64,000 bases of DNA from an uncultured Verrucomicrobiota bacterium (GTDB lineage Bacteria > Verrucomicrobiota > Verrucomicrobiia > Verrucomicrobiales > Verrucomicrobiaceae), in assembly GCA_903848465.1 (NCBI GenBank), contig CAINGK010000072.1, positions 1 to 64,000 on the forward strand. The letters run 5' to 3'. Positions 1 to 64,000 of this stretch are shown piece after piece (positions within the stretch are counted from its first letter, which is position 1; every line of letters starts with the position of its first letter). The notes under the pieces were generated by a model. That model saw only the letters and a list, made by a program, of their open reading frames with translations, ran no database searches and was not told the origin of the DNA. Position numbers and translations under genes: made by a program.

Positions 1-104
1 CCCTCCTGCGCCTCGTCTCCGCCCTGCTCTGCGAGCAAAGCGATGAGTGGAGCACCGGCAAAATTTACCTCAACATGAACTCCGCTGAACCATCCCAAAC
101 CTGA
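1..104 (+). mobile_element. IS256-family transposase, C-terminal end (cut by window edge)
   Basis: The frame opening at base 3 reads LLRLVSALLCEQSDEW then STGKIYLNMNS and stops at 102-104. This matches the usual C-terminal end of IS256/Mutator-type DDE transposases, where a basic helix is followed by an E-W-x-x-G-x-x-Y-L-N-M block. Only 33 residues are visible, so whether the element is intact cannot be judged. The AT-richer stretch just after the stop (about 105-130) is where the right terminal inverted repeat should lie, but its partner is outside the window. Confidence 0.75.
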
Positions 105-166
105 TCGCCACTTTTACAGAATAAAATTTGCGCCGCCAAACCCGGCAGGCAGCGTAAGTTATGTGC

Positions 167-195
167 TTGACTTTGTTCTAGGTCTTTCATAAACA
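167..195 (+). promoter_or_regulatory. Possible sigma-70 promoter for the small Lys/Ala-rich gene
   Basis: TTGACT at 167-172 matches a -35 box in five of six positions. CATAAA (188-193, spacer 15) or TAAACA (190-195, spacer 17) could act as the -10. Transcription would start about 20-25 bases before the ATG at 224. The call rests on sequence pattern alone. Confidence 0.4.
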
Positions 196-223
196 AGGCA
201 TTGTAATCCCAAATAAACCAACA

Positions 224-469
224 ATGACCCTATCCTCATCCCAACTGCGCCGCGCCGCCGCCCTTCAAGAAAAAATCGAAGCCATGCAATCGGAGCTGGC
301 ACAACTGCTCGGCGGTTCTGTTTCCGCAGCCCCCGCTGCTGAAGGCAAGCCCGGCAAAAAGAAGCGCGTGATGTCTGCCGCAGCTCGCAAAAAGATCGCT
401 GATGCTCAGCGCAAGCGCTGGGCCAAGCAGAAGTCCGCCGCCCCCGCCGCAGACAAGAAGGCCAAGTAA
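224..469 (+). CDS. Small Lys/Ala-rich basic protein, possibly nucleic-acid binding
   Basis: The protein has 81 residues. Residues 5-30 form a likely amphipathic helix, 31-44 are an Ala/Pro/Gly linker, and 45-70 are strongly basic with the core RVMSAAARKKIADAQRKRW, followed by an Ala/Lys tail. No signal peptide or cysteine is seen. Basic S-x-A-A-R-x-K-I-A-x-A-Q-x-x-R-W helices like this occur in small proteins of Verrucomicrobia and Planctomycetes and resemble DNA-contacting helices, but I cannot name a characterised family. The gene has its own promoter-like sequence and a strong terminator, so it is probably a separate transcription unit. There is no Shine-Dalgarno sequence before the ATG. 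A nucleoid-associated role is inference only. Confidence 0.7.
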   Translation: MTLSSSQLRRAAALQEKIEAMQSELAQLLGGSVSAAPAAEGKPGKKKRVMSAAARKKIADAQRKRWAKQKSAAPAADKKAK

Positions 470-477
470 GTTCCAGG

Positions 478-495
478 TTACGGTTGCAACCGTAA
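478..495. repeat. 18-bp perfect palindrome between stop codon and terminator
   Basis: TTACGGTTGCAACCGTAA reads the same on both strands. It starts 9 bases after the stop codon and ends 10 bases before the terminator stem. It could be a protein-binding site for a dimeric regulator or an mRNA 3-prime hairpin. Confidence 0.7.
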
Positions 496-505
496 TCAAC
501 AAGAA

Positions 506-539
506 GGCCCCAGTTCGAAAGAACTGGGGCCTTTGTTTT
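506..539 (+). terminator. Rho-independent terminator
   Basis: An 11-bp perfect stem (GGCCCCAGTTC at 506-516 and its complement at 521-531) closes a GAAA tetraloop and is followed by TTTGTTTT. It ends the small gene at 224-469. The T-rich tract lies only on the plus side. Confidence 0.9.
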
Positions 540-563
540 GGCAGCGGATGCTGAAGTGGAAAG

Positions 564-3053
564 TTACTTCACGAACATGGGATCGTCTGGATTGCCCTTG
601 CTCAGGAGGTAGGCCATAAGATCGAGGATGTCGTCCTCCTTGAGCATAAAGAGCAGGCCGGGCGGCATCATGCTGATCTTGCTTTCCTCTGTTTTCACCA
701 CCTTGCGCGCATCGACATTGGTGAAGTTATTGGGGTCCATCATGTTGGTGCAAACCATCATGATGTTCTCCTTCATGTTAGCGATACGACCCACCACCGT
801 GCTGCCATCCTTGAGCGTGAAGACTGTGCTGCCATACTGATCGCTGATCTCCTTGCTCGGCTCCAGAATGTGCTCCAGCAGATCACGCGGACTGTACTTG
901 CCCGCCACACTGGTCAGGTCCGGGCCGATAGCACCGCCTTCGTTGTTGAAGCGGTGGCAGGCGAAGCAGGTGACGGCACCAAACATGTTGCGTCCGTTTT
1001 GGAAGTTGCGATTGCCCTCCAGGCCGACGCCGAGCGACTTGCTCAGCTCAGCCAAAGTCCAGGCTTTGACGAACATCAGCGGCTGCGCCGTGAATGAAGG
1101 AGCCTTGATTTCCGGCTTGGCGTCCAGCACGTCCTTGATGGCCAGCTTTTCCTCCTCCGTCATGGTGGAGAGGGCATTCTGCTTGATCTCCCCCACGAAG
1201 AGGTCAAACGAAGCACCGCCCTTGTAATTCGCAGCGCGCAGGAACCAGCGGAAGTAGTCGGCACGCAGTTCTTTGGTCCAGCCAGCCTTCGCAAAACGCA
1301 GAATACGGGCGTAATCGATCTGCTCCTCCTGAGTTGGAGAGCCATTCACAAAGGGTTCGGCCTTGGCGACGACACTGGAGTCTCCCAGATAGACGAGCAG
1401 CTCGCACAGGTCACGATTTAAGGCCGGATCGTTCGTCGGGAACAATGGCGCAAGTTGCTTGATCAGCGACTCCTTCGTCGCGGCATCCGGCTCTCCCATG
1501 CGTGTGAAAGCGAGTGCGTAATCGCGGATCAGCGTGACGCGGTCGATGCCTTTGAGCGCCTTGAGGTCGATCTTGTTCAGCGCGGCAAGAATGGGCTGCT
1601 GGAGGGTTTTGTCGCCGCCGCTACTGCGGCTGAGGGCCATCAGGGCAGAGAGGGCGATGCGAGGATGGGTCTCCTTGAGCGCCTTGTCCTTCCAGGAGGC
1701 GATGGGCTGGTGCTCAATGGCGATGCGCGCGGCGAAGCGCACATTACGGTCGCTATCACCAAGCAGTTCCCAGCAGTAGTCAATGGCCTTGGGATCTTGT
1801 TTGCCATGAAAGGCCTCACAGCCCGCTCGCAGCCCCATCTTGGCATCGACTTGCAGCGTGGACAGCTTGGTGCCTTCGGTGCTTTCACCACCCACATAAG
1901 TCACGCGATAAAGCCCCGACTGCACCTTGCGGCCACCGACGCTTACATACATCGCGCCATCCTTCTTGGAGACTTCAATGTCAGTCAGTGGAAGTGGCGA
2001 GCCGCTCATGAACTCTTCGGCTACGCCGGTATAACCCGCGCCGTTTTCGCTGAGATGCACGGCATACATTTTGCCGTAGCTCCAGTCACAGATGAAGAGC
2101 GCATCTTGATACTTGGCGGGGAACTTGGCGCCATAACCAAAGGCCACGCCGGTGGGCGAGCCGGGGCCGATGTCCACCACGGGTGGCAGGCTGTCCTCCC
2201 AGCGCACGGGGAATTTCTTGCTACAGGTGCGCCAGCCGAAATCGCCGCCGCTCTGCATGAAGCACACGCGGGTGGGGCGGTACCAGGGCATGCCGGTGTC
2301 CCACTCCATGTCGGCGTCAAAGCCGAAGATGTCGCCCTTGCGGTTCATGGCGATGTCATAGGTGTTGCGCGTGCCGATGGTGATGAGTTCCCACTTTTTG
2401 CCATCGAGATCGGTCTTCGCCAGCCAGCCACCGGGCGCCAGTTTGTCGCGCATGAAGCCACGGCCCAGTAGCATGGGGAAAAGCTGGTCTTCAGCCCAGT
2501 TGCGTGGCACGAGGCTCGACTCGCAGTTCGGCTCCTCCAGTTGGTTGCCATCCTGGATATAGAGGCTCTTGCCGTCCGCGCCGAGGATAATGCCATGCGG
2601 TCCATGCTCGCCCGCCTTGCCGGGAAAGACGCGCAGCAATTCCACGGTATCGAATTGATCATCGCCGTTGGTATCCTTGCAGCGGTAGAGGCCGCGGCCC
2701 TGATACACTTCATCATTCACCACGCCGTAGAGCATGCCATTGTGAAATAGCAGCCCCTGGCAGTGACCGAAGTCGATGCTGAGCTTTTCCACCTTCGTCT
2801 CACCGGGGCTGCCATCCAGCGCCGGTGGGGTGATGCGGTAGAGTGCGCCGTATTGGTCGCTGCAGATCAGGCGGCCTTTATCGTCCTGGGTCATGGACAC
2901 CCAGGAACCTTCTTGCTCCTTGGGCACCGAATACAGCAGCTCCACTTTGAAGCCTTTGGCGATCTTGACCTTGTCCGCTGGCGTCGCATGATCGGCCAGT
3001 TGCGCGAACGAAGCTGTCGCGACGAGAAGTAGAGAGGTGATAACGAGTTTCAT
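564..3053 (-). CDS. PVC-type membrane-bound dehydrogenase with C-terminal cytochrome c domain
   Basis: An 829-residue exported protein. The start at 3053 is chosen because it begins MKLVITSLLLVATASFA, a clear signal peptide; the open frame extends 24 codons further upstream without one. The N-terminal half is a beta-propeller of the type annotated as Pirellula/Verrucomicrobium putative membrane-bound dehydrogenase. The middle is helical and HEAT-like. The C-terminal domain holds one haem-c motif, CFACH at about 696-700, with a downstream G-P-D-L-T segment. The family is abundant in PVC bacteria and is thought to oxidise periplasmic substrates, perhaps sugars, but the substrate is unknown. It is followed by an SGNH hydrolase on the same strand, about 85 bases away. 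Confidence 0.9.
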   Translation of the reverse strand: MKLVITSLLLVATASFAQLADHATPADKVKIAKGFKVELLYSVPKEQEGSWVSMTQDDKGRLICSDQYGALYRITPPALDGSPGETKVEKLSIDFGHCQGLLFHNGMLYGVVNDEVYQGRGLYRCKDTNGDDQFDTVELLRVFPGKAGEHGPHGIILGADGKSLYIQDGNQLEEPNCESSLVPRNWAEDQLFPMLLGRGFMRDKLAPGGWLAKTDLDGKKWELITIGTRNTYDIAMNRKGDIFGFDADMEWDTGMPWYRPTRVCFMQSGGDFGWRTCSKKFPVRWEDSLPPVVDIGPGSPTGVAFGYGAKFPAKYQDALFICDWSYGKMYAVHLSENGAGYTGVAEEFMSGSPLPLTDIEVSKKDGAMYVSVGGRKVQSGLYRVTYVGGESTEGTKLSTLQVDAKMGLRAGCEAFHGKQDPKAIDYCWELLGDSDRNVRFAARIAIEHQPIASWKDKALKETHPRIALSALMALSRSSGGDKTLQQPILAALNKIDLKALKGIDRVTLIRDYALAFTRMGEPDAATKESLIKQLAPLFPTNDPALNRDLCELLVYLGDSSVVAKAEPFVNGSPTQEEQIDYARILRFAKAGWTKELRADYFRWFLRAANYKGGASFDLFVGEIKQNALSTMTEEEKLAIKDVLDAKPEIKAPSFTAQPLMFVKAWTLAELSKSLGVGLEGNRNFQNGRNMFGAVTCFACHRFNNEGGAIGPDLTSVAGKYSPRDLLEHILEPSKEISDQYGSTVFTLKDGSTVVGRIANMKENIMMVCTNMMDPNNFTNVDARKVVKTEESKISMMPPGLLFMLKEDDILDLMAYLLSKGNPDDPMFVK

Positions 3054-3137
3054 GGTTGGCAAATAACGGCAGTGCGGCGCAGGAATAGCGCTGAAAGTTG
3101 GGTCAATAAAAGGTGGGGCCAGCATCCCTCCTCCGGG

Positions 3138-3881
3138 CTATTTCATGAGTTCCTTGACCTTGTCCTCGATGGCATTGGCCCACATCTGGTAGCCGGTCGG
3201 ATTGAGGTGGAGCAGGTCGGGCATGATTTCCTTCGGCAGGGTGCCGTCGGGCTTTAGGAAGGTGTTACCGATGTCCATGAAGTAGATGCGTTTGCCGTCT
3301 GCGAAGCCGGAGATGAGATTGTTCGTGGCGATGTTCTGTTTGCGCATCGCATCCTCCTTGGTGGCACCGCGTGGGAAGATGCCCAGCAGCAACACCTTCG
3401 CCTGCGGCTGTTTTTTGCCCAAGATGTCGAGGATCATCTTCACGCCCTCGGCGGTCTGCTTCGCGCTGCTGGTATAAACCACACCGCCATGCTCGGCGAC
3501 GGGGCGGCCCGAATGACCGGTATTGTTGGTGCCGATCATGAGTACCACGAGCTTCGGTTTGATGCCGTCAAAGTTGCCGTGTTGCAGACGCCAGATGACG
3601 TGCTCCGTGCGGTCCCCGCCGATGCCAAAATTTGCCGCCTTGTAGGGTGCCCAGGTTTTGGCCCAGACTTCCTTACCATTGCCTTCCCAGCCTTGGGTGA
3701 TCGAGTCCCCTAGAAACACGAGCTGTGCCTCGCCCTTCTTGGAGATTTCGTTGAAGCTCTCGTGGCGCTTCAACCAACCACCTTCACGCGGCTTGGGATC
3801 AATGGCGAGGTTCTTTGCCGTGTCAGCAAAGCTGGCGGCGGCAAGGCAGAGGGAGGCGAGCAGTAGGGCAGGGAGTTTCAT
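3138..3881 (-). CDS. Secreted SGNH/GDSL hydrolase (PAF-acetylhydrolase-like)
   Basis: A 247-residue protein with a signal peptide (residues 1-19). The start at 3881 is preferred over an upstream start at 3914 because the peptide then begins MKLPALLLASLCLAAASFA. SGNH blocks are visible: GDSIT with the nucleophile Ser60, the GIGGD glycine near 89, GTNN (117-120), and D-L-L-H with Asp222 and His225 as the remaining catalytic residues. These enzymes are esterases or deacetylases acting on acyl or acetyl esters, often on glycans in this phylum. The substrate cannot be told from sequence. Confidence 0.88.
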   Translation of the reverse strand: MKLPALLLASLCLAAASFADTAKNLAIDPKPREGGWLKRHESFNEISKKGEAQLVFLGDSITQGWEGNGKEVWAKTWAPYKAANFGIGGDRTEHVIWRLQHGNFDGIKPKLVVLMIGTNNTGHSGRPVAEHGGVVYTSSAKQTAEGVKMILDILGKKQPQAKVLLLGIFPRGATKEDAMRKQNIATNNLISGFADGKRIYFMDIGNTFLKPDGTLPKEIMPDLLHLNPTGYQMWANAIEDKVKELMK

Positions 3882-3940
3882 GGTGGCGAGTCGGCGATGA
3901 TGCCGGGAAGCCATGAAACAGGCAAGCCGTCATTGTTATT

Positions 3941-5008
3941 TCACGCCTTCAGCGCCCAATCCAGCAGGGCCTGTGCGTCGCGCCAAACGCCTTCGTGGCT
4001 ATCGTTGAGGATGACCACAATGCGGCGACGGCCGTTGCGTTCGCCGGTAGCCACGAGGCAGTAGCCAGCGGCTTCGGTGTAGCCGGTCTTCATGCCATCG
4101 CAGTAGCTGGCGGTGTGCAGCACGCGGTTGGTGTTGGCCAGATCAATGGATTTGCCGTCAGGCTTGATGAACTTGAAGCTCTGCAGCTTCACAATGCCAC
4201 GGATGTCGGGCAGCTTGTCTGCCGTCTTGGCAATGACGGCTAGGTCACGCGCCGTGCAGTAGGGACTGTCCTCGGTGAGGGGCGGCAGGCCATGCGGGTT
4301 GATGAAGTGCGTATTCTTCAGCCCGAGCGACTGGGCACGCGCATCCATCTTCGCTGCAAAGGCGGCTACGCTGCCGGCATTGTCCCGTGCAAGCGCCTGC
4401 GCGATGTCGTTGGAGCTTTTCACCAGCATCGCGCTGAGAAGCTGGCGGCGGGTGTATTGCTCCCCGACCCTGAGGCCGATCCGCACCGGGGCGCACTGCG
4501 TGTCCGCCAGCTCAATGGTGACCACTTTGTCGAGATCTCCTTCTTCGACCACGAGCAAGCCGGTCATGATTTTCGTGGTGCTGGCGATGGCACCGCGCTG
4601 GTCGGGATTCTTTTCAAACAATACATCGTCGTTCATCGGATCAATGACAATGCAGCGCCCAGCGCTAATCTGCGGAATGGAACCCCGGAGATTTTTGATT
4701 TCGATCTCACGACGCACCTTCTTGGTCTTTTCGATCTCCTCGGCAAGCTGCGTCTCCAGCTTCTTCTTGAGCTGTTCGACGGCTACTTCACGCGCGGCGA
4801 TGTCCGCTTTGGCCTGAGTGATCATCTGCTTCTCGGCAGCAAAATCATTCTCGCGTTTGGCAATAGCGGCAGCCTTCGCTTCCACCTCCTCCTCCCGCCA
4901 CTGCAGTTCCTGCTGACGTTTGGGGTCGTCGCAGCCTGGGATGGAAATGCACAGGAGACCGGCCAGCACAATGCGGCGGAAGAGGTGAGACTGACAGCGG
5001 AGGATCAT
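3941..5008 (-). CDS. D-alanyl-D-alanine carboxypeptidase (S11) lipoprotein with coiled-coil stalk
   Basis: A 355-residue protein. A short hydrophobic segment ends in a lipobox-like I-P-G-C with Cys26. Residues 30-105 are a charged coiled coil, and the rest is a penicillin-binding peptidase S11 domain with all three motifs: S-T-T-K (143-146), S-S-N (198-200) and K-T-G (307-309). It should trim the terminal D-Ala of peptidoglycan stem peptides, held off the membrane by the stalk. The ATG at 5008 follows the aroD stop by one base (TGA-A-ATG), suggesting translational coupling; a TTG at 5023 in frame is an alternative. The stalk sits before the catalytic domain, whereas common DacA enzymes have a C-terminal anchor. 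Confidence 0.88.
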   Translation of the reverse strand: MILRCQSHLFRRIVLAGLLCISIPGCDDPKRQQELQWREEEVEAKAAAIAKRENDFAAEKQMITQAKADIAAREVAVEQLKKKLETQLAEEIEKTKKVRREIEIKNLRGSIPQISAGRCIVIDPMNDDVLFEKNPDQRGAIASTTKIMTGLLVVEEGDLDKVVTIELADTQCAPVRIGLRVGEQYTRRQLLSAMLVKSSNDIAQALARDNAGSVAAFAAKMDARAQSLGLKNTHFINPHGLPPLTEDSPYCTARDLAVIAKTADKLPDIRGIVKLQSFKFIKPDGKSIDLANTNRVLHTASYCDGMKTGYTEAAGYCLVATGERNGRRRIVVILNDSHEGVWRDAQALLDWALKA

Positions 5009-5009
5009 T

Positions 5010-5720
5010 TCAAAGTTCAGCAAGGAGTTCTTTCAAGCGGGCGACGGGCCACTGCCCGGGAGCATTCGAAGCACCAATAAAGCCGTAATTCAGCAGGCTG
5101 CCACATTTAGCCAGCACCAGACGTGAAACACGCCCCCATGGCCCCATGCCCATGACGGAAAGACGCAGCCGATGGGTCTCCCCAGCCAGCTTCATGAGAC
5201 GCGCCAAATCATCCTGCGTGTTCAGGTAGGTGGCGATCTTGACCGCATCCAACCCCGCCTGCTGGGCGAAATTCACCGCCCCGCGCAGCACCTCGTCCGC
5301 TGGGGTGGCCTGAAAATCATGGAACGAGCCGACCACCGGCACGCCTACGGCACGCGCTTTCTGGACGATGCCCTGCATCTGCGCTGCGCTGCGCAGTTCC
5401 AGGTCGATCAGCGTGGCGAGATCCAGCAGGGGCTCGATCATCGCCGCGCGGGCAACAGGGTCTTCTGGTCCTAGCCCGCCTTCCGCTGGATGCCGTGCCG
5501 TGAGGAGCAGCGGCAGCGTATTGCCTGCCAGCTTGGCACGCAGTTCCGCCGCAGGGATCTGCAACTGGTCCAGGCGCAGTTCCGCCACATCACACAGGTT
5601 CGCGCGTGCAGCGGCGTCGAGCGAAGTGAAGTGCTCCAGGGCAGCGGCATCGGCCACCACTCCGACTGCCAGAGGGCGGGATGAGAAAAGCAGGTTTTTA
5701 GAGGAAACAAGTTGAGCCAT
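5010..5720 (-). CDS. aroD: 3-dehydroquinate dehydratase, type I
   Basis: A 236-residue cytosolic enzyme of the shikimate pathway that converts 3-dehydroquinate to 3-dehydroshikimate through a Schiff base. The family residues are present: E-L-R-L-D at 47-51, the catalytic His134 in GSFHDF, the Schiff-base Lys161 in AVKIATY, the SVMGMG segment and the C-terminal NAPGQW loop. It is slightly shorter than the Escherichia coli enzyme but complete. Its start codon overlaps the promoter of the divergent sugar transferase gene, and its stop is one base from the D,D-peptidase start. No other shikimate genes are in the window. Confidence 0.93.
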   Translation of the reverse strand: MAQLVSSKNLLFSSRPLAVGVVADAAALEHFTSLDAAARANLCDVAELRLDQLQIPAAELRAKLAGNTLPLLLTARHPAEGGLGPEDPVARAAMIEPLLDLATLIDLELRSAAQMQGIVQKARAVGVPVVGSFHDFQATPADEVLRGAVNFAQQAGLDAVKIATYLNTQDDLARLMKLAGETHRLRLSVMGMGPWGRVSRLVLAKCGSLLNYGFIGASNAPGQWPVARLKELLAEL

Positions 5721-5739
5721 TGGCTAGGCGGAGTATAAT
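5712..5739 (+). promoter_or_regulatory. Sigma-70 promoter for the sugar transferase gene
   Basis: TTGAGC at 5712-5717 and a perfect TATAAT at 5734-5739 are separated by 16 bases. Transcription would begin near 5746, about 34 bases before the ATG at 5780. This rules out the upstream in-frame TTG at 5720 as the translation start. The -35 box lies inside the first codons of the divergent aroD gene. Confidence 0.65.
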
Positions 5740-5779
5740 TTTAATAAATGTAAAAAAGTTTAGTATCTTACACGTCATT

Positions 5780-7174
5780 ATGCTGGGCCGGAAGCAAGAA
5801 ATCAATTTGCAGCTTACTGAACTGCTCGACAGCGCGCTCCTGGCGTTCTGCCTGTGGTTCGGGCACTTCCTGCGGGCAGACCTCGTACCGGTGTTCTTTC
5901 CTGATGCGGTGGAGATTCCCACGATGGACAAGTTTTACTGGGTGGTGGCGGTGGTGGCTCCGTTCACGCCCATCGTTCTGGAGGCACGCGGCTTCTACTC
6001 GAACATCTACAACAAGACGCCGGGGCGCTCGATCCGCCAGTTGGCGGAGGCGCTGGTCATCATCGGCATGGGCATCGCCTTCTGCATGGTGTTCTTCAAA
6101 TGGTCGGTCGAAAGCCGTGCCGTGGTGGTGTTCTCCGTGGCTCTGGGTGCTTTGTCGCTGCTACTGCGGGAGTCCTGGCAGCGCGAGATCCTGCGGCGGC
6201 AGATGGCTTCCGGCAAAGGCCGTGAGCGTGTCCTCATCGCTGGCGCAGAGGCCGATCTTGAGGTATTCCATGGCAACATGACTGCCGAACAGCGCGCCGA
6301 GATCGAGGTCGTGGGGCAGATCGACATCACGCAGCAACCGATTGCCGATCTCGTCGCAGCGCTGCATGAGCATTCCATCAAGCGCGTGCTGTTTGCCGCG
6401 CAGCATGTGCATTTCAGCAAGATCGAAGAAGCGGTGCAGGCGTGCGAAACCGAAGGAGTGGAGGCCTGGATCGCCGCCGATTTCTTCCAGACCGCCATCG
6501 CCCGTCCTACATTCGACGTGCTCGGCGGACGCTTGATGCTGGTGTTTCACTCCACACCGCAGGACTCCTGGGAGTTGCTCTTCAAAAGCATCGTGGACCG
6601 TGTAGGAGCGCTCATCCTTCTGCTGCTTTCCCTGCCACTGTGGCTCGTGGCCATCATTGGCATTCGTTTCAATTCACGTGGCCCGGTTTTCTTCAAGCAG
6701 GAACGCGCCGGGCACTACGGCAAACCCTTCATCATGTGGAAGTTCCGCACCATGCACCAGGGCGCAGAATCACAGCGCCAGGCATTGGAGACACACAACG
6801 AGATGGACGGTCCGGTCTTCAAGATCACCAACGACCCGCGCATCTTTGCCTTTGGCCGCTGGCTGCGCCGCACCAGCATCGATGAACTGCCCCAGCTCAT
6901 CAACGTGCTGTTTGGCGAAATGAGCCTCGTAGGCCCGCGTCCCCTGCCCGTCTATGAGATTCAGCGCATCGAAAAGCATGCGCAGCGCCGTCGTCTCAGC
7001 GTCAAACCCGGTCTCACGTGCCTGTGGCAGGTCACCGGCCGCAATGGCATCAAGAACTTCGAGGAATGGGTCGCTCTGGATCTCAAGTACATCGACAACT
7101 GGTCCTTCTGGCTCGATCTGCAAATCCTCGCGCAGACGTTACCTGCCGTGATCCGCGGTATTGGCGCGAGCTAA
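5780..7174 (+). CDS. Polyprenyl-phosphate sugar-1-phosphate transferase (exopolysaccharide initiation)
   Basis: A 464-residue membrane protein of the WcaJ/RfbP type. The N-terminal part has four or five membrane segments, then a Rossmann-like CoA-binding-type domain (about 150-250), a further hydrophobic segment (LILLLLSLPLWLVAIIGI) and the C-terminal bacterial sugar-transferase domain. The latter has the hallmark G-P-V-F-F-K-Q-E-R, K-F-R-T-M, R-R-T-S-I-D-E-L-P-Q, V-G-P-R-P and K-P-G-L-T-C-L-W-Q blocks. It should load the first sugar phosphate onto undecaprenyl phosphate for a surface polysaccharide. No polymerase, flippase or other EPS genes are adjacent. It converges on the N-ATPase operon. 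Confidence 0.9.
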   Translation: MLGRKQEINLQLTELLDSALLAFCLWFGHFLRADLVPVFFPDAVEIPTMDKFYWVVAVVAPFTPIVLEARGFYSNIYNKTPGRSIRQLAEALVIIGMGIAFCMVFFKWSVESRAVVVFSVALGALSLLLRESWQREILRRQMASGKGRERVLIAGAEADLEVFHGNMTAEQRAEIEVVGQIDITQQPIADLVAALHEHSIKRVLFAAQHVHFSKIEEAVQACETEGVEAWIAADFFQTAIARPTFDVLGGRLMLVFHSTPQDSWELLFKSIVDRVGALILLLLSLPLWLVAIIGIRFNSRGPVFFKQERAGHYGKPFIMWKFRTMHQGAESQRQALETHNEMDGPVFKITNDPRIFAFGRWLRRTSIDELPQLINVLFGEMSLVGPRPLPVYEIQRIEKHAQRRRLSVKPGLTCLWQVTGRNGIKNFEEWVALDLKYIDNWSFWLDLQILAQTLPAVIRGIGAS

Positions 7175-7180
7175 AGCAGG

Positions 7181-8089
7181 TCATGCCGCAGCGACGGCAT
7201 GGCCGTTGCGGCCCTCCTTGGCCAAAGCTTCATAGCCCGAGACCACGTCAAACAGCTCCTCATCAATGGAACTCTGGCGCAGGCGGTGAAAATTGCCGTG
7301 GAGGTGCTCCAGCAGGTCATCAATGTTCTTTTCGGCGCGCTGCATCGCTGCAAGACGGCTGGCGTTTTCACTGGCGAGAGATTCGGCGCAGGCGCGAAAG
7401 AGCGAGATGAAGAGGTATTCGCGGATGAGGGAACGCAGCGTGGCCGGAAGTTCGTTGAGGACTTCCGGCAGGATCTTCGTAGGCCAGGGCACCTTCGTCA
7501 GCTCCTTCTGCCAGATCTCATCGAGCGGCAGCAGTCGCTGGCTCACGGGCTCGTAGAGCGAGCCGCTTTGCGGATGATTGTGGAAGATGTACACCTGCTC
7601 ACAGCCGTCCTTGGCGCGCTGTGCTTCACTCTGGATCTGAATCTGAGCGACGAGCGGTGTGATGGCCTTGACGGAGTTGGGCACGGCGAAACGGCCCGCC
7701 ATGGTGAGGCCCGCATCCGCAAGGCGGGCATGGACGCGTTCACCCACAGCCCAGACCTGCGGCTTGCCGGGCAGTGCTGAGAGCGTCTTGATCGCATAGT
7801 CGGCAATGACATCATTGAACTGGCCGACGAGTCCCTGATCTGAACCAAACACGATGGCACCGATCACAGCGCCGCTGTCTGTCTGCCTGGGTGCCGGGGC
7901 ACGCTCGCCTTGGCGCAGACAGACGCTCAGCCCTAGCTCGACGGTGCGCCAATAGTCTGCCAGCGCATGCACCGATTGCTCGTACTGGCCGATGCTCGAC
8001 GCGGCCAGCGCCTTCATCGTGCGTACCACAGACTGAAGATCACCCGCGCTGCTGATTTGCCGCTGCAGGCTGGCGATGGTGTCGCTCAT
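7181..8089 (-). CDS. atpG: N-ATPase gamma subunit
   Basis: The 302-residue central-stalk subunit, last in the operon. It opens with a helix of the family type ([19 protein letters not shown]) and ends with a long helix ([21 protein letters not shown]) matching the C-terminal coiled coil of gamma subunits. Its start overlaps the atpA stop by four bases (ATGA). The last codons form a CATGCCG/CGGCATG hairpin between the convergent genes, without a T tract. It couples rotation of the c ring to catalysis in the alpha/beta hexamer. Confidence 0.9.
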
Positions 8090-9645
8090 GCTTTGTTGTC
8101 TGCTTTGGGTTTCTCCTCGGGCAGGAACGTCCCCAGCGCCTGACGTGCGATGCCGATGATGGTTTCTCGGTCTTCATCGCGAAGCTTTTTGTCGGATTCG
8201 AACAGCGCGGTGATCTCGGCCGGAATATTGGCGGCGGCGGCCTGTACCGCGAGCTGGGCCTCGGTCATTTTTTCCAGTGCCACCGGGTCAAAGAGTCCGG
8301 CAGTGAGAGCCAGCAGGACGGCGATTTGTGCAGGAACCGGCACGGGCGCACTCTCGGCCTGCTTCAGACAAGCGCGGATGCGCTGGCCATGATCGATGGT
8401 CTTGCGTGTATCCGCGTCTAGCCGGGCACCAAAGCGGGCGAAGGTTTCGAGCTCTTCAAACTGCGCGTAGGCGAGCTTCAGATCCCCCGCCACGGCACGG
8501 TAGGTGGCGCGCTGGGCTTTGCCGCCGACACGCGACACGGATTTGCCGACATCGACCGCAGGCAGCACGCCAAGCTCAAACAACGAGGGCGAGAGGTAAA
8601 TCTGCCCGTCCGTGATGGAGATCAGATTGGTCGGAATGTAGGCGGAGATGTTTTGCGCCTCGGTCTCGATGATGGGCAGTGCGGTGAGCGAACCACCGCC
8701 CCGCTCTTCGCACAGATGGGTGGCGCGTTCCAGCAGACGCGAGTGGATGTAGAAGATGTCACCGGGAAAGGCCTCACGTCCCGGCGGCCGGCGCAGCAGC
8801 AGCGAGAGCTCACGGTAAGCGCGGGCATGCTGCGTGAGGTCGTCATAGACGATCAGCACATCACGCCCCTGCTCCATGAAATATTCAGCGATGCTCGTGG
8901 CGGCGTAAGGCGCTATGAAGGTAAGTCCCGAGGGATCATTGCCCTCCGCCACCACGACGACGGTGTATTCCAGTGCCCCCTTCTCACGCAGAATGGCAAT
9001 GCCTTTTGCGACAGCAGACGCACGCTGCCCGATGGCGCAATAAACGCACAGCACATCTTTGCCACGCTGGTTGAGGATGGTATCGAGCGCGATGGCCGTC
9101 TTGCCGGTCTGACGGTCTCCCATGATAAGCTCACGCTGACCGCGGCCGATGGGAATGAGCGCATCGACCACCTTGAGCCCGGTCTGCAGCGGAACGGTGA
9201 CGGGTGAGCGCTCCATGATGGGTACGGCGGGCCGTTCGACGGGCAGGCGTGCGCTGGTGGCCACCGCACCGAGGCCATCCAAAGGCCGCCCGAGCGGATC
9301 AATGACACGCCCGAGCAGGCCCTCGCCCACGGCCACATCCATGACACGCCCAGTGCGCCGCACTTCATCGCCCGCCTGGAGATGCGCATAGTCGCCGAGC
9401 AGCACCACGCCGATTTCATCTTCATCCAGGTTGAAAGCAATGCCGGAGACGCCGCCAGGAAACTCAAGCAATTCGTCAAACCCTGCGCCGGGAAGGCCGG
9501 ACACTTTGACGATGCCCGTGGCGACATTGGTGATGGTGCCCACCTCATGGAGCGTGAGCTGCGGAGCCAGTGACTCACGCACCTGACTCAGGCTGGTGAA
9601 CAGGCGGTCAAACGCGCCGCTCAATGCTTCAGGCGCTGCATTCAT
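8086..9645 (-). CDS. atpA: N-ATPase alpha subunit
   Basis: The 519-residue non-catalytic nucleotide-binding subunit of the F1 head. The Walker A GDRQTGKT lies near residue 170 and is followed by the expected alpha-subunit blocks, including S-I-T-D-G-Q-I-Y and [13 protein letters not shown]. It overlaps atpF upstream and atpG downstream by four bases each, so translation is probably coupled. Its position after atpF and before atpG is the N-ATPase order; the usual F-ATPase has atpH between F and A. Confidence 0.95.
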
Positions 9646-10436
9646 GCCGGGATCGCGTCGGGTGCTTTGACTGGTGCCACAGGCTTTGCCAGCAGTTCAT
9701 CTACGCCCTGCTCAAGACTGGCGAGATAGTCGGCAATGCTCCACGTGGCTTTCTGCCCACCGGCACTGAGCTCGATGCCACTGACGATCGCAGGGGCTGT
9801 TTCAAACCGCAGATGAATGTCGGCTGAGAAGATGACGTTAATAGCCTGCTGCAGCACCGCACGCTGTGCCGGTGGCAGTTCGAACGCGCTGCGAATGAGC
9901 GCGGGCTCCGCCGACTGTTTCAAGGCTTCGGCCAGCCTGCCACGGGCGGCAGCATCCAGCGCCTGTAAGCGGCTGGCAAACACCGCTATCATACGCTCTT
10001 CCAGGCTTACTCCAGCCAGATCCGTCAGGGTCTTTCTCGCAATGGCAAATACCTCCGCCTGCGTCCGGCGGACAATCGATTCATGGAGGTTTTTAGCGTC
10101 GCTACACAGCAGTTCGTCGCGCTTGGAGCTGAGCGCATCAGCTGCCTTGCGCGCCTCCTCGATCAATCGCTGGCGTTCCGTCTTCACTTCATCGGTTGCT
10201 TTGCTCAGCATGTCTGCACGCTGCTTGTCAAACTCCGTGTTCTTGCGCTTGAACTCCTCCTTCTCCTGCGTGGCCGTCGCTTCCCGCGCTGCGGCATCAG
10301 CGATCTGCGCGGCGATGCGCTGCTCCCTCGCGTCGATCGCCTGGAGCACAGGCTGATAAAGATAGCGCTTCATCAGCCACACCAGGATGAGGAAGTTCAG
10401 CGCCTGCGCGCCAACGGTGAACCAGTCAATGAGCAT
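9642..10436 (-). CDS. atpF: N-ATPase b subunit with delta-like C-terminal extension
   Basis: At 264 residues it is much longer than an ordinary b subunit (about 155-170). A single N-terminal membrane helix ([15 protein letters not shown]) is followed by a long charged helix (about 35-150). The C-terminal region includes [15 protein letters not shown] and recalls the C-terminal part of delta subunits. No separate atpH is present in the operon, as is usual for N-ATPases, so this extension may join the peripheral stalk to F1. The delta-like assignment is inference from sequence pattern; the b-subunit call is firm. Confidence 0.88.
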
Positions 10437-10440
10437 GAGG

Positions 10441-10722
10441 TTACTTGGCGACGGTTTGCGTGATGAAATGATTCCAGAACGGATTGGCGAAGATCAGGAT
10501 CATTGAGACCACAAAGCAGTAGATGGCCGTGGACTCGATCATGGCAAGACCGACGAACAAGGTGCGCGTGATCGTGGAGGAGGCGTCAGGCTGCTGAGCC
10601 AGCGAGGTGAGCGCCGTGGCGACTGCTTTGCCTTCGGCAAAGGCCGGGCCCATGCAGCCGAAGCTGGTGGTGAGCCCCGCCGTGATAATCGAGGCGATGG
10701 CTACGAGTGTGGTGTCATCCAT
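10441..10722 (-). CDS. atpE: N-ATPase c subunit, Na+-type with two carboxylates
   Basis: A 93-residue two-helix proteolipid that forms the rotor ring. Helix 2 carries E63-S64-T65 and Y68 (IESTAIY), the Na+ coordination motif known from Ilyobacter tartaricus (E65, S66, T67, Y70). Counting back from the conserved Q-P loop, the helix 1 ligand position (Gln32 in Ilyobacter) is Glu30 here, in PAFAEGKAV. So each hairpin has two membrane carboxylates, as reported for other N-ATPase c subunits. The start has no clear Shine-Dalgarno sequence. Confidence 0.93.
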   Translation of the reverse strand: MDDTTLVAIASIITAGLTTSFGCMGPAFAEGKAVATALTSLAQQPDASSTITRTLFVGLAMIESTAIYCFVVSMILIFANPFWNHFITQTVAK

Positions 10723-10735
10723 AGTATTTTGGTGG

Positions 10736-11425
10736 TTAGGTTTTAACGGGTGCTTTGGGTTCGTGCGTGCTCATGGCTGCGGCGATGTACACGGCGGCGA
10801 GAATGCTGAAGATGTAGGCCTGCACCATGCCCGTGAGCAGGCCCAGCAGGATCATCAGAATGGGAAAGAGGAAGGGCGTGATCGTCAGCAGGATGGCCAG
10901 GATCATTGCTCCGCTCATCATGTTGCCAAACAAACGGACAGCGAGCGCCAGCGTGCGCGACACCTCGCTGATGAGATTGAACGGCAGCATGATGACGGTG
11001 GGCTCCAGATACGATTTGAGGTAGCCGCCCACCCCTTGATCTGCGATGCCAAACATCGGCACCGCAATCAGCACGCACAGCGCCAGTGCAGCGGTGGTGG
11101 ACAGCGAACCTGTGGGCGGCTCATAGCCGGGAATGACCGTACACAGAGCGGCAGCGGCTACGAACAGGAACAAGGTGCCGAGAAAGCCAATGAACTTCTC
11201 CGGCTGCCGCAGCCCCACGTCCTTGATCTGCTGCTGCATCGCCGTCACGATGATCTCCAGCAGGTTTTGCCAGCGCGAACGCTGATGCTCCGTGGTGAGG
11301 TTACGCGTGATGAGCTTCGCCCCCACCGCCAGCAGCAGCATGATTCCCCAGGTGAAAACAATGGTGCCGTTGAGCTTGAACCAGCCGTGCTGCCAGAAAA
11401 TCATTTCATCAGGACTCAGACGCAT
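10736..11425 (-). CDS. atpB: N-ATPase a subunit
   Basis: A 229-residue membrane stator protein with about six hydrophobic segments. The essential arginine lies in LALAVRLFGNMMSG, and the C-terminal helix GMVQAYIFSILAAVYI matches the family. It forms the ion half-channels beside the c ring. Its start lies inside the 3-prime end of atpR (17-base overlap), indicating coupled translation. The protein ends with a short polar tail. Confidence 0.93.
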   Translation of the reverse strand: MRLSPDEMIFWQHGWFKLNGTIVFTWGIMLLLAVGAKLITRNLTTEHQRSRWQNLLEIIVTAMQQQIKDVGLRQPEKFIGFLGTLFLFVAAAALCTVIPGYEPPTGSLSTTAALALCVLIAVPMFGIADQGVGGYLKSYLEPTVIMLPFNLISEVSRTLALAVRLFGNMMSGAMILAILLTITPFLFPILMILLGLLTGMVQAYIFSILAAVYIAAAMSTHEPKAPVKT

Positions 11426-11711
11426 GACGATCCTCCTTTTGTTTGCTGCGTGTCAGCCAGGTCACAGCCAGACGCGCGATGATGAATCCCATCAGGCAGG
11501 CCAGCAGGTGCTGCCACAGTCCGTTTGAGACGAAATAGAAACCTGCCATGACCACGCTCATGCGCAGCACCGCGCTGCCGAGAAACAGCAGCGCTGGCCG
11601 TCGCGAGCTGAGGCCTTTGCGGATCGTCCACCAGAGGCCGCCATAAAAGACCACGCCGAAAAGCAGGCCCGCGACAAAACTCAGCAGCAGGGAGAGCGGG
11701 TCATTCATCAT
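11409..11711 (-). CDS. atpR: N-ATPase accessory membrane protein AtpR
   Basis: A roughly 100-residue protein with three hydrophobic segments and a short basic C-terminal tail. The ATG at 11711 (or the adjacent one at 11708) is chosen because it sits at the overlap with atpQ; an in-frame start at 11783 would lie deep inside atpQ. AtpR is one of two small membrane proteins found only in N-ATPase operons. Its role is not firmly known; help in c-ring assembly has been suggested. Identification rests on position between atpQ and atpB and on topology. Confidence 0.82.
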   Translation of the reverse strand: MMNDPLSLLLSFVAGLLFGVVFYGGLWWTIRKGLSSRRPALLFLGSAVLRMSVVMAGFYFVSNGLWQHLLACLMGFIIARLAVTWLTRSKQKEDRHASES

Positions 11712-12046
11712 CGCTTTCTTCCTCCCGCTTTTTTTGTTCCTCACCCATGGCCTTGTCCTCCTTGTCGATCCAGTGCCAGGCATTCACGCAGCCGAGCACC
11801 AAGCCTGCCACCAGCAGCGCCAGCGTCCACGAATGCATGCCGGGATGATGCTTGTCCAGCCACATGCCAAGCGCTGCCCCGAGCAGGGTCGGCACCACCA
11901 CCGACCAGCCCACGAGTCCCATCATGCCCAGGCCAAACCACACGGGAGAGATGGCATGACGCCGTGCCTTGAGCTTGCGCGTTGCCTGCGCACCGACCTG
12001 CTCGGCCAGCGTGGGTTCGCTCTTGGCGTCTGTTGCTGGAGGCTTC

Positions 12047-12054
<8 letters not shown>
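11701..12054 (-). CDS. atpQ: N-ATPase accessory membrane protein AtpQ (AtpI-like)
   Basis: A 117-residue protein with two membrane segments (about 40-62 and 75-95) separated by a short loop containing MWLDKHHPGMHSW, and a very acidic, Lys/Glu-rich C-terminal tail. The topology and W-L-D-x-x loop resemble AtpI/AtpQ proteins of ATPase operons. The ATG at 12054 overlaps the atpC stop by eight bases; a TTG at 12069 is an alternative. Function is inferred from operon position. Confidence 0.82.
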
Positions 12055-14022
<1,968 letters not shown>

Positions 14023-14087
14023 TCATTCAGCTTCCCCGCCCATGCAGGTGCGTGAAACGTGCCGTCCACAGCGCCCGTAGTGAAATA

Positions 14088-15734
14088 ATGCGCCACGTCC
14101 TCTTATTCTTCGCCGCCTGTGCCTCCCTGCATGCGGCCACTCCTGCCAAGCTCGATTTCGGCTCTGTCCGTGAAGAACACCTCATGATCCCAATGCGCGA
14201 TGGCAAGCGCCTCTCCGCCTATGTGTTCTTCCCGGCAGGCGAGGGCAAATGGTCGGCCATCTTTGAGCAGCGCTATGCTGACATCAGTAGCGCCGGATCG
14301 CGCAAGGCCGCCGCCAAATTCGCGGAAGGCGGCTTTGTCATCGCCCTGGTGAACTACCGTGGCACGCATGAGAGCGAGGGCGTTTACCATGGCTACCGTG
14401 GGCTGCAATGGGGGCCGCTCCGCGATGGCTACGATGTGTGTGAATGGCTAGCAGCGCAGCCGTGGTGTACGGGCAAGATCGGCACCTATGGCGGCTCGCA
14501 GGCGGGCTACGCGCAGAACTATTTGGCAGTGACCCAGCCGCCGCATCTGGTGGCGCAGTACATGACTGACACTGGGCTGAGCTTGTACCAGGAAGGCTAC
14601 CGCATCGGCGGTGCCACCAAGCCGCAGCGCTTCATCAAAGGCGGCGCCGTGGCACGCGACCTCAAGGACAACGAGGACATGCTGCGCGAGTGGGACCAGC
14701 ACCCCGACTATGACGACTACTGGAAGGACGAGGACGCCTCGCTGCACTTCGACAAAATGAACTCCCCCTGCTTCACCATTGGCAGTTGGTTTGACTTCAT
14801 GTGCCAGGGCAGCGTGGCCAGCTTCATCGGCCGCAACCAGCACGGTGGTGCCAATTCACGCGGCCAGCAGCAGCTCATCATCGGCCCCTGGCTGCATGGC
14901 GGCTATCCGAAGTCGAACAAGATCGGCGAACTCGTCTTCCCAGAGAACGCCATGTTTGACGTGTATCCGCACATGACGAAGTGGTTCAACCATTACCTCA
15001 AAGGTGTGGACAACGGCGTCGAGAAGGACACACCCGTGAAGTATTATGTGATGGGTGCCACGGGTGAAGAAGGCGCACCCGGCAATGTGTGGCGCGAGGC
15101 CAAGGACTTCCCGCCAGCCGCCAAAGCCGCTGACTGGTTCCTGCAATCTGATGGCAAGCTCGCCGCGGCGAAACCCTCTGCCGCCAAAGCGAGCACTGCC
15201 TATGCGAGCAATCCAGCGCAACCGATGAGCCTGCCTCACGTTGGTTTCCCCGGTGCCAAAAATGCGCGTGGCTTTGAAGAGCAGGCCGAGGTGCGCACCT
15301 GGACGAGCGAGGTGCTGACCAAGCCGCTCGAAGTCACGGGCCGCATCAAGGCGGAGGTCTTCGTGTCATCGACCGCGAAGGACACGGACTTCTTCCTGCG
15401 TGTGACCGATGTCTATCCCGATGGCCGTTCCATCCTGCTCGTGGATTACCCATTGCGGGCGCGGTACCGGGAAGGCTTCGATCATCAGAAACTGCTCGTG
15501 CCGGACCAGATTGCGAAGCTCTCGTGGGACATCGGCTGGACCAGCATCATCTTCAACAAAGGCCACCGCATCCGCATCACCATCGCCAGTACGGGTGCTC
15601 CTTATTATGAGCCGAACCCGCAGACCGGAGCACCGATCAGCCACTTCATCACCGAACCCGGCGTGTCCGCGATTAACACCATCTGGCATGATGCCACGCA
15701 TGCTTCACGTGTGATTCTGCCGGTCGTCCCATAA
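14088..15734 (+). CDS. Secreted CocE/NonD-family alpha/beta hydrolase (peptidase S15-like)
   Basis: A 548-residue protein with a signal peptide (MRHVLLFFAACASLHA). The ATG at 14088 is preferred to 14052 because it places the signal peptide at the N-terminus. The nucleophile Ser137 lies in TYGGSQAGY, an aspartate in GSWFDFMCQG and a histidine in GPWLHGGY complete the likely triad, and a C-terminal jelly-roll domain begins around residue 385. Relatives cleave acyl esters, glutaryl-7-ACA or X-Pro peptides; the substrate is unknown. It is divergent from atpD and followed 13 bases later by the lactonase-family gene. Confidence 0.88.
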   Translation: MRHVLLFFAACASLHAATPAKLDFGSVREEHLMIPMRDGKRLSAYVFFPAGEGKWSAIFEQRYADISSAGSRKAAAKFAEGGFVIALVNYRGTHESEGVYHGYRGLQWGPLRDGYDVCEWLAAQPWCTGKIGTYGGSQAGYAQNYLAVTQPPHLVAQYMTDTGLSLYQEGYRIGGATKPQRFIKGGAVARDLKDNEDMLREWDQHPDYDDYWKDEDASLHFDKMNSPCFTIGSWFDFMCQGSVASFIGRNQHGGANSRGQQQLIIGPWLHGGYPKSNKIGELVFPENAMFDVYPHMTKWFNHYLKGVDNGVEKDTPVKYYVMGATGEEGAPGNVWREAKDFPPAAKAADWFLQSDGKLAAAKPSAAKASTAYASNPAQPMSLPHVGFPGAKNARGFEEQAEVRTWTSEVLTKPLEVTGRIKAEVFVSSTAKDTDFFLRVTDVYPDGRSILLVDYPLRARYREGFDHQKLLVPDQIAKLSWDIGWTSIIFNKGHRIRITIASTGAPYYEPNPQTGAPISHFITEPGVSAINTIWHDATHASRVILPVVP

Positions 15735-15747
15735 TGCCCATTTCCTC

Positions 15748-17001
15748 ATGCTATCTCATACCACACCACTCTCACGTCGTTCTTTCCTGGGTACCGCACT
15801 CGCTGCGGGCGCTGCGCTTTCGGTTCAGGCCAAAGACCAGGGACCGCTGATCGCCTACGTAGGCACTTTCACCTCGCCGCTGCAAAACATGAAGACCACT
15901 CAGGTGGATCTGCCGCCGGGCAATGGCCAGGGCATCCATCTGTTTGAAGTGAACCGCAGCACCGGTGCCATGACCCCCTGCGGTCTCTACAAAACTGGCG
16001 TGAGCCCGAATTGCCTCACTTTCAATGCCGCCAGGACAGTGTTGTATTCAACCAATGAAACCGACCATCAGGGCAACAGCGAAGCAGGTTCTGTCAGCGC
16101 TTTTGCCATCAATCCCAAGGACGGTCAGTTGACGCTGATGAACTCGGTCAGCTCCGGCGGCAAGGGGCCAACCTATGTGAGCCTGCATCCGTCTGGACGC
16201 TTTCTGCTGGTGGCGAATTACTTTGGCGGCTCGATGTCGGTGCTGCCGATCAAGGCCGACGGTAGTCTTGGTGAGGCCACTGACTTCAAGCAGGACACTG
16301 GCACCGTCGGGCCCAAGAAAGCCATGAACGCACCTCCCGGCAGCTTCGCTTTCAGCGGCCATGATGGAACGCATTCGCACATGATCGCGGCCGATGCCTC
16401 GGGGCGCTTTGTGCTGTCTGTGGATCTCGGCTTGGATCAAATCCTCGTGTGGAAGTTTGATGACCAAAAGGGCACGCTGACGCCGAATGATCCGCCTCAT
16501 GTCTCCTTCCCTGCGGGAGATGGCCCACGCCACTTTGCGTTTCACCCCAATAACCGCTGGCTCTACTCACTGCAGGAAGAAGGCTCCACCGTCGTGCTGT
16601 TGGATTACGACGCTGACAAAGGCCGCCTCTCCTCGCGCCAAACGATCTCCAGCCTGCCGCCCGGATTTGCGGGCAGCAACTTCTGCTCTGAGATCCTCGT
16701 CTCTGCCGATGGCCGCTTCGTCTATGTCGGCAATCGTTTGCACGACAGCATTGGCATCTTCGCCATCGGCAAAAACGGCACGCTCACCTTCGTCACCGAA
16801 GAGTGGACGCACGGCGACTACCCGCGCAGCTTCAATTTCGACCCCACCGGCGAGTTTTTCTACTGCCTCAACCAGCGCGGCGACAACGTCACGGTCTTTC
16901 GCGTTGATCGCAAAACCGGAGTACTGACCTTCACCGGTCATTACACCCCCGTTGGCAATCCTTCGAGCATTGTGTTTCTGGACTTGGCGAAAGGCGGATG
17001 A
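15748..17001 (+). CDS. Tat-exported 6-phosphogluconolactonase-like beta-propeller
   Basis: A 417-residue protein. The N-terminus LSRRSFLGTALAAGAAL is a Tat signal. The rest is a seven-bladed lactonase/YbhE-type propeller, with recurring blade segments such as G-P-T-Y-V-S-L-H-P-S-G-R-F-L and G-P-R-H-F-A-F-H-P. Cytosolic homologues hydrolyse 6-phosphogluconolactone, but exported versions are common in Verrucomicrobia and their substrate is not established. It starts 13 bases after the CocE-like gene. Confidence 0.88.
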   Translation: MLSHTTPLSRRSFLGTALAAGAALSVQAKDQGPLIAYVGTFTSPLQNMKTTQVDLPPGNGQGIHLFEVNRSTGAMTPCGLYKTGVSPNCLTFNAARTVLYSTNETDHQGNSEAGSVSAFAINPKDGQLTLMNSVSSGGKGPTYVSLHPSGRFLLVANYFGGSMSVLPIKADGSLGEATDFKQDTGTVGPKKAMNAPPGSFAFSGHDGTHSHMIAADASGRFVLSVDLGLDQILVWKFDDQKGTLTPNDPPHVSFPAGDGPRHFAFHPNNRWLYSLQEEGSTVVLLDYDADKGRLSSRQTISSLPPGFAGSNFCSEILVSADGRFVYVGNRLHDSIGIFAIGKNGTLTFVTEEWTHGDYPRSFNFDPTGEFFYCLNQRGDNVTVFRVDRKTGVLTFTGHYTPVGNPSSIVFLDLAKGG

Positions 17002-17067
17002 GCCGCGTGGCTTGACGACAGAGAGAGAGGCCGAAAGGCCGCGCCCTGCGCAGCGTAGTCTCTGCCC

Positions 17068-18096
17068 ATGATTCGCTCCCTGCTCTTCGTCGTCGGCGCT
17101 TGCGCGCTGCTTTCCCTCAACGCCAGCGCCCAGCACATTCGCGCTGGCATCATCGGCCTGGACACCTCGCATGTGCTGGCCTTCACCAAGACGTTGAATG
17201 AAAACCCGCAAAAGCCGGAGGTGATGGGCGCGCGCCTCGTCGCCGCGTATGCGCAGGGCTCCAAGGACATCCCGTCCAGCACGCAGCGCGTTCCAGAGTA
17301 CACGGAAAAGGTCAAGGCCCTCGGCGTGGAGATCGTGCCCAGCATCCACGAACTGCTCGACAAAGTGGACGTGGTCTTCCTGGAGTCCAACGACGGCCGC
17401 GTACACCTGGAGCAGGTGCTGCCCTGCATCGAGGCGCACAAGCCGGTGTTCCTCGACAAACCCATCGCGGGCACACTCGTCGATGCGATCAAGATTTTCG
17501 ACGCCTCCAAGAAGGCCAGCATTCCCGTGTTCTCCTCCTCCTCGCTGCGCTTTGGCAAAGGCACGCAGGCTGTGCGCGGTGGCAGCATCGGCAAGGTCAT
17601 GCAGGCCAGCACCACCAGCCCGGCCAGCCTGGAAGAGCACCATCCTGATCTCTTTTGGTATGGCATCCATGGCGTGGAGTCCCTCTTCACCGTCATGGGC
17701 ACCGGCTGCCAGAGCGTGAAGCGCGGCACCGTCACGGAGGAAGTCACCACTATGGACAAGGTTACCAAGCAGGAGACCAAGCAGACCGTCAGCCGCATCA
17801 CCGTCACTGGCACCTGGGCGGGCGGGCGCACCGGCACCTTCACCGAAGCCAAGGGCTACGGCGGCAAGGCCGTCGGCGAGAAAGGCGAGGCCGCTATCGG
17901 CACCTACGACGGCTACGATCCGCTACTCTATTCCGTGATCCATTTCTTCCGCACCGGCGTCGCTCCCGTCACACCCGAAGAGACGCTGGAAATCTACGCC
18001 TTTATGGAGGCTGCCGATGAAAGCAAACGCCGCAATGGTGCCGAAGTGACTCTCAAGGAAGTGATGGACAAGGCCCTGGCGGAAGCGCGGAAATAG
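17068..18096 (+). CDS. Exported Gfo/Idh/MocA-family oxidoreductase
   Basis: A 342-residue protein with a signal peptide (residues 1-21). The nucleotide-binding Rossmann part opens with R-A-G-I-I-G-L-D-T-S-H, and the family K-P motif appears as F-L-D-K-P-I-A-G. A histidine in YGIHGVESLF is the likely catalytic residue. These enzymes oxidise or reduce sugars and inositols with NAD(P). The first turn is G-x-x-G-L-D-T-S-H rather than the textbook G-x-G-x-x-G, as in the PVC subfamily. Export of a nucleotide-dependent enzyme is unusual but typical of this phylum. Confidence 0.85.
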   Translation: MIRSLLFVVGACALLSLNASAQHIRAGIIGLDTSHVLAFTKTLNENPQKPEVMGARLVAAYAQGSKDIPSSTQRVPEYTEKVKALGVEIVPSIHELLDKVDVVFLESNDGRVHLEQVLPCIEAHKPVFLDKPIAGTLVDAIKIFDASKKASIPVFSSSSLRFGKGTQAVRGGSIGKVMQASTTSPASLEEHHPDLFWYGIHGVESLFTVMGTGCQSVKRGTVTEEVTTMDKVTKQETKQTVSRITVTGTWAGGRTGTFTEAKGYGGKAVGEKGEAAIGTYDGYDPLLYSVIHFFRTGVAPVTPEETLEIYAFMEAADESKRRNGAEVTLKEVMDKALAEARK

Positions 18097-18292
18097 CCGC
18101 GCGATCTATGGTTGCACAGACGGAGGTGTCTCGCGAAAACGCCCCCAGTCCGGCGCGCACTATCCGTGTTGGCAAAGCGAAAGAGTCCCTTTCTTTCGCG
18201 CAAATATGTTCAACATTCCCGGCGGCACTACGTCTGAACGTCATGCGTTCCCCCATGGAACGCTGATAACTTCCAAACCCCAAACATCCCCC

Positions 18293-19984
18293 ATGAAGAC
18301 CCAACCTCGCTTCAGCATCGCATTCACCTGCGCAGGCATGCTGGCGGCAGGACTGTCCTGCCTCCAGGCACAGCAGCCTGTTTCACCGCCGCCCCTGCCT
18401 CCGGCGGCGGACGCGACGGCTCCGACTCCGTCCGACTTCAACGCCAAAATCCTCAAAGATCTCAGCCCGCTGCCCAACGGCGGGCAGTTGCAGTTGAGCT
18501 ATGCCAATGTGGTGGATAAAATCCTGCCCAGCGTCGTCACCATCACCTCCTCCACGCCGATCAAAGCTCCGGGCGTGGACCAGATCCCGCCGCAACTTCG
18601 GCCCTTCTTCTACCGCTTTTTTGGCGGCCCCGGCGGTTCCGGCTTACCCGATGGCTTCGGCGGTATGAACGAAGATGATGAACCCGCCGTGCCCAATCCG
18701 CGCCGCCGCGGCCAGCCGAACCCGCGACAGCAGCAGCCCGACGATGATGCCCATCAGGAACACGGCATCGGCTCCGGCATGATCATCACGAGCGATGGCT
18801 ACATCATCACCAACAACCACGTCGTAGCCGATGCCAAAAAGATCGAGGTGGAGGTGGACAACAATGGCACCACTAAAACCTACCAGGCCGAAATCATTGG
18901 CACCGATCCGCTCACCGACGTCGCCCTTATCAAGATCGACGCCACCGGCCTCAAACCAGCCACGCTGGGAGACAGCTCCAAGCTGCGCGTAGGCGACATT
19001 GTGCTCGCCGCCGGTGCGCCCATGGAACTCAGCCGCTCCGTTAGCCAGGGCATCGTCAGCGCTCTGGGCCGCAGCAATACCAACATAGTCGGTAAGGGCA
19101 ATGGCCATGGTGGCCGCGTCCAGGGGTATGAAGACTTCATCCAGACCGATGCCTCAATCAATCCCGGCAACTCCGGCGGCCCGCTGGTGGACGGCATGGG
19201 TCGCGTCATCGGCATCAACACCGCCATCCTTTCCCGCACCGGCATGAATGCTGGCATCGGTTTTGCCATTCCTATCAACATGGCTCTCCACATCGTCGAA
19301 GACCTGCTGGACGACGGCGCCGTGCAGCGCGGCTTCCTCGGCGTTGAGATTCAAGATCTGGATCCTGACACCGCCAAGCTCATGCAGGTGCAGGATCAGG
19401 TGGGTGCTCTGGTGCGCCGAGTCGGCGCGGATTCACCGGCGGAAAAGGCCGGCATCCAGATCGAAGACGTTATCGTCGCCATCAACAGTCAGAAGGTCGA
19501 TAGCAGCAGCCGTCTGCGCCTCATCGTCAGCGGCACCAAGCCGGGCAGCCAAATCCCCATCGACCTGATGCGCGGTGGCAAACGTGTGACCGTCACCGCC
19601 ACGCTGGAAGCCCTGCCCGAAGAGGCCCTTTCAGAGATCGGCGGCAGACAGCGCCCCATGCCACGTCCCGGTGCTCCGGGTCAGGCCAAGGACAGCGTCG
19701 GCGAGCTCGTCACCGGCGTCACGGTCCAAACGCTCTCTCCGGCCCTGCGTGAACGCCACGACATCCCTGCTGGCGTCAGCGGCGTCATGGTCACCAAGGT
19801 CTCGCCAGACAGCGGTGCCGCCGCCCGAGGCCTGGAAGAAAACGACGTCGTCACCCACGTGAACCGCAAGTCCGTGGCCAACGCCTCCGAGGCCCGCACC
19901 TTGGCCAAAGCCAGCGACAAAACCGTGCTCCTCCGAGTCTGGCGCAAAGGCGACACGATGCTGCTCATGATCGGCAACAACTGA
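18293..19984 (+). CDS. DegP/HtrA-like periplasmic serine protease with two PDZ domains
   Basis: A 563-residue protein with an N-terminal signal segment; the ATG at 18293 is chosen over 18206 for that reason. The trypsin-like domain has His176 (ITNNHVV), Asp209 (DPLTDVAL) and Ser294 (NPGNSGGPL). A Pro/Arg/Gln-rich insert lies at about 110-155, within the LA-loop region. Two PDZ domains follow (about 345-420 and 480-560). It should degrade or chaperone misfolded envelope proteins. A strong terminator lies 20 bases after the stop. Confidence 0.93.
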   Translation: MKTQPRFSIAFTCAGMLAAGLSCLQAQQPVSPPPLPPAADATAPTPSDFNAKILKDLSPLPNGGQLQLSYANVVDKILPSVVTITSSTPIKAPGVDQIPPQLRPFFYRFFGGPGGSGLPDGFGGMNEDDEPAVPNPRRRGQPNPRQQQPDDDAHQEHGIGSGMIITSDGYIITNNHVVADAKKIEVEVDNNGTTKTYQAEIIGTDPLTDVALIKIDATGLKPATLGDSSKLRVGDIVLAAGAPMELSRSVSQGIVSALGRSNTNIVGKGNGHGGRVQGYEDFIQTDASINPGNSGGPLVDGMGRVIGINTAILSRTGMNAGIGFAIPINMALHIVEDLLDDGAVQRGFLGVEIQDLDPDTAKLMQVQDQVGALVRRVGADSPAEKAGIQIEDVIVAINSQKVDSSSRLRLIVSGTKPGSQIPIDLMRGGKRVTVTATLEALPEEALSEIGGRQRPMPRPGAPGQAKDSVGELVTGVTVQTLSPALRERHDIPAGVSGVMVTKVSPDSGAAARGLEENDVVTHVNRKSVANASEARTLAKASDKTVLLRVWRKGDTMLLMIGNN

Positions 19985-20002
19985 GGCGACAGTGAATTAA
20001 CC

Positions 20003-20038
20003 GCCCGCGTATGCTGTGAGGCATGCGCGGGCTTTTTT
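20003..20038 (+). terminator. Rho-independent terminator of the DegP-like gene
   Basis: A 12-bp stem (GCCCGCGTATGC at 20003-20014 and GCATGCGCGGGC at 20021-20032, one G-U pair) encloses the loop TGTGAG and is followed by six Ts. An ATG at 20023 lies inside the right arm, so it is unlikely to be the start of the next gene. Confidence 0.92.
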
Positions 20039-20073
20039 GTGCCTTCATCATCCAAAATTCATCCTTCCTCTCC

Positions 20074-20868
20074 GTGCTCTACGACGCCCACAACCACCTC
20101 CAGGACGACCGGCTCGCCCCCTGGCGTGAGGACATCATCGCCATGCTGCCGCAGACCGGGCTGGCGGAGATGATCGTCAACGGCTCTGGCGAGGACGACT
20201 GGCCCGCCGTCGCGCAGCTCGCGCGCCAGCACGCCTGGATTCGCCCCGCCTTTGGCCTTCACCCCTGGTATGTCAAAGAGCGCACGCCCCAGTGGGCTGC
20301 CACGCTGCGGCAGTTTCTGGTAGGTCACCCACGTGCCGTGCTGGGAGAAATCGGGCTCGACCGCTGGATTGAAAACCCGGACATCGAAGCCCAGCTCGAC
20401 TGCTTTCGCGCCCAGCTCGCCCTGGCCGTGGAGCTGGACCGCCCCGCCACCATCCACTGCCTGCGCGCCTTTGGTCTGTTGGAAGAAACCCTGCGCAGCA
20501 CCCCACTGCCCCGTCGCGGTTTCCTCCTCCACTCCTATGGTGGCCCCGCCGAGATGATCCCGCAGTTCGTCAAACTCGGAGCCTACTTCTCCATCAGCCC
20601 CTACTTCGCCCACCCGCGCAAAGCCGCCCAACTCGCCGTCTTCAAAGCCGTGCCGCTGGATCGACTCCTCACCGAAACCGACGCTCCGGACATGTGGCCG
20701 CCGGATGAGTTGAATCCGTACCTGCTGCAATCTGCCGAGGGCAAGGCGCTGAATCATCCTGCTAATCTGTGCGTGAGCTACGAACTCCTCACCAGCCTGC
20801 GCGACATCCCTTTGGCTGAAATGCAAGGCATCATCGCGGCCAATTACAACGCACTCTTTACGTTCTAA
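20074..20868 (+). CDS. TatD-like metal-dependent hydrolase
   Basis: A 264-residue TIM-barrel hydrolase. Metal ligands are visible: D-A-H-N-H near the start (His6, His8), E in L-G-E-I-G-L-D, His in T-I-H-C-L-R-A, His in L-L-H-S-Y-G-G and Asp in T-E-T-D-A-P-D. The GTG at 20074 is preferred because the open frame upstream runs through the preceding terminator, and family members begin directly before the D-x-H-x-H motif. TatD proteins act as 3-prime exonucleases or D-aminoacyl-tRNA-type deacylases. The leader just before the start is pyrimidine-rich with TTCATC-like repeats and no Shine-Dalgarno sequence. Confidence 0.85.
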   Translation: MLYDAHNHLQDDRLAPWREDIIAMLPQTGLAEMIVNGSGEDDWPAVAQLARQHAWIRPAFGLHPWYVKERTPQWAATLRQFLVGHPRAVLGEIGLDRWIENPDIEAQLDCFRAQLALAVELDRPATIHCLRAFGLLEETLRSTPLPRRGFLLHSYGGPAEMIPQFVKLGAYFSISPYFAHPRKAAQLAVFKAVPLDRLLTETDAPDMWPPDELNPYLLQSAEGKALNHPANLCVSYELLTSLRDIPLAEMQGIIAANYNALFTF

Positions 20869-20921
20869 GAGTTGCGCACCTGCAAGACAGGGCCAACGCT
20901 GGCCCGCCACCTGCTCTCATC

Positions 20922-22340
20922 ATGCCAACCATGCGCAAAACCAAAATCCTCTGCACTCTCGGCCCTGCCACGGAGAGTCCTGAAGTCCTTGCCAATCTCA
21001 TCGCCAAAGGTGCCGACGTCATCCGTCTGAACATGAGCCATGCCTCGCATGACTGGGTGCGCACCGTCTATGCCCGCGTCCGTGACGCCGCTGCCGCCTC
21101 CAAGCGGGAAATCGCCGTCCTCATGGACCTCACAGGCCCCAGCATCCGCACCGGGGATGTCGAGCAGCCCTGGCAACTTCAGGTGGGAGACATCGTCGAA
21201 TTTCGCTGTAAGGCAGACATTCCTGGCACCACGCAGTATTCCGTCAGCGTGAATTACCCGGAGCTGGGCAAGGACCTCAAAGTCGGCGACACCATCATGG
21301 TGGACGGCGGCATGATTCAGGTCAAAGCCACCGAAGTCTCCACCCTCCGTGTCATCGGTACCGTCATGACCAAGGGCGAGATGAAATCCCGCCGCCACAT
21401 CAATCTCCCCGGCGTGCCCGTGCGCCTGCCGCCGCTCACGCAAAAGGACTATGCCGATCTCGATCTCGGCGTGGAGCTGGGCGTCGATTTCTTTGCCCTC
21501 AGCTTTGCCCGTGAGCCCGGCCATTTGCAGCATTTGCAGCTCCTTCTTGAGCAGAAGCAGAGCAAGGCGCGCGTCATTGCCAAAATCGAAAACCAGCAGG
21601 CCATCGACAACATCGACGCCCTCGTCGAAGCCTCCGGCGGCATCATGATCGCCCGTGGTGACCTCGGCAGCGAGTGCCCCATCGAGGACCTGCCGATCAT
21701 CCAGCGCCAGATCGTGGAGCGCTGCTCCTACCATGGCCGCAAGGTCATCGTGGCCACGCAGATGCTCGAAAGCATGATCGAAAACCCGGTGCCGACGCGC
21801 GCGGAAGTCACCGACATCTTCAACGCCGTCATCGAGCAGGTCGATTGCGTCATGCTCAGCGGCGAAACCAGCGTGGGCCGGTATCCCGAGCGCTGCGTCG
21901 AGGTGCTCGACACCGTCATCAGCCGCATTGAGCAGAAATATCCCTCCGGCCGCTTCGCCAGCGACGCCCCGCTCAAGACCAACAAGCACAAGACCGTCAA
22001 GGCCGCCATCCTGCTGGCCAACAGCATCCCCGGCAGCAAGCTTCTCGTCTTCACCATCCGTGGCGTCATGGCGCACCTGCTGGCACACCAGCGGCCCGAG
22101 TTCGCCCCCATCTTTGCCTTCACGCCCAATCTGCACGTCAGCCGCACGCTCGTCACCGCCCGTGGCGTCAATCCCTTCGTGCTACAGTTCACCGAAGGCG
22201 ACCCCGAGGAAGGCATCCGCGGCGCTCTGGCACTGCTGCGCACGGAGAAACTCATCAAGCACGGCGACCCCCTCGTCATTCTCAGCGATGCGCTCTACGA
22301 CGGCGTGAATGTCGATGCCATCCTGCTGCGCGAAGCTTGA
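20922..22340 (+). CDS. pyk: Pyruvate kinase
   Basis: The 472-residue glycolytic enzyme that transfers phosphate from phosphoenolpyruvate to ADP. It begins with the family K-I-L-C-T-L-G-P-A-T and R-L-N-M-S-H segments, contains the catalytic/metal region I-A-R-G-D-L-G-S-E with the preceding K-I-E-N, and the V-A-T-Q-M-L-E-S-M-I and M-L-S-G-E-T-S-V-G blocks. A C-terminal allosteric-type domain is present. An internal ATG at 20931 (MRKTKILC) is an alternative start. No Shine-Dalgarno sequence is seen. Confidence 0.95.
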   Translation: MPTMRKTKILCTLGPATESPEVLANLIAKGADVIRLNMSHASHDWVRTVYARVRDAAAASKREIAVLMDLTGPSIRTGDVEQPWQLQVGDIVEFRCKADIPGTTQYSVSVNYPELGKDLKVGDTIMVDGGMIQVKATEVSTLRVIGTVMTKGEMKSRRHINLPGVPVRLPPLTQKDYADLDLGVELGVDFFALSFAREPGHLQHLQLLLEQKQSKARVIAKIENQQAIDNIDALVEASGGIMIARGDLGSECPIEDLPIIQRQIVERCSYHGRKVIVATQMLESMIENPVPTRAEVTDIFNAVIEQVDCVMLSGETSVGRYPERCVEVLDTVISRIEQKYPSGRFASDAPLKTNKHKTVKAAILLANSIPGSKLLVFTIRGVMAHLLAHQRPEFAPIFAFTPNLHVSRTLVTARGVNPFVLQFTEGDPEEGIRGALALLRTEKLIKHGDPLVILSDALYDGVNVDAILLREA

Positions 22341-22392
22341 AAGCGTGCCCCACATCGGCAAAATAGGCATAAGCCCTGCCGTAATCCTGACG

Positions 22393-23213
22393 ATGCGATC
22401 TCTCCGCCTGTACCTGCTGTACTTCATCCTTGCCCCGCTGGCACTGGCGGAAACCCGTGTATTCGTCAGCCAGGCTGGCACCCTGCTGGAGGCGGAGATT
22501 ACCGCCGTTGCCGGTGATACGGTGACCCTAAAGCGCAAAGGCGAACAGCAGACCCTCGTCGTCAAAATCAAAACACTCTGCAAGGAGGACGCGGACTACA
22601 TCGCACGCTGGCAGGAGCAGGGCACCAACCCGGCCGTGCCAGCCCCCATTCCAACGCCAGCACCCGCTCCAACTCCTGCGCCTGCGCCAACTGTCCCTGC
22701 CAGCGCGAGCGCTGCGGCACCGGCGCAAAAATACCGCATCACCTGCCATCCAAGAGCAACCGCGGCCCTGCCGATAGCGACCATCGTGTGTTCGAGTTCA
22801 CTTATAACTTCAACCTCAGCAACCAAGAGGTGAGGCGCGATCTGCAAAACGCCCGTGGGCTTGCGCTTACCCTGGGCAAAAAAGTCGGTGAACCCAGTGG
22901 CGATCTGATCGTGCTGCAAAAGGAGGAATTCGACATCAACATTCGCGCTCAGTCCAAAATGGTCCATGCCACTCAGCCAGTGCGCCTTACCTACAGTCAG
23001 GATCCGGACTCGCCCTACGGCGTGAAAAATTATGGTTACGTCCTCATTATTCGTGATGCCACTGGCAGCATTCTCCTCGTGGAAGCCAGCCCAGACACCA
23101 GCGCAAGATTCACCCAGGAGATCCTGGCCATCAGCCAGGTGCCCTGCATGGTGGACCGGGATTTCAGGGTGAAATCCAAAACGGATGTGCCGCTGGGTTA
23201 CATCAGCTTTTAG
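22393..23213 (+). pseudogene. Secreted SHD1-like domain protein, split by a -1 frameshift
   Basis: The first frame (from ATG 22393) gives a signal peptide (MRSLRLYLLYFILAPLALA), an SHD1-like beta domain ending C-K-E-D-A-D-Y-I-A-R-W, and a Pro/Ala repeat linker, then stops at 22833. The second frame, open from about 22740 to 23213, encodes a soluble domain beginning V-F-E-F-T-Y-N-F-N and ending L-G-Y-I-S-F. One extra A in the A5 run near 22728-22732 would join both parts without a stop. SHD1-like domains are common in secreted Verrucomicrobia proteins and often sit before another domain. This could be a mutation, a sequencing error or slippage; I cannot decide. Confidence 0.7.
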
Positions 23214-23243
23214 GTGGTGTTAGTTGGAGTGCGAATTTCGAGG

Positions 23244-23801
23244 TCAGGGCTCGATGGTCACCGGCGTTCCCACCTCGACGGAACGGAAAAACGCGGCAGC
23301 CATGAAGCCCGGCATGCGGATGCAGCCATGCGAGGCCGGATAGCCTGGTAGGTAGCCCTCATGCATGCCAGTGCCGCCGACGATACGCATGAAATTTGGC
23401 ATCTTCGCTCCGTCAAAACGCGCCCCCTTGGGCTTGGGGTCCTTGCGGGTGTCCACCTCCTTTTGAATCACCGCGCCATTGGCGTCCACATAGTCGCCAA
23501 ACAAGGAGGACATATGATTGGGATCCTTTTGAATGATGTGAAAACTTCCCGTCACTGTGTTGAGTCCTTCACGGCCCGATGAAATGCGCGACACGCCAGC
23601 AAGCTGGCCGTCCTTGTAAAAAAAGGCGCGCTGCTGCGAAAGGCTGATGCGGACGGACGGACTGCCGCTCATGCTGTCACCGTTCCAATAGGACTCCTCG
23701 GTGGCAACTGGCGGTGGCGGTGGGGAAGCACAGCCCGCATTCAGAAAGAGGAGCGTGGCGGCGAAAAGACAGGAACAGTAAGGGACGAAGAATTGATGCA
23801 T
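23244..23801 (-). CDS. L,D-transpeptidase (YkuD) lipoprotein
   Basis: A 185-residue protein. The signal ends in the lipobox L-N-A-G-C, followed by a proline-rich stretch. The YkuD catalytic motif is complete: an upstream G-M-H-E-G-Y and S-H-G-C-I-R-M with the nucleophilic cysteine near residue 160. It should form 3-3 peptidoglycan cross-links or attach proteins to stem peptides in the periplasm. It converges on the frameshifted SHD1 gene with a 30-base gap. Confidence 0.92.
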   Translation of the reverse strand: MHQFFVPYCSCLFAATLLFLNAGCASPPPPPVATEESYWNGDSMSGSPSVRISLSQQRAFFYKDGQLAGVSRISSGREGLNTVTGSFHIIQKDPNHMSSLFGDYVDANGAVIQKEVDTRKDPKPKGARFDGAKMPNFMRIVGGTGMHEGYLPGYPASHGCIRMPGFMAAAFFRSVEVGTPVTIEP

Positions 23802-24134
23802 AGGCCGTAGATTCTAGCGGATAAGTCCCGCTCGCACGATGGGGCATTGACCCCATGGAACACTGCCGGTGTAGCAGCTATCTAATTGCATGAGCCTATT
23901 CAAAAGCCTGCTTCACCTGATGCTTCCTCAACTGACACTATGCCGAGTTCAGACACTCCGCAGGAATGAAACCTTCATTCACGCCTCACCTAAGCTCAGG
24001 CAAGGAGGCACTCGCGCGCGCCGCACGCGTTGAGCTGATACAGGATACTCTTTGATGCGACCTCCGAATGCATCGCCGCCTGCAATTTCTCCTCAACCCC
24101 TGCCCAGTTCAAATTTAACCCTCCTCATTCGACC
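23802..24134. other. Intergenic stretch without a recognised gene
   Basis: About 330 bases separate the L,D-transpeptidase start from the small membrane protein at 24135. It should hold divergent promoters, but I found no convincing -35/-10 pair, hairpin or RNA gene. The last 20 bases are pyrimidine-rich (CCCTCCTCATTCGACC before the ATG). Confidence 0.5.
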
Positions 24135-24278
24135 ATGAGCCTCCTTCTCATCCTGATCATCTTGTTTCTAGTCTTCGGCGGCGGCTACGGCTTCCGTTCC
24201 GGCAATCATTACGTCGGCGGCGGTGCCAGTCTCCTCGTCATCGTTCTCCTCGTGCTCCTTCTTTCTGGACGGATCTAA
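24135..24278 (+). CDS. DUF3309-like small membrane protein
   Basis: A 47-residue protein: a hydrophobic helix (MSLLLILIILFLVFGGG), a Gly/aromatic turn around YGFRSGNHYVGGGA, and a second hydrophobic helix ending in L-L-S-G-R-I. The two-helix hairpin with a G-Y-G turn and G-R-I end resembles DUF3309 proteins, which are widespread and of unknown role. The ATG at 24135 has no Shine-Dalgarno sequence. Confidence 0.72.
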   Translation: MSLLLILIILFLVFGGGYGFRSGNHYVGGGASLLVIVLLVLLLSGRI

Positions 24279-24348
24279 GCAACGCCCTGCAGATTTTCGC
24301 GGCCGATCGTCCGCTGTCTATACCCCACCTCGCACCCAGCCCCATCTC

Positions 24349-24663
24349 ATGAAACTCCATCCCTATTACCTGCTCCTTCCTGCTCTTGCCACCTTGGCCC
24401 TCTCCTCCTGTTTGAACCCGATGATGCCAGGAGGCGGCTATTCGAACTACGGGGGCGGTTATAACAACGGCTTCAACACTTACTCAACCCTGCCGCGGAA
24501 CTACGCTGGCAGCGCCTACTACCATCAAGGCCGCTATTACACGGGCGGCCAGCACCAAACTGGTAACTATAACTATCAGGGCCAGCGGTACACGAACCGC
24601 TATGCGCACAACGGACAGTACTATTACGGCGGTCAGCATCAAAACTACCAAGGCAACCGCTAG
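24349..24663 (+). CDS. Small Gly/Tyr/Asn-rich lipoprotein
   Basis: A 104-residue protein. The signal ends in a lipobox-like A-L-S-S-C at about residue 20. The mature part is low complexity: G-G-G-Y repeats, then two similar units around YYHQGRYYTGGQHQ and HNGQYYYGGQHQ. The repeat suggests an internal duplication. The ATG at 24349 is chosen because the signal peptide starts there; the open frame extends upstream into the DUF3309 gene. An outer-surface structural role is possible but not shown. Confidence 0.75.
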   Translation: MKLHPYYLLLPALATLALSSCLNPMMPGGGYSNYGGGYNNGFNTYSTLPRNYAGSAYYHQGRYYTGGQHQTGNYNYQGQRYTNRYAHNGQYYYGGQHQNYQGNR

Positions 24664-24683
24664 AGCGGGCCGGTCTTCACGGC

Positions 24684-27128
24684 CTATTCCTTCGTCACCG
24701 CTTCGTCCAAGTTGAGCAGCATGAGGCACAGACTCGTCCAGGTGGCGTGTTCGATGGCGTCGATGGATTCATTCCGTTTCGACTCCCCGACGGCAAGCAG
24801 CTTGAGCGCCGCAGCACGGTCTGCGCCCTGCTGCTGCCTCAATTTGCCCAATTGAGCCGTCAGCAGCGCCGCCTCAGCCTTGGAAGGTTCACGGCAAGTG
24901 ACCAAACGAAACGCCTGCGCGAGCGCTGAGTCCTCCTGGCCACGATTCGCCAGCAGCACACGTTGCGCCAGCACACGGGCGGCTTCGACGTAGGTCACAT
25001 CGTTCAACGTGACCAGCGCCTGCAGTGGCGTGTTGGTGCGGGTGGCTTTGATCACGCAGGTCTGCCGCGCTGAATTGTCGAACAGCATCGTGGGACCCAC
25101 GATGCGCCGCCAGAAAATGTACAGGGTGCGGCGGTAGAGCGCATCACCGTGATCCTGCACGTAGCTCTTTTTGCCAAAGGTCGCCTCCTCCCAGATGCCC
25201 TCGGGCTGGTAGGGTTTCACGGCCGGGCCGCCGATCTTGTCCTGCAGCAGGCCCGCCACAAACAAGGCCTGATCCCGCAGCATCCACGAAGGCATGCGAA
25301 AGCGCGGCCCGCGTGCGAGGTAGCGGTTCTCGGGGTCGAGCTGCGCATCCTTGATTTTTGATGACTGCTGATAGGTCTCGCTCGTCACGATCAAACGCAT
25401 CAGCGCCTTCACGTCCCAGCCGCTGTCGATGAACTCGGACGCCAGCCAGTCGAGCAGTTCGTGCTGCGGTGGCTCCTCGCCCTGCAATCCAAAATCTTCC
25501 GCCGTCTTCACGAGGCCCACGCCGAAGAACGCCTGCCAGAAGCGGTTTACTGTTACACGCGCAGTCAGCGGGTTGTCGCGGCTCAAGATCCATTCGGCTA
25601 GGCCCAGGCGGTTGCGCGGTGCGTCAGGCTTCATCGCTGGAAGGCTGGCTGGCACATTGAAGCTGACCTTGGTCGTGGTGGCTTTGTCATACGCCCCCTT
25701 TTCCAGCACCAACGTCTCACGCGCCTTCGGCAGCGTGTCCATGACCATCACTTTGGTGACGTTGCCCTGAGCGGTAGTGCGTGCCTTGAGGGCATTGAGT
25801 AGCCGCTGCAAGCGGTCCGCATAATCCGCGTCGCTCAGCTTGCGCAGTTGGGCGATGCATTCGAGCAGATTGTCCGCGCTGCGTTTGTCCGGGGCCTGCC
25901 GCCCGAGAAACTGCGTGAGTTTGCCGGGATACCCTGCCACCAGCGGCACCTTCGTGCGTTCCTCACCCGGCGGTTTGCCAAAGCGCGTGGTCTCATAGTC
26001 GTTGATGTCTTTGACGGTCGCACGAAACGTGGCGTCCGCAGTTTCAAAGCGCGCTTTTTCATCTGCCGTGGCCAGATCCAGCGCCGGAGCAGCCTGCCCG
26101 CTACGCGCAATGCCGTCCTCGCTTGTCTGGTTGAAGACGTCGTAGAGGCCGTAGTAGTCACGCATTGTCAGCGGATCAAATTTGTGATCGTGGCACTTCG
26201 AGCAGCCCATCGTCAGCCCCAGCCACACGGTGCTGGTCGTCTCCACGCGGTCCATCACATTCTCCACCCGCGTTTCTTCGGCGATGCGCCCGCCCTCGCC
26301 ATTGATCATGTGATTGCGATTGAACCCCGTGGCCAGCTTTTGCTCCGGCGTTGCATCGGCTAGCAAATCACCGCCAAGCTGCCAGATGGTGAACTGGTCA
26401 TAGGGCATGTTAGCGTTGAGCGCCTTCACCACCCAATCACGCCATGGCCACATCGTGCGCTCGGGATCGCCCTGGTAGCCGTTCGTGTCCGCATACCGCG
26501 CCGCATCCAGCCAGTCCCAGGCCCAGCGCTCCCCAAAGCGTGGCGAATCCAGCAGGCGCTCCACGGTCTTGGTGTAGCCTTCCTTTAATGCGTCCGCTGT
26601 CGGCGGTAGCCCGGTGAGGTCCAGCGACACGCGGCGTAGCAAGGCCACCGCATCAGCCTGAGGAGAAGGCTTCATCCCCTTTTCCGCCAGCTTGGCGCGG
26701 ACAAAAGCATCGATGGGATGCTTGGCACCCACGTTCGGCACCTGGGGCCGTTCGATGCGCTTGAAAGCCCAGTGCGTGCCCCATTTCGCCCCTTCGTCAA
26801 TCCACTGCTTAAGCAGTTGCTTCTGCGCCGCCGTCAGGGTGCGATTGCTCTTCGGCGTTGGCATCACCTCATCCGGGTCCGTGCTGAAGATGCGTTCGAT
26901 CAAGGAACTCTCATGGCTCTTGCCAGGGCGTATAGCCGTCACGCCGTCCCGTACCGCTTTTGCTTCTTTCTCCACATCAAGCCGCAGGTCGCCTTTGCGC
27001 TCCTTGGCATCCGGGCCGTGGCAGAAGTAGCATTTGTCCGAAAGGATCGGCTGGATGTCGCGCGAGAAATCAATCGCCGCCGCTGAGAGAGCGGAGCTGA
27101 GGCTGAGGAGAACGCAAATAACACGCAT
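24684..27128 (-). CDS. DUF1549/DUF1553 protein with Planctomycete cytochrome c domain
   Basis: An 814-residue exported protein. A short signal peptide precedes a PSCyt1-type domain with CYFCH at 33-37. The DUF1549 domain spans about 138-345 and carries a second C-S-K-C-H motif (309-313) followed by D-H-K-F-D-P. DUF1553 covers about 540-790. These proteins are abundant in PVC bacteria and are usually paired with a DUF1501 protein; none follows here. A role in periplasmic electron transfer during polysaccharide use has been suggested but the reaction is unknown. The start at 27128 is chosen for the signal peptide. Confidence 0.92.
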   Translation of the reverse strand: MRVICVLLSLSSALSAAAIDFSRDIQPILSDKCYFCHGPDAKERKGDLRLDVEKEAKAVRDGVTAIRPGKSHESSLIERIFSTDPDEVMPTPKSNRTLTAAQKQLLKQWIDEGAKWGTHWAFKRIERPQVPNVGAKHPIDAFVRAKLAEKGMKPSPQADAVALLRRVSLDLTGLPPTADALKEGYTKTVERLLDSPRFGERWAWDWLDAARYADTNGYQGDPERTMWPWRDWVVKALNANMPYDQFTIWQLGGDLLADATPEQKLATGFNRNHMINGEGGRIAEETRVENVMDRVETTSTVWLGLTMGCSKCHDHKFDPLTMRDYYGLYDVFNQTSEDGIARSGQAAPALDLATADEKARFETADATFRATVKDINDYETTRFGKPPGEERTKVPLVAGYPGKLTQFLGRQAPDKRSADNLLECIAQLRKLSDADYADRLQRLLNALKARTTAQGNVTKVMVMDTLPKARETLVLEKGAYDKATTTKVSFNVPASLPAMKPDAPRNRLGLAEWILSRDNPLTARVTVNRFWQAFFGVGLVKTAEDFGLQGEEPPQHELLDWLASEFIDSGWDVKALMRLIVTSETYQQSSKIKDAQLDPENRYLARGPRFRMPSWMLRDQALFVAGLLQDKIGGPAVKPYQPEGIWEEATFGKKSYVQDHGDALYRRTLYIFWRRIVGPTMLFDNSARQTCVIKATRTNTPLQALVTLNDVTYVEAARVLAQRVLLANRGQEDSALAQAFRLVTCREPSKAEAALLTAQLGKLRQQQGADRAAALKLLAVGESKRNESIDAIEHATWTSLCLMLLNLDEAVTKE

Positions 27129-27200
27129 GGTTGGGCTGAATGAGCATACGATGTCCGCAGGTTCAGTATTGCCAAACATGCATGGCAGAAACTAGCATGC

Positions 27201-28439
27201 ATGAAAATGCACATCCCAACCCTCATCGAGCGCAAGCGCGACGGCGGCGTCCTCACCACGGAAGAAATCCGCTTCGTCATCACCGCCTTCACGCGCGGGG
27301 ACATGCCGGACTACCAGATGAGCGCGCTCGCGATGGCGATCTTTTTCCGCGACATGACGACGGAAGAAACCGCCGCGCTCACCGAGGCCATGCTGCACAG
27401 CGGCTCCATGCTGCTGTGGAACGACCACGATCCCCTGCGCGTGGACAAACACAGCACCGGCGGCATTGGCGACAAAACCTCGCTCATTCTCGCACCCCTG
27501 CTCGCCTGCGACAATCTGTGGGTGCCGATGATCTCCGGTCGCGGCCTCGGCATCACGGGCGGCACTTTGGACAAACTGGAAAGCATCCCCGGCTTCCGCA
27601 CGCAGCTCACTGAGGTGGAGATTCACAACGTCATCGACCGCATCGGCTGCGTCATGGTCGGTCAGACCGCTGGCATCTGCCCAGCGGACAAAAAACTCTA
27701 CGCCCTGCGGGATGTCACCGGGACCGTGCCCAGCGTGCCACTCATCACCGCGAGCATCATGAGCAAGAAGCTCGCCGAAGGACTGAACCGCCTCGTGCTG
27801 GATGTGAAGTACGGCAGTGGTGCTTTCATGAAGACCCAGGAGCAGGCCCAACGCTTGGCACAAAGCCTCGTCACCGTCGGTCAGGCCATGGGCGTGCGCT
27901 CCAGCGTGCGCCTGAGCGAGATGAACGAGCCCACAGGAGAAGCCGCTGGCAATGCTCTGGAAGTCGCCGAATGCGTGCGCTGTCTTAAAGGCCAAGGCCC
28001 GCAGGACCTGGAAGACATCGTGCTCGATCTCGCCTCCGCCGTCTCCATTTCATCCCGCGCCGATCTCGCCGCCATGCTGCATCGCGGTGATGCCTGGCGA
28101 AAGTTTCAGCAGATGGTCGCTGCCCAGGGCGGCAATGTGAACGCGCTGGAAAAGATGGACTCCGTGCATCGCGCGCCGGTCATCGGCGAACTCAAAGCCA
28201 CCGCTAGCGGCACCCTCACGCGCATGGATGCTGGCGGCATCGGCCAGGCCGTCCTCGAACTCGGTGCAGGCCGCTCCAAAGCCGCCGACCCCATCGACTT
28301 CGCCGTCGGCTGCGATCAAATCGCCAAGACCGGCACGCAGGTGCGCGCAGGCGATGTGCTGCTGCGCGTGCATGCCCGCACCAAAGGCGCGCTGTTTCGC
28401 ACGCTCGACATTTTGCCGGAGTACATCGACATCGTCTGA
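27201..28439 (+). CDS. deoA: Thymidine/pyrimidine-nucleoside phosphorylase
   Basis: A 412-residue enzyme that splits thymidine or uridine with phosphate into base and deoxyribose/ribose 1-phosphate. The signature S-G-R-G-L-G-I-T-G-G-T-L-D-K-L-E is intact, with the phosphate-binding K-H-S-T-G-G-I-G-D-K-T-S upstream and the C-terminal domain present. It is divergent from the DUF1549/1553 gene with a 72-base gap. The amidohydrolase gene starts 12 bases after its stop, suggesting co-transcription. The symbol is deoA or pdp depending on substrate range. Confidence 0.93.
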   Translation: MKMHIPTLIERKRDGGVLTTEEIRFVITAFTRGDMPDYQMSALAMAIFFRDMTTEETAALTEAMLHSGSMLLWNDHDPLRVDKHSTGGIGDKTSLILAPLLACDNLWVPMISGRGLGITGGTLDKLESIPGFRTQLTEVEIHNVIDRIGCVMVGQTAGICPADKKLYALRDVTGTVPSVPLITASIMSKKLAEGLNRLVLDVKYGSGAFMKTQEQAQRLAQSLVTVGQAMGVRSSVRLSEMNEPTGEAAGNALEVAECVRCLKGQGPQDLEDIVLDLASAVSISSRADLAAMLHRGDAWRKFQQMVAAQGGNVNALEKMDSVHRAPVIGELKATASGTLTRMDAGGIGQAVLELGAGRSKAADPIDFAVGCDQIAKTGTQVRAGDVLLRVHARTKGALFRTLDILPEYIDIV

Positions 28440-28451
28440 CGTTTGTTTCCC

Positions 28452-29375
28452 ATGAACCGCCGCCGCTTTCTCCAGACCACCACCGCCGCCGCCCTACTGC
28501 ACGAATCCGTGCAGGCTGCACCGCCTGCCACGCGCATTATCGACACGCACACGCATTTCTACGATCCCAGCCGCCCCGGTGGTGTGCCCTGGCCGACCAA
28601 AGGCTCGCAATTGTACCGCACCGTGCTGCCCGCCGACTGGCTCGCGGTGGCAGCGCCGCATGGTGTCAAAGAAACCGTCATCGTCGAAGCCAGCCCGCTG
28701 GTGGAGGACAACCAGTGGATTCTCGATCTCGCCGCCAAGGAGAAGAGCATCGTAGGATTCGTGGGTCATCTCGATCCCGGCGATGAGTTCGCCGACCACC
28801 TGGAGCGCTTCGCCGCCAATCCCATTTTTCGCGGGGTGCGCTGGAGCGGCGCTTTTCTACAGGATGCCGCGAAACAGGAAGCCGTGCTCGCTGGTGCCAA
28901 GGCGCTGGCCAAGCATGGCCTGGAACTGGATTTGAACGGCGGCCCCAGTTACCTGCCCCACGCTGCAAAGCTCGCCGCCGACGTGCCCGACCTGCGCGTC
29001 CTCATCAACCACCTCGGGGCATCCGGCGATCCCCAGTCCCTGCGCCCTGAATGGAAGGACAACATCCGTGCCGTGGCCAAGCTGCCCAATGTCTTCATGA
29101 AAGTCTCCGCCCTCGCTGAGCAGGTGAAGTGCGAGTACGGCCATGCCCCACGCGACACCGCCTACTACCTCCCCATTCTCGACCACCTCTGGGAAACCTT
29201 TGGCCCCGACCGCCTCATCTACGGCAGCAACTGGCCCGTCTCCGACAAAGGCGCGCCGTATGATGTCATCTTCAAAATCGTGGACGAGTACTTCCGCACC
29301 AAAGGCAACGAGGCCTGCGAGAAGTACTTCTGGAAGAATTCGAAAGCGGCATACCGGTGGGTGGAGCGGAAGTGA
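28452..29375 (+). CDS. Tat-exported amidohydrolase (amidohydrolase-2 family)
   Basis: A 307-residue protein beginning with a Tat-like signal (MNRRRFLQTTTAAALL). The barrel starts with I-I-D-T-H-T-H-F (His33, His35). A later histidine in L-I-N-H-L-G-A-S-G and an aspartate near Y-G-S-N-W-P-V-S-D complete the likely metal site. Relatives include 2-pyrone-4,6-dicarboxylate lactonase and fuconolactonase; the sequence does not decide. The ATG at 28452 is preferred over a TTG at 28443 because it begins the Tat motif. Confidence 0.87.
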   Translation: MNRRRFLQTTTAAALLHESVQAAPPATRIIDTHTHFYDPSRPGGVPWPTKGSQLYRTVLPADWLAVAAPHGVKETVIVEASPLVEDNQWILDLAAKEKSIVGFVGHLDPGDEFADHLERFAANPIFRGVRWSGAFLQDAAKQEAVLAGAKALAKHGLELDLNGGPSYLPHAAKLAADVPDLRVLINHLGASGDPQSLRPEWKDNIRAVAKLPNVFMKVSALAEQVKCEYGHAPRDTAYYLPILDHLWETFGPDRLIYGSNWPVSDKGAPYDVIFKIVDEYFRTKGNEACEKYFWKNSKAAYRWVERK

Positions 29376-29483
29376 TTCCTTTCTAAACGCCTGCGCCTGC
29401 TGAGGTGGCACCCGCCGCCCTCCTTTCAACGCGCATCAAGCCTTGAATTTGAAACGATGCGACAAGTTCGAGGAAGCCCCACC

Positions 29484-31019
29484 TCACACCGCCACCGGAG
29501 CGGGTGCAGGCGCTTGAAACGCGGACATCGAAAAACGCTTCATCAACGAACCCGCTGCGACGTACCCGAAGCCAAAGAAGAACAGCAGCAGGAAAGGGAT
29601 GCTACCCCACTGGCCACGCTGGGCGGCGAGGCCGATCATCCAGCCGAAGTAGCCGGTCAGCAGCACTTCGATCCATAGGGCGATGGATTTGCCAGCCTTG
29701 TAGAAGGAGCGCTGCTTGCTGGCCTGCGCCTTGTTTTCCATGCCGTATTTCGGCGTGCGGACGAATTCGGAGGACTGGTTGAGCAGCGCCTCCAGCACGG
29801 CCTTGCCGTTGTTGATGCTCATGCCGATGCCGAGGGCGAGCAGCATGGGCACATACGGCAGGGCCTTGAGCCAGCCCCAGCGGCCCTGGGCACCCTGCGC
29901 GGTCATGTAAAAGACGATGACGCTGAGGGAGGCAAAGAAGAACACGGGCACATCGACGAAGACGGCCTTGTGCCAACTGCTGCCCATCACGAAATTAGCG
30001 GGGTACATCAGCACCAGCGTGCAGAGGGTGAGCAGGTAGGCGAAATTGGACGTGAGGTGCGAGGTGGCCTCGATCTTCAGGCTCAGGGGGATGTCGCTGC
30101 GCCACACATTGCCCAGAGTCTTTTTGCACACCTGGATGGAGCCCTTGGTCCAGCGGTGCTGCTGGCTCTTGAAGCCGTCCATGTCCGGCGGGAGTTCGGC
30201 GGGGACGACGACGTCCTTGAGGTAGATGAATTTCCAGCCTTTGAGCTGCGCGCGGTAGCTGAGATCGAGGTCTTCCGTGAGGGTGTCATGCTGCCAGCCG
30301 CCACCGGTTTCGATGGCCTTGCGCCGCCAGATGCCGGCGGTGCCGTTGAAGTTGAGGAATTCGCCGTGGCGGCTGCGGGCCGTCTGCTCCAGCACGAGGT
30401 GGCCGTCAAGAAACAGGGCCTGCAGCTTGGTGAGGAGGGAGAAATTCTTGTTCAGGTGCCCCCAGCGCGCCTGCACCATGCCGACTTTTTCGTCGGTGAA
30501 GTGGTGGATCACCTGCCTGAGGTAGTCCGGCGCGGGCTGGAAGTCGGCGTCGAAAATGCAGATGAACTCGCCTTTGGCGGAGGCCATGCCTTCGTCCAGC
30601 GCACCGGCTTTGAAGCCATTGCGGTTGCTGCGGTGGCGGTACTCGATGTCGTAGCCCTGGGCCTTCAGATTGGCGGAAAGCTGCTCGGCATGGGCGGCGG
30701 TTTCGTCGGTGGAATCATCGAGCACCTGGATCTGTAGGCGGTCGCGCGGGTAGTCCAGAGCGCTGACGGTACGCAGCAGATTTTCCACCACATGCAGCTC
30801 ATTGAAGATGGGGAGCTGCACCGTGATGACGGGCAATTCGGCGAAATCGTGGTGCGGTATCGGCACGTCCAGACGGTGTTTCCAAAAATGGTATAACACT
30901 TTGATTCTGTGCGCGCCAAAGGCGGACAGGGCGGTGAAAACGAGGATGTAGCTGGTAAACCAGAAGAAATTATCCCACACAATCATATCGGGAAAGGGAA
31001 GCAGGGCACGGGGGTGCAA
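29484..31019 (-). CDS. CslA/cellulose-synthase-like family 2 glycosyltransferase
   Basis: A 511-residue processive membrane glycosyltransferase. One N-terminal membrane helix is followed by a GT2 domain with D-D-S-T-D (101-105), D-A-D (157-159), T-E-D (248-250) and Q-Q-H-R-W (286-290), then four or five membrane helices. Segments such as V-Q-L-P-I-F-N-E and [10 protein letters not shown] match plant CslA/CslC and their bacterial relatives, so the product is probably a beta-linked glucan or mannan. The TTG at 31019 is preceded by GGTGGAG six bases upstream; an ATG at 30986 is the alternative. No partner subunits lie nearby. Confidence 0.9.
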
Positions 31020-31133
31020 TCAATCTCCACCAGTTCACAACAATCAAGCAGCATTTCGGGTGCCAGCCGAGGCTGGAATTTTAAGCGGCTTGTCGAGCGG
31101 AGGGCTGTTATTGGGTGCAATGAGGGCTTACTT

Positions 31134-31723
31134 CTACTTTGGTAAGTCATCGGGGGGCATAAAAATCATCGAGAGGTCTTTGATTGCGGTGGGCGGAGTC
31201 GATGGAGTTTGTCGCTTTCGATGACGGTGCTCAAGTTGCGCTATGACACACTCCGGCGTGACCGCCGCTGCGGGCAGCTCGAGGCGCAGCAGCTCGACGA
31301 TGTCCGCAGTGCTTAGCAGTGGATGGGCCTGCGCGTGCAGCATGCGTTCATGGAGCTGGAACTGCATGGCTAGCATCACCAGAGCTATGTGTTGATGCCA
31401 CGCGAGCCAGCAGCGGGTCTGATAGTCGACCAGACCCAGCGAGCTTTTGGCATCATGGAAGCCGCGCTCAATGAAATACCGTGCGCAGGCCAGGATCGTC
31501 GCGCCAGATGCGCTGCGTGCTGTGCATTTCCACAACGATCCATTGTCCACCTTGCCAAGGCGGCCGTTGTATTGACGGCCTCCTCCATGCGGTCCATGTT
31601 TTTGGCGCGGTGGCGGGCTTGCATCAGACCGTGAAGGTAAACACGAGCGTACTTGGAGCCGTCGTGGGTCGCGGTGCTGAACAGGGAGGTGACATTGCTG
31701 CAAAAGGCGGCAAAGCGTTGTGC
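31134..31723 (-). pseudogene. IS701/IS4-like transposase remnant with internal deletion
   Basis: Two transposase pieces lie in different minus-strand frames. The N-terminal piece (about 31723-31573) reads RFAAFCSNVTSLFSTATHDG and ends K-N-M-D-R-M-E-E-A-V. The C-terminal piece (about 31570-31134) contains R-Y-F-I-E-R-G-F-H-D-A-K, with the catalytic glutamate of DDE enzymes, and M-L-A-M-Q-F-Q-L-H-E-R. About half of a normal transposase is missing at the junction near 31570. No terminal repeats could be paired. It cannot make an active enzyme. Confidence 0.82.
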
Positions 31724-31891
31724 GACGGCAAAAAGAGATCCAGACGCGGGGTCATTTTTAGAAGGCTGGGTGTCTTCGCGCTGCGTTTGTCGCAAGGCTC
31801 CAACACGAACCATCCCGCCCTCGCTTAACCGCGTTTGCCAACGCAGGACAGCCAAATCTCAGAACTTACCAAAGCAGAACTAACTGCCCCA

Positions 31892-32210
31892 ATGCTCGTC
31901 AGCGCTATTACTGAGGGAACCTTTCTTCGCCTGCAAATGCAGTTGGCCGCAGACATCAGTTTCGTTGCCGCGTGGCAGTCTCTCACCGGCTTTCAGAGAA
32001 ATCCCAGGCATAGCTTCATCGACGACGGCTTCAGCTACGCACATTTCTCCAACCATCGACTGTAAGGGCACAACCAGGTCACTGATGCTTTGGCTGGCGC
32101 AGCTTGCCCGTCGCCACGGTGCCAGACTTGCCACGCTGGATGGCGGGATCGTGACGGCTCATTCGGATGTGGTGTTCTTGATTCCGGAACTGGGGATTTC
32201 TGCCATTTAG
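31892..32210 (+). pseudogene. Decayed VapC-type PIN toxin remnant
   Basis: The frame from 31892 reads M-L-V-S-A-I-T-E-G-T-F-L-R-L, then A-A-W-Q-S-L and N-P-R-H-S-F-I-D-D, which matches the middle of PIN-domain toxins. An in-frame TAA follows H-R-L, then the same frame gives G-H-N-Q-V-T-D-A. After a one-base shift the next frame gives WLAQLARRHGARLATLDGG and V-V-F-L-I-P-E. The conserved acidic residues of the PIN site (E in ITE, D in VTDA, D in TLD) are still recognisable. The N-terminal third and any vapB antitoxin are missing. It is inactive. Confidence 0.75.
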
Positions 32211-32420
32211 ACGTAACCTCCAGTGACGGGAGCAGTGCTATGGAGAACTCCACTTTGACTTGTCCAGCGGGAGTGAAATTTGACGGCAGGAACCTGCCAC
32301 TCATCATCCCCGACATCTAGATCGGCGGTTTTGCTCGGCGCTTTCAGGGCCTCATCACGCGCAATCCAGTTGATTTTTGCCATTGGTTTACAGAGTTGGT
32401 GATCATCGAGCCATGGTTAG

Positions 32421-32487
32421 GAATGACGAATGGCTGAATCTCTGCGTTCGACATTCATTCGTCATTCTGCATTCTGCATTCCTCCTC
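32421..32487 (+). repeat. Inverted repeat and ATTCNNC heptamer array before the UDG gene
   Basis: GAATGACGAATG (32421-32432) is the exact inverse of CATTCGTCATTC (32456-32467). Overlapping the right arm are four perfect ATTCNNC heptamers (ATTCGTC, ATTCTGC, ATTCTGC, ATTCCTC at 32457-32484), ending three bases before the ATG. GAATGACGAATGGC occurs again at 58245-58258. No Shine-Dalgarno sequence is present. Confidence 0.7.
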
Positions 32488-33375
32488 ATGTCCACCGCCA
32501 CCAGCCTCCTCAAACAGCACCTGCAGCAGCGTCAGATGCTGGGCAAGACGCATATCGCACTGCGGCCGGGGTCGATGGAGAAACTGACCGGAGTTGGCCG
32601 CCCGCATGCGGCACGTGAGATTTCCCAGTCTGAGCATTCCAGACCCACGGCGGCAGCGCTGGCATCTGCGCCTGCTGTGCGCAACTTGCGTGACACACCG
32701 CCGCCGGAGCCGAAGAAAGTTGATCTGCTCGAAGTGGCCGGTGCGACGATCGAAGAAAAGCTCGTCGCGTTGCGTGCGACGGCGGAGACCTGGGAACCTG
32801 CACTTTCCATGGGCAGCCTACGCAAGACGATGGTCTTTGCGGTGGGCAGTCCGCAAGCGACGCTGATGTTTGTGGGCGAAGCACCAGGAGCGGAGGAGGA
32901 AAAATTGCGCGAGCCTTTTGTGGGTCCGGCAGGGCAGAAACTCACCGCTATCATCAAGGCCATGGGGCTCGACCGCCCGCAGGTGTACATCAGCAACATC
33001 TGCAAATTCCGTCCCGCCATGGACAACCAGGGCAGCGGCAACCGCAAGCCCACTGCGGAGGAGATGCGCGCCTGCCTGCCCTTCGTGCTCACGGAGATTG
33101 ATCTCATCAAACCGCAGGTCATCGTGGCCCTTGGCGCCACCGCAGCCGAAGGGCTTGGCCTTCCAGGCACTGTCGGTGGTTTGCGCGGAAAGTTTCACAG
33201 CACCAGCGGCATTCCGACCATGGTCACCTACCATCCGTCCTACCTGCTGCGGGAGGAGCAAACGGGCGATGGCATTCGTGCGAAGCGCCAGGTGTGGGAG
33301 GACATGCTCAAGGTCATGGAGAAGCTCGGCCTGCCCATCAGTGCAAAGCAGCGCGGCTATTTTCAGGCAAAGTGA
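32488..33375 (+). CDS. Family 4-like uracil-DNA glycosylase lacking two Fe-S cysteines
   Basis: A 295-residue protein. The UDG domain (about 105-290) has motif A GEAPG (130-134), P-F-V-G-P-A-G-Q-K-L, N-R-K-P-T-A-E-E and T-Y-H-P-S-Y-L-L-R with His249. It should remove uracil from DNA. Family 4 enzymes bind a 4Fe-4S cluster through four cysteines. Here Cys172 (N-I-C-K-F-R-P) and Cys196 (R-A-C-L-P) match the last two, but no cysteine occurs before residue 172, so the first pair is absent. The first 90 residues are an unrelated, probably flexible extension. The ATG at 32488 is chosen over 32377 because upstream sequence is repeat. Confidence 0.87.
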   Translation: MSTATSLLKQHLQQRQMLGKTHIALRPGSMEKLTGVGRPHAAREISQSEHSRPTAAALASAPAVRNLRDTPPPEPKKVDLLEVAGATIEEKLVALRATAETWEPALSMGSLRKTMVFAVGSPQATLMFVGEAPGAEEEKLREPFVGPAGQKLTAIIKAMGLDRPQVYISNICKFRPAMDNQGSGNRKPTAEEMRACLPFVLTEIDLIKPQVIVALGATAAEGLGLPGTVGGLRGKFHSTSGIPTMVTYHPSYLLREEQTGDGIRAKRQVWEDMLKVMEKLGLPISAKQRGYFQAK

Positions 33376-33385
33376 TGCCGGGTGC

Positions 33386-33403
33386 GCACGTTTGAAAACG
33401 TGC
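33386..33403 (+). repeat. Hairpin directly before the Moco enzyme start codon
   Basis: GCACGTTT-GA-AAACGTGC is a perfect 8-bp inverted repeat ending two bases before the ATG at 33406. It occupies the place of a ribosome-binding site, so it could control translation or be a dimeric protein site. Confidence 0.6.
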
Positions 33404-33405
33404 CC

Positions 33406-34626
33406 ATGAAACCCAAATCATTCTCCCGCCGTGAGTTGTTCAAACTCGGCACCGCAAGCGCTGCGGTGCTGGCCAACACGGAACTGCTGGCGGCGGGCAA
33501 GAAAGCGGGACCGGTATGCGAAGATGGCGGCTGCTGCATCACGCCTTCGGGGGATTTTTACAATGTGGAGCGCGGCAATCCGCTGCCGTATAAACTGCCC
33601 GAAGAAAAGCAGCGCGAGATCGGCATGGTGCGTGAGACGTGGCAGCTCGAAGTCATCGCCGATGCAACGAGCAACGCGAAGATCGAGCATCCCATGCTGC
33701 GCAGCGACGGCACGGCGCTGACGTTTGAAAAACTCATGGAGATCGCGCAGACGAAGGCGGTCAGTTATTTGAAAGTCATCACCTGCAACAATCTTGCCGA
33801 TCCGCTGGGGCATGGCCTGTGGGAGGGCGTGCCGCTGCGCGATGTGCTGTGGCTCTGCGGTCCGGTGGAAAATCTGCGCCACGTCTGGTATCACGGCCAC
33901 CACAACGAAGACCCGAAGCAGATTTTCAAATGCTACCTGCCGATGAACAGAGTCTTTGAAGATCCGCCTGGCGAGCTGCCGGTGATGCTGTGCTACAAGC
34001 TCAATGGCGAATTTCTCACTGGCGAGCGCGGCGGGCCGGTGCGCATGATTGTGCCGGAGGCGTACGGTTTCAAATCGGTGAAGTGGCTGCAGCGCATCGG
34101 CTTCACCAATGCACATCAGTCCGATGACACCTACGCGAACGGCAACAACGACATCAACTCATGGCTCAAGACATTCGTCCGCTTTGGTGATCTGCCAGAT
34201 AAACTCAGCGCGATGGAGGAACTCACGCTGCATGGCAATGCGCAGGTGGGCATCTCAGGACTCAAGCAGGTGCAGTATTGGGTGCGCGATGTGAGCACGC
34301 CGCTGCCTGCGAACGATCCCCACTTCACCCAGGCACCGTGGCAGGATGCGCAGATCGTGCCTTTTGATGGCAGCGGCATTGTGGGCTTCAAGGGCGCGCC
34401 TTTGCACCCGGCGCAGTTTGATCCGGTGACGCGAAAACCACGGGAGTGGCCCCTGCGCCACACGCTGTGCCGCTGGGTTGCTAAGCCGGTCAAGTTGGCA
34501 CCAGGAAAGTACGAACTGCGCTGCCGCACGATTGATGACAATGGCAACGCCCAGCCGATGCCGCGCCCCTTCCCAAAATCCGGAAAAAACAACATTCAGA
34601 AAGCTCTGCTGGAAGTGGTGGCGTGA
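33406..34626 (+). CDS. Tat-exported sulfite oxidase-like molybdopterin enzyme
   Basis: A 406-residue protein. A Tat-type signal (SRRELFKLG) starts the protein. The oxidoreductase molybdopterin-binding domain spans about 75-270, with the likely Mo ligand Cys127 in V-I-T-C-N-N-L, and G-L-W-E-G-V-P-L-R-D-V-L downstream. A C-terminal Mo-co dimerisation domain (about 280-400) follows. This is the sulfite oxidase/sulfite dehydrogenase layout, but substrate and electron acceptor are unknown because no cytochrome gene is adjacent. A cysteine cluster (C-E-D-G-G-C-C, 38-44) sits after the signal. It begins 30 bases after the UDG gene and may share its transcript. Confidence 0.88.
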   Translation: MKPKSFSRRELFKLGTASAAVLANTELLAAGKKAGPVCEDGGCCITPSGDFYNVERGNPLPYKLPEEKQREIGMVRETWQLEVIADATSNAKIEHPMLRSDGTALTFEKLMEIAQTKAVSYLKVITCNNLADPLGHGLWEGVPLRDVLWLCGPVENLRHVWYHGHHNEDPKQIFKCYLPMNRVFEDPPGELPVMLCYKLNGEFLTGERGGPVRMIVPEAYGFKSVKWLQRIGFTNAHQSDDTYANGNNDINSWLKTFVRFGDLPDKLSAMEELTLHGNAQVGISGLKQVQYWVRDVSTPLPANDPHFTQAPWQDAQIVPFDGSGIVGFKGAPLHPAQFDPVTRKPREWPLRHTLCRWVAKPVKLAPGKYELRCRTIDDNGNAQPMPRPFPKSGKNNIQKALLEVVA

Positions 34627-34683
34627 CGCATCGCATGCAAAATCGCAGCGATTGCAGACGACTTCGTCCGTGACGAAAACCCG

Positions 34684-36846
34684 CTACGCCTGCAGCAGGG
34701 TGTGCAGTGTCTGCAGCAACGTTGCTGTGGTGTAAGGTTTGGAAATGAAGTGTTTGGCACCTTCCTTGGCGGCCTTGGCCGCGTTGCTGCTGGTGCTCAG
34801 GCCGCTGGCGGCAATGATGCGCACCTGCGGATTGAGATTCATCAGCGCCTGGATCGTGGCTGGCCCGTCCATCAAGGGCATCATCATGTCCGTGACCACC
34901 ACGGCGATCTCTTCTTTGCGGCTGGCGTACAAGGCCGTTGCCTCAATGCCGTCCGCCGCAAGCAGCGCCTGATAGCCGAAAGCCTCCAGGATCTGCTGCA
35001 CGACCTGTCTTACATCAGCCTCATCGTCAACGACCAGCACCAGTTCACCCTGGCCGCGTGGCAGTTCGTTTTCTACGGACGCCGGCACCGCCGTGGCCGC
35101 TGCTTCCTGAGCTGGCAGATATACCAGGAACTTGGTTCCCACGCCGGGGACGCTGTCAACATGGAGAAAGCCATGATGGCTTTTGATGATGCCCAGGGAG
35201 GTGGACAAGCCGAGGCCGGTGCCTTTGCCCAGTTCCTTAGTGGTGAAGAAGGGCTCGAAGATGCGCTCGATCACCTCCGGCGGCATGCCCGTGCCGGTGT
35301 CCTTCACCTGGATGACAATGTAAGGCCCGAGCTCGCCTTCACCGTTGAGACCGACGTAATGCTGATCAATCATCAGGTTCCAGGCGGAGAGCTTCAGCGT
35401 GCCACCGTCGGGCATGGCATCACGTGCATTGACGCAGAGATTGAGCAGCACCTGATGGAGCTGGGTGGGATCTCCCTGCACGGTCCACAAGTCCGCCGGA
35501 ATCTCGCTGCGCACTTGGATGGTCTTGAGAAAGGTTTCATTGGCGATTTTTTCGATCTCCTTGAGCAACTGGCCAACGTCCATCGCCAGCTGCTTCCCTT
35601 CCAGCCCGCTGGCAAAGGTGAGCAACTGCCGGACCATGCCAGCGCCGCGCTTGGCGCTGTTGTCGATGGTCGAGAGCATGTTCATGCCCCGCGGATCCTG
35701 TTTTTGCAGTTTCAGCAGCTCGATGGACATGAGGATGGGAGTCAGCGCATTGTTGAGATCATGCGCGATGCCGCCGGCCAGGGTGCCGATGCTGTCCATG
35801 CGCTGGGCCCGGAGGAACTGCTGCTCGAGTTGTTTCTTTTCGGTGATGTCGGTGTTGATGGCGAGGATGCCCTGCGGCTGGCCGGCGGAATTGTGCAGCA
35901 GGGTCCAGCGTGCCTCGACCAGCAGCGTGCCGCCGGTGCGGGTGACCTGCTGGATCTCACCCGTCCACTCGCTATATTTGACGATGCAGGCGACAGCCGT
36001 TTCAAATGGAGAGACCTCACGATAGAGCAGATCGAAGGCCCGGCGTCCGATGACTTCCTCGGCGGTCCAGCCATAGATCTTTTCAGCGCCTTTGTTCCAG
36101 TAGGTGATGCGGTGCTCAAGGTCGCTCACCACAATGGCGTCGGTTGTTTTGTCGAGCAGGGCGGCCTGCTCGCGAAAGCGCTGCTCCAGACGTCCGCGCT
36201 CCGCCATTTCATGCCGGAGGCTTTCACACGACAGTTGTTCTTTTTCGCGGCTGAGCACCGCTTCCTTCATTGAGGATTCAAGCTCCTGCGTGCGCAGTTG
36301 CACCCGTGCTTCGAGGTCGTTCATGAGCCCTTTGAATTCCTGCTGCAACCGCCATTTTTCGGTCAGGGCATTGGCGAGTTGCAGCACCTCGACGGTGTCG
36401 AAGGGTTTTTTGAGGATGAGCAGGCGGTCGCGCGGCTTGATCTGCTCCTGCATGTCGCTCCATGAGTAGTCAGAGTAGGCAGTGCAGATCACAATCTGCA
36501 AGTCCGGGCAGACGGCCCAGATCTGCCGCGTCGTTTCGATGCCGTCCCAGCCCGGCGGCATGCGGACATCGACGAAGGCCATGGTGTAGGGGCGCTTTTC
36601 CTGTAGCGCCCGCCGGATGAGGTCCAGCCCTTCCTGGCCTTGGGACGCAGAATCTACCTCGAATACGACGCCTGTTGAGGTGGCTGCGGGCGCGTCACCA
36701 AAGATGGCGGCTTCGTCCTCCTCGACCCCACATGCGTTTGCTGGCACATCATCCGGGACCAGGATTTTACGGAAATCCTCGTGGATGGCGGGATTGTCAT
36801 CGATGATCAACAGTCTGCGGTTTTCGATGCGATTGGCGGGCTGCAT
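34684..36846 (-). CDS. Hybrid histidine kinase (REC-PAS-HisKA-HATPase-REC)
   Basis: A 720-residue soluble protein. An N-terminal receiver has the phospho-acceptor Asp93 (FVDVRMPPG). A coiled linker (160-225) leads to a PAS domain (about 228-340), a HisKA domain with His362 in GGIAHDLNN, an ATPase domain with D-T-G-T-G-M and G-T-G-L-G-L-S, and a C-terminal receiver with Asp653 (VVVTDMMMP). There is no membrane segment and no DNA-binding domain. It starts eight bases after the stop of the membrane sensor kinase, so the two are probably made together and act in one phosphorelay. The final output is not in the window. Confidence 0.92.
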   Translation of the reverse strand: MQPANRIENRRLLIIDDNPAIHEDFRKILVPDDVPANACGVEEDEAAIFGDAPAATSTGVVFEVDSASQGQEGLDLIRRALQEKRPYTMAFVDVRMPPGWDGIETTRQIWAVCPDLQIVICTAYSDYSWSDMQEQIKPRDRLLILKKPFDTVEVLQLANALTEKWRLQQEFKGLMNDLEARVQLRTQELESSMKEAVLSREKEQLSCESLRHEMAERGRLEQRFREQAALLDKTTDAIVVSDLEHRITYWNKGAEKIYGWTAEEVIGRRAFDLLYREVSPFETAVACIVKYSEWTGEIQQVTRTGGTLLVEARWTLLHNSAGQPQGILAINTDITEKKQLEQQFLRAQRMDSIGTLAGGIAHDLNNALTPILMSIELLKLQKQDPRGMNMLSTIDNSAKRGAGMVRQLLTFASGLEGKQLAMDVGQLLKEIEKIANETFLKTIQVRSEIPADLWTVQGDPTQLHQVLLNLCVNARDAMPDGGTLKLSAWNLMIDQHYVGLNGEGELGPYIVIQVKDTGTGMPPEVIERIFEPFFTTKELGKGTGLGLSTSLGIIKSHHGFLHVDSVPGVGTKFLVYLPAQEAAATAVPASVENELPRGQGELVLVVDDEADVRQVVQQILEAFGYQALLAADGIEATALYASRKEEIAVVVTDMMMPLMDGPATIQALMNLNPQVRIIAASGLSTSSNAAKAAKEGAKHFISKPYTTATLLQTLHTLLQA

Positions 36847-36854
36847 ACGGTTTA

Positions 36855-39266
36855 TTAGGATTGGAGTGCTACCGGTAGTTCGAGAGTGAAGCAGGCACCG
36901 CGACCGGGACCGTCGCTGTGGACACTGAGCTGGCCGCCCATTTCCTTTGCCGCATTGGCCGCGCTATGCAGGCCAAAGCCGTGGCCATCCTTGCGAGTCG
37001 TGAAACCGTGGCCAAAAATGCGCGTGAGGTTTTCCGGGGGGATGCCCACCCCGTTATCAATGATGGAGATCTTGACCCGGCCATCGCCGTTGGTCGAGCG
37101 CATGATCATGCGCTTGTCGGTGCGGCCGGACTCGTCGCAGGCATACTTGGCATTGCGGATGAGGTTGACGAGGATTTGCAGCACCTTGTGTTTCTCCACT
37201 GGAATCGGCGGCACTGGCGCGAAGTCGCGGATGGTTTCGACCCCATGGCGGTCTAGCGCGCTGGTGTTCATGCGCAGGGCATCCTCGACCAGATCATTGA
37301 CCTGGTTCGTTTCCACGAGACCCGAGACACGGGCGTAGGTCTGCTGCATGGCGATGATCTCTTTGACATGATCGACATTCTTGGAGAGCGCGGTGGATTC
37401 CTTGAGCAGCTTCCGGTTTTCATCATCGAGAAGGTGCGCCAGTTTGATGATGAAGCGGGGAACCAGGCTGCCCTGAGGATGGGTGGTGAGGAATGTGGGC
37501 AGGTCGGTGCTGTGCTCCTCAAGCAGGCCGGCGGTGCGGACGAGGCTGGCAGTTTTTGATTGCCGCAGGATGTCCTGCGTGAGCATGGCGGAGACATTCA
37601 TGCTGTTGAGCACATTGCCCACGTTGTGCAGGACGCCGGTCGCGACTTCCGCCATGCCCGCCTGCCGGGAAGTGTCCAGCAGCAGCTTGTGCATGTTTTG
37701 CAGTTCTTCTTCAGCCCGCTTGCGCTCGGTGATGTCCTGCGAGGTGCCAAACACTTTTGCCGCTCCCCTGCCATTTGCTGCCAGCACCACTTCACCGCGT
37801 TTGTGGATGATCCGCTCGGTGCCATCAGGTCGCACGATCCGGTGCTCAAAGTTGAAGGGCTTTCCTTCCTGCAGTGCTCGCAAGATGATCGCCTCTGCCA
37901 CGCAGCGATCCTCAGGATGGATGAACTTGAGTGAGGTCTCGTAGCTGACGGCCAGTCCGCCCGGTTCAATGCCGTGGATCCGGCAGTTCTCATCTGACCA
38001 GACTACTTTGTTGGATGGCACATCCCATGCCCAACTGCCGACACGCGCTATGATCTGGGCCGCCTCCAGCTGCGCCTCGCTGTGTCGGAGTTCTTTCTCG
38101 GTGCGTTTGCGCTCGGCGATTTCGGCCTGCAGCCATGCGTTGGCGGACTGGAGTTCGTCCGCCTGCTTGCGCAAGGGGCCGCTGATGCTTCGGGTGATGA
38201 AAGTGACGAAACCGACGGCGGCAAGCAGGGCGAGCGCCGCCACCATCAAGCTTCTGGCGCGGCGTTGCTCATAATACTCGATCCGCGTTTGAAGAAATGT
38301 GTCCAGCTCCTCGGCCGCAATCCGCCAGAGCTTAAAGCTTGCTTCGCGGGCCTTGCTTCCGGCAGCCACATACTCGGCCACCGTCATGTCAGTTCTTTCC
38401 AACATCACCAGATGGTTCGTCAAGCTGATGAACCGCTCGGCGGCGTCAGAGTATTCTTTGAGCGCGGGCGGCACTCTGCCTTGCAGAGAGGCGCTGCTCC
38501 CGTAGAAGTTCACGTCTTCGTTCAAGGCGGTTTGCAGACTGCTGGTGATCCGGTCCAAATCCGCCTCCTTCAGCATCGTGGCGTAGATGGCCAACTGCTG
38601 CCGTTCCGTAATGGAGAAAGTCTGCCGGTTGAGGATGGCTGCTCCAAACGCCAGGACCGCCGCCAGACGATCCTGGGTTTGAGGCAAGCCCAGTAGAGTC
38701 ACGTCCATCAAGTAGTAGCTGTCCAGATCTGGATCGAGGATGAGATTGGACTGGTCTCCCGCGTGAGTGATCATCATGCGCACGTCAGCCACCAGATGCA
38801 GATGCTGCGCTGAAATGGCCTTCGGCTGCAGCTGCCCCAGCCCGGTTTTCAATTCCTCCCATTCCATCTGTACCGTGCGGGCGCGGTAATGCTCCCGATG
38901 GCGTTTGGCCAGGCCCTCATCCGTAAACTGAAGGTCGGTGCTCAGCCGGGCATCCACGGCTTCCAATGCATTGAACGCCGCGTCGATTTGAGCCTGTTTC
39001 GTCGCAAGCTGCTCGCGGATCGCCGGGTCGCCGGTGGCGGCGGTTAGTGCCAGCATGCTATGTTGAGGAAGCAACTCCAGCAGGTCTTCCAGCGGCCGCT
39101 GATACTCATTGCCCTTCATTTCCAACTGGGCGAACTCAATGTTGGCATTGATGCCCGTGATGAAGAAATAGAGCATCAAGGAATCCGGCATCACAAAGAA
39201 GATGCTGATGAGCATCAACTTTTGCGAGACTTTCAGCCTAGTAAACCATTGTTTCATTTCATGCAT
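36855..39266 (-). CDS. Membrane sensor histidine kinase with HNVGN H-box
   Basis: An 803-residue protein (800 from the alternative ATG at 39257; numbering here uses that start). Two membrane segments (about 13-35 and 337-355) enclose a 300-residue helical sensor region. A short linker, a PAS domain with PAC motif (about 395-515) and the kinase core follow. The phospho-accepting His544 lies in ATGVLHNVGNVLNS, a variant H-box, and the ATPase domain has D-N-G-V-G-I and H-G-F-G-L-H-S. The ligand is unknown. It is the first gene of a two-kinase operon. Confidence 0.9.
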   Translation of the reverse strand: MHEMKQWFTRLKVSQKLMLISIFFVMPDSLMLYFFITGINANIEFAQLEMKGNEYQRPLEDLLELLPQHSMLALTAATGDPAIREQLATKQAQIDAAFNALEAVDARLSTDLQFTDEGLAKRHREHYRARTVQMEWEELKTGLGQLQPKAISAQHLHLVADVRMMITHAGDQSNLILDPDLDSYYLMDVTLLGLPQTQDRLAAVLAFGAAILNRQTFSITERQQLAIYATMLKEADLDRITSSLQTALNEDVNFYGSSASLQGRVPPALKEYSDAAERFISLTNHLVMLERTDMTVAEYVAAGSKAREASFKLWRIAAEELDTFLQTRIEYYEQRRARSLMVAALALLAAVGFVTFITRSISGPLRKQADELQSANAWLQAEIAERKRTEKELRHSEAQLEAAQIIARVGSWAWDVPSNKVVWSDENCRIHGIEPGGLAVSYETSLKFIHPEDRCVAEAIILRALQEGKPFNFEHRIVRPDGTERIIHKRGEVVLAANGRGAAKVFGTSQDITERKRAEEELQNMHKLLLDTSRQAGMAEVATGVLHNVGNVLNSMNVSAMLTQDILRQSKTASLVRTAGLLEEHSTDLPTFLTTHPQGSLVPRFIIKLAHLLDDENRKLLKESTALSKNVDHVKEIIAMQQTYARVSGLVETNQVNDLVEDALRMNTSALDRHGVETIRDFAPVPPIPVEKHKVLQILVNLIRNAKYACDESGRTDKRMIMRSTNGDGRVKISIIDNGVGIPPENLTRIFGHGFTTRKDGHGFGLHSAANAAKEMGGQLSVHSDGPGRGACFTLELPVALQS

Positions 39267-39872
39267 GGAGAAGTTTTTTTCGACAGGAGTTGCAAGGGGA
39301 GCCGCCGCCGACCTTTCGCAAAACCGGACACTTCAACTGTGTAAAGTTAAGCCGCAGCGGCGAAAGCGGACGATAAGTAAAGGCTTAAAAATAAGGGTGT
39401 GTTTGCCCAAGGGTGCGCCGGAGAAAAATTGACGCATCCATTGATGGGCTACGGCGCTGCACCAAACCCGCTGCTTGTAGCGCCGCCTTGCGCGGATGGA
39501 ACGAGGGATGCAATTCTGCCTGTTTCGTCCTACAGAGGCTGCAAGGAAAAGTCCAGGTTGATGAACTGGTTCTCCAAGGCGCGTATCTTCATTTCGTAAC
39601 GCCTCATCAACCTGAGCAATGAGGCTGCAATTATCTGCCTCTAAATGCTGATATGGGTTCAAAGTCTGAGCTGCATTCTTGATTGCAAGCATAAGCAATT
39701 ACAAATGAAGCATATGAAGCACAGCAAGAACCAACCCAAACCGCACGAGAAGATGAATCTGCTCAAAAAATGAATCATCCTTTACTTTCCGCCAGATGAT
39801 TGAGCGGCAGTTTTTTACAGAAAGCTTCTGGCTTGTGACAAGAAAGAGCGTGATCGGCCTGGATGCTGCTTT
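39267..39872. other. 606-base intergenic stretch, no recognised gene
   Basis: AT content is higher than around it, especially at 39700-39850. A minus-strand frame of about 120 codons (39333-39698) has no recognisable domain, no signal peptide and no good start context, so I do not call it. The region should contain the promoters for the kinase operon and for the lectin-domain gene, but I found no convincing boxes. Confidence 0.5.
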
Positions 39873-40217
39873 ATGGATACCTCACGCATGTATTCGTCTT
39901 CTCTCCCCTGGAAAGTTTTGTCGTCCAACGTCTCTCTCAATGTACTCACTGAGGGCTGGAATCTCGCCAGCCCGGAAGAAGGTGCAGAGGAGGAGATTCG
40001 CCAATTCACGGTTTACGTCGGCTTTGACACACCTTTCTTCGAGGTGCCTGTGGTGCAGCTCGGGCTCAGCGGCTTTGACATTGATCAGCGGGACAGCGCG
40101 CGGCTTATGGTGAAAGCTGAAAACATCACCGAATTTGGATTTCATGCCACCCTCACCACCTGGGCTGGCAGCCGCGTGTATGCCGCCGAGGTCAACTGGA
40201 TTGCCATTGGGCCGTGA
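39873..40217 (+). CDS. H-type lectin domain protein
   Basis: A 114-residue protein. Residues 44-114 match the H-type lectin fold seen in discoidin and snail agglutinins: R-Q-F-T-V-Y-V-G-F, P-V-V-Q-L-G-L-S-G-F-D-I-D, N-I-T-E-F-G-F and the ending T-T-W-A-G-S-R-V-Y then V-N-W-I-A-I-G. Family members bind GalNAc-type sugars as trimers. No signal peptide is seen, so the protein is probably cytosolic or exported by another path. The first 40 residues are unrecognised. It stands alone, convergent with the methyltransferase. Confidence 0.8.
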   Translation: MDTSRMYSSSLPWKVLSSNVSLNVLTEGWNLASPEEGAEEEIRQFTVYVGFDTPFFEVPVVQLGLSGFDIDQRDSARLMVKAENITEFGFHATLTTWAGSRVYAAEVNWIAIGP

Positions 40218-40218
40218 G

Positions 40219-41016
40219 TCAGTTTTTACGCAAGCACCAGGAGCGGTAGGACAACTCGCCTGACTTCAGCGCCTCATACACACGCGCACCGGGTAGCCCG
40301 GCGAAGTCGCGGCCCAAAGAGTGGAGAAACTTGGGCAGTCGCTGGCAAATGAGAGCCTCGCTGCGTGCGGCGTTGATCTCCATGCCGCGCAGCACTTCAG
40401 GGCGGATGTCGCGGGTCTGCACGATTTCGAGCGGCGCATTGTCGATGGCCTTCTCCCATTCGGCCCACTGATCGCGGAAGCGAAAGTCGGCATAGAGGAA
40501 ATGCCCGCCCGTTTTCAGCACGCGTGCGACTTTGGCCAGGAAGCCGGGAAAATCGGGGTAGCAGTGGGAGGCCTCGACATTGATCACCGCATCAAACGTT
40601 TGCGGAGGAAAGGGGAGGGTCTGTGCATCTCCCTGCACAAAGCGGAGTCCGCTGACCTGATGGCGTTTCTTGCAGAAGGCGATGCCCGTGGGATTGAGAT
40701 CGAGACCCGTGTAGCTGGCAGGGTGAAGTGTGCGCGTGAGCCAGGAGGCACCGCCGCCATGGCCGCAGCTCACCTCCAGCACGTCCTTGCCACGCAGATC
40801 CACCTGGGTGGTCACGTGATGATAAAGCTGGATGCAGGCGCGGTTGGGTTCGTCGCCGGGTTCGAGCGGCAGACCGACCGGCGGGTCGGTTTCGAAGGCG
40901 TAATTCAAAAACAGCACTTCTTCGCTACGCAGCCGCCGTGTGAGATAGGGATACCAAATCTGCCAGATGGCTTTGCGGACGGGACCGATGGAAAAGAGGC
41001 GTTCGAGGAGGGGCAT
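40219..41016 (-). CDS. SAM-dependent methyltransferase (small-molecule or lipid type)
   Basis: A 265-residue class I methyltransferase. The SAM-binding loop is V-L-E-V-S-C-G-H-G-G-G-A, followed by Y-T-G-L-D-L-N-P and the F-D-A-V-I-N-V-E-A-S-H-C-Y segment typical of sterol, tocopherol and phthiotriol methyltransferases. The C-terminal helix is rich in aromatic residues. The start at 41016 (MPLLERLF) is preferred to 41070. The substrate cannot be named. It is divergent from msrP. Confidence 0.85.
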   Translation of the reverse strand: MPLLERLFSIGPVRKAIWQIWYPYLTRRLRSEEVLFLNYAFETDPPVGLPLEPGDEPNRACIQLYHHVTTQVDLRGKDVLEVSCGHGGGASWLTRTLHPASYTGLDLNPTGIAFCKKRHQVSGLRFVQGDAQTLPFPPQTFDAVINVEASHCYPDFPGFLAKVARVLKTGGHFLYADFRFRDQWAEWEKAIDNAPLEIVQTRDIRPEVLRGMEINAARSEALICQRLPKFLHSLGRDFAGLPGARVYEALKSGELSYRSWCLRKN

Positions 41017-41133
41017 GGAATGGCAAAGCCTGTGAGATGATGGCGGCGGATGCAACTTGCCAGTTGGCATTCGTTGTGCGGGAATATCCCCGCCGCCTGC
41101 GCCTCACACCTGGAACTGCATGTTTTGTCCGTC

Positions 41134-42099
<966 letters not shown>

Positions 42100-42106
42100 A
42101 TTTGTC

Positions 42107-42724
42107 ATGACCTTCAGCGCAGACACACGTTTTCACCGGCAGCTTTTTCTCTTCAATGGCCTGCTGCCAGCAGTCCTCATCCTGATCGACGGCTGGCGCG
42201 GCAAACTTGGGGCCAACCCTGTGGAGTTCGTCACGCGTGCCACGGGCGTGCTGACGCTGGTCTTCCTCATCCTCACGCTGCTGGTCACACCGCTGCGCAA
42301 AATCTATGGCTGGAACTGGCTGCTCAAGCAGCGCCGCCTGCTGGGCCTGTATGCCTTCTTCTACGGCTTCGCGCATCTGCTGACCTACCTGGCCTATGAT
42401 CGAGACTGGCAGATGCAGACTGTGGTGGGAGATGTGTACAAGCGGCCCTTCATCGCCATAGGCATGTTCAGCTTTCTGCTGATGGTGCCGCTCGCGGTCA
42501 CCTCCACCAATGCGATGATCAAGAAGCTCGGTGGTCCGCGCTGGGCTCAGCTGCACCGCCTCACCTATTACATCACCATCGGCGGTGTGCTGCACTATTG
42601 GATCATCGTGAAGTCGGATGTGACCTATCCGTTCTTCTTCGCGGTGATTTTGGTAGTGCTGCTCGGATACCGTGTGTTTATGAGCATAAAAAAAGCGCGA
42701 GGTTCAGCACCCCGCGCTTCGTGA
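42107..42724 (+). CDS. msrQ: MsrQ, haem-binding membrane subunit of the MsrPQ system
   Basis: A 205-residue protein with six hydrophobic segments, of the ferric-reductase-like YedZ family. Candidate haem-ligand histidines lie in YGFAHLLTY, Q-L-H-R-L-T-Y and V-L-H-Y-W. It passes electrons from quinol or flavin to MsrP. The start at 42107 is fixed by the 7-base distance from msrP and by loss of membrane character upstream. Its last codons overlap a terminator serving the opposite strand. Confidence 0.93.
   Translation: MTFSADTRFHRQLFLFNGLLPAVLILIDGWRGKLGANPVEFVTRATGVLTLVFLILTLLVTPLRKIYGWNWLLKQRRLLGLYAFFYGFAHLLTYLAYDRDWQMQTVVGDVYKRPFIAIGMFSFLLMVPLAVTSTNAMIKKLGGPRWAQLHRLTYYITIGGVLHYWIIVKSDVTYPFFFAVILVVLLGYRVFMSIKKARGSAPRAS
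42688..42719 (-). terminator. Terminator of the minus-strand secreted protein, inside msrQ
   Basis: On the minus strand AAGCGCGGGG pairs with CCTCGCGCTT (one mismatch, 7-base loop) and is followed by TTTTTTT at 42694-42688. It ends transcription from 43486-42740. The stem lies in the last codons of msrQ and may also end the msrPQ transcript less efficiently. Confidence 0.8.
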
Positions 42725-42739
42725 GATTGTGAGGTCCGC

Positions 42740-43486
42740 TTATTTCGCAGGGGCGGCGTTCCAGACGGTAATCCCATCAAACCAGCCGCTCTGGCCAGCG
42801 ACACCGAGTTCGATTTTTGATTTGGTTTCGTGGCCGATGCCTGGGGACTTGAGGAAGGCGACGGGTTTGCCATCGATGCTGACGCGCATTTCATCACCCA
42901 CAGTCTCAACCACGAGCGTGTAGTCTTTGTGCTCTTCCAGCTTCACCGGGAAGGTGGCACTTTTGCCGGCCATCAGCTTGTTCACTTCGTCCTTTTTGGT
43001 GGGGTCCTTGCGCAACTCCTTGATGATCATGTTCTGGCTGCCTTCGCGCTCATCCATGATGGTCACCTTGTCCAGGCGCACCTGGGCGCGGCAGAGATGG
43101 CCGTAGTGGGCGGCGGTGTATTTGCGGTCGTCGAACTCGACATCGATCATCGTGCAGCCTTCAAAGCGGATGTTCACCTCCACCACGCTGTCCTTGGTGG
43201 GCACTTCCAGGCCATACACAGCGGCATGCGCGGTGATGACAGATTTGCCATCTTTGGAGGGTTCGTCCTTCACGCGGGTCTGGGTGCCTTTGAGTGCATC
43301 CTTTTCAAACACGAAGGTATCCACCACGCGGTGCCAGCGCTTGTCGTGCTCGCTGCCATTCATGTCATCCTTAAACAGCACCTCTTTCTTTTCGGCGATG
43401 GGCTTGGCAGGAATCTTGGGCGCGTCTGCGGCAAAGGCGGCTGCGCTGATGAGGAGGCACGGGGCGAGGAGGAGACGGATGTTCAT
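42740..43486 (-). CDS. Secreted protein with a concanavalin-like (DUF1080-type) fold
   Basis: A 248-residue protein with a signal peptide (residues 1-19). The remainder looks like a beta-sandwich of the 3-keto-disaccharide hydrolase/LamG type: an N-terminal L-F-K-D-D-M segment, a middle Y-T-A-A-H-Y-G-H-L-C, and the C-terminal V-S-I-D-G-K-P-V-A-F and G-V-A-G-Q-S-G-W-F-D-G-I. Such domains bind or cleave glycans in PVC bacteria. No catalytic residues can be assigned. It converges on msrQ. Confidence 0.72.
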   Translation of the reverse strand: MNIRLLLAPCLLISAAAFAADAPKIPAKPIAEKKEVLFKDDMNGSEHDKRWHRVVDTFVFEKDALKGTQTRVKDEPSKDGKSVITAHAAVYGLEVPTKDSVVEVNIRFEGCTMIDVEFDDRKYTAAHYGHLCRAQVRLDKVTIMDEREGSQNMIIKELRKDPTKKDEVNKLMAGKSATFPVKLEEHKDYTLVVETVGDEMRVSIDGKPVAFLKSPGIGHETKSKIELGVAGQSGWFDGITVWNAAPAK

Positions 43487-43588
43487 GGACGCAATGAAAC
43501 GAGTCTATCTGGCGAGTTCATGCGCTGAAATTGCTGAACTTCAGTCAGCGCTTGAGTTTCATGTTCTCGCCATGTCTGCTTCGTCCCT

Positions 43589-43930
43589 ATGAGCCAACCT
43601 GCCTGCCCGATGTGCGAGATGAATGATGTTTTGGACCACGCCGACCGCTTTGAATGCATGACCTGCGGTCACGAGTGGCCGAAGGAGGCTGCCGCCGATG
43701 TGCCGGATGCGGAGCGCGTGGTGAAGGATGCCTACGGCGCCGTGCTGGCGGACGGCGACATCGTGGCCATGATCAAGGACCTGAAGCTCAAAGGTTCCAA
43801 TGATGTGCTCAAAGTCGGCACCAAATCCAAACCCATTCGCCTGGTGGACGGCGACCACGAAATCTCCTGCAAGATGGACGGGATCGCGATTGGCCTGAAG
43901 GCCTGCTTTGTGAAGAAAATCGTCAGTTGA
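43589..43930 (+). CDS. PhnA/YjdM-family zinc-ribbon protein
   Basis: A 113-residue cytosolic protein. An N-terminal zinc ribbon has the pairs C-P-M-C and C-M-T-C, followed by the PhnA domain with D-G-D-I-V-A-M-I-K-D-L-K and the ending D-G-I-A-I-G-L-K-A-C-F-V-K-K. The family was once tied to phosphonate use, but most members have no proven role and this one has no phosphonate genes nearby. The methyltransferase gene follows after 30 bases. Confidence 0.9.
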   Translation: MSQPACPMCEMNDVLDHADRFECMTCGHEWPKEAAADVPDAERVVKDAYGAVLADGDIVAMIKDLKLKGSNDVLKVGTKSKPIRLVDGDHEISCKMDGIAIGLKACFVKKIVS

Positions 43931-43960
43931 TCGGGCGGTTCACTGCAACATGGTGCCGCC

Positions 43961-44977
43961 ATGTCCGCCCCTGACAACGCCCCCTCGCCCCAGCTCTTTT
44001 TTGAAACGATCAACGCCTTTCAAAAGTCGGCGGCGTTGAAGGCCGCGATTGATCTGGGCCTGTTCACCGCCGTCGGCAACGAGTCAGCGACTGCTGCTGA
44101 GCTCGCCACGCTGTGCCAGTGCCCGGAGCGTGGCATTCGCATCCTTGCCGACAACCTCACGATCCTCGGCTTCCTCACCAAGGATACAGAGTCTTACGCG
44201 CTCACGCCATCGTCGGCGGTTTTCCTGGATCAAAAGTCTCCGGCCTACATGGGGGCTGCAGTGAAGTTTCTGCTGGCTCCCGGTTTGACGGAGGCCTTCA
44301 CCGATCTCGCGTCCACCATCCGGCGTGGGCGTCTGCACACCACGGAGCAGGGCACCACCGCGCCGGATCATCCGGCCTGGGTCGAATTCGCCCGTGCCAT
44401 GGGACCGATGATGGTGCCCACCTGGCAGGGGGCGGCGGAGTTGCTGACGCTGGACCCTTCCCGTGACACACGCGTGCTCGACATCTCCGCGAGTCATGGT
44501 GCCTATGGCATTGCCGTCGCGAAAAAGAATCCGCGTGCGCATCTCGTCGCTCTAGATTGGGAAGCCGTGCTGGAGGTGACGACTGAAAACGCGCACGCCG
44601 CAGGTCTCGCGGACCGCTTCAGCACCATCGTTGGCGATGCCTTCACCGTGGACCTTGGGCGGGATTACGACGCTGTGCTAGTGCCGAATTTCCTGCATCA
44701 TTTCAATGTGGAGGAGTGCACCCGCTTTCTGAAGCGTGTGCATGCCGCGCTGCGGCTGAACGGCAAAGTGGTGATTGTTGAATTTGTGCCAAATGAAGAC
44801 CGCATCACTCCGCCTCCGGCTGCGAGTTTCAGCCTCGTCATGCTGGGCACCACGCCGGAGGGCGATGCCTACACCTTTGCGGAGTATCAGCAGATGCTGA
44901 AGGAGGCTGGCTTCCACCGTACTGAGCTGCATCCGCTGCCGCCCACGATGCAGAGCGCGGTGATCGCAGGTGTGTGA
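43961..44977 (+). CDS. O-methyltransferase family 2-like protein
   Basis: A 338-residue protein. The N-terminal winged-helix dimerisation domain (about 5-90) is of the hydroxyneurosporene/acetylserotonin methyltransferase type. The SAM-binding domain has V-L-D-I-S-A-S-H-G-A-Y-G-I-A, where the usual D-x-G-G-G-x-G is altered, then V-A-L-D-W and P-N-F-L-H-H-F. The catalytic-type histidine pair (F-L-H-H-F) is present. Substrate unknown. It may be co-transcribed with the PhnA-like gene and converges on the LysR gene with an 8-base gap. Confidence 0.85.
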   Translation: MSAPDNAPSPQLFFETINAFQKSAALKAAIDLGLFTAVGNESATAAELATLCQCPERGIRILADNLTILGFLTKDTESYALTPSSAVFLDQKSPAYMGAAVKFLLAPGLTEAFTDLASTIRRGRLHTTEQGTTAPDHPAWVEFARAMGPMMVPTWQGAAELLTLDPSRDTRVLDISASHGAYGIAVAKKNPRAHLVALDWEAVLEVTTENAHAAGLADRFSTIVGDAFTVDLGRDYDAVLVPNFLHHFNVEECTRFLKRVHAALRLNGKVVIVEFVPNEDRITPPPAASFSLVMLGTTPEGDAYTFAEYQQMLKEAGFHRTELHPLPPTMQSAVIAGV

Positions 44978-44985
44978 AGACAGCA

Positions 44986-45903
44986 CTATTTCTTCTTCGC
45001 TTTGCCAGCTGCAGGTGTCGATACTTTCCGCATGATCTCGCAGAACTTCTCACCTGCGGGTGTCACATCGCCCTTGGTGGCACGGGCGATGCCGATGCTA
45101 TGGGCTCCGTCTGAATTGGAGAGGCGGCGGTAAACGAGCCGCTTGCCAGCGGCGCGCTGCAAGATCTCACTGATCACGGCGACACCTCGGCCCACTTCGA
45201 TTTCGGTGATCAATGAGCTCACCCCATCACACTCCGCAGCGATTTTTGGGCGGAGCTGGAAAGGGAAAAAAATGCCATCCAGAATCCGAAAGTGCTCGGA
45301 GTAGCCCAGCCGGCACAGCGCCACCAGCGGCTCCATGGCCACCCGCTCTACGGTGACAGATTTCAACTTCGACAGGGGATGTCCGGGCTTCATCGCCACA
45401 CAAAACGGGTAGCGTTTGAGCTCCTCAAAATGCAAGCCCACGGCGGACTCCGCACTCGGCTGGATCATGAACGCGATTTCCAGCAAGCCGCTGCGGAGTC
45501 CGGCACAAAGCTGATCGCCTGGGAGATCGTGGAGGATCACCTTCACTCCAGGGGCTGCATAGCGAAAGGCGGCCAGTGCGGGGGGCAGGATCTCCACGGT
45601 GGGTGATGGCGCGTAGCCGATGTGCAGCTCGCCATATTCGCCGCGTGCGAGAGCGCGTACTTTTTCCACGGAATCATCGACGCGTTTCAGCGTCTCCATT
45701 GTTTCCGCAAGAAACAGTTTTCCTTCCGCCGTCAGCGTCACACCACGCGGGCTGCGCTTCAGCAGATCAACGCCGATTTCATCTTCCAGGTCCTGCACCT
45801 GCCTGCTCAAGGAGGGCTGTGCCACGCGCAAGTGCGCGGCGGCTTTGGTGAAGTTCAACACTTCAGCCACCGCCACGAAGTATCTGAGATGTCGCAGTTC
45901 CAT
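44986..45903 (-). CDS. LysR-family transcriptional regulator
   Basis: A 305-residue regulator. The N-terminal winged helix reads E-L-R-H-L-R-Y-F-V-A-V-A-E, with the recognition helix V-A-Q-P-S-L-S-R-Q-V-Q-D-L-E. The effector domain (about 90-290) resembles those of BenM/CatM-type regulators. The tail is Lys/Ala-rich. The start at 45903 is fixed by the conserved N-terminus. It is divergent from the oxidoreductase/efflux operon, with a LysR-type dyad 15 bases from its start, so it probably controls both itself and that operon. Confidence 0.92.
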   Translation of the reverse strand: MELRHLRYFVAVAEVLNFTKAAAHLRVAQPSLSRQVQDLEDEIGVDLLKRSPRGVTLTAEGKLFLAETMETLKRVDDSVEKVRALARGEYGELHIGYAPSPTVEILPPALAAFRYAAPGVKVILHDLPGDQLCAGLRSGLLEIAFMIQPSAESAVGLHFEELKRYPFCVAMKPGHPLSKLKSVTVERVAMEPLVALCRLGYSEHFRILDGIFFPFQLRPKIAAECDGVSSLITEIEVGRGVAVISEILQRAAGKRLVYRRLSNSDGAHSIGIARATKGDVTPAGEKFCEIMRKVSTPAAGKAKKK

Positions 45904-45917
45904 GGATGGAAGCCCAT

Positions 45918-45934
45918 CATGCCTGAAAAGCATG
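45918..45934. promoter_or_regulatory. LysR-type operator (T-N11-A dyad)
   Basis: CATGC-CTGAAAA-GCATG is a perfect 5-bp dyad with the T-N11-A spacing of LysR sites. It lies in the 140-base gap between the LysR gene and the divergent oxidoreductase gene, where such regulators normally bind. Confidence 0.65.
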
Positions 45935-46043
45935 GCTGCGCAAGGATCACGGTATTGGGCGGAATCGACGGCGGGGACTACCGCTGTGACCAGCTGGACG
46001 AAGAGTCCACGAAACAAACTCAATCAGAACTGGAAACAACATC

Positions 46044-46979
46044 ATGAAAGCGGCCTACCTCACACACAAAGCTGGCGCCGAGGCTTTGATCTTCGGCGAT
46101 CAAGCGACACCCGCACCCAAGGCGGGAGAGGTTCTCGTCAGAGTTCATGCCACGGCCATCACACCGAGCGAGCTGGACTGGTATCCCACCTTTCATCTGG
46201 CATCGGGTGCGGAGCGGCCATTTCCGATCGTGCTCGGTCACGAATTCTCAGGTGTGATCGAAGCCTTGGGCGCAGAGGCAACGGGCTTTCAGGTGGGCGA
46301 CGCGGTCTATGGCCTCAACGATTGGTTCGCCAACGGTGCGCAGGCGGAATACGTCGTGGCTCCCGCTTCAATGCTGGCGCACAAGCCGGTGACGCTTGAC
46401 CACACTCATGCTGCAGCCGTTCCCATTTCCGCGCTTACGGCCTGGCAGGGGCTCTTTGAAAAGGCCAGACTGCAGCGTGGCGAATGGGTGCTCGTTCACG
46501 GCGCTGCAGGAGGTGTGGGCCAGTTTGTGGTGCAACTGGCCAAACAGCACGGCGCCCATGTCATCGCGACTGCTTCGGCTGCCAACAAGGCATTCCTACA
46601 GGCGCTCGGTGCGGATGCTGTCATCGATTATCGCAGCACCCGCTTTGAAAAAGCTGTCAGCAACATCGAGGTCGTTTTTGATGCCGTCGGTGGCGAGACG
46701 CTGGAGCGTTCATGGAGTGTGCTGAAGCCCGGCGGTCGCCTGGTCACCATCGCCGCCTCCAGCGCGGACTCGGCCGAACCGCGTGTGCATGACGCTTTTC
46801 TTCTGGTCCGCGCGGACGGCGGACAGCTCGCAGAAATCGGCCGGCGCATCGACTCCGATGCACTGCGCGTCATGACTGCAGGTGCCTTCCCGCTCCAATC
46901 GGTGCACGTGGCCTATCACCATGCCGAACGCGGAGGCAAGCAGGGCAAGGTCGTGCTGGAAATCATTCATCAAAACTAA
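46044..46979 (+). CDS. NADP-dependent quinone oxidoreductase-like (MDR family)
   Basis: A 311-residue medium-chain dehydrogenase/reductase without the zinc-binding cysteines. The G-H-E-F-S-G-V-I segment and the nucleotide loop H-G-A-A-G-G-V-G-Q-F mark the family, and the C-terminus ends H-A-E-R-G-G-K-Q-G-K-V-V-L, as in zeta-crystallin-type reductases. It probably reduces quinones or activated alkenes with NADPH. It heads an operon with the HlyD (13-base gap) and MFS genes, under the divergent LysR regulator, suggesting a response to a toxic organic compound. Confidence 0.9.
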   Translation: MKAAYLTHKAGAEALIFGDQATPAPKAGEVLVRVHATAITPSELDWYPTFHLASGAERPFPIVLGHEFSGVIEALGAEATGFQVGDAVYGLNDWFANGAQAEYVVAPASMLAHKPVTLDHTHAAAVPISALTAWQGLFEKARLQRGEWVLVHGAAGGVGQFVVQLAKQHGAHVIATASAANKAFLQALGADAVIDYRSTRFEKAVSNIEVVFDAVGGETLERSWSVLKPGGRLVTIAASSADSAEPRVHDAFLLVRADGGQLAEIGRRIDSDALRVMTAGAFPLQSVHVAYHHAERGGKQGKVVLEIIHQN

Positions 46980-46992
46980 ACCTCACTGACAT

Positions 46993-48447
46993 ATGAAACA
47001 CGAAACAACACAACCCGAAGAAGCAGCACTCCCAACGGCCGAAACTGCAGCGGCGAATCCTCCTGGAAAAAGCCGCAAGCTTGTCATCGCACTGGGCTTG
47101 CTCGGTGCATGCGGGCTCCTCGTCCTGGTCATTCCATGGATTCGCCACAGCATGCACACGGTTTCGACTGACGACGCCTATGTAAACAGCTACGTCACTT
47201 TTGTGGCTCCGCGAGTCCCGGGGCAGGTGGCCCGGGTGCTGGTGGAGGACAACAACCGCGTCAAAAAGGGCGATGTGCTGGTGCAGCTCGATCCCGAGCC
47301 CTATCGAATCAAGCTCGCGGTGACTGAAGCCGCGCTTGAAACTTCGCGCGCCGATCTCGATGCGGCAAAGGCCAACACGCTCGGGCTGCTGGCGCTCAGC
47401 CGCAGTGCGCGCTTCAAGCTCGAACATGCCATCGAGGACGTGGACAATCAGGCTGCCGTCCTGCGTCAGCGCGTGGCGCAGTGGGATGAGAGCAAGGCCA
47501 ACCTCCGCCTGGCGCAGATCCAGGCCGAGCGTGCAGACAAGCTGGTGAAACAGAATGCTGTCAGCGTTCAGGAGGCCGATCAGCGCCATGCTGATCTGGA
47601 GGTGGCGCAGGCCCGCGTGAACCAGATGCTGGAGAATGCGCATCAAGCCCGCGTGGCTCTGGGGCTCACTGCCGAACCTGCCGCCGGCAAGAACCTCGAT
47701 GATGTTCCTGCCGACTTGGATCAGACCTTCTCTTCCGTGCGTGAGGCGCTGGCCAATCTCATTCATCAGGGGGCTCAGCTCGGCATCAGTCCTTCGTCCC
47801 TGAACCTGACGCCGCGTGAGACCGTCGCAGAATTCTATCGCCGCGATCCCGCCGGTGACATCGACCGCATCTATGCCGACATCCTGGCGAAAGCGCCCGC
47901 GCTGAAGCAGGCCGAGGCCCGTGTGCAGCAGGCGGCGCGTGATGCTGAGCAGGCGCGGCTGGATCTCAGCTACTGCAGCATCAAAGCAGAAATCGATGGC
48001 GTCATCACCCGGCGCAATGTGAACCCCGGCAACGGTGTGCAGGTGGGGCAGAGCCTCATGGCAGTGCGCTCTCTCGAAGACATCTGGGTCGATGCCAATT
48101 TTAAGGAGACAGAGCTGCGCGAGCTGCGCATCGGCCAGCACGTGGAACTGAAAACGGACATGTATGGCAGCCACGAAGTTTTCAAAGGACGCATCTCCGG
48201 TTTCACCATGGGCACGGGCTCCACGCTGGCTCTGCTGCCTGCGCAGAATGCCACCGGCAACTTCGTGAAGGTCGTTCAGCGTCTTCCCGTGCGCATTGAA
48301 CTGGTGGATTACGATCCCGCACGCGCACCGCTGTTTGTCGGCCTTTCGGTGGAGCCTGAAGTGGACACGGCCAGTGCGCCCACGGGAGCCAATGCCGGGC
48401 AGTTCCTGCAAGCCCTTTCCATTTTACCCAAGGAGGCCCGGCCATGA
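46993..48447 (+). CDS. HlyD/EmrA-family membrane fusion protein
   Basis: A 484-residue periplasmic adaptor with one N-terminal membrane helix (about 28-50). The first biotinyl-lipoyl half begins S-T-D-D-A-Y-V-N-S-Y and continues V-P-G-Q-V-A-R-V-L-V-E-D-N; a long coiled-coil hairpin (about 110-325) and the second half with V-N-P-G-N-G-V-Q-V-G-Q follow. It links the downstream MFS pump to an outer-membrane channel. The hairpin is about 100 residues longer than in EmrA. No TolC-like gene is present. Confidence 0.92.
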   Translation: MKHETTQPEEAALPTAETAAANPPGKSRKLVIALGLLGACGLLVLVIPWIRHSMHTVSTDDAYVNSYVTFVAPRVPGQVARVLVEDNNRVKKGDVLVQLDPEPYRIKLAVTEAALETSRADLDAAKANTLGLLALSRSARFKLEHAIEDVDNQAAVLRQRVAQWDESKANLRLAQIQAERADKLVKQNAVSVQEADQRHADLEVAQARVNQMLENAHQARVALGLTAEPAAGKNLDDVPADLDQTFSSVREALANLIHQGAQLGISPSSLNLTPRETVAEFYRRDPAGDIDRIYADILAKAPALKQAEARVQQAARDAEQARLDLSYCSIKAEIDGVITRRNVNPGNGVQVGQSLMAVRSLEDIWVDANFKETELRELRIGQHVELKTDMYGSHEVFKGRISGFTMGTGSTLALLPAQNATGNFVKVVQRLPVRIELVDYDPARAPLFVGLSVEPEVDTASAPTGANAGQFLQALSILPKEARP

Positions 48448-50030
48448 ATACGGCTCCCAAAGTCTTCAATCCCTGGCTGATCGCCTTTGCTGTTGTCGTT
48501 CCTACATTCATGGAGGTGCTCGACACCACGATTGCGAATGTGGCGCTGCGTCACATTGCAGGCGGACTTTCTGCGGCGCAGACGGACAGTGAGTGGGTCA
48601 TCACCAGCTATCTGGCTGCGAATGCGATCATTCTGCCGATCACCGGCTGGATTGCATCTCGCCTCGGTCGGCGGCGTTACTTCCTGTTGTCGATCAGCGT
48701 GTTCACCCTGGCGTCTCTGCTCTGCGGTTTGTCCACGAGTCTCGACATGCTGATCCTGTGCCGTGTGTTGCAGGGAGTTGCCGGTGGTGGCCTGCAGCCC
48801 TGCAGCCAGGGCATTTTGCTTGATACCTTTCCGCCGGAAAAACAGGGCGCGGCGCAGACGCTCTTTGGCATCGCCGCACTCATCGCGCCGGTGGTGGGGC
48901 CGACGCTGGGCGGCTGGATCACCGACCAGTATTCATGGCGCTGGATCTTCTACATCAATCTGCCCGTGGGTGCGCTTGCCTGGTTTCTCTGTGCCTCGTT
49001 GGTGTGGGATCCCGAGTACCTGAAGCAGGAGCGCGCAGCTCAGGTGAAGCAGCCGCTGCGTTTTGACTTTCCCGGTTTGAGTCTGCTCATCCTCGTGATC
49101 GTTGCGTGGGAGCTGCTGCTCAGCAAAGGGCAGGAGTGGGACTGGCTGGGCGATCCCTTTGGCCGCATTCAGTCGCTGGTTGTTTTGTTCGTGCTGGGGC
49201 TTGCTGCACTCGTGTGGTGGGAAGGCCGCCAGACACGCCCGATCGTCAGCTTTCAGCCGCTGCGTGATCGCAACTTCGCCCTCTCCAGCATCATCATCTT
49301 CTGCTCGTTCGCTATTCTCTATGGGTCGAGCACGCTGCTGCCCGGCATGCTGGAGACGCTCTTCGGCTATGATGCGCTGCATGCCGGACTGGTGCTCTCG
49401 CCTTCAGGTATCTTTACGGTGATCGCGGTCATACTCGTCGGGCGCATGCTGGGGCTTGGTATGGATGCACGCTGGTTGATTGGCACCGGGCTGCTCATCC
49501 TTGCCGTCGGGAGCTACTGGATGGCATGCATGAATCTGGAGATCTCGCCCGGTCAGGTGATCTGGCCGCGCGTGGTGCTCGTCATCGGCCTCGGGCTCGT
49601 TTTCGCACCGATCAATGTCGCTGCGTATCTTTACATTCCGCAGAAAATGCGTGGTGCTGCTGTGGGTCTCTTTGCACTGCTGCGCAATGAAGGCGGCAGC
49701 TTCGGCACCTCGCTGGGGCACACCTTGACCGAGCGCTTTCAGCAGTTTCATGCCCTGCGCTTGAATGAATCACTCGATTCCTTCAATCCGGCGGTTACTT
49801 CCTTTCTCGCGCAGTCCCAGGCACAGCTGCTGCAGCAGACGGGCGATCCCGTGGCCTCTTCACAGATGTCTCTGCAAATGCTGGCCAATCTCCGTACCGT
49901 GCAAGCCCAGGCGCTGTCCTACCTCGACTGCTTTCTGATCTTTGCCGTGGCAGGAGGAGTGCTCTCAGTCTTCGTGTTTGGCATGCGGCGTTCGGTGGCT
50001 GAAAAAGGCGCGCACATCAGTGCGGAGTGA
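48444..50030 (+). CDS. EmrB/QacA-type MFS multidrug transporter (DHA2)
   Basis: A 528-residue protein with about 14 membrane helices. Helix 1 carries the DHA2 motif F-M-E-V-L-D-T-T-I-A-N-V-A-L, and the motif-A-like S-R-L-G-R-R-R lies in the loop between helices 2 and 3. It should export drugs or other organic compounds using the proton gradient. The start overlaps the HlyD stop by four bases and is preceded by a strong Shine-Dalgarno (AAGGAGG, seven bases upstream), one of the best in the window. Confidence 0.93.
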   Translation: MNTAPKVFNPWLIAFAVVVPTFMEVLDTTIANVALRHIAGGLSAAQTDSEWVITSYLAANAIILPITGWIASRLGRRRYFLLSISVFTLASLLCGLSTSLDMLILCRVLQGVAGGGLQPCSQGILLDTFPPEKQGAAQTLFGIAALIAPVVGPTLGGWITDQYSWRWIFYINLPVGALAWFLCASLVWDPEYLKQERAAQVKQPLRFDFPGLSLLILVIVAWELLLSKGQEWDWLGDPFGRIQSLVVLFVLGLAALVWWEGRQTRPIVSFQPLRDRNFALSSIIIFCSFAILYGSSTLLPGMLETLFGYDALHAGLVLSPSGIFTVIAVILVGRMLGLGMDARWLIGTGLLILAVGSYWMACMNLEISPGQVIWPRVVLVIGLGLVFAPINVAAYLYIPQKMRGAAVGLFALLRNEGGSFGTSLGHTLTERFQQFHALRLNESLDSFNPAVTSFLAQSQAQLLQQTGDPVASSQMSLQMLANLRTVQAQALSYLDCFLIFAVAGGVLSVFVFGMRRSVAEKGAHISAE

Positions 50031-50038
50031 AAGCGCAT

Positions 50039-50497
50039 TCACTGCGCGCCAGGGATCAGCCTGCCTTCGTCGATCTCGATGAATTCAAACATGGTCTGCA
50101 CCGTGCCGGCGGGCAGGCCGATCTCTTCGAGGCGTTCGTTCAGGCGCTGGGTGCCGGCATCACGCCAGCCGCGCTTGGTCATGAAACCGTTCCAGACTTC
50201 GATCTCCTGTTCAGTGGGCTGGCGGCCATTCGCATAGGCCCAGGCCAGCAGGCTTTCATCGCTGCCACCTTTGAGGGTTTCCACTTCGAGTGCGGCGTAG
50301 TCGATTTTCAGGAACTCGCAGCAGCGCCAGTCAAAGCTGCCTTTGGCATTGCCGCGCATGGGCTGCCAGCCTTCGGGCAGCGTGCCTGCGGCAGTGAGGC
50401 GGATCTTGTCCAGCATCCGGCCAAAATAGACGAGGCCGTTCACTGGATCGAAAGGGCTGCGGAGTCCGGGAATGACGGTGGGGTAGGGGAGTGCCAT
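50039..50497 (-). CDS. DUF5069-domain protein
   Basis: A 152-residue cytosolic protein. Segments G-L-R-S-P-F-D-P, G-L-V-Y-F-G-R-M-L-D-K-I-R and F-D-W-R-C-C-E-F-L match DUF5069, a family of unknown function in Verrucomicrobia and Planctomycetes. The C-terminal part (about 85-150) is helical. The start at 50497 (MALPYPTV) is preferred to 50512. It is convergent with the MFS gene. Confidence 0.8.
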   Translation of the reverse strand: MALPYPTVIPGLRSPFDPVNGLVYFGRMLDKIRLTAAGTLPEGWQPMRGNAKGSFDWRCCEFLKIDYAALEVETLKGGSDESLLAWAYANGRQPTEQEIEVWNGFMTKRGWRDAGTQRLNERLEEIGLPAGTVQTMFEFIEIDEGRLIPGAQ

Positions 50498-50601
50498 GCG
50501 GGAGCAAAGCACGGCCCGCTGCCGCCTTCAAGAACCGGCTGTGTGCGCGAAGGTTTGAAGCACCCTTTGCAAAGCGGGCTTTTTAAAAGTATCGGAAGCC
50601 C

Positions 50602-50778
50602 ATGAGAAGCCAAAAAGTCAGCAATCGATCCCCCCGCCCCTTCAAGATCCAGACAGACCAATGGTCGGGCATCCGTGCCCCCAAGGTGCTTTTTACGGCT
50701 CCCAAACCCGCCGTGCCTGCTGTCAAAGCCGACGCTGCTGCCGAAAAGCCTGCGGATCAGACAGCCGATAAGAAATAA
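50602..50778 (+). CDS. 58-residue basic Lys/Ala-rich small protein
   Basis: The frame starts MRSQKVSNRSPRPF, has the only aromatic patch at D-Q-W-S-G-I-R-A-P-K-V-L-F, and ends in an Ala/Pro/Lys tail (A-A-A-E-K-P-A-D-Q-T-A-D-K-K). Codon use agrees with the surrounding genes, and no overlapping gene competes. The tail resembles that of the 81-residue protein at 224-469. No known family is recognised. It precedes the thioredoxin-like gene by 38 bases. Confidence 0.55.
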   Translation: MRSQKVSNRSPRPFKIQTDQWSGIRAPKVLFTAPKPAVPAVKADAAAEKPADQTADKK

Positions 50779-50816
50779 TACGTTGGTGAAGTGATCGGGC
50801 GTATCCAAATGCAGCC

Positions 50817-51347
50817 ATGAGCACTTCCACTGAATCTGCCACACTGCTGGGCCACACGCTGACCAGCAGCGGAGAATCGCTCGCGGCGCTGTCAGAGAAA
50901 TCTCCGGTGCTGCTCGTGCTGCTGCGGCATGAAGGCTGCACCTTCTGCCGCAATGCCATGTCTGACATCGCACGCTTGCGCCGGCAGATCGAAGGTGCAG
51001 GCACGCGCATCGTTCTGGGGCACATGGGCACCTCCGGGGAATTTGCCGATTTTGCTGCACGCTACGGCTTGGCGGACATCGCCGCTGTGGCAGATCCGCA
51101 GCGCACCCTATACAAAGGCCTGGGCCTGCAGCGTGGCCGCATGATGCAGCTCATCGGTCCGCGCGTGCTGTGTGCCTGGGTCAGGTCCTCTGTGGCGGGA
51201 CATCTGCCCGGCAGGATCAAGGGGGATCCGCTGCAGCTTCCCGGCGCGTTTCTGCTGCACCATGGGCAGGTGATCAAACGCCACAGCTATCGAGATGCTG
51301 CGGACCGGCCTGATTATGTGACGCTGGCGACGCCGCAGGTGGCGTGA
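50817..51347 (+). CDS. Thioredoxin-fold redox protein (SelL/AhpC-like)
   Basis: A 176-residue protein. The thioredoxin-like fold has a C-T-F-C pair in L-L-R-H-E-G-C-T-F-C-R, as in SelL-related and peroxiredoxin-like proteins (some homologues have U-x-x-U or U-x-x-C). The second half includes H-M-G-T-S-G-E-F and Q-L-P-G-A-F-L-L. A role in thiol redox or peroxide reduction is inferred from the fold. No signal peptide is present. An SGNH hydrolase gene follows after 30 bases. Confidence 0.82.
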   Translation: MSTSTESATLLGHTLTSSGESLAALSEKSPVLLVLLRHEGCTFCRNAMSDIARLRRQIEGAGTRIVLGHMGTSGEFADFAARYGLADIAAVADPQRTLYKGLGLQRGRMMQLIGPRVLCAWVRSSVAGHLPGRIKGDPLQLPGAFLLHHGQVIKRHSYRDAADRPDYVTLATPQVA

Positions 51348-51377
51348 AAAGCGAATTCAAATTCAACCACCCTCTGC

Positions 51378-52025
51378 ATGCCGCGTGTTCTCATCCTTTT
51401 CTTTGCATTGAGTCTCGGAGTCTTCGCTCAAAGCCCGTCTCGCACGGCGATCGTATTTGGCGATTCCATCACCGCAGGCGGTGCCTTGCCCAAGGAACAG
51501 CGCGACCACCTCTGGGTCACGCAGGTGCAGCAGCAGTCGGCGGGAACGCTCATGTTGATCAACGAAGGCAAAGGCGGCCGCCCGACGAACTCGCTCACGG
51601 AGTTTGAAGCGATGCTGTCACGTCGTGCAAAGACTGGCGCGCTTATCATCGCCCTGGGCATGAATGATTCACGCGACATCACTCCGCAGTGCATTCCCAA
51701 GGCCGTGGCGAATGTGCGGGCAATGATCGAGAAAGCGCGCGCCGCTTATGGCGCGAAGCTGCCTGTGCTGCTCGTTGGCCCCACGAACATCAACAAAGCA
51801 GCGCTGGGTCCGACGAAACCCATCGGCAATGAACGCGAAGCGAAGCTGCGCGAACTTGGCGCTGCGTTTGAGAAACTCGCCGCTGAAACGAAGTGCGAGT
51901 TCTTCAGCCTTTTCGGCATCGTGCCGGATGCATCCCTGCTCAAAGATGGCGTGCATCCCGATGGTCTGGGGAATGACGCCATCGCGAAGGTGATGGGCGA
52001 GAGATTGAAAGCGCTGCGCTGGTAG
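51378..52025 (+). CDS. Secreted SGNH hydrolase (GDSL esterase)
   Basis: A 215-residue protein with a signal peptide (residues 1-17). Block I is F-G-D-S-I-T with Ser30; block III is G-M-N-D; block V is D-G-V-H-P-D with the catalytic Asp and His. It belongs to the same superfamily as the hydrolase at 3138-3881 but is clearly a different branch. Likely substrates are acetyl or acyl esters on glycans. Convergent with the next gene. Confidence 0.87.
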   Translation: MPRVLILFFALSLGVFAQSPSRTAIVFGDSITAGGALPKEQRDHLWVTQVQQQSAGTLMLINEGKGGRPTNSLTEFEAMLSRRAKTGALIIALGMNDSRDITPQCIPKAVANVRAMIEKARAAYGAKLPVLLVGPTNINKAALGPTKPIGNEREAKLRELGAAFEKLAAETKCEFFSLFGIVPDASLLKDGVHPDGLGNDAIAKVMGERLKALRW

Positions 52026-52037
52026 CGGCGCGGCCGC

Positions 52038-52385
52038 TCACCTTGACCGCGCGATGCCGGACTTCACGTTGGCGATGGCCTTGCCGATTTTTTCCAGCAT
52101 CTTCGCTTTGTTCGCTTTGTCGTCCTTTTCCGCCAAGGCGATTGCTTCATCCACATAGCGGATGGCGTCTTTGCGCTGTCCTTGTTTGTTCGGCACGGAA
52201 TGCACGAGCTCCCTCCGTGCAGATTGCAGACTCGGGATGGGATGTTCGGCCGTTTTGGCTTCTTCCAGGTGCCTGATGGCCGCGCGCATGTGCGGCTGGT
52301 CATCGGCTTCGTTGCCGGAAAGAGGTGTGAAAGCCTGGGACAAAACCAGAAACAGCAGCAGACAAAAAGCAGCTCGGTGGTTCAT
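52038..52385 (-). CDS. Small secreted helical protein, unrecognised
   Basis: A 115-residue protein with a signal peptide (MNHRAAFCLLLFLVLSQA). The mature part is helical and charged, with two helix-turn units around M-R-A-A-I-R-H-L-E-E-A and A-I-R-Y-V-D-E-A-I-A-L-A, suggesting an internal repeat. There is no cysteine in the mature chain. I do not recognise a family. Confidence 0.65.
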   Translation of the reverse strand: MNHRAAFCLLLFLVLSQAFTPLSGNEADDQPHMRAAIRHLEEAKTAEHPIPSLQSARRELVHSVPNKQGQRKDAIRYVDEAIALAEKDDKANKAKMLEKIGKAIANVKSGIARSR

Positions 52386-52449
52386 AGGTGCGTGTTGGAG
52401 TTGAGTGCGATTATACGCAGCCGCTGTAAACGACGAAAATCCGCTGCTC

Positions 52450-53346
52450 TTACCGCAGCATCATCCACAGCGTGCTGGAGCCGTGGCCTGGCGGGAAATC
52501 CACCGGTGTGCCGAGCTTGAGATAGTCGGCGGTGCGGCGCTTGCCCTTCGCGCACCAGCGGGCGCTGCGTTCCAGCGTGGCAGGGTCAAGCTTGGTGCAG
52601 TTGGTGGAAAGCAGGATGGCGCATTTCTGCGCAGCCACTTCCAGCGCGGCATTGAGCAGGTCTTCAAAGTGATTCTCCACCTGCCAGCGGCGGCCGTTTT
52701 TACTGCGGGAGAAAGTGGGTGGATCAAGGATGATGGCGTCAAAGCGCTCTCCGCGCACGCAGAGCTGTGGCAGCAGTTCGGAGGCGTCATCCACCACAAA
52801 GCGGTGCTTCGTTTCCGCGATGCCGTTGAGCGCGAGATTGTCCCTGCCGCGATCCAGCGATTTGCGGGACAGATCCACGCTCAGCGTCTCCGCGCCCGCA
52901 AGCGCGGCCACCAGCGAAAAACTGCAGGTGTAGGCAAAGGTGTTGAGCACGCGTTTGGGCTTCAGTGCATGCAGCTTGGCGCGATTCAGGCGCTGGTCCA
53001 AGAACAGGCCGTGGCTGTAGCTCGCGCCGATGTCGAGTCCATAGCGAATCCCGGCCTCCGTCACCACCGTGGTCAGGGGCAGCGTGGCATCGCCGCTGTG
53101 CAGCACGGGCGAGACGCGGTCAGCGTTCTTGATGGGCATGAAGCGGTGAAACACGCGCACAGGCTGCCAGCCTGAATCCGTGCACCACTTGGCCAGTCCT
53201 GCTGCAAGTTCATCACGCGCGGCGTCGCTCTTGTAGGAAATGATCACGTCATCTCCCAGTCGCTCCACCCAGCCGCCGGGGCCGGAGGCAAGACGATGGG
53301 CATTGGTGCCTGCGGCTTCAATCACTTTGCACTGGGCGGGAGTCAT
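52450..53346 (-). CDS. RlmI-like class I SAM-dependent methyltransferase
   Basis: A 298-residue protein from the ATG at 53346; the frame stays open to 53430. The N-terminal half is a small beta domain ending in Y-G-L-D-I-G-A-S-Y-S-H-G-L-F-L-D-Q-R. The SAM-binding half has V-L-N-T-F-A-Y-T-C-S-F-S, V-D-L-S-R-K and the catalytic I-L-D-P-P-T-F-S-R-S. This is the RlmI/RlmK-like fold used to methylate C5 of cytosines in 23S rRNA, though the N-terminal PUA domain of RlmI is absent. The target is inferred. Confidence 0.82.
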   Translation of the reverse strand: MTPAQCKVIEAAGTNAHRLASGPGGWVERLGDDVIISYKSDAARDELAAGLAKWCTDSGWQPVRVFHRFMPIKNADRVSPVLHSGDATLPLTTVVTEAGIRYGLDIGASYSHGLFLDQRLNRAKLHALKPKRVLNTFAYTCSFSLVAALAGAETLSVDLSRKSLDRGRDNLALNGIAETKHRFVVDDASELLPQLCVRGERFDAIILDPPTFSRSKNGRRWQVENHFEDLLNAALEVAAQKCAILLSTNCTKLDPATLERSARWCAKGKRRTADYLKLGTPVDFPPGHGSSTLWMMLR

Positions 53347-53511
53347 CCATGTCACGGATGGGGGGGCAGGACGTAGGTCGGGGGGAAGGTTCACTACCTC
53401 ACTCCTGCCGCAGGATGGCCGGGGAGGCAATCGAGGTTCGTCAGGGCCGGGTCATCTTTGCATGAATTCTCTTTCTCCAGGCCGGTTCGCTGCGCTAAGC
53501 ATCGCGCCTCT

Positions 53512-53976
53512 ATGCCCCATCTCTTCCGCACCTCTGATGGCAAACTTTGGAAAGCCAGCCAGCCGCTCGATCTGACCCTCGCCGACGGCTCCAAGGTCGA
53601 GGCCGTGTGGGGCGGGTCCGCGCAGGAGGAAAAGCTTGCTTGGTGGCTGGCCAAGTCTGGACACTTGCTGGCCCAGACTCAGGAGGTCGCCGAGGTTGCG
53701 GTGAGAGATGACGAGACGCATGACATCGCCTGGGGTGCGGCACCTGCGGGAGCACGGTTGTTTTTTGTGTTGGAGGCACCGGTGCAGGGAAAGAACGGTG
53801 CACCGTACCGGATCGCCAAAATGGTGACCACAGCGGTGACGGAAGCGCAGCTCGCCTACTTTCGTGACACGCGTTTCTCGCTTTTCGGCACGCTGCAGCC
53901 GGATGGCGGCATCCGCCGGATTCCTGCGCTGCCACCGCCGCCGCCGAAGCCACCTGTGCAAGGGGAGTTGTTTTGA
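53512..53976 (+). CDS. Unrecognised 154-residue protein
   Basis: The protein starts MPHLFRTSDGKLWKASQPLDL and has a Pro-rich end (A-L-P-P-P-P-P-K-P-P-V-Q-G-E-L-F). There are no membrane segments, signal peptide or cysteines. The middle is a mixed alpha/beta pattern including W-W-L-A-K-S-G-H. The C-terminal Q-G-E-L-F recalls beta-clamp binding peptides (Q-x-x-L-F), which could suggest a replication or repair role; this is speculation. The ATG at 53512 is preferred to 53458. Confidence 0.65.
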   Translation: MPHLFRTSDGKLWKASQPLDLTLADGSKVEAVWGGSAQEEKLAWWLAKSGHLLAQTQEVAEVAVRDDETHDIAWGAAPAGARLFFVLEAPVQGKNGAPYRIAKMVTTAVTEAQLAYFRDTRFSLFGTLQPDGGIRRIPALPPPPPKPPVQGELF

Positions 53977-53991
53977 AGCAGCGAGTAGAGC

Positions 53992-54453
53992 TCATCCCTT
54001 CGGCGGCCACTGCGCACCTGCGAGCTCCTTCGGCAACTGCGTGGGGTCCGTCGGATAAATGAGGGACATGTCCGGCTTGGTCGCAGCACCAGGAAGAAGC
54101 TCGGTTTCCTCCGGTGCGCCGATGATGAGCCAGAGCACCTCTTCGGCGGTGTCGTTAAACACCTGCCGCAGTTGATCAGGGCCGACGTGGACGCCGCCAT
54201 GCTTGGGCACGGTCAGTGTTTCATCGCCCACGCGCATGCGACCCGTGCCTTCGAGTACAAAATAAAACTCTTCCGCGCGGATGTGCTTGTGCAGCGTGTT
54301 GGCGCTCATGGGCGGCATGCGCCAGAGACGCGCGCCCATGTTTTCGCTGCCGGTGCGCTCCAGAAAGTCCGCATTCGGGATGCGCATGAGATTCGACAAG
54401 CGCCAGGTGAGATCGCCGGGTGTGATGAGATGGTAGCCTTTCACAGGGTTCAT
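53992..54453 (-). CDS. Cupin-domain protein
   Basis: A 153-residue protein with a single cupin barrel. Metal-ligand motif 1 reads L-H-K-H-I-R-A-E-E-F-Y-F-V-L-E-G-T-G, and motif 2 includes P-K-H-G-G-V-H-V-G-P. It probably binds a divalent metal; a sugar-phosphate isomerase or dioxygenase role cannot be chosen. The start at 54453 avoids overlap with rlmN, which ends 12 bases upstream. Confidence 0.85.
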   Translation of the reverse strand: MNPVKGYHLITPGDLTWRLSNLMRIPNADFLERTGSENMGARLWRMPPMSANTLHKHIRAEEFYFVLEGTGRMRVGDETLTVPKHGGVHVGPDQLRQVFNDTAEEVLWLIIGAPEETELLPGAATKPDMSLIYPTDPTQLPKELAGAQWPPKG

Positions 54454-54464
54454 GGGAATGCAGA

Positions 54465-55556
54465 TCAATGCACTGAAGAAACCGCTGCTTCGCGCTTCCG
54501 CAACTGCCCACACGCGGCATCGATGTCCGGGCCACGCGCACGGCGCAGATGCGCCACGGTGCCATGCGCGCGGAGCTCGGCGAGAAATGCCTCGGTGTGC
54601 TCCACACTGCTCGGGGCATAGGTACGGCCACGCAGGCTGAGGCCGGTGGCATTGTAGCGCAGCAGATTCACATGCATGCGCCGGCCCTCCAGCAATCGTG
54701 ACAAATCGCGTGCTTGCGCGAGCGAATCGTTCACGCCATCGAGCAGGCAGTACTGGATGGTGGTGATGCGTCCGCTGCTGGCCTGATAGCGGTCCACCGC
54801 AGCGAGCACGTCCTGCACATCAAAGCGTTTGCCCATGGGGAGCAAGTCAGCGCGCGTCGCGTCATCGGGCGCATGCAAGGACAACGCGAGATGCACGCCG
54901 AGATCCGCCTCGCGCAGCTCATCGATTCCAGGCACGATGCCCACGGTGGAGATGGTGATCTGCCGCCAGCCGAAAGCGCCAAGCGTGGGCGCCGCGATGC
55001 GCTGCACGGCGGCGAGCACGTTTTTGAGATTCAGCATCGGCTCGCCCATGCCCATGAAGACGATGGTGCGTAGCGTGCGCCCGGCGGCGCGTGCCTCACG
55101 CCGCAGGTGGATGAACTGCTCCACGATCTCGCCGGAAGTGAGGTTGCGCTCAAAGCCGGTCTGCGTGGTGGCGCAGAAGTCACAGCCCATGGCGCAGCCC
55201 ACCTGGCTGGAGATGCAGCCCGCCGCGCGCTCCGGGTGAAAGTCCGGCATCAGCACGGACTCCACCGTGCGGCCATCATGCAGGCGCAGCAGCAGCTTCG
55301 CCGTTCCATCTTCAGAAACCTGCCTCATCGCGAGGCTCGCTGCGGCGGTGGGAAAAGCGGACTGCAGTTGCTGAGCAAGCTCCGCAGGCAGCCGCATGCC
55401 CGGATGCTCCTTGCTTTGATCACCGTGGACTTCGAGGAGATTCCTCAGCACGCGCGGCGCGTGCGCGGCTTTGAATCCCTGCGCGGCCAGCCACGTGCCC
55501 AGCTCATCTGCGGAGAGGTCGGGCAGGGAGCGTGCGGCGGAGGGCGAAGGTGGCAT
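54465..55556 (-). CDS. rlmN: Dual-specificity 23S rRNA/tRNA adenine-C2 methyltransferase RlmN
   Basis: A 363-residue radical SAM enzyme that methylates A2503 of 23S rRNA and A37 of some tRNAs. The cluster motif C-A-M-G-C-D-F-C gives Cys121, Cys125 and Cys128. The methyl-carrying C-terminal cysteine is Cys349 (I-D-A-A-C-G-Q-L), followed by the usual short tail. The M-G-M-G-E-P and S-L-H-A-P segments match. The ATG at 55556 is taken; a TTG two codons earlier is possible. Confidence 0.95.
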   Translation of the reverse strand: MPPSPSAARSLPDLSADELGTWLAAQGFKAAHAPRVLRNLLEVHGDQSKEHPGMRLPAELAQQLQSAFPTAAASLAMRQVSEDGTAKLLLRLHDGRTVESVLMPDFHPERAAGCISSQVGCAMGCDFCATTQTGFERNLTSGEIVEQFIHLRREARAAGRTLRTIVFMGMGEPMLNLKNVLAAVQRIAAPTLGAFGWRQITISTVGIVPGIDELREADLGVHLALSLHAPDDATRADLLPMGKRFDVQDVLAAVDRYQASSGRITTIQYCLLDGVNDSLAQARDLSRLLEGRRMHVNLLRYNATGLSLRGRTYAPSSVEHTEAFLAELRAHGTVAHLRRARGPDIDAACGQLRKREAAVSSVH

Positions 55557-55606
55557 CGGCAATGGAGTGATGGATTGAGATCAAAATTAACAACTCACAG
55601 GGGCTG

Positions 55607-56200
55607 CTACCACCAGGCAAACATGACCCAGGCCGCCAGCCATGCGATGAAGGTGAGGCAGGCGAACCAAGTCTGAATCATTTCCACACCATTGCCCAGC
55701 TTTCCTGCCATGCCGTGGAGGCCGGCATCTCTGCGCACCAGCCAGGAACGCAGCAGCATCAGCGGCGAGCAAAGAATCAGCACGACGACGACAGTCTCGA
55801 TAAAAGAAATAGCCATCGCCAGCACCCAGTAAGTGAAGCGCAGCAAGTCATCGAAGCGGCTGCTGTAGCTAGGCAGCAGCGGCGGGTGCTCACGGCAAAA
55901 ATACATCTTGGACTGGCTCCGGTGGCCAGGATTGCCGCCAACAAGGGTGGGCTGGGTGTCCGCGCTGCGGCAGAAGGGGGCCGCGCAGATTTCAGCCTTG
56001 GGAGGGAACACTTCGGGATCGGAGAAATGCTGCACCATCCATGCCGCCCGTGGCCACACATCCAGCGACTGTCTGCCGACCTGATAGAGCGATGAACCTA
56101 TGGCCCACACAAACATCCCCATCATCGCCAGGAAAGCGACCACCGACAGCACCATCCATGTGATGGCGATTAAGGAAGAAGGCTGAGTGCCGGAACTCAT
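55607..56200 (-). CDS. Membrane protein with extracytoplasmic Cys pairs, unrecognised
   Basis: A 197-residue protein with about four membrane segments: near residues 10-35, 125-148 (two close helices) and 175-197. The loop between segments holds C-A-A-P-F-C and Y-F-C-R-E-H, which could form disulphides or bind metal. No family is recognised. It lies upstream of rlmN on the same strand with a 50-base gap. Confidence 0.65.
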   Translation of the reverse strand: MSSGTQPSSLIAITWMVLSVVAFLAMMGMFVWAIGSSLYQVGRQSLDVWPRAAWMVQHFSDPEVFPPKAEICAAPFCRSADTQPTLVGGNPGHRSQSKMYFCREHPPLLPSYSSRFDDLLRFTYWVLAMAISFIETVVVVLILCSPLMLLRSWLVRRDAGLHGMAGKLGNGVEMIQTWFACLTFIAWLAAWVMFAWW

Positions 56201-56350
56201 GCCTCACGGATGGCCTGCTCCGGGGTGGAAATCCACTGCTTTCTGGAGTGGCTTCTGGTCAGGTTAAGGGGGGTGACGGCTCTTTGCGATGACTGTTGGC
56301 GAGGACGTTCAAGGCAGCCAACTTGCGTTGCTATACGGTTCCCCTCAGGT

Positions 56351-56375
56351 CGCTCCGTTGCAGCGCAACGGAGCG
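56351..56375. repeat. 11-bp perfect inverted repeat (strong hairpin)
   Basis: CGCTCCGTTGC-AGC-GCAACGGAGCG lies 13 bases after the FKBP stop (minus strand). A T tract does not follow on either strand, so it is a weak or factor-dependent terminator at best, or a protein-binding dyad. GGCTAGCC beside it is another palindrome. Confidence 0.75.
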
Positions 56376-56387
56376 GGCTAGCCAGCC

Positions 56388-56876
56388 TCATTGCGCGGCG
56401 TTCACCTGCAGCAGGTGAACCTGGAAAATGAGATTGCTGTTAGGCGGGATGTTGCCCACGGACTGTGGGCCGTAGGCGATGTTGGCGGGGAGGTAGAGCA
56501 GCCATTGGTCACCAGGTTTCATGAGCTGTAGCGCCTCCGTCCATCCGGGGATCACTTGATTGACGCCAAAGGTGGCGGGTGCGCCACGCTCATAGGAACT
56601 GTCAAACACCACCCCATTCGTCAACGTGCCTTTGTAATGCACCGTGACCGAGTCGGTGGCGGTGGGGGACCGCCCACCCGCTGGACCGGATGCGAGCACC
56701 TTGTAGCACAGCCCACTGGGGGTGGAGATCATGCCGTCAGTCGCCGGATTGGTGCTGGTGGCCGGAGTGGTTGCGGCGGATTTCTTGGCGGGTTCGGGTT
56801 TGGTGCTCTCGCAGCTTGGCAGAAAAAGCATCAGCGTGGCGGCGGAGAGTGACAAGGGCAGGGAACGAAGTTTCAT
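56388..56876 (-). CDS. FKBP-type peptidyl-prolyl isomerase lipoprotein
   Basis: A 162-residue protein. The signal peptide ends in a lipobox-like F-L-P-S-C at residue 22, followed by a Lys/Ala/Thr linker. The FKBP domain (about 55-160) contains V-T-V-H-Y-K-G-T-L-T-N-G, F-D-S-S-Y, V-I-P-G-W-T-E-A-L and A-Y-G-P. It should speed proline isomerisation in folding envelope proteins. The ATG at 56876 is preferred to 56924 because of the signal. Confidence 0.92.
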   Translation of the reverse strand: MKLRSLPLSLSAATLMLFLPSCESTKPEPAKKSAATTPATSTNPATDGMISTPSGLCYKVLASGPAGGRSPTATDSVTVHYKGTLTNGVVFDSSYERGAPATFGVNQVIPGWTEALQLMKPGDQWLLYLPANIAYGPQSVGNIPPNSNLIFQVHLLQVNAAQ

Positions 56877-57031
56877 GGTGACTGCGTGTTGGGTGGGTGG
56901 TGCAGGTGTCTTGGTTGGAGGCACCGATAGAACGGCAAGATGTGGGCGGGAAACGCTAGGTGCGCAACCGGGATGCGTGCTCGTGCTTCCGCAAAGGGGC
57001 TATGGCGGACGGTGATCTATCCGGCACACCT

Positions 57032-58219
57032 TCACGCCAGCCACTCTGCTATCGCTGCAATCACTTCGTTGCGCTGCGCTTCGCTGAGTTCGCCGTAGAT
57101 CGGAATGCTCAGCACCTCTCCTGCGACACGATGGGAAATTTCGCAGCCTGAAAGCGATGTGGCGGGCAGGTCCGCAAAGCACTTCTGCTGATCCAGCGTG
57201 ACGGGATAGTAGATGTCACAGCCGATCTTTTTGGCCACCAGATGGTCGCGCAGGGCATCACGCTGGCCGCCGAGCACGCGGATGGTGAACTGGTTCCAGA
57301 TGTGCTCGTTGTGAGCGTAGCTGACGGGAAGCACGATCCTGGCGTTCTGCGCTGTCAGCCAAGTGTCCTGCGTATTCACGCATTTGCAGTGCGCAGGATC
57401 TGCCTGCACCACGCCGGGCAGTTTCGACATGGCCTCGATGTAATGCGCGGCATTGCGCTGACGATCCGCCGTGTATTGCGCGTAGCGCTTCACTTTCACG
57501 CTCAGCAGCGCGCATTGCAGCGTGTCCATGCGGAAATTGCCACCGACGTAGTGGTGGTAATACTTGGGCTTGCCGCCGTGTACGCGTAGCACACGGGCGT
57601 ACTCGGCCAGTTCGTCGTCATTCGTCACCAGCATGCCGCTGTCGCCAAAGCCACCGAGGTTCTTGCTCGGGAAGAAACTGTAGGTGCCGAAATCACTCAT
57701 CGTGCCGCTGCTTGTGCCCTTGTACCTCGCGCCGATCGACTGCGCGGCATCCTCGATCACTTTGAAGCCGTGTTCCTTGGCCAGCGCGAGGATGGGATCC
57801 ATGTCCGCGCATTGGCCGAAGAGATGAACGGGGATGATCGCTTTGGTCTTGGCGGTGATCTTTTTCCGGGCGTCGTTCACGTCCATATTGAAGCAAACAG
57901 GACAAACGTCTGTGAACACCGGAACGGCACCGAGGCGCGACACAGCTCCCGCTGTGGCAAAAAAGGTAAACGCAGGGCACAGCACCTCATCACCAGGCTT
58001 GATGTCCAGCGCCATAAGAGCCAGCAGCAGAGCATCGGTGCCGGAGGAAACTGACAGCGCGTGCTTCACACCCACCATGGCCGCGATTTCTTTTTCAAAG
58101 GTCTCCAACTCCGGCCCCATGATGAACCTCCCGTGATGCAGCACCTGAGTGAAGGCGGCCTGGAGTTCGGATTCGAGTGGCAGGTTCTGGGCGTTGACGT
58201 CGAGAAGTGGGACGGGCAT
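57032..58219 (-). CDS. DegT/DnrJ/EryC1/StrS sugar aminotransferase
   Basis: A 395-residue PLP enzyme. The family blocks are clear: V-S-S-G-T-D-A-L, D-E-V-L-C-P-A-F-T-F, the PLP contact E-D-A-A-Q-S-I-G-A and the PLP-binding lysine in S-F-F-P-S-K-N-L-G-G-F-G-D. It makes amino sugars from nucleotide-linked keto-sugars, for surface polysaccharide or a modified glycan. No nucleotide-sugar genes are adjacent. The ATG at 58219 is chosen; the leader carries ATTC heptamers. Confidence 0.93.
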   Translation of the reverse strand: MPVPLLDVNAQNLPLESELQAAFTQVLHHGRFIMGPELETFEKEIAAMVGVKHALSVSSGTDALLLALMALDIKPGDEVLCPAFTFFATAGAVSRLGAVPVFTDVCPVCFNMDVNDARKKITAKTKAIIPVHLFGQCADMDPILALAKEHGFKVIEDAAQSIGARYKGTSSGTMSDFGTYSFFPSKNLGGFGDSGMLVTNDDELAEYARVLRVHGGKPKYYHHYVGGNFRMDTLQCALLSVKVKRYAQYTADRQRNAAHYIEAMSKLPGVVQADPAHCKCVNTQDTWLTAQNARIVLPVSYAHNEHIWNQFTIRVLGGQRDALRDHLVAKKIGCDIYYPVTLDQQKCFADLPATSLSGCEISHRVAGEVLSIPIYGELSEAQRNEVIAAIAEWLA

Positions 58220-58238
58220 GGCAAGAAATGGCAAAGAT

Positions 58239-58258
58239 CGAATGATGAATGACGAATG
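58239..58258 (-). repeat. ATTC heptamer repeats before the aminotransferase gene
   Basis: On the minus strand the leader reads ATTCGTC-ATTCATC-ATTCGAT, ending 20 bases before the ATG at 58219. The core GAATGACGAATGGC (plus strand, 58245-58258) is identical to 32421-32434 before the UDG gene. Confidence 0.6.
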
Positions 58259-58278
58259 GCAGGCGTGCCAGCGATTCC

Positions 58279-59517
58279 TTAATCCGTCAGTTTGGGCCAG
58301 CCGCCCACCTCCTCCTGAGAGTGGACCACCGGCTGGAATTTTTTCTCACGAACACTGGTAATGACGCGCTGATCCACCGCATCGCGGGCGTGGGAGCATC
58401 CGGTGCTTTCCAGCACGCTGCGCAGCACGTCGTCCGGGCTTTGCAGCGGTATCGGGGTGGGGCTGGAGAACACTGCCTGCTCCTGCATCTGCTTTAAGGC
58501 GTCCTTCATGAGCTCTTCTCGTCCTTTCGTGTCACTGAGCTTTACAAGTTTGCGATCATCCACAAAGGCGCTCACACCGGAATGAACGCCATGCTTCATC
58601 ACCGCCTCGATGGCGGGGCGCTTGGGATCGCCGAGATACACATTGCCGATGAACTGGAACGCGTAGCCCTTGGCTGTGGCTTCATCTTTGTGGTCCTCAA
58701 TGCCCGTGGTGTAGCGCGAGCCCGACTTCTGGTAGTCAAACATCACATTGTTCACCGCCTCCATCTGCACCGCGTAGTCATCGCCCTTGCGCATGTCATT
58801 GGCTTCGAACTGAGGGCCACGCATGACATAGCGGGCGAACAGGCAGTGGTGTACGCTCATCGTGTCTGCGCTGGAGTTGAGGCAAAAAGCGTGATTGTCG
58901 CCATACGGATGCAGTTCGGGATTGCTCAGCGGCTCCGCAAGAATGCACCACTGCACCGTCACATTCTGGCAATGCACCACGCTGAAAAGCTCATCGCAGC
59001 TCCAGGAGGTGGAGACATGGTCGATGATCGCGTCATGACAGCGTGTGAGGCCGATGCAATCCAGCGCGTTCGAGTGCTCCGGGCGCTTCAGATTCTGCTC
59101 ACGGTTTTTGCGCTTCGTCGTTTCATCCCCCAGTCGAACCCGGATATGTCTGACGATGATGTCATGCGTTTCTTTGAACTCCAGCGACCCGCCGCGCAGG
59201 CAGACACCCATCCCTGGAGCATCGCCACCATCAATGGTGATGAACGGTTCCCTGATCTCGATCTCGTCTTGAAGCACAATTGTCCCCGCCACACGAAACT
59301 TCACGATGCGGGGTCCCTTCTGCATCACCGCCCAGCGGAAGGAACCTTCCCTCGGTTTTTTCAGATCATCGTCCAGCCGGATTACCTCGATGATTTTTCC
59401 ACCTTTACCGCCTCGTGCAAAAGCACCGAAACCGGCGGCGTCATCAAACGCGAGCTCATGTTGAGCAGCGGCGGACACCTGGCAGATGAGGAGAAGAGCA
59501 ATGGCATGGCGAAACAT
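58279..59517 (-). CDS. Secreted pectate lyase-like parallel beta-helix protein
   Basis: A 412-residue protein with a signal peptide (residues 1-18). The first part contains F-G-A-F-A-R-G-G-K-G-G and R-I-V-K-F-R-V-A-G-T-I, and the middle has A-L-D-C-I-G-L-T-R-C-H-D-A-I-I-D-H-V-S-T-S-W-S-C-D-E, matching pectate/polysaccharide lyase family 1 relatives. It probably acts on plant or algal polyuronates, but the family includes members with no lyase activity. It lies 60 bases upstream of the aminotransferase on the same strand. Confidence 0.85.
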   Translation of the reverse strand: MFRHAIALLLICQVSAAAQHELAFDDAAGFGAFARGGKGGKIIEVIRLDDDLKKPREGSFRWAVMQKGPRIVKFRVAGTIVLQDEIEIREPFITIDGGDAPGMGVCLRGGSLEFKETHDIIVRHIRVRLGDETTKRKNREQNLKRPEHSNALDCIGLTRCHDAIIDHVSTSWSCDELFSVVHCQNVTVQWCILAEPLSNPELHPYGDNHAFCLNSSADTMSVHHCLFARYVMRGPQFEANDMRKGDDYAVQMEAVNNVMFDYQKSGSRYTTGIEDHKDEATAKGYAFQFIGNVYLGDPKRPAIEAVMKHGVHSGVSAFVDDRKLVKLSDTKGREELMKDALKQMQEQAVFSSPTPIPLQSPDDVLRSVLESTGCSHARDAVDQRVITSVREKKFQPVVHSQEEVGGWPKLTD

Positions 59518-59577
59518 GCCTGCTCAACGAAGCTTGCGCGCCAAAGTTTATGCCTTCTTGCATCAACACTCACCATG

Positions 59578-59907
59578 TCAGTTGATAGACCAACGCACGA
59601 TTATTCCCGCGAAAAGGCTGGCGGCATTGGCCACAAGAGATGCGAGCCAGGGGCGCGGCACACGCCAGCAGCAGCCCCACAAGCCCTCCGTTCCGATGGC
59701 GAAACACTCTGCAGCGATCAACACCGTGGCATATGGCATGGACTCCCAGGGCAGGCAGAACCAGATGACCGGGTGTGTGATCGTGCTCGCACCAAAGGCA
59801 TACGCTGCACGTTTCAGCACGGGCAGAGAGCGTGCGGCACGCAGATAAATAGGCACCTCGATCAGTTGGGTGAGCAGAAAGGCACCCGACCAGTCATTCA
59901 CGCTCAT
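59578..59907 (-). CDS. Small polytopic membrane protein, pairs with the next gene
   Basis: A 109-residue protein with three or four membrane segments and conserved-looking polar residues: T-Q-L-I-E-V-P-I-Y, T-H-P-V-I-W-F and E-C-F-A-I-G-T-E-G. Such polar groups inside helices often bind a cofactor or a substrate. I do not recognise a family. Its start overlaps the stop of the larger membrane protein by four bases (ATGA), so the two are probably made together. Confidence 0.7.
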   Translation of the reverse strand: MSVNDWSGAFLLTQLIEVPIYLRAARSLPVLKRAAYAFGASTITHPVIWFCLPWESMPYATVLIAAECFAIGTEGLWGCCWRVPRPWLASLVANAASLFAGIIVRWSIN

Positions 59908-60935
59908 GCGATGGCCTCCAGTCGTGTCGGACGCTCGACAAACAGCCAGGTAGCGGCGATCAATTCCAGGTAGCCATGAAACAGTGCCATGCGCAGGTAG
60001 TTTTCCCGCGCAGCCGTCAGATCAAAGGAAGCCCACAGCGCTATACCGAGCGAAAGCAGAATGACGAAAACCATCAACGGCGTGCCGACATCGGCCGTGA
60101 GGGCACGCGCGCTGGCGCGAAAGGTGCGCGGAGTTTCCTGCGGTCGGTCATCCTCCGGGATCAGGCGCAGCCAGACGCCGTAGTGAACTGATTGCGCGAA
60201 GGCGAACAGCAGCACCAGCCTGAGCGCCCACGGCTCGGCGAGGCCCGGAGCCAGAAACGAAAGGTGATACCCCGGCCCTAGGCCCGCAGGCTGCCATGCG
60301 AAGCCTCTTGCCCACGGTTCCAGCCATCCCATCACCAGCATGACGGAGGCAGTGAGAAACAGCACCGGTACCACGGCCTGTTGCCGTTGCCCGGAGCGTG
60401 GCCGCCAGCACCACCAGAGCATGACAGCGATGAAATTATGCGCATGAGCAAACACCAGTACCGCCACGTCTCCCACCACCCAGGCAGCCACCATGAGAGC
60501 TATGATAAAAGTCAACGCGACCATTTTGCGGAACCATGCTCCGCTTGCGAGCAGGGCCATCGCTACGCATGCCGCCATTCCGCTGGTCATGCTGTAACGG
60601 GACGTTCCTGCCAGCAGCAATGGAATGCCCACTGGCAGCCAAAGAGCGAGACGTCGGTGCAAGCCAGGGCGCAGCACCAGATAACGTACATCTGCCACCA
60701 GATGCGGCACACCTAGCACGACCGGCCCCAGAGCCAGTAGCCAGAAAGGCGAGAGCAAAGTGGCCGCCAATGAGAAACCCACCACGGCGCAACCTGCGGC
60801 CATCACTCGTAGTTCACGCCGACGCACCAGGGGCTTCGCCAGTGGGCCGAGCAACTTCAGCAGCAGCCAGCGCAGGCGGTCCAACGGTGTCAGGATCGCA
60901 GTCGCACTGGCACGGAACTGGGAGGCGGGATTCAT
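59904..60935 (-). CDS. Polytopic membrane protein with membrane histidines, unrecognised
   Basis: A 343-residue protein with eight or nine membrane segments. Four histidine motifs lie in or next to them: G-V-P-H-L-V-A-D-V-R-Y, V-F-A-H-A-H-N-F-I-A-V, Q-S-V-H-Y-G-V-W and L-F-H-G-Y-L-E-L-I. The pattern recalls membrane di-iron enzymes or haem-binding proteins, loosely like Brp/Blh carotene dioxygenases, but I cannot assign it. The stop overlaps the start of the small membrane partner. Confidence 0.7.
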   Translation of the reverse strand: MNPASQFRASATAILTPLDRLRWLLLKLLGPLAKPLVRRRELRVMAAGCAVVGFSLAATLLSPFWLLALGPVVLGVPHLVADVRYLVLRPGLHRRLALWLPVGIPLLLAGTSRYSMTSGMAACVAMALLASGAWFRKMVALTFIIALMVAAWVVGDVAVLVFAHAHNFIAVMLWWCWRPRSGQRQQAVVPVLFLTASVMLVMGWLEPWARGFAWQPAGLGPGYHLSFLAPGLAEPWALRLVLLFAFAQSVHYGVWLRLIPEDDRPQETPRTFRASARALTADVGTPLMVFVILLSLGIALWASFDLTAARENYLRMALFHGYLELIAATWLFVERPTRLEAIA

Positions 60936-60985
60936 GAGAATGTGGATTGACGCTTCTCTCGCGGGCCGTCATGATTCTGTCCGTC

Positions 60986-61156
60986 ATGAGCATCAAGCGC
61001 CATCTTTTTCCTATTGTCGGTTCCTTCATCTTGATGGCGGATATTCCGCCACCCAATGCTCCCAAGCCTGCTCCACCCTCGAGCCCAGGCTGTACGATGA
61101 GCAAACCAGGACGCATGGCCGAGGCGATTGCAGCGGCCAAGCTGCGCAAGGCTTGA
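60986..61156 (+). CDS. Short protein, possibly secreted, unrecognised
   Basis: From the ATG at 60986 the frame gives 56 residues: a hydrophobic start (I-K-R-H-L-F-P-I-V-G-S-F-I-L-M-A), a Pro-rich linker (P-P-P-N-A-P-K-P-A-P-P) and a basic Ala/Lys end (A-E-A-I-A-A-A-K-L-R-K-A). It lies between a divergent and a convergent gene, so it would be its own unit. Start and reality are uncertain; the ATG at 60947 is an alternative. Confidence 0.4.
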   Translation: MSIKRHLFPIVGSFILMADIPPPNAPKPAPPSSPGCTMSKPGRMAEAIAAAKLRKA

Positions 61157-61165
61157 TCCGTTACA

Positions 61166-62917
61166 TCACATCCGCTCCGTCGTCTGAATGCCCAGCAGGC
61201 CGAGGCCTGTTTTAAAAACGCGGCTGGTGGCTTCGCAAAGGGTCAGGCGGGTGTTGCGGGCGGTGCCTTCGGAACGGAGGACGTGGCAGGCTTCGTAGAA
61301 GCTGTGGTAGGTGTCTGCGAGTTCGTAGAGATAATTGGCCAGCAGGTTCGGGCGGTGGTCGTCGAGGATGTCGTGGGCGTTTTCGGCGAACTGGGCCAGC
61401 TTCATCGCAAGAGCGCGCTCGGCGGGCTCGGTGACGGCGAGATCATCGGTGAGAGTCACTTCGCCATCGAGCTTGCGGAAGATGCTGCGGGTGCGGACGT
61501 AGGCGTTGATGAGGTAGGGTGCGGTGTTGCCTTGCAGTGAAAGCATCTTGTCCCAGCTAAACTTGTAATCGGTGAGGCGGTTCTGGCTCAGTTCGGCATA
61601 TTTGACGGAACCGCCGCCAATGATGCGGGCGATTTCGTCCTTCTCGGCATCGCTAAGGCCTTGCTCTTTTTCATCGGCAGCAGTGCGGGCACGCTCGATG
61701 GCTTCGTCGATGACCTCCAGTAGCCCGACGGTTTCACCACTGCGCGTTTTGAACATCTTGCCGTCTGGTCCCAGAATGCTGCCGAAGGCGATGTGGATCA
61801 TCTTCGTGGTGATGCCACGGCGCTGCGCTGCGGCGAAAACCTGGCGGAAGTGTAGCTGCTGGGGAGCACCGACGACGTACCAGATTTCATCGGCCTGCCA
61901 TTCCTTCACGCGGTAGTCGATGGTGGCGAGGTCGGTGGTGGCGTAGAGGTAGCCGCCGTCACCTTTGCGGATGATGCAGGGGGCGGGCTTCCACTCGTCT
62001 TTGTCGCGAATCAAGAAGGGGTCGTTCTCGGGCTTCACGCTGCCGTCGCTGAAGACCACCGTGGCACCTTCGCTGATCGTGGCGATGCCTTGATTGAGCA
62101 TCTCGGCCACCAGCGGAGCCAGAGCGTCATTGTAGAAACTCTCGCCCAGGTAGTGGTCGAACTTGATGTCGAGCGCACCGTACACTTTTTCGAGCTGTTC
62201 GAGCGTGAGGCGCACGCATTCCTTCCAGATGCCGAGGTTTTCGGCATCGCCCTGCTGCAACTTCACGAGTTCACTTTTGCAGGTTTCGAGCACGGCTTCA
62301 TCTGCCTTTGCGGCGGCGTTCACGGCTTTGTAAACACTGACCAGTTCGTGAATTGGGTCCGCCTTGAGCTTGGATTGGTCGAGCTGCGTCTTCCAGCCGT
62401 GGATGATCATGCCAAACTGCGTGCCCCAGTCGCCGACGTGATTGTCGGTGATGACCTTGTGGCCGATAAAGCGCGCTACGCGGGCCAGCGAGTCGCCGAT
62501 GAACGTGCTGCGGATATGGCCCACATGCATCGGCTTGGCGATGTTGGGCGCGGAGAAATCGACCACGATGGTTTTTGCTTTCTCCACCTGGGGCACGCCG
62601 ACGTGGTCGTCTTTGACAATGACGGAGAGCCTCTGGGCCAGCGCGGCGGCGCTGAGCGTGAGGTTCAGAAAGCCCGGGCCATCCACGGTGATTTTTTCAC
62701 ACAGGTCTTCGACCTTGAGCGCCGCCTTGATCTGCTCTGCGAGCGCCCGTGGATTCGTCTTGAGCTGCTTGGCCAAGATCATCGCCGCATTGCTCTGGTA
62801 ATCGCCAAAACGCGTGTCGGAGGCGATGACGACACCGGGAGTGAAACCTTCAGGCAGATCAATGCCGGCGGCGGTGAAAGCAGCTTGGAGACGGGACGTG
62901 AGGAGGGCGCGAAACAT
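61166..62917 (-). CDS. argS: Arginyl-tRNA synthetase
   Basis: The 583-residue class I synthetase that charges tRNA-Arg. The N-terminal Add-1 domain is followed by the HIGH-type motif in P-N-I-A-K-P-M-H-V-G-H-I-R-S. The KMSKS-like loop is replaced by G-K-M-F-K-T-R-S-G, as in most ArgRS. The C-terminal anticodon-binding domain ends with the short tail T-E-R-M. It is complete, with 68 bases before it to the stop of the unknown gene upstream. Confidence 0.96.
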   Translation of the reverse strand: MFRALLTSRLQAAFTAAGIDLPEGFTPGVVIASDTRFGDYQSNAAMILAKQLKTNPRALAEQIKAALKVEDLCEKITVDGPGFLNLTLSAAALAQRLSVIVKDDHVGVPQVEKAKTIVVDFSAPNIAKPMHVGHIRSTFIGDSLARVARFIGHKVITDNHVGDWGTQFGMIIHGWKTQLDQSKLKADPIHELVSVYKAVNAAAKADEAVLETCKSELVKLQQGDAENLGIWKECVRLTLEQLEKVYGALDIKFDHYLGESFYNDALAPLVAEMLNQGIATISEGATVVFSDGSVKPENDPFLIRDKDEWKPAPCIIRKGDGGYLYATTDLATIDYRVKEWQADEIWYVVGAPQQLHFRQVFAAAQRRGITTKMIHIAFGSILGPDGKMFKTRSGETVGLLEVIDEAIERARTAADEKEQGLSDAEKDEIARIIGGGSVKYAELSQNRLTDYKFSWDKMLSLQGNTAPYLINAYVRTRSIFRKLDGEVTLTDDLAVTEPAERALAMKLAQFAENAHDILDDHRPNLLANYLYELADTYHSFYEACHVLRSEGTARNTRLTLCEATSRVFKTGLGLLGIQTTERM

Positions 62918-62985
62918 GGGTGGCCTGCCTCATAGTATGGTGTGGCGGGCAGTTCAATCACGAACACGGCCCGCTGCCGTTACCC

Positions 62986-64000
62986 TTATTCATTCAGTAC
63001 CGGCTCAGGCACGACCTTGAGCTTTTTGTCATAACACTGGTCCGCTTTCATCTGTTTGACCTGTTCTGGCAGTTTTTCAAAGGATGATGATGTGGATTTG
63101 GTCAGGACAATCTCACCGCTCGGGCCAGTGACCTGCACCACCCAGCCTTGATATTTGAAGCCAAATTTGGCACCCGTCGTGTCGAATTGAGTGGTGACAC
63201 TGGGCAGCTTGTTTTCAAAAGTTTGCCGAACAGGCAGGGACACGGGGAAACTCGCGCGTTGCAGTACCTTGATGACCTTCATGTCGATGGTGCTTTCGCC
63301 GTACAAAATGAAATTCAACGTGTAGCCTTCATAGGCTTGCGTGGGGGAGGCATTGGTCAGTTTAAGGCGGGGATTGATCACCTGCATCTCATCGTCAAAA
63401 TCACCGCCTTCGGTTTTGGTAGGACGGCCCAGCATGACCTCAATTTTGACATTGTTGCCGAAGGGAGCTTTCGAGGTCGCTGTCGCGAGCGGCATGGGCG
63501 CAGGTGGTGGCATGGCGGGCGGTGCCGGGGTGGTCGTGGGAGCCGATGCCATCACTGGGGTGACTGGCTTGGATCCACCAAGACTGGCGAGCAGTGCATC
63601 GCAGCGGGCAACGCCCAGGCGATCACCCGCTTGCTGTCGTTTGGCTGCGAGACCCCTGACACCGCTTCCGAGCTTTTGGCGCATGCTTTCGGCAGATTCC
63701 TGGAGGCGCTGTTCGAGCTGCGCGGTCTGCTGGCGATAGATGCCACGCAGACGTTTGTGATCGCCCGAAGTCGCGGCGTCGGTGGAAGGATCGGGGACGG
63801 GTTGCCCCGCAGCGATGGCATTCGCCTCGGCGCGCATGGCGAGTTGGTCTTTGGGAGAAGCTGTGACAGCAGAGCGATTCAATGCAGCACCGTACTTGGT
63901 GGTGAGTTCGCGGAGTTGCTCATCGTTAGTCAGCGAATTGGGCGGGGCTGATTGAGCGCGCAGGGCAGCGAGTTCCGGGTCAAACTTTCCCAGGTTCGCT
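62986..64000 (-). CDS. Unrecognised protein, N-terminus beyond the window
   Basis: The frame stays open through 64000, so the N-terminus is missing; a TTG at 63882 is not a convincing start. The visible 337 residues contain a charged helical part (L-E-Q-R-L-Q-E-S-A-E-S-M-R-Q-K-L), a Pro/Ala/Met-rich linker and a C-terminal beta domain with repeated aromatic strands (Y-T-L-N-F-I-L-Y-G, F-G-F-K-Y-Q-G-W-V-V-Q-V). The layout, helical part then linker then beta domain, suggests an envelope protein. I do not recognise a family. Confidence 0.75.
   Translation of the reverse strand, partial: ANLGKFDPELAALRAQSAPPNSLTNDEQLRELTTKYGAALNRSAVTASPKDQLAMRAEANAIAAGQPVPDPSTDAATSGDHKRLRGIYRQQTAQLEQRLQESAESMRQKLGSGVRGLAAKRQQAGDRLGVARCDALLASLGGSKPVTPVMASAPTTTPAPPAMPPPAPMPLATATSKAPFGNNVKIEVMLGRPTKTEGGDFDDEMQVINPRLKLTNASPTQAYEGYTLNFILYGESTIDMKVIKVLQRASFPVSLPVRQTFENKLPSVTTQFDTTGAKFGFKYQGWVVQVTGPSGEIVLTKSTSSSFEKLPEQVKQMKADQCYDKKLKVVPEPVLNE

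Follow-up and report, generated by a model that had tools for sequence, protein, structure and literature searches.

We show that two membrane proteins encoded in the window (the whole stretch of 64,000 nucleotides analysed here), a 343-residue protein (BIG) and a 109-residue protein (small), are inherited together with a short, predicted exported protein (the product of the third gene) as a module of up to three proteins, and are not an isolated pair. The three proteins look like a cell-envelope module. In the likeliest single reading of its function, to which we give a probability of about 35%, BIG and small would form a membrane machine that depends on metal, recognises the mature Asp-x-Pro-Pro (DxPP) end of the third protein and matures that protein. 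The preliminary description of this DNA presented a two-gene unit. The pair itself stands, and its reading frames overlap by four bases exactly where described. The unit was incomplete, and the divergent exported ORF of 56 amino acids beside it was overlooked. The unit looks larger and looser than a pair, since it includes a third protein, some genomes have small but no BIG, and BIG's place can be taken by an MFS-like protein. The features are as follows.

BIG, 59904..60935, minus strand: 343-aa polytopic protein with an ATG start (sequence, alignment, confident AlphaFold model with pLDDT 89).
small, 59578..59907, minus strand: 109-aa protein with about four membrane helices and an ATG start (alignment, confident AlphaFold model with pLDDT 94.5).
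Overlap, 59904..59907, minus strand: shared ATGA, containing the stop codon of BIG and the start codon of small.
Third gene, 60986..61156, plus strand: predicted exported 56-aa protein, divergent from BIG; MSIKRHLFPIVGSFILMA followed by DIPPPNAPKPAPPSSPGC..., with A-D-x-P-P at the presumed signal-peptide end.
Alternative start of the third gene, 60971, plus strand: in-frame ATG upstream of 60986.
Putative promoter-like site of the third gene, 60947..60975, plus strand: TTGACG, 17 nt, CATGAT (intergenic sequences, conserved in relatives).
Arginyl-tRNA synthetase-like ORF, 61166-62917: the third gene is situated between BIG and this ORF.

The position of the promoter-like site suggests that the third gene starts at the ATG at 60986. 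Rfam gave no match over positions 57000-63000 of the window, and a plasmid tblastn search gave no match. When compared with relatives, BIG showed a dN/dS of 0.09-0.16 and small a dN/dS of 0.12-0.21. Because these ratios are low and homologues are present in 27 genomes, the two ORFs are not due to chance; BIG and small are real families under selection. The 27 BIG relatives came from a scan of 84,980 species genomes and could mostly be identified as Verrucomicrobiales or Myxococcota-type. Among the genomes searched, both families were found only in the Verrucomicrobiales and the Myxococcota. BIG is present in 11 of 56 close relatives of the window genome, in 1 of 387 genomes sampled from its phylum, and in 30 of 235 Myxococcota genomes; small is present in 58 of these 235.

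Neither protein could be placed in a characterised family, as the preliminary description had stated. Using Pfam and NCBIfam scans and a PDB sequence search, we obtained no credible family match for BIG and nothing credible for small. Pfam scans of their distant relatives yielded no family, and isolated single-member matches were taken as chance. Comparison of the two models using Foldseek and VIA-align gave nothing above the common helical background, which is not proof of a new fold in either case. As far as the libraries searched tell, the BIG and small families and their link to a DxPP protein are new.

The third protein of the window begins with basic residues and continues with a hydrophobic stretch, which is followed by A-D-I-P-P-P and one Cys. 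At many loci, among them almost all of the verrucomicrobial ones, BIG has as its neighbour a short ORF in which A-D-x-[A/P]-P likewise comes after a signal-like stretch. Within 600 nt of BIG or small, we counted 29 ORFs with the strict pattern, whereas their frequency farther out at these loci predicts 0.85, which is a 34-fold enrichment. The strict pattern is present at 24 of 51 loci, and the looser variants ADSLPP, ADVVPP, ADLLP and GDIPP raise this count further. The dN/dS of the third gene (0.03-0.17) indicates purifying selection. Among the 56 close relatives, a strong match to the third gene (E<1e-15) was confined to the nine genomes of the same genus that have BIG, and each of the nine had one. 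In these nine genomes it always adjoins BIG, in one or two tandem copies. Tandem third genes in several Prosthecobacter relatives (L002, L003, L004, L006) lie about 100-530 nt from BIG and comprise a short form (ADxPPGGPGC) and a longer form. We found no published description of the DxPP motif of these exported proteins.

The AD-x-P start is common to nearly all third proteins, and their middles vary freely in length and sequence. This pattern is expected if the DxPP end is recognised. Most Myxococcota copies have an end made up of a Cys, a hydrophobic segment and Arg, resembling a MYXO-CTERM tail, whereas the verrucomicrobial copies do not carry such a tail. Thus, the common element of the third proteins is the start and not the end. 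With the MYXO-CTERM model TIGR03901, whose cut-off is 20 bits, the third proteins of L015 (22.5) and L021 (21.1) pass and that of L016 (18.1) falls below; the window copy gave no match.

The co-conservation of BIG and small was confirmed. In the Myxococcota, small occurs in 27 of 30 genomes with BIG and in 31 of 205 genomes without it (Fisher P 3e-16). We made the same comparison for the third gene in 224 Myxococcota genomes, the genomes that supplied rows of the third-gene profile being left out. It turned out that small was present in 15/15 genomes with a strong third-like match and in 34/209 others (P 2e-11); both P values are too small, because the tests ignore shared ancestry. Nine Myxococcota genomes have a strong third-gene match and no BIG, and all nine have small. 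The arrangement of the genes, unlinked and independent, points in the same direction. In several genomes small is not linked to BIG; in the L016 genome, BIG and an unlinked small (L016 and L090) each adjoin their own DxPP (ADVAP) gene, and in L168, L238 and L245 the third gene and small are adjacent without BIG. The third protein is more closely associated with small than with BIG, and the third proteins found without BIG indicate that BIG is not essential to every DxPP protein. We found no convincing small in the L022 genome, which has BIG, and no small beside BIG at L037.

In the BIG tree, the root of which was set on one long branch, the verrucomicrobial proteins group in a single clade (support 0.994) that lies within those of the Myxococcota. 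Therefore, the gene set probably crossed between the phyla once, and the direction of this probable transfer is inferred. Single loci showed further variation. BIG is split between two frames in a same-genus genome (G027, L006:7965-8985, also L035/L039) in which small and two third genes are intact; the split may be genuine or may stem from the assembly. Another Verrucomicrobiales genome has a short piece of BIG, degraded and interrupted by a stop, possibly a remnant (L038, G044:C79:8431-8667). In one Myxococcota genome (G278), there are two BIG copies on different contigs (L112, L113), and small adjoins only one of them. An 8-TM protein in L170 was considered as a divergent BIG and ruled out, being AbgT.

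The four His motifs noted earlier in the larger protein proved to be invariant: H78, H166, H251 and H320 are present in 32/32 sequences of an alignment reaching down to 19% identity. In the same sequences P63, G75, Q248, Y252, P260, Y313 and E324 are also invariant, H164 is nearly so, and residue 82 is Asp except for Glu in the most distant member. A very distant BIG in L244 keeps the His sites, and its neighbour is again MYXO-CTERM-like. In 28 sequences of small, the invariant residues are A9, E17, H45, P46, E67, E74 and N94. Helix limits taken from the model and positive loop charges read off the sequence suggest that the four His helices of BIG are parallel, with the His near mid-membrane. 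Such an arrangement would fit one metal centre better than two haems, and a metal site in BIG is likely.

We propose the following mechanism. The third protein would be exported and cut after Ala, so that the N-terminal Asp-x-Pro-Pro is left just outside the inner membrane; in the Myxococcota, it may often be additionally anchored through the MYXO-CTERM-like tail. Its constant membrane partner would be small. BIG would be the second membrane subunit, in which the four His, with D82 and E324, may bind one or two metal ions. The BIG-small complex would recognise the mature DxPP end, after which the DxPP protein would be modified or processed in a metal-dependent manner. Both membrane proteins carry invariant His and acids, which speaks for such maturation, as does the density of invariant polar residues in BIG. 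Against it, the DxPP gene does not accompany every BIG.

The MFS-like substitution favours transport instead. In this close alternative, BIG together with small would transport a metal ion or a small ligand, which the DxPP protein would bind or deliver on the extracytoplasmic side. At L167 and L235, in two genomes, BIG's exact place between the third gene and small is taken by an MFS-like protein, an arrangement that fits transport better than catalysis. The two MFS-like proteins are 45-48% identical to each other and match Pfam MFS_1 weakly (E 0.06). Many third proteins are small and cysteine-bearing, which is also consistent with this function. However, the dense invariant His, Asp, Glu, Gln and Tyr of BIG look catalytic or cofactor-binding, the third proteins of L069 and L081 have almost no soluble domain, and no metal-regulator or metal-transport neighbour is conserved at the BIG loci. 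Although an MFS-like protein can take its slot, BIG itself has no Pfam match to MFS; the fold tables contain no convincing match either, which is not proof. A broader formulation is more doubtful again: the module might represent a new class of machine with small as the core and BIG or the MFS-like protein as an optional subunit, recognising the mature N-terminal Asp-x-Pro-Pro, shared among the Myxococcota and transferred once to the Verrucomicrobiales.

A very distant membership of BIG in the Brp/Blh carotene dioxygenase superfamily is unlikely; BIG would then be a four-His non-haem iron oxygenase with a lipid or carotenoid as substrate. Both BIG and the Brp/Blh beta-carotene 15,15'-dioxygenase (PF15461) are polytopic and have four conserved His in the same order. 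The GVPHLVAD of BIG (G-V-P-H-x3-D) resembles the Blh motif GxPHGxxD (G-x-P-H-G-x2-D), but the Gly that follows the His in Blh is absent. The local P value of hhalign at motif 1 was 0.006 to 0.03, and motif 3 was co-linear in other runs. However, the hhalign probability was 2-6% and at least 1 of 60 window-shuffled controls reached a higher score, so that the profile-profile similarity is near noise. PF15461 matched none of the BIG sequences scanned (P0001 and the members of alignments A1 and A7), and Foldseek of BIG against viral models and the PDB gave no match. Unlike Blh, BIG has no rhodopsin or carotenoid neighbours and has a co-conserved 109-aa partner and a DxPP protein; the latter would be left unexplained. 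In the window genome, the carotenoid gene family PF04240 had no match. The proposed check for nearness to carotenoid or respiratory genes showed neither to be a conserved neighbour across the loci examined, and the sulfatase, SDR, ABHD18, MacB, glycosyltransferase and cytochrome c neighbours are not conserved across loci. The likeness of BIG to Blh is only suggestive: it is possible that BIG works like Blh, and its membership in Brp/Blh is not supported. Among the 56 relatives searched, Blh itself occurred only in genomes without BIG (L041-L044), and the ORF adjoining it in L043 and L044 looks like a microbial rhodopsin.

We consider it improbable that the His bind haem b and that the pair is an electron-transfer subunit. 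In favour of such a role, the invariant His lie inside the membrane and cytochrome c genes occur near L109 and L168. However, four parallel helices that each carry a single His, all at similar depth, are unlike the usual layout in cytochrome b families. The cytochrome genes are not conserved neighbours, and Pfam and NCBIfam cytochrome families did not match the BIG or small of the window. Finally, the DxPP gene is missing beside BIG at several Myxococcota loci, as if it were a passenger of a functional BIG-small pair, which is hardly credible given its enrichment near BIG and small, its purifying selection, its exact genus-level co-occurrence and its association with unlinked small genes.

The module can be compared with dedicated sorting systems of exported proteins. 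The known sorting tag MYXO-CTERM is cleaved by MrtX; lipidation of the Cys of MYXO-CTERM proteins is presumed and ascribed to an enzyme yet to be found (PMC11980579). As in the MrtJ and JDVT-CTERM or MrtX and MYXO-CTERM systems (PMC11980579), the gene of a membrane protein stands in our module beside that of a short exported protein, and the third protein of the Myxococcota, like MrtX targets, often carries a MYXO-CTERM-like tail. Unlike the myxosortases, BIG and small have no Pfam match to the CPBP protease, either in the window or among the members of both alignments. Unlike the targets of MrtJ and MrtX, the third proteins share an N-terminal DxPP as their common element, and the verrucomicrobial copies are tail-less. 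MrtX and MYXO-CTERM are described phylum-wide, whereas BIG (30/235 genomes) and small (58/235) are patchy; the pair as a general enzyme of MYXO-CTERM lipidation was thus ruled out. The module nevertheless bears on the question of this lipidation in myxobacteria, since proteins of this class lie next to it. Recognition of the DxPP end, if it takes place, would make this end an N-terminal signal of a new kind for envelope proteins.
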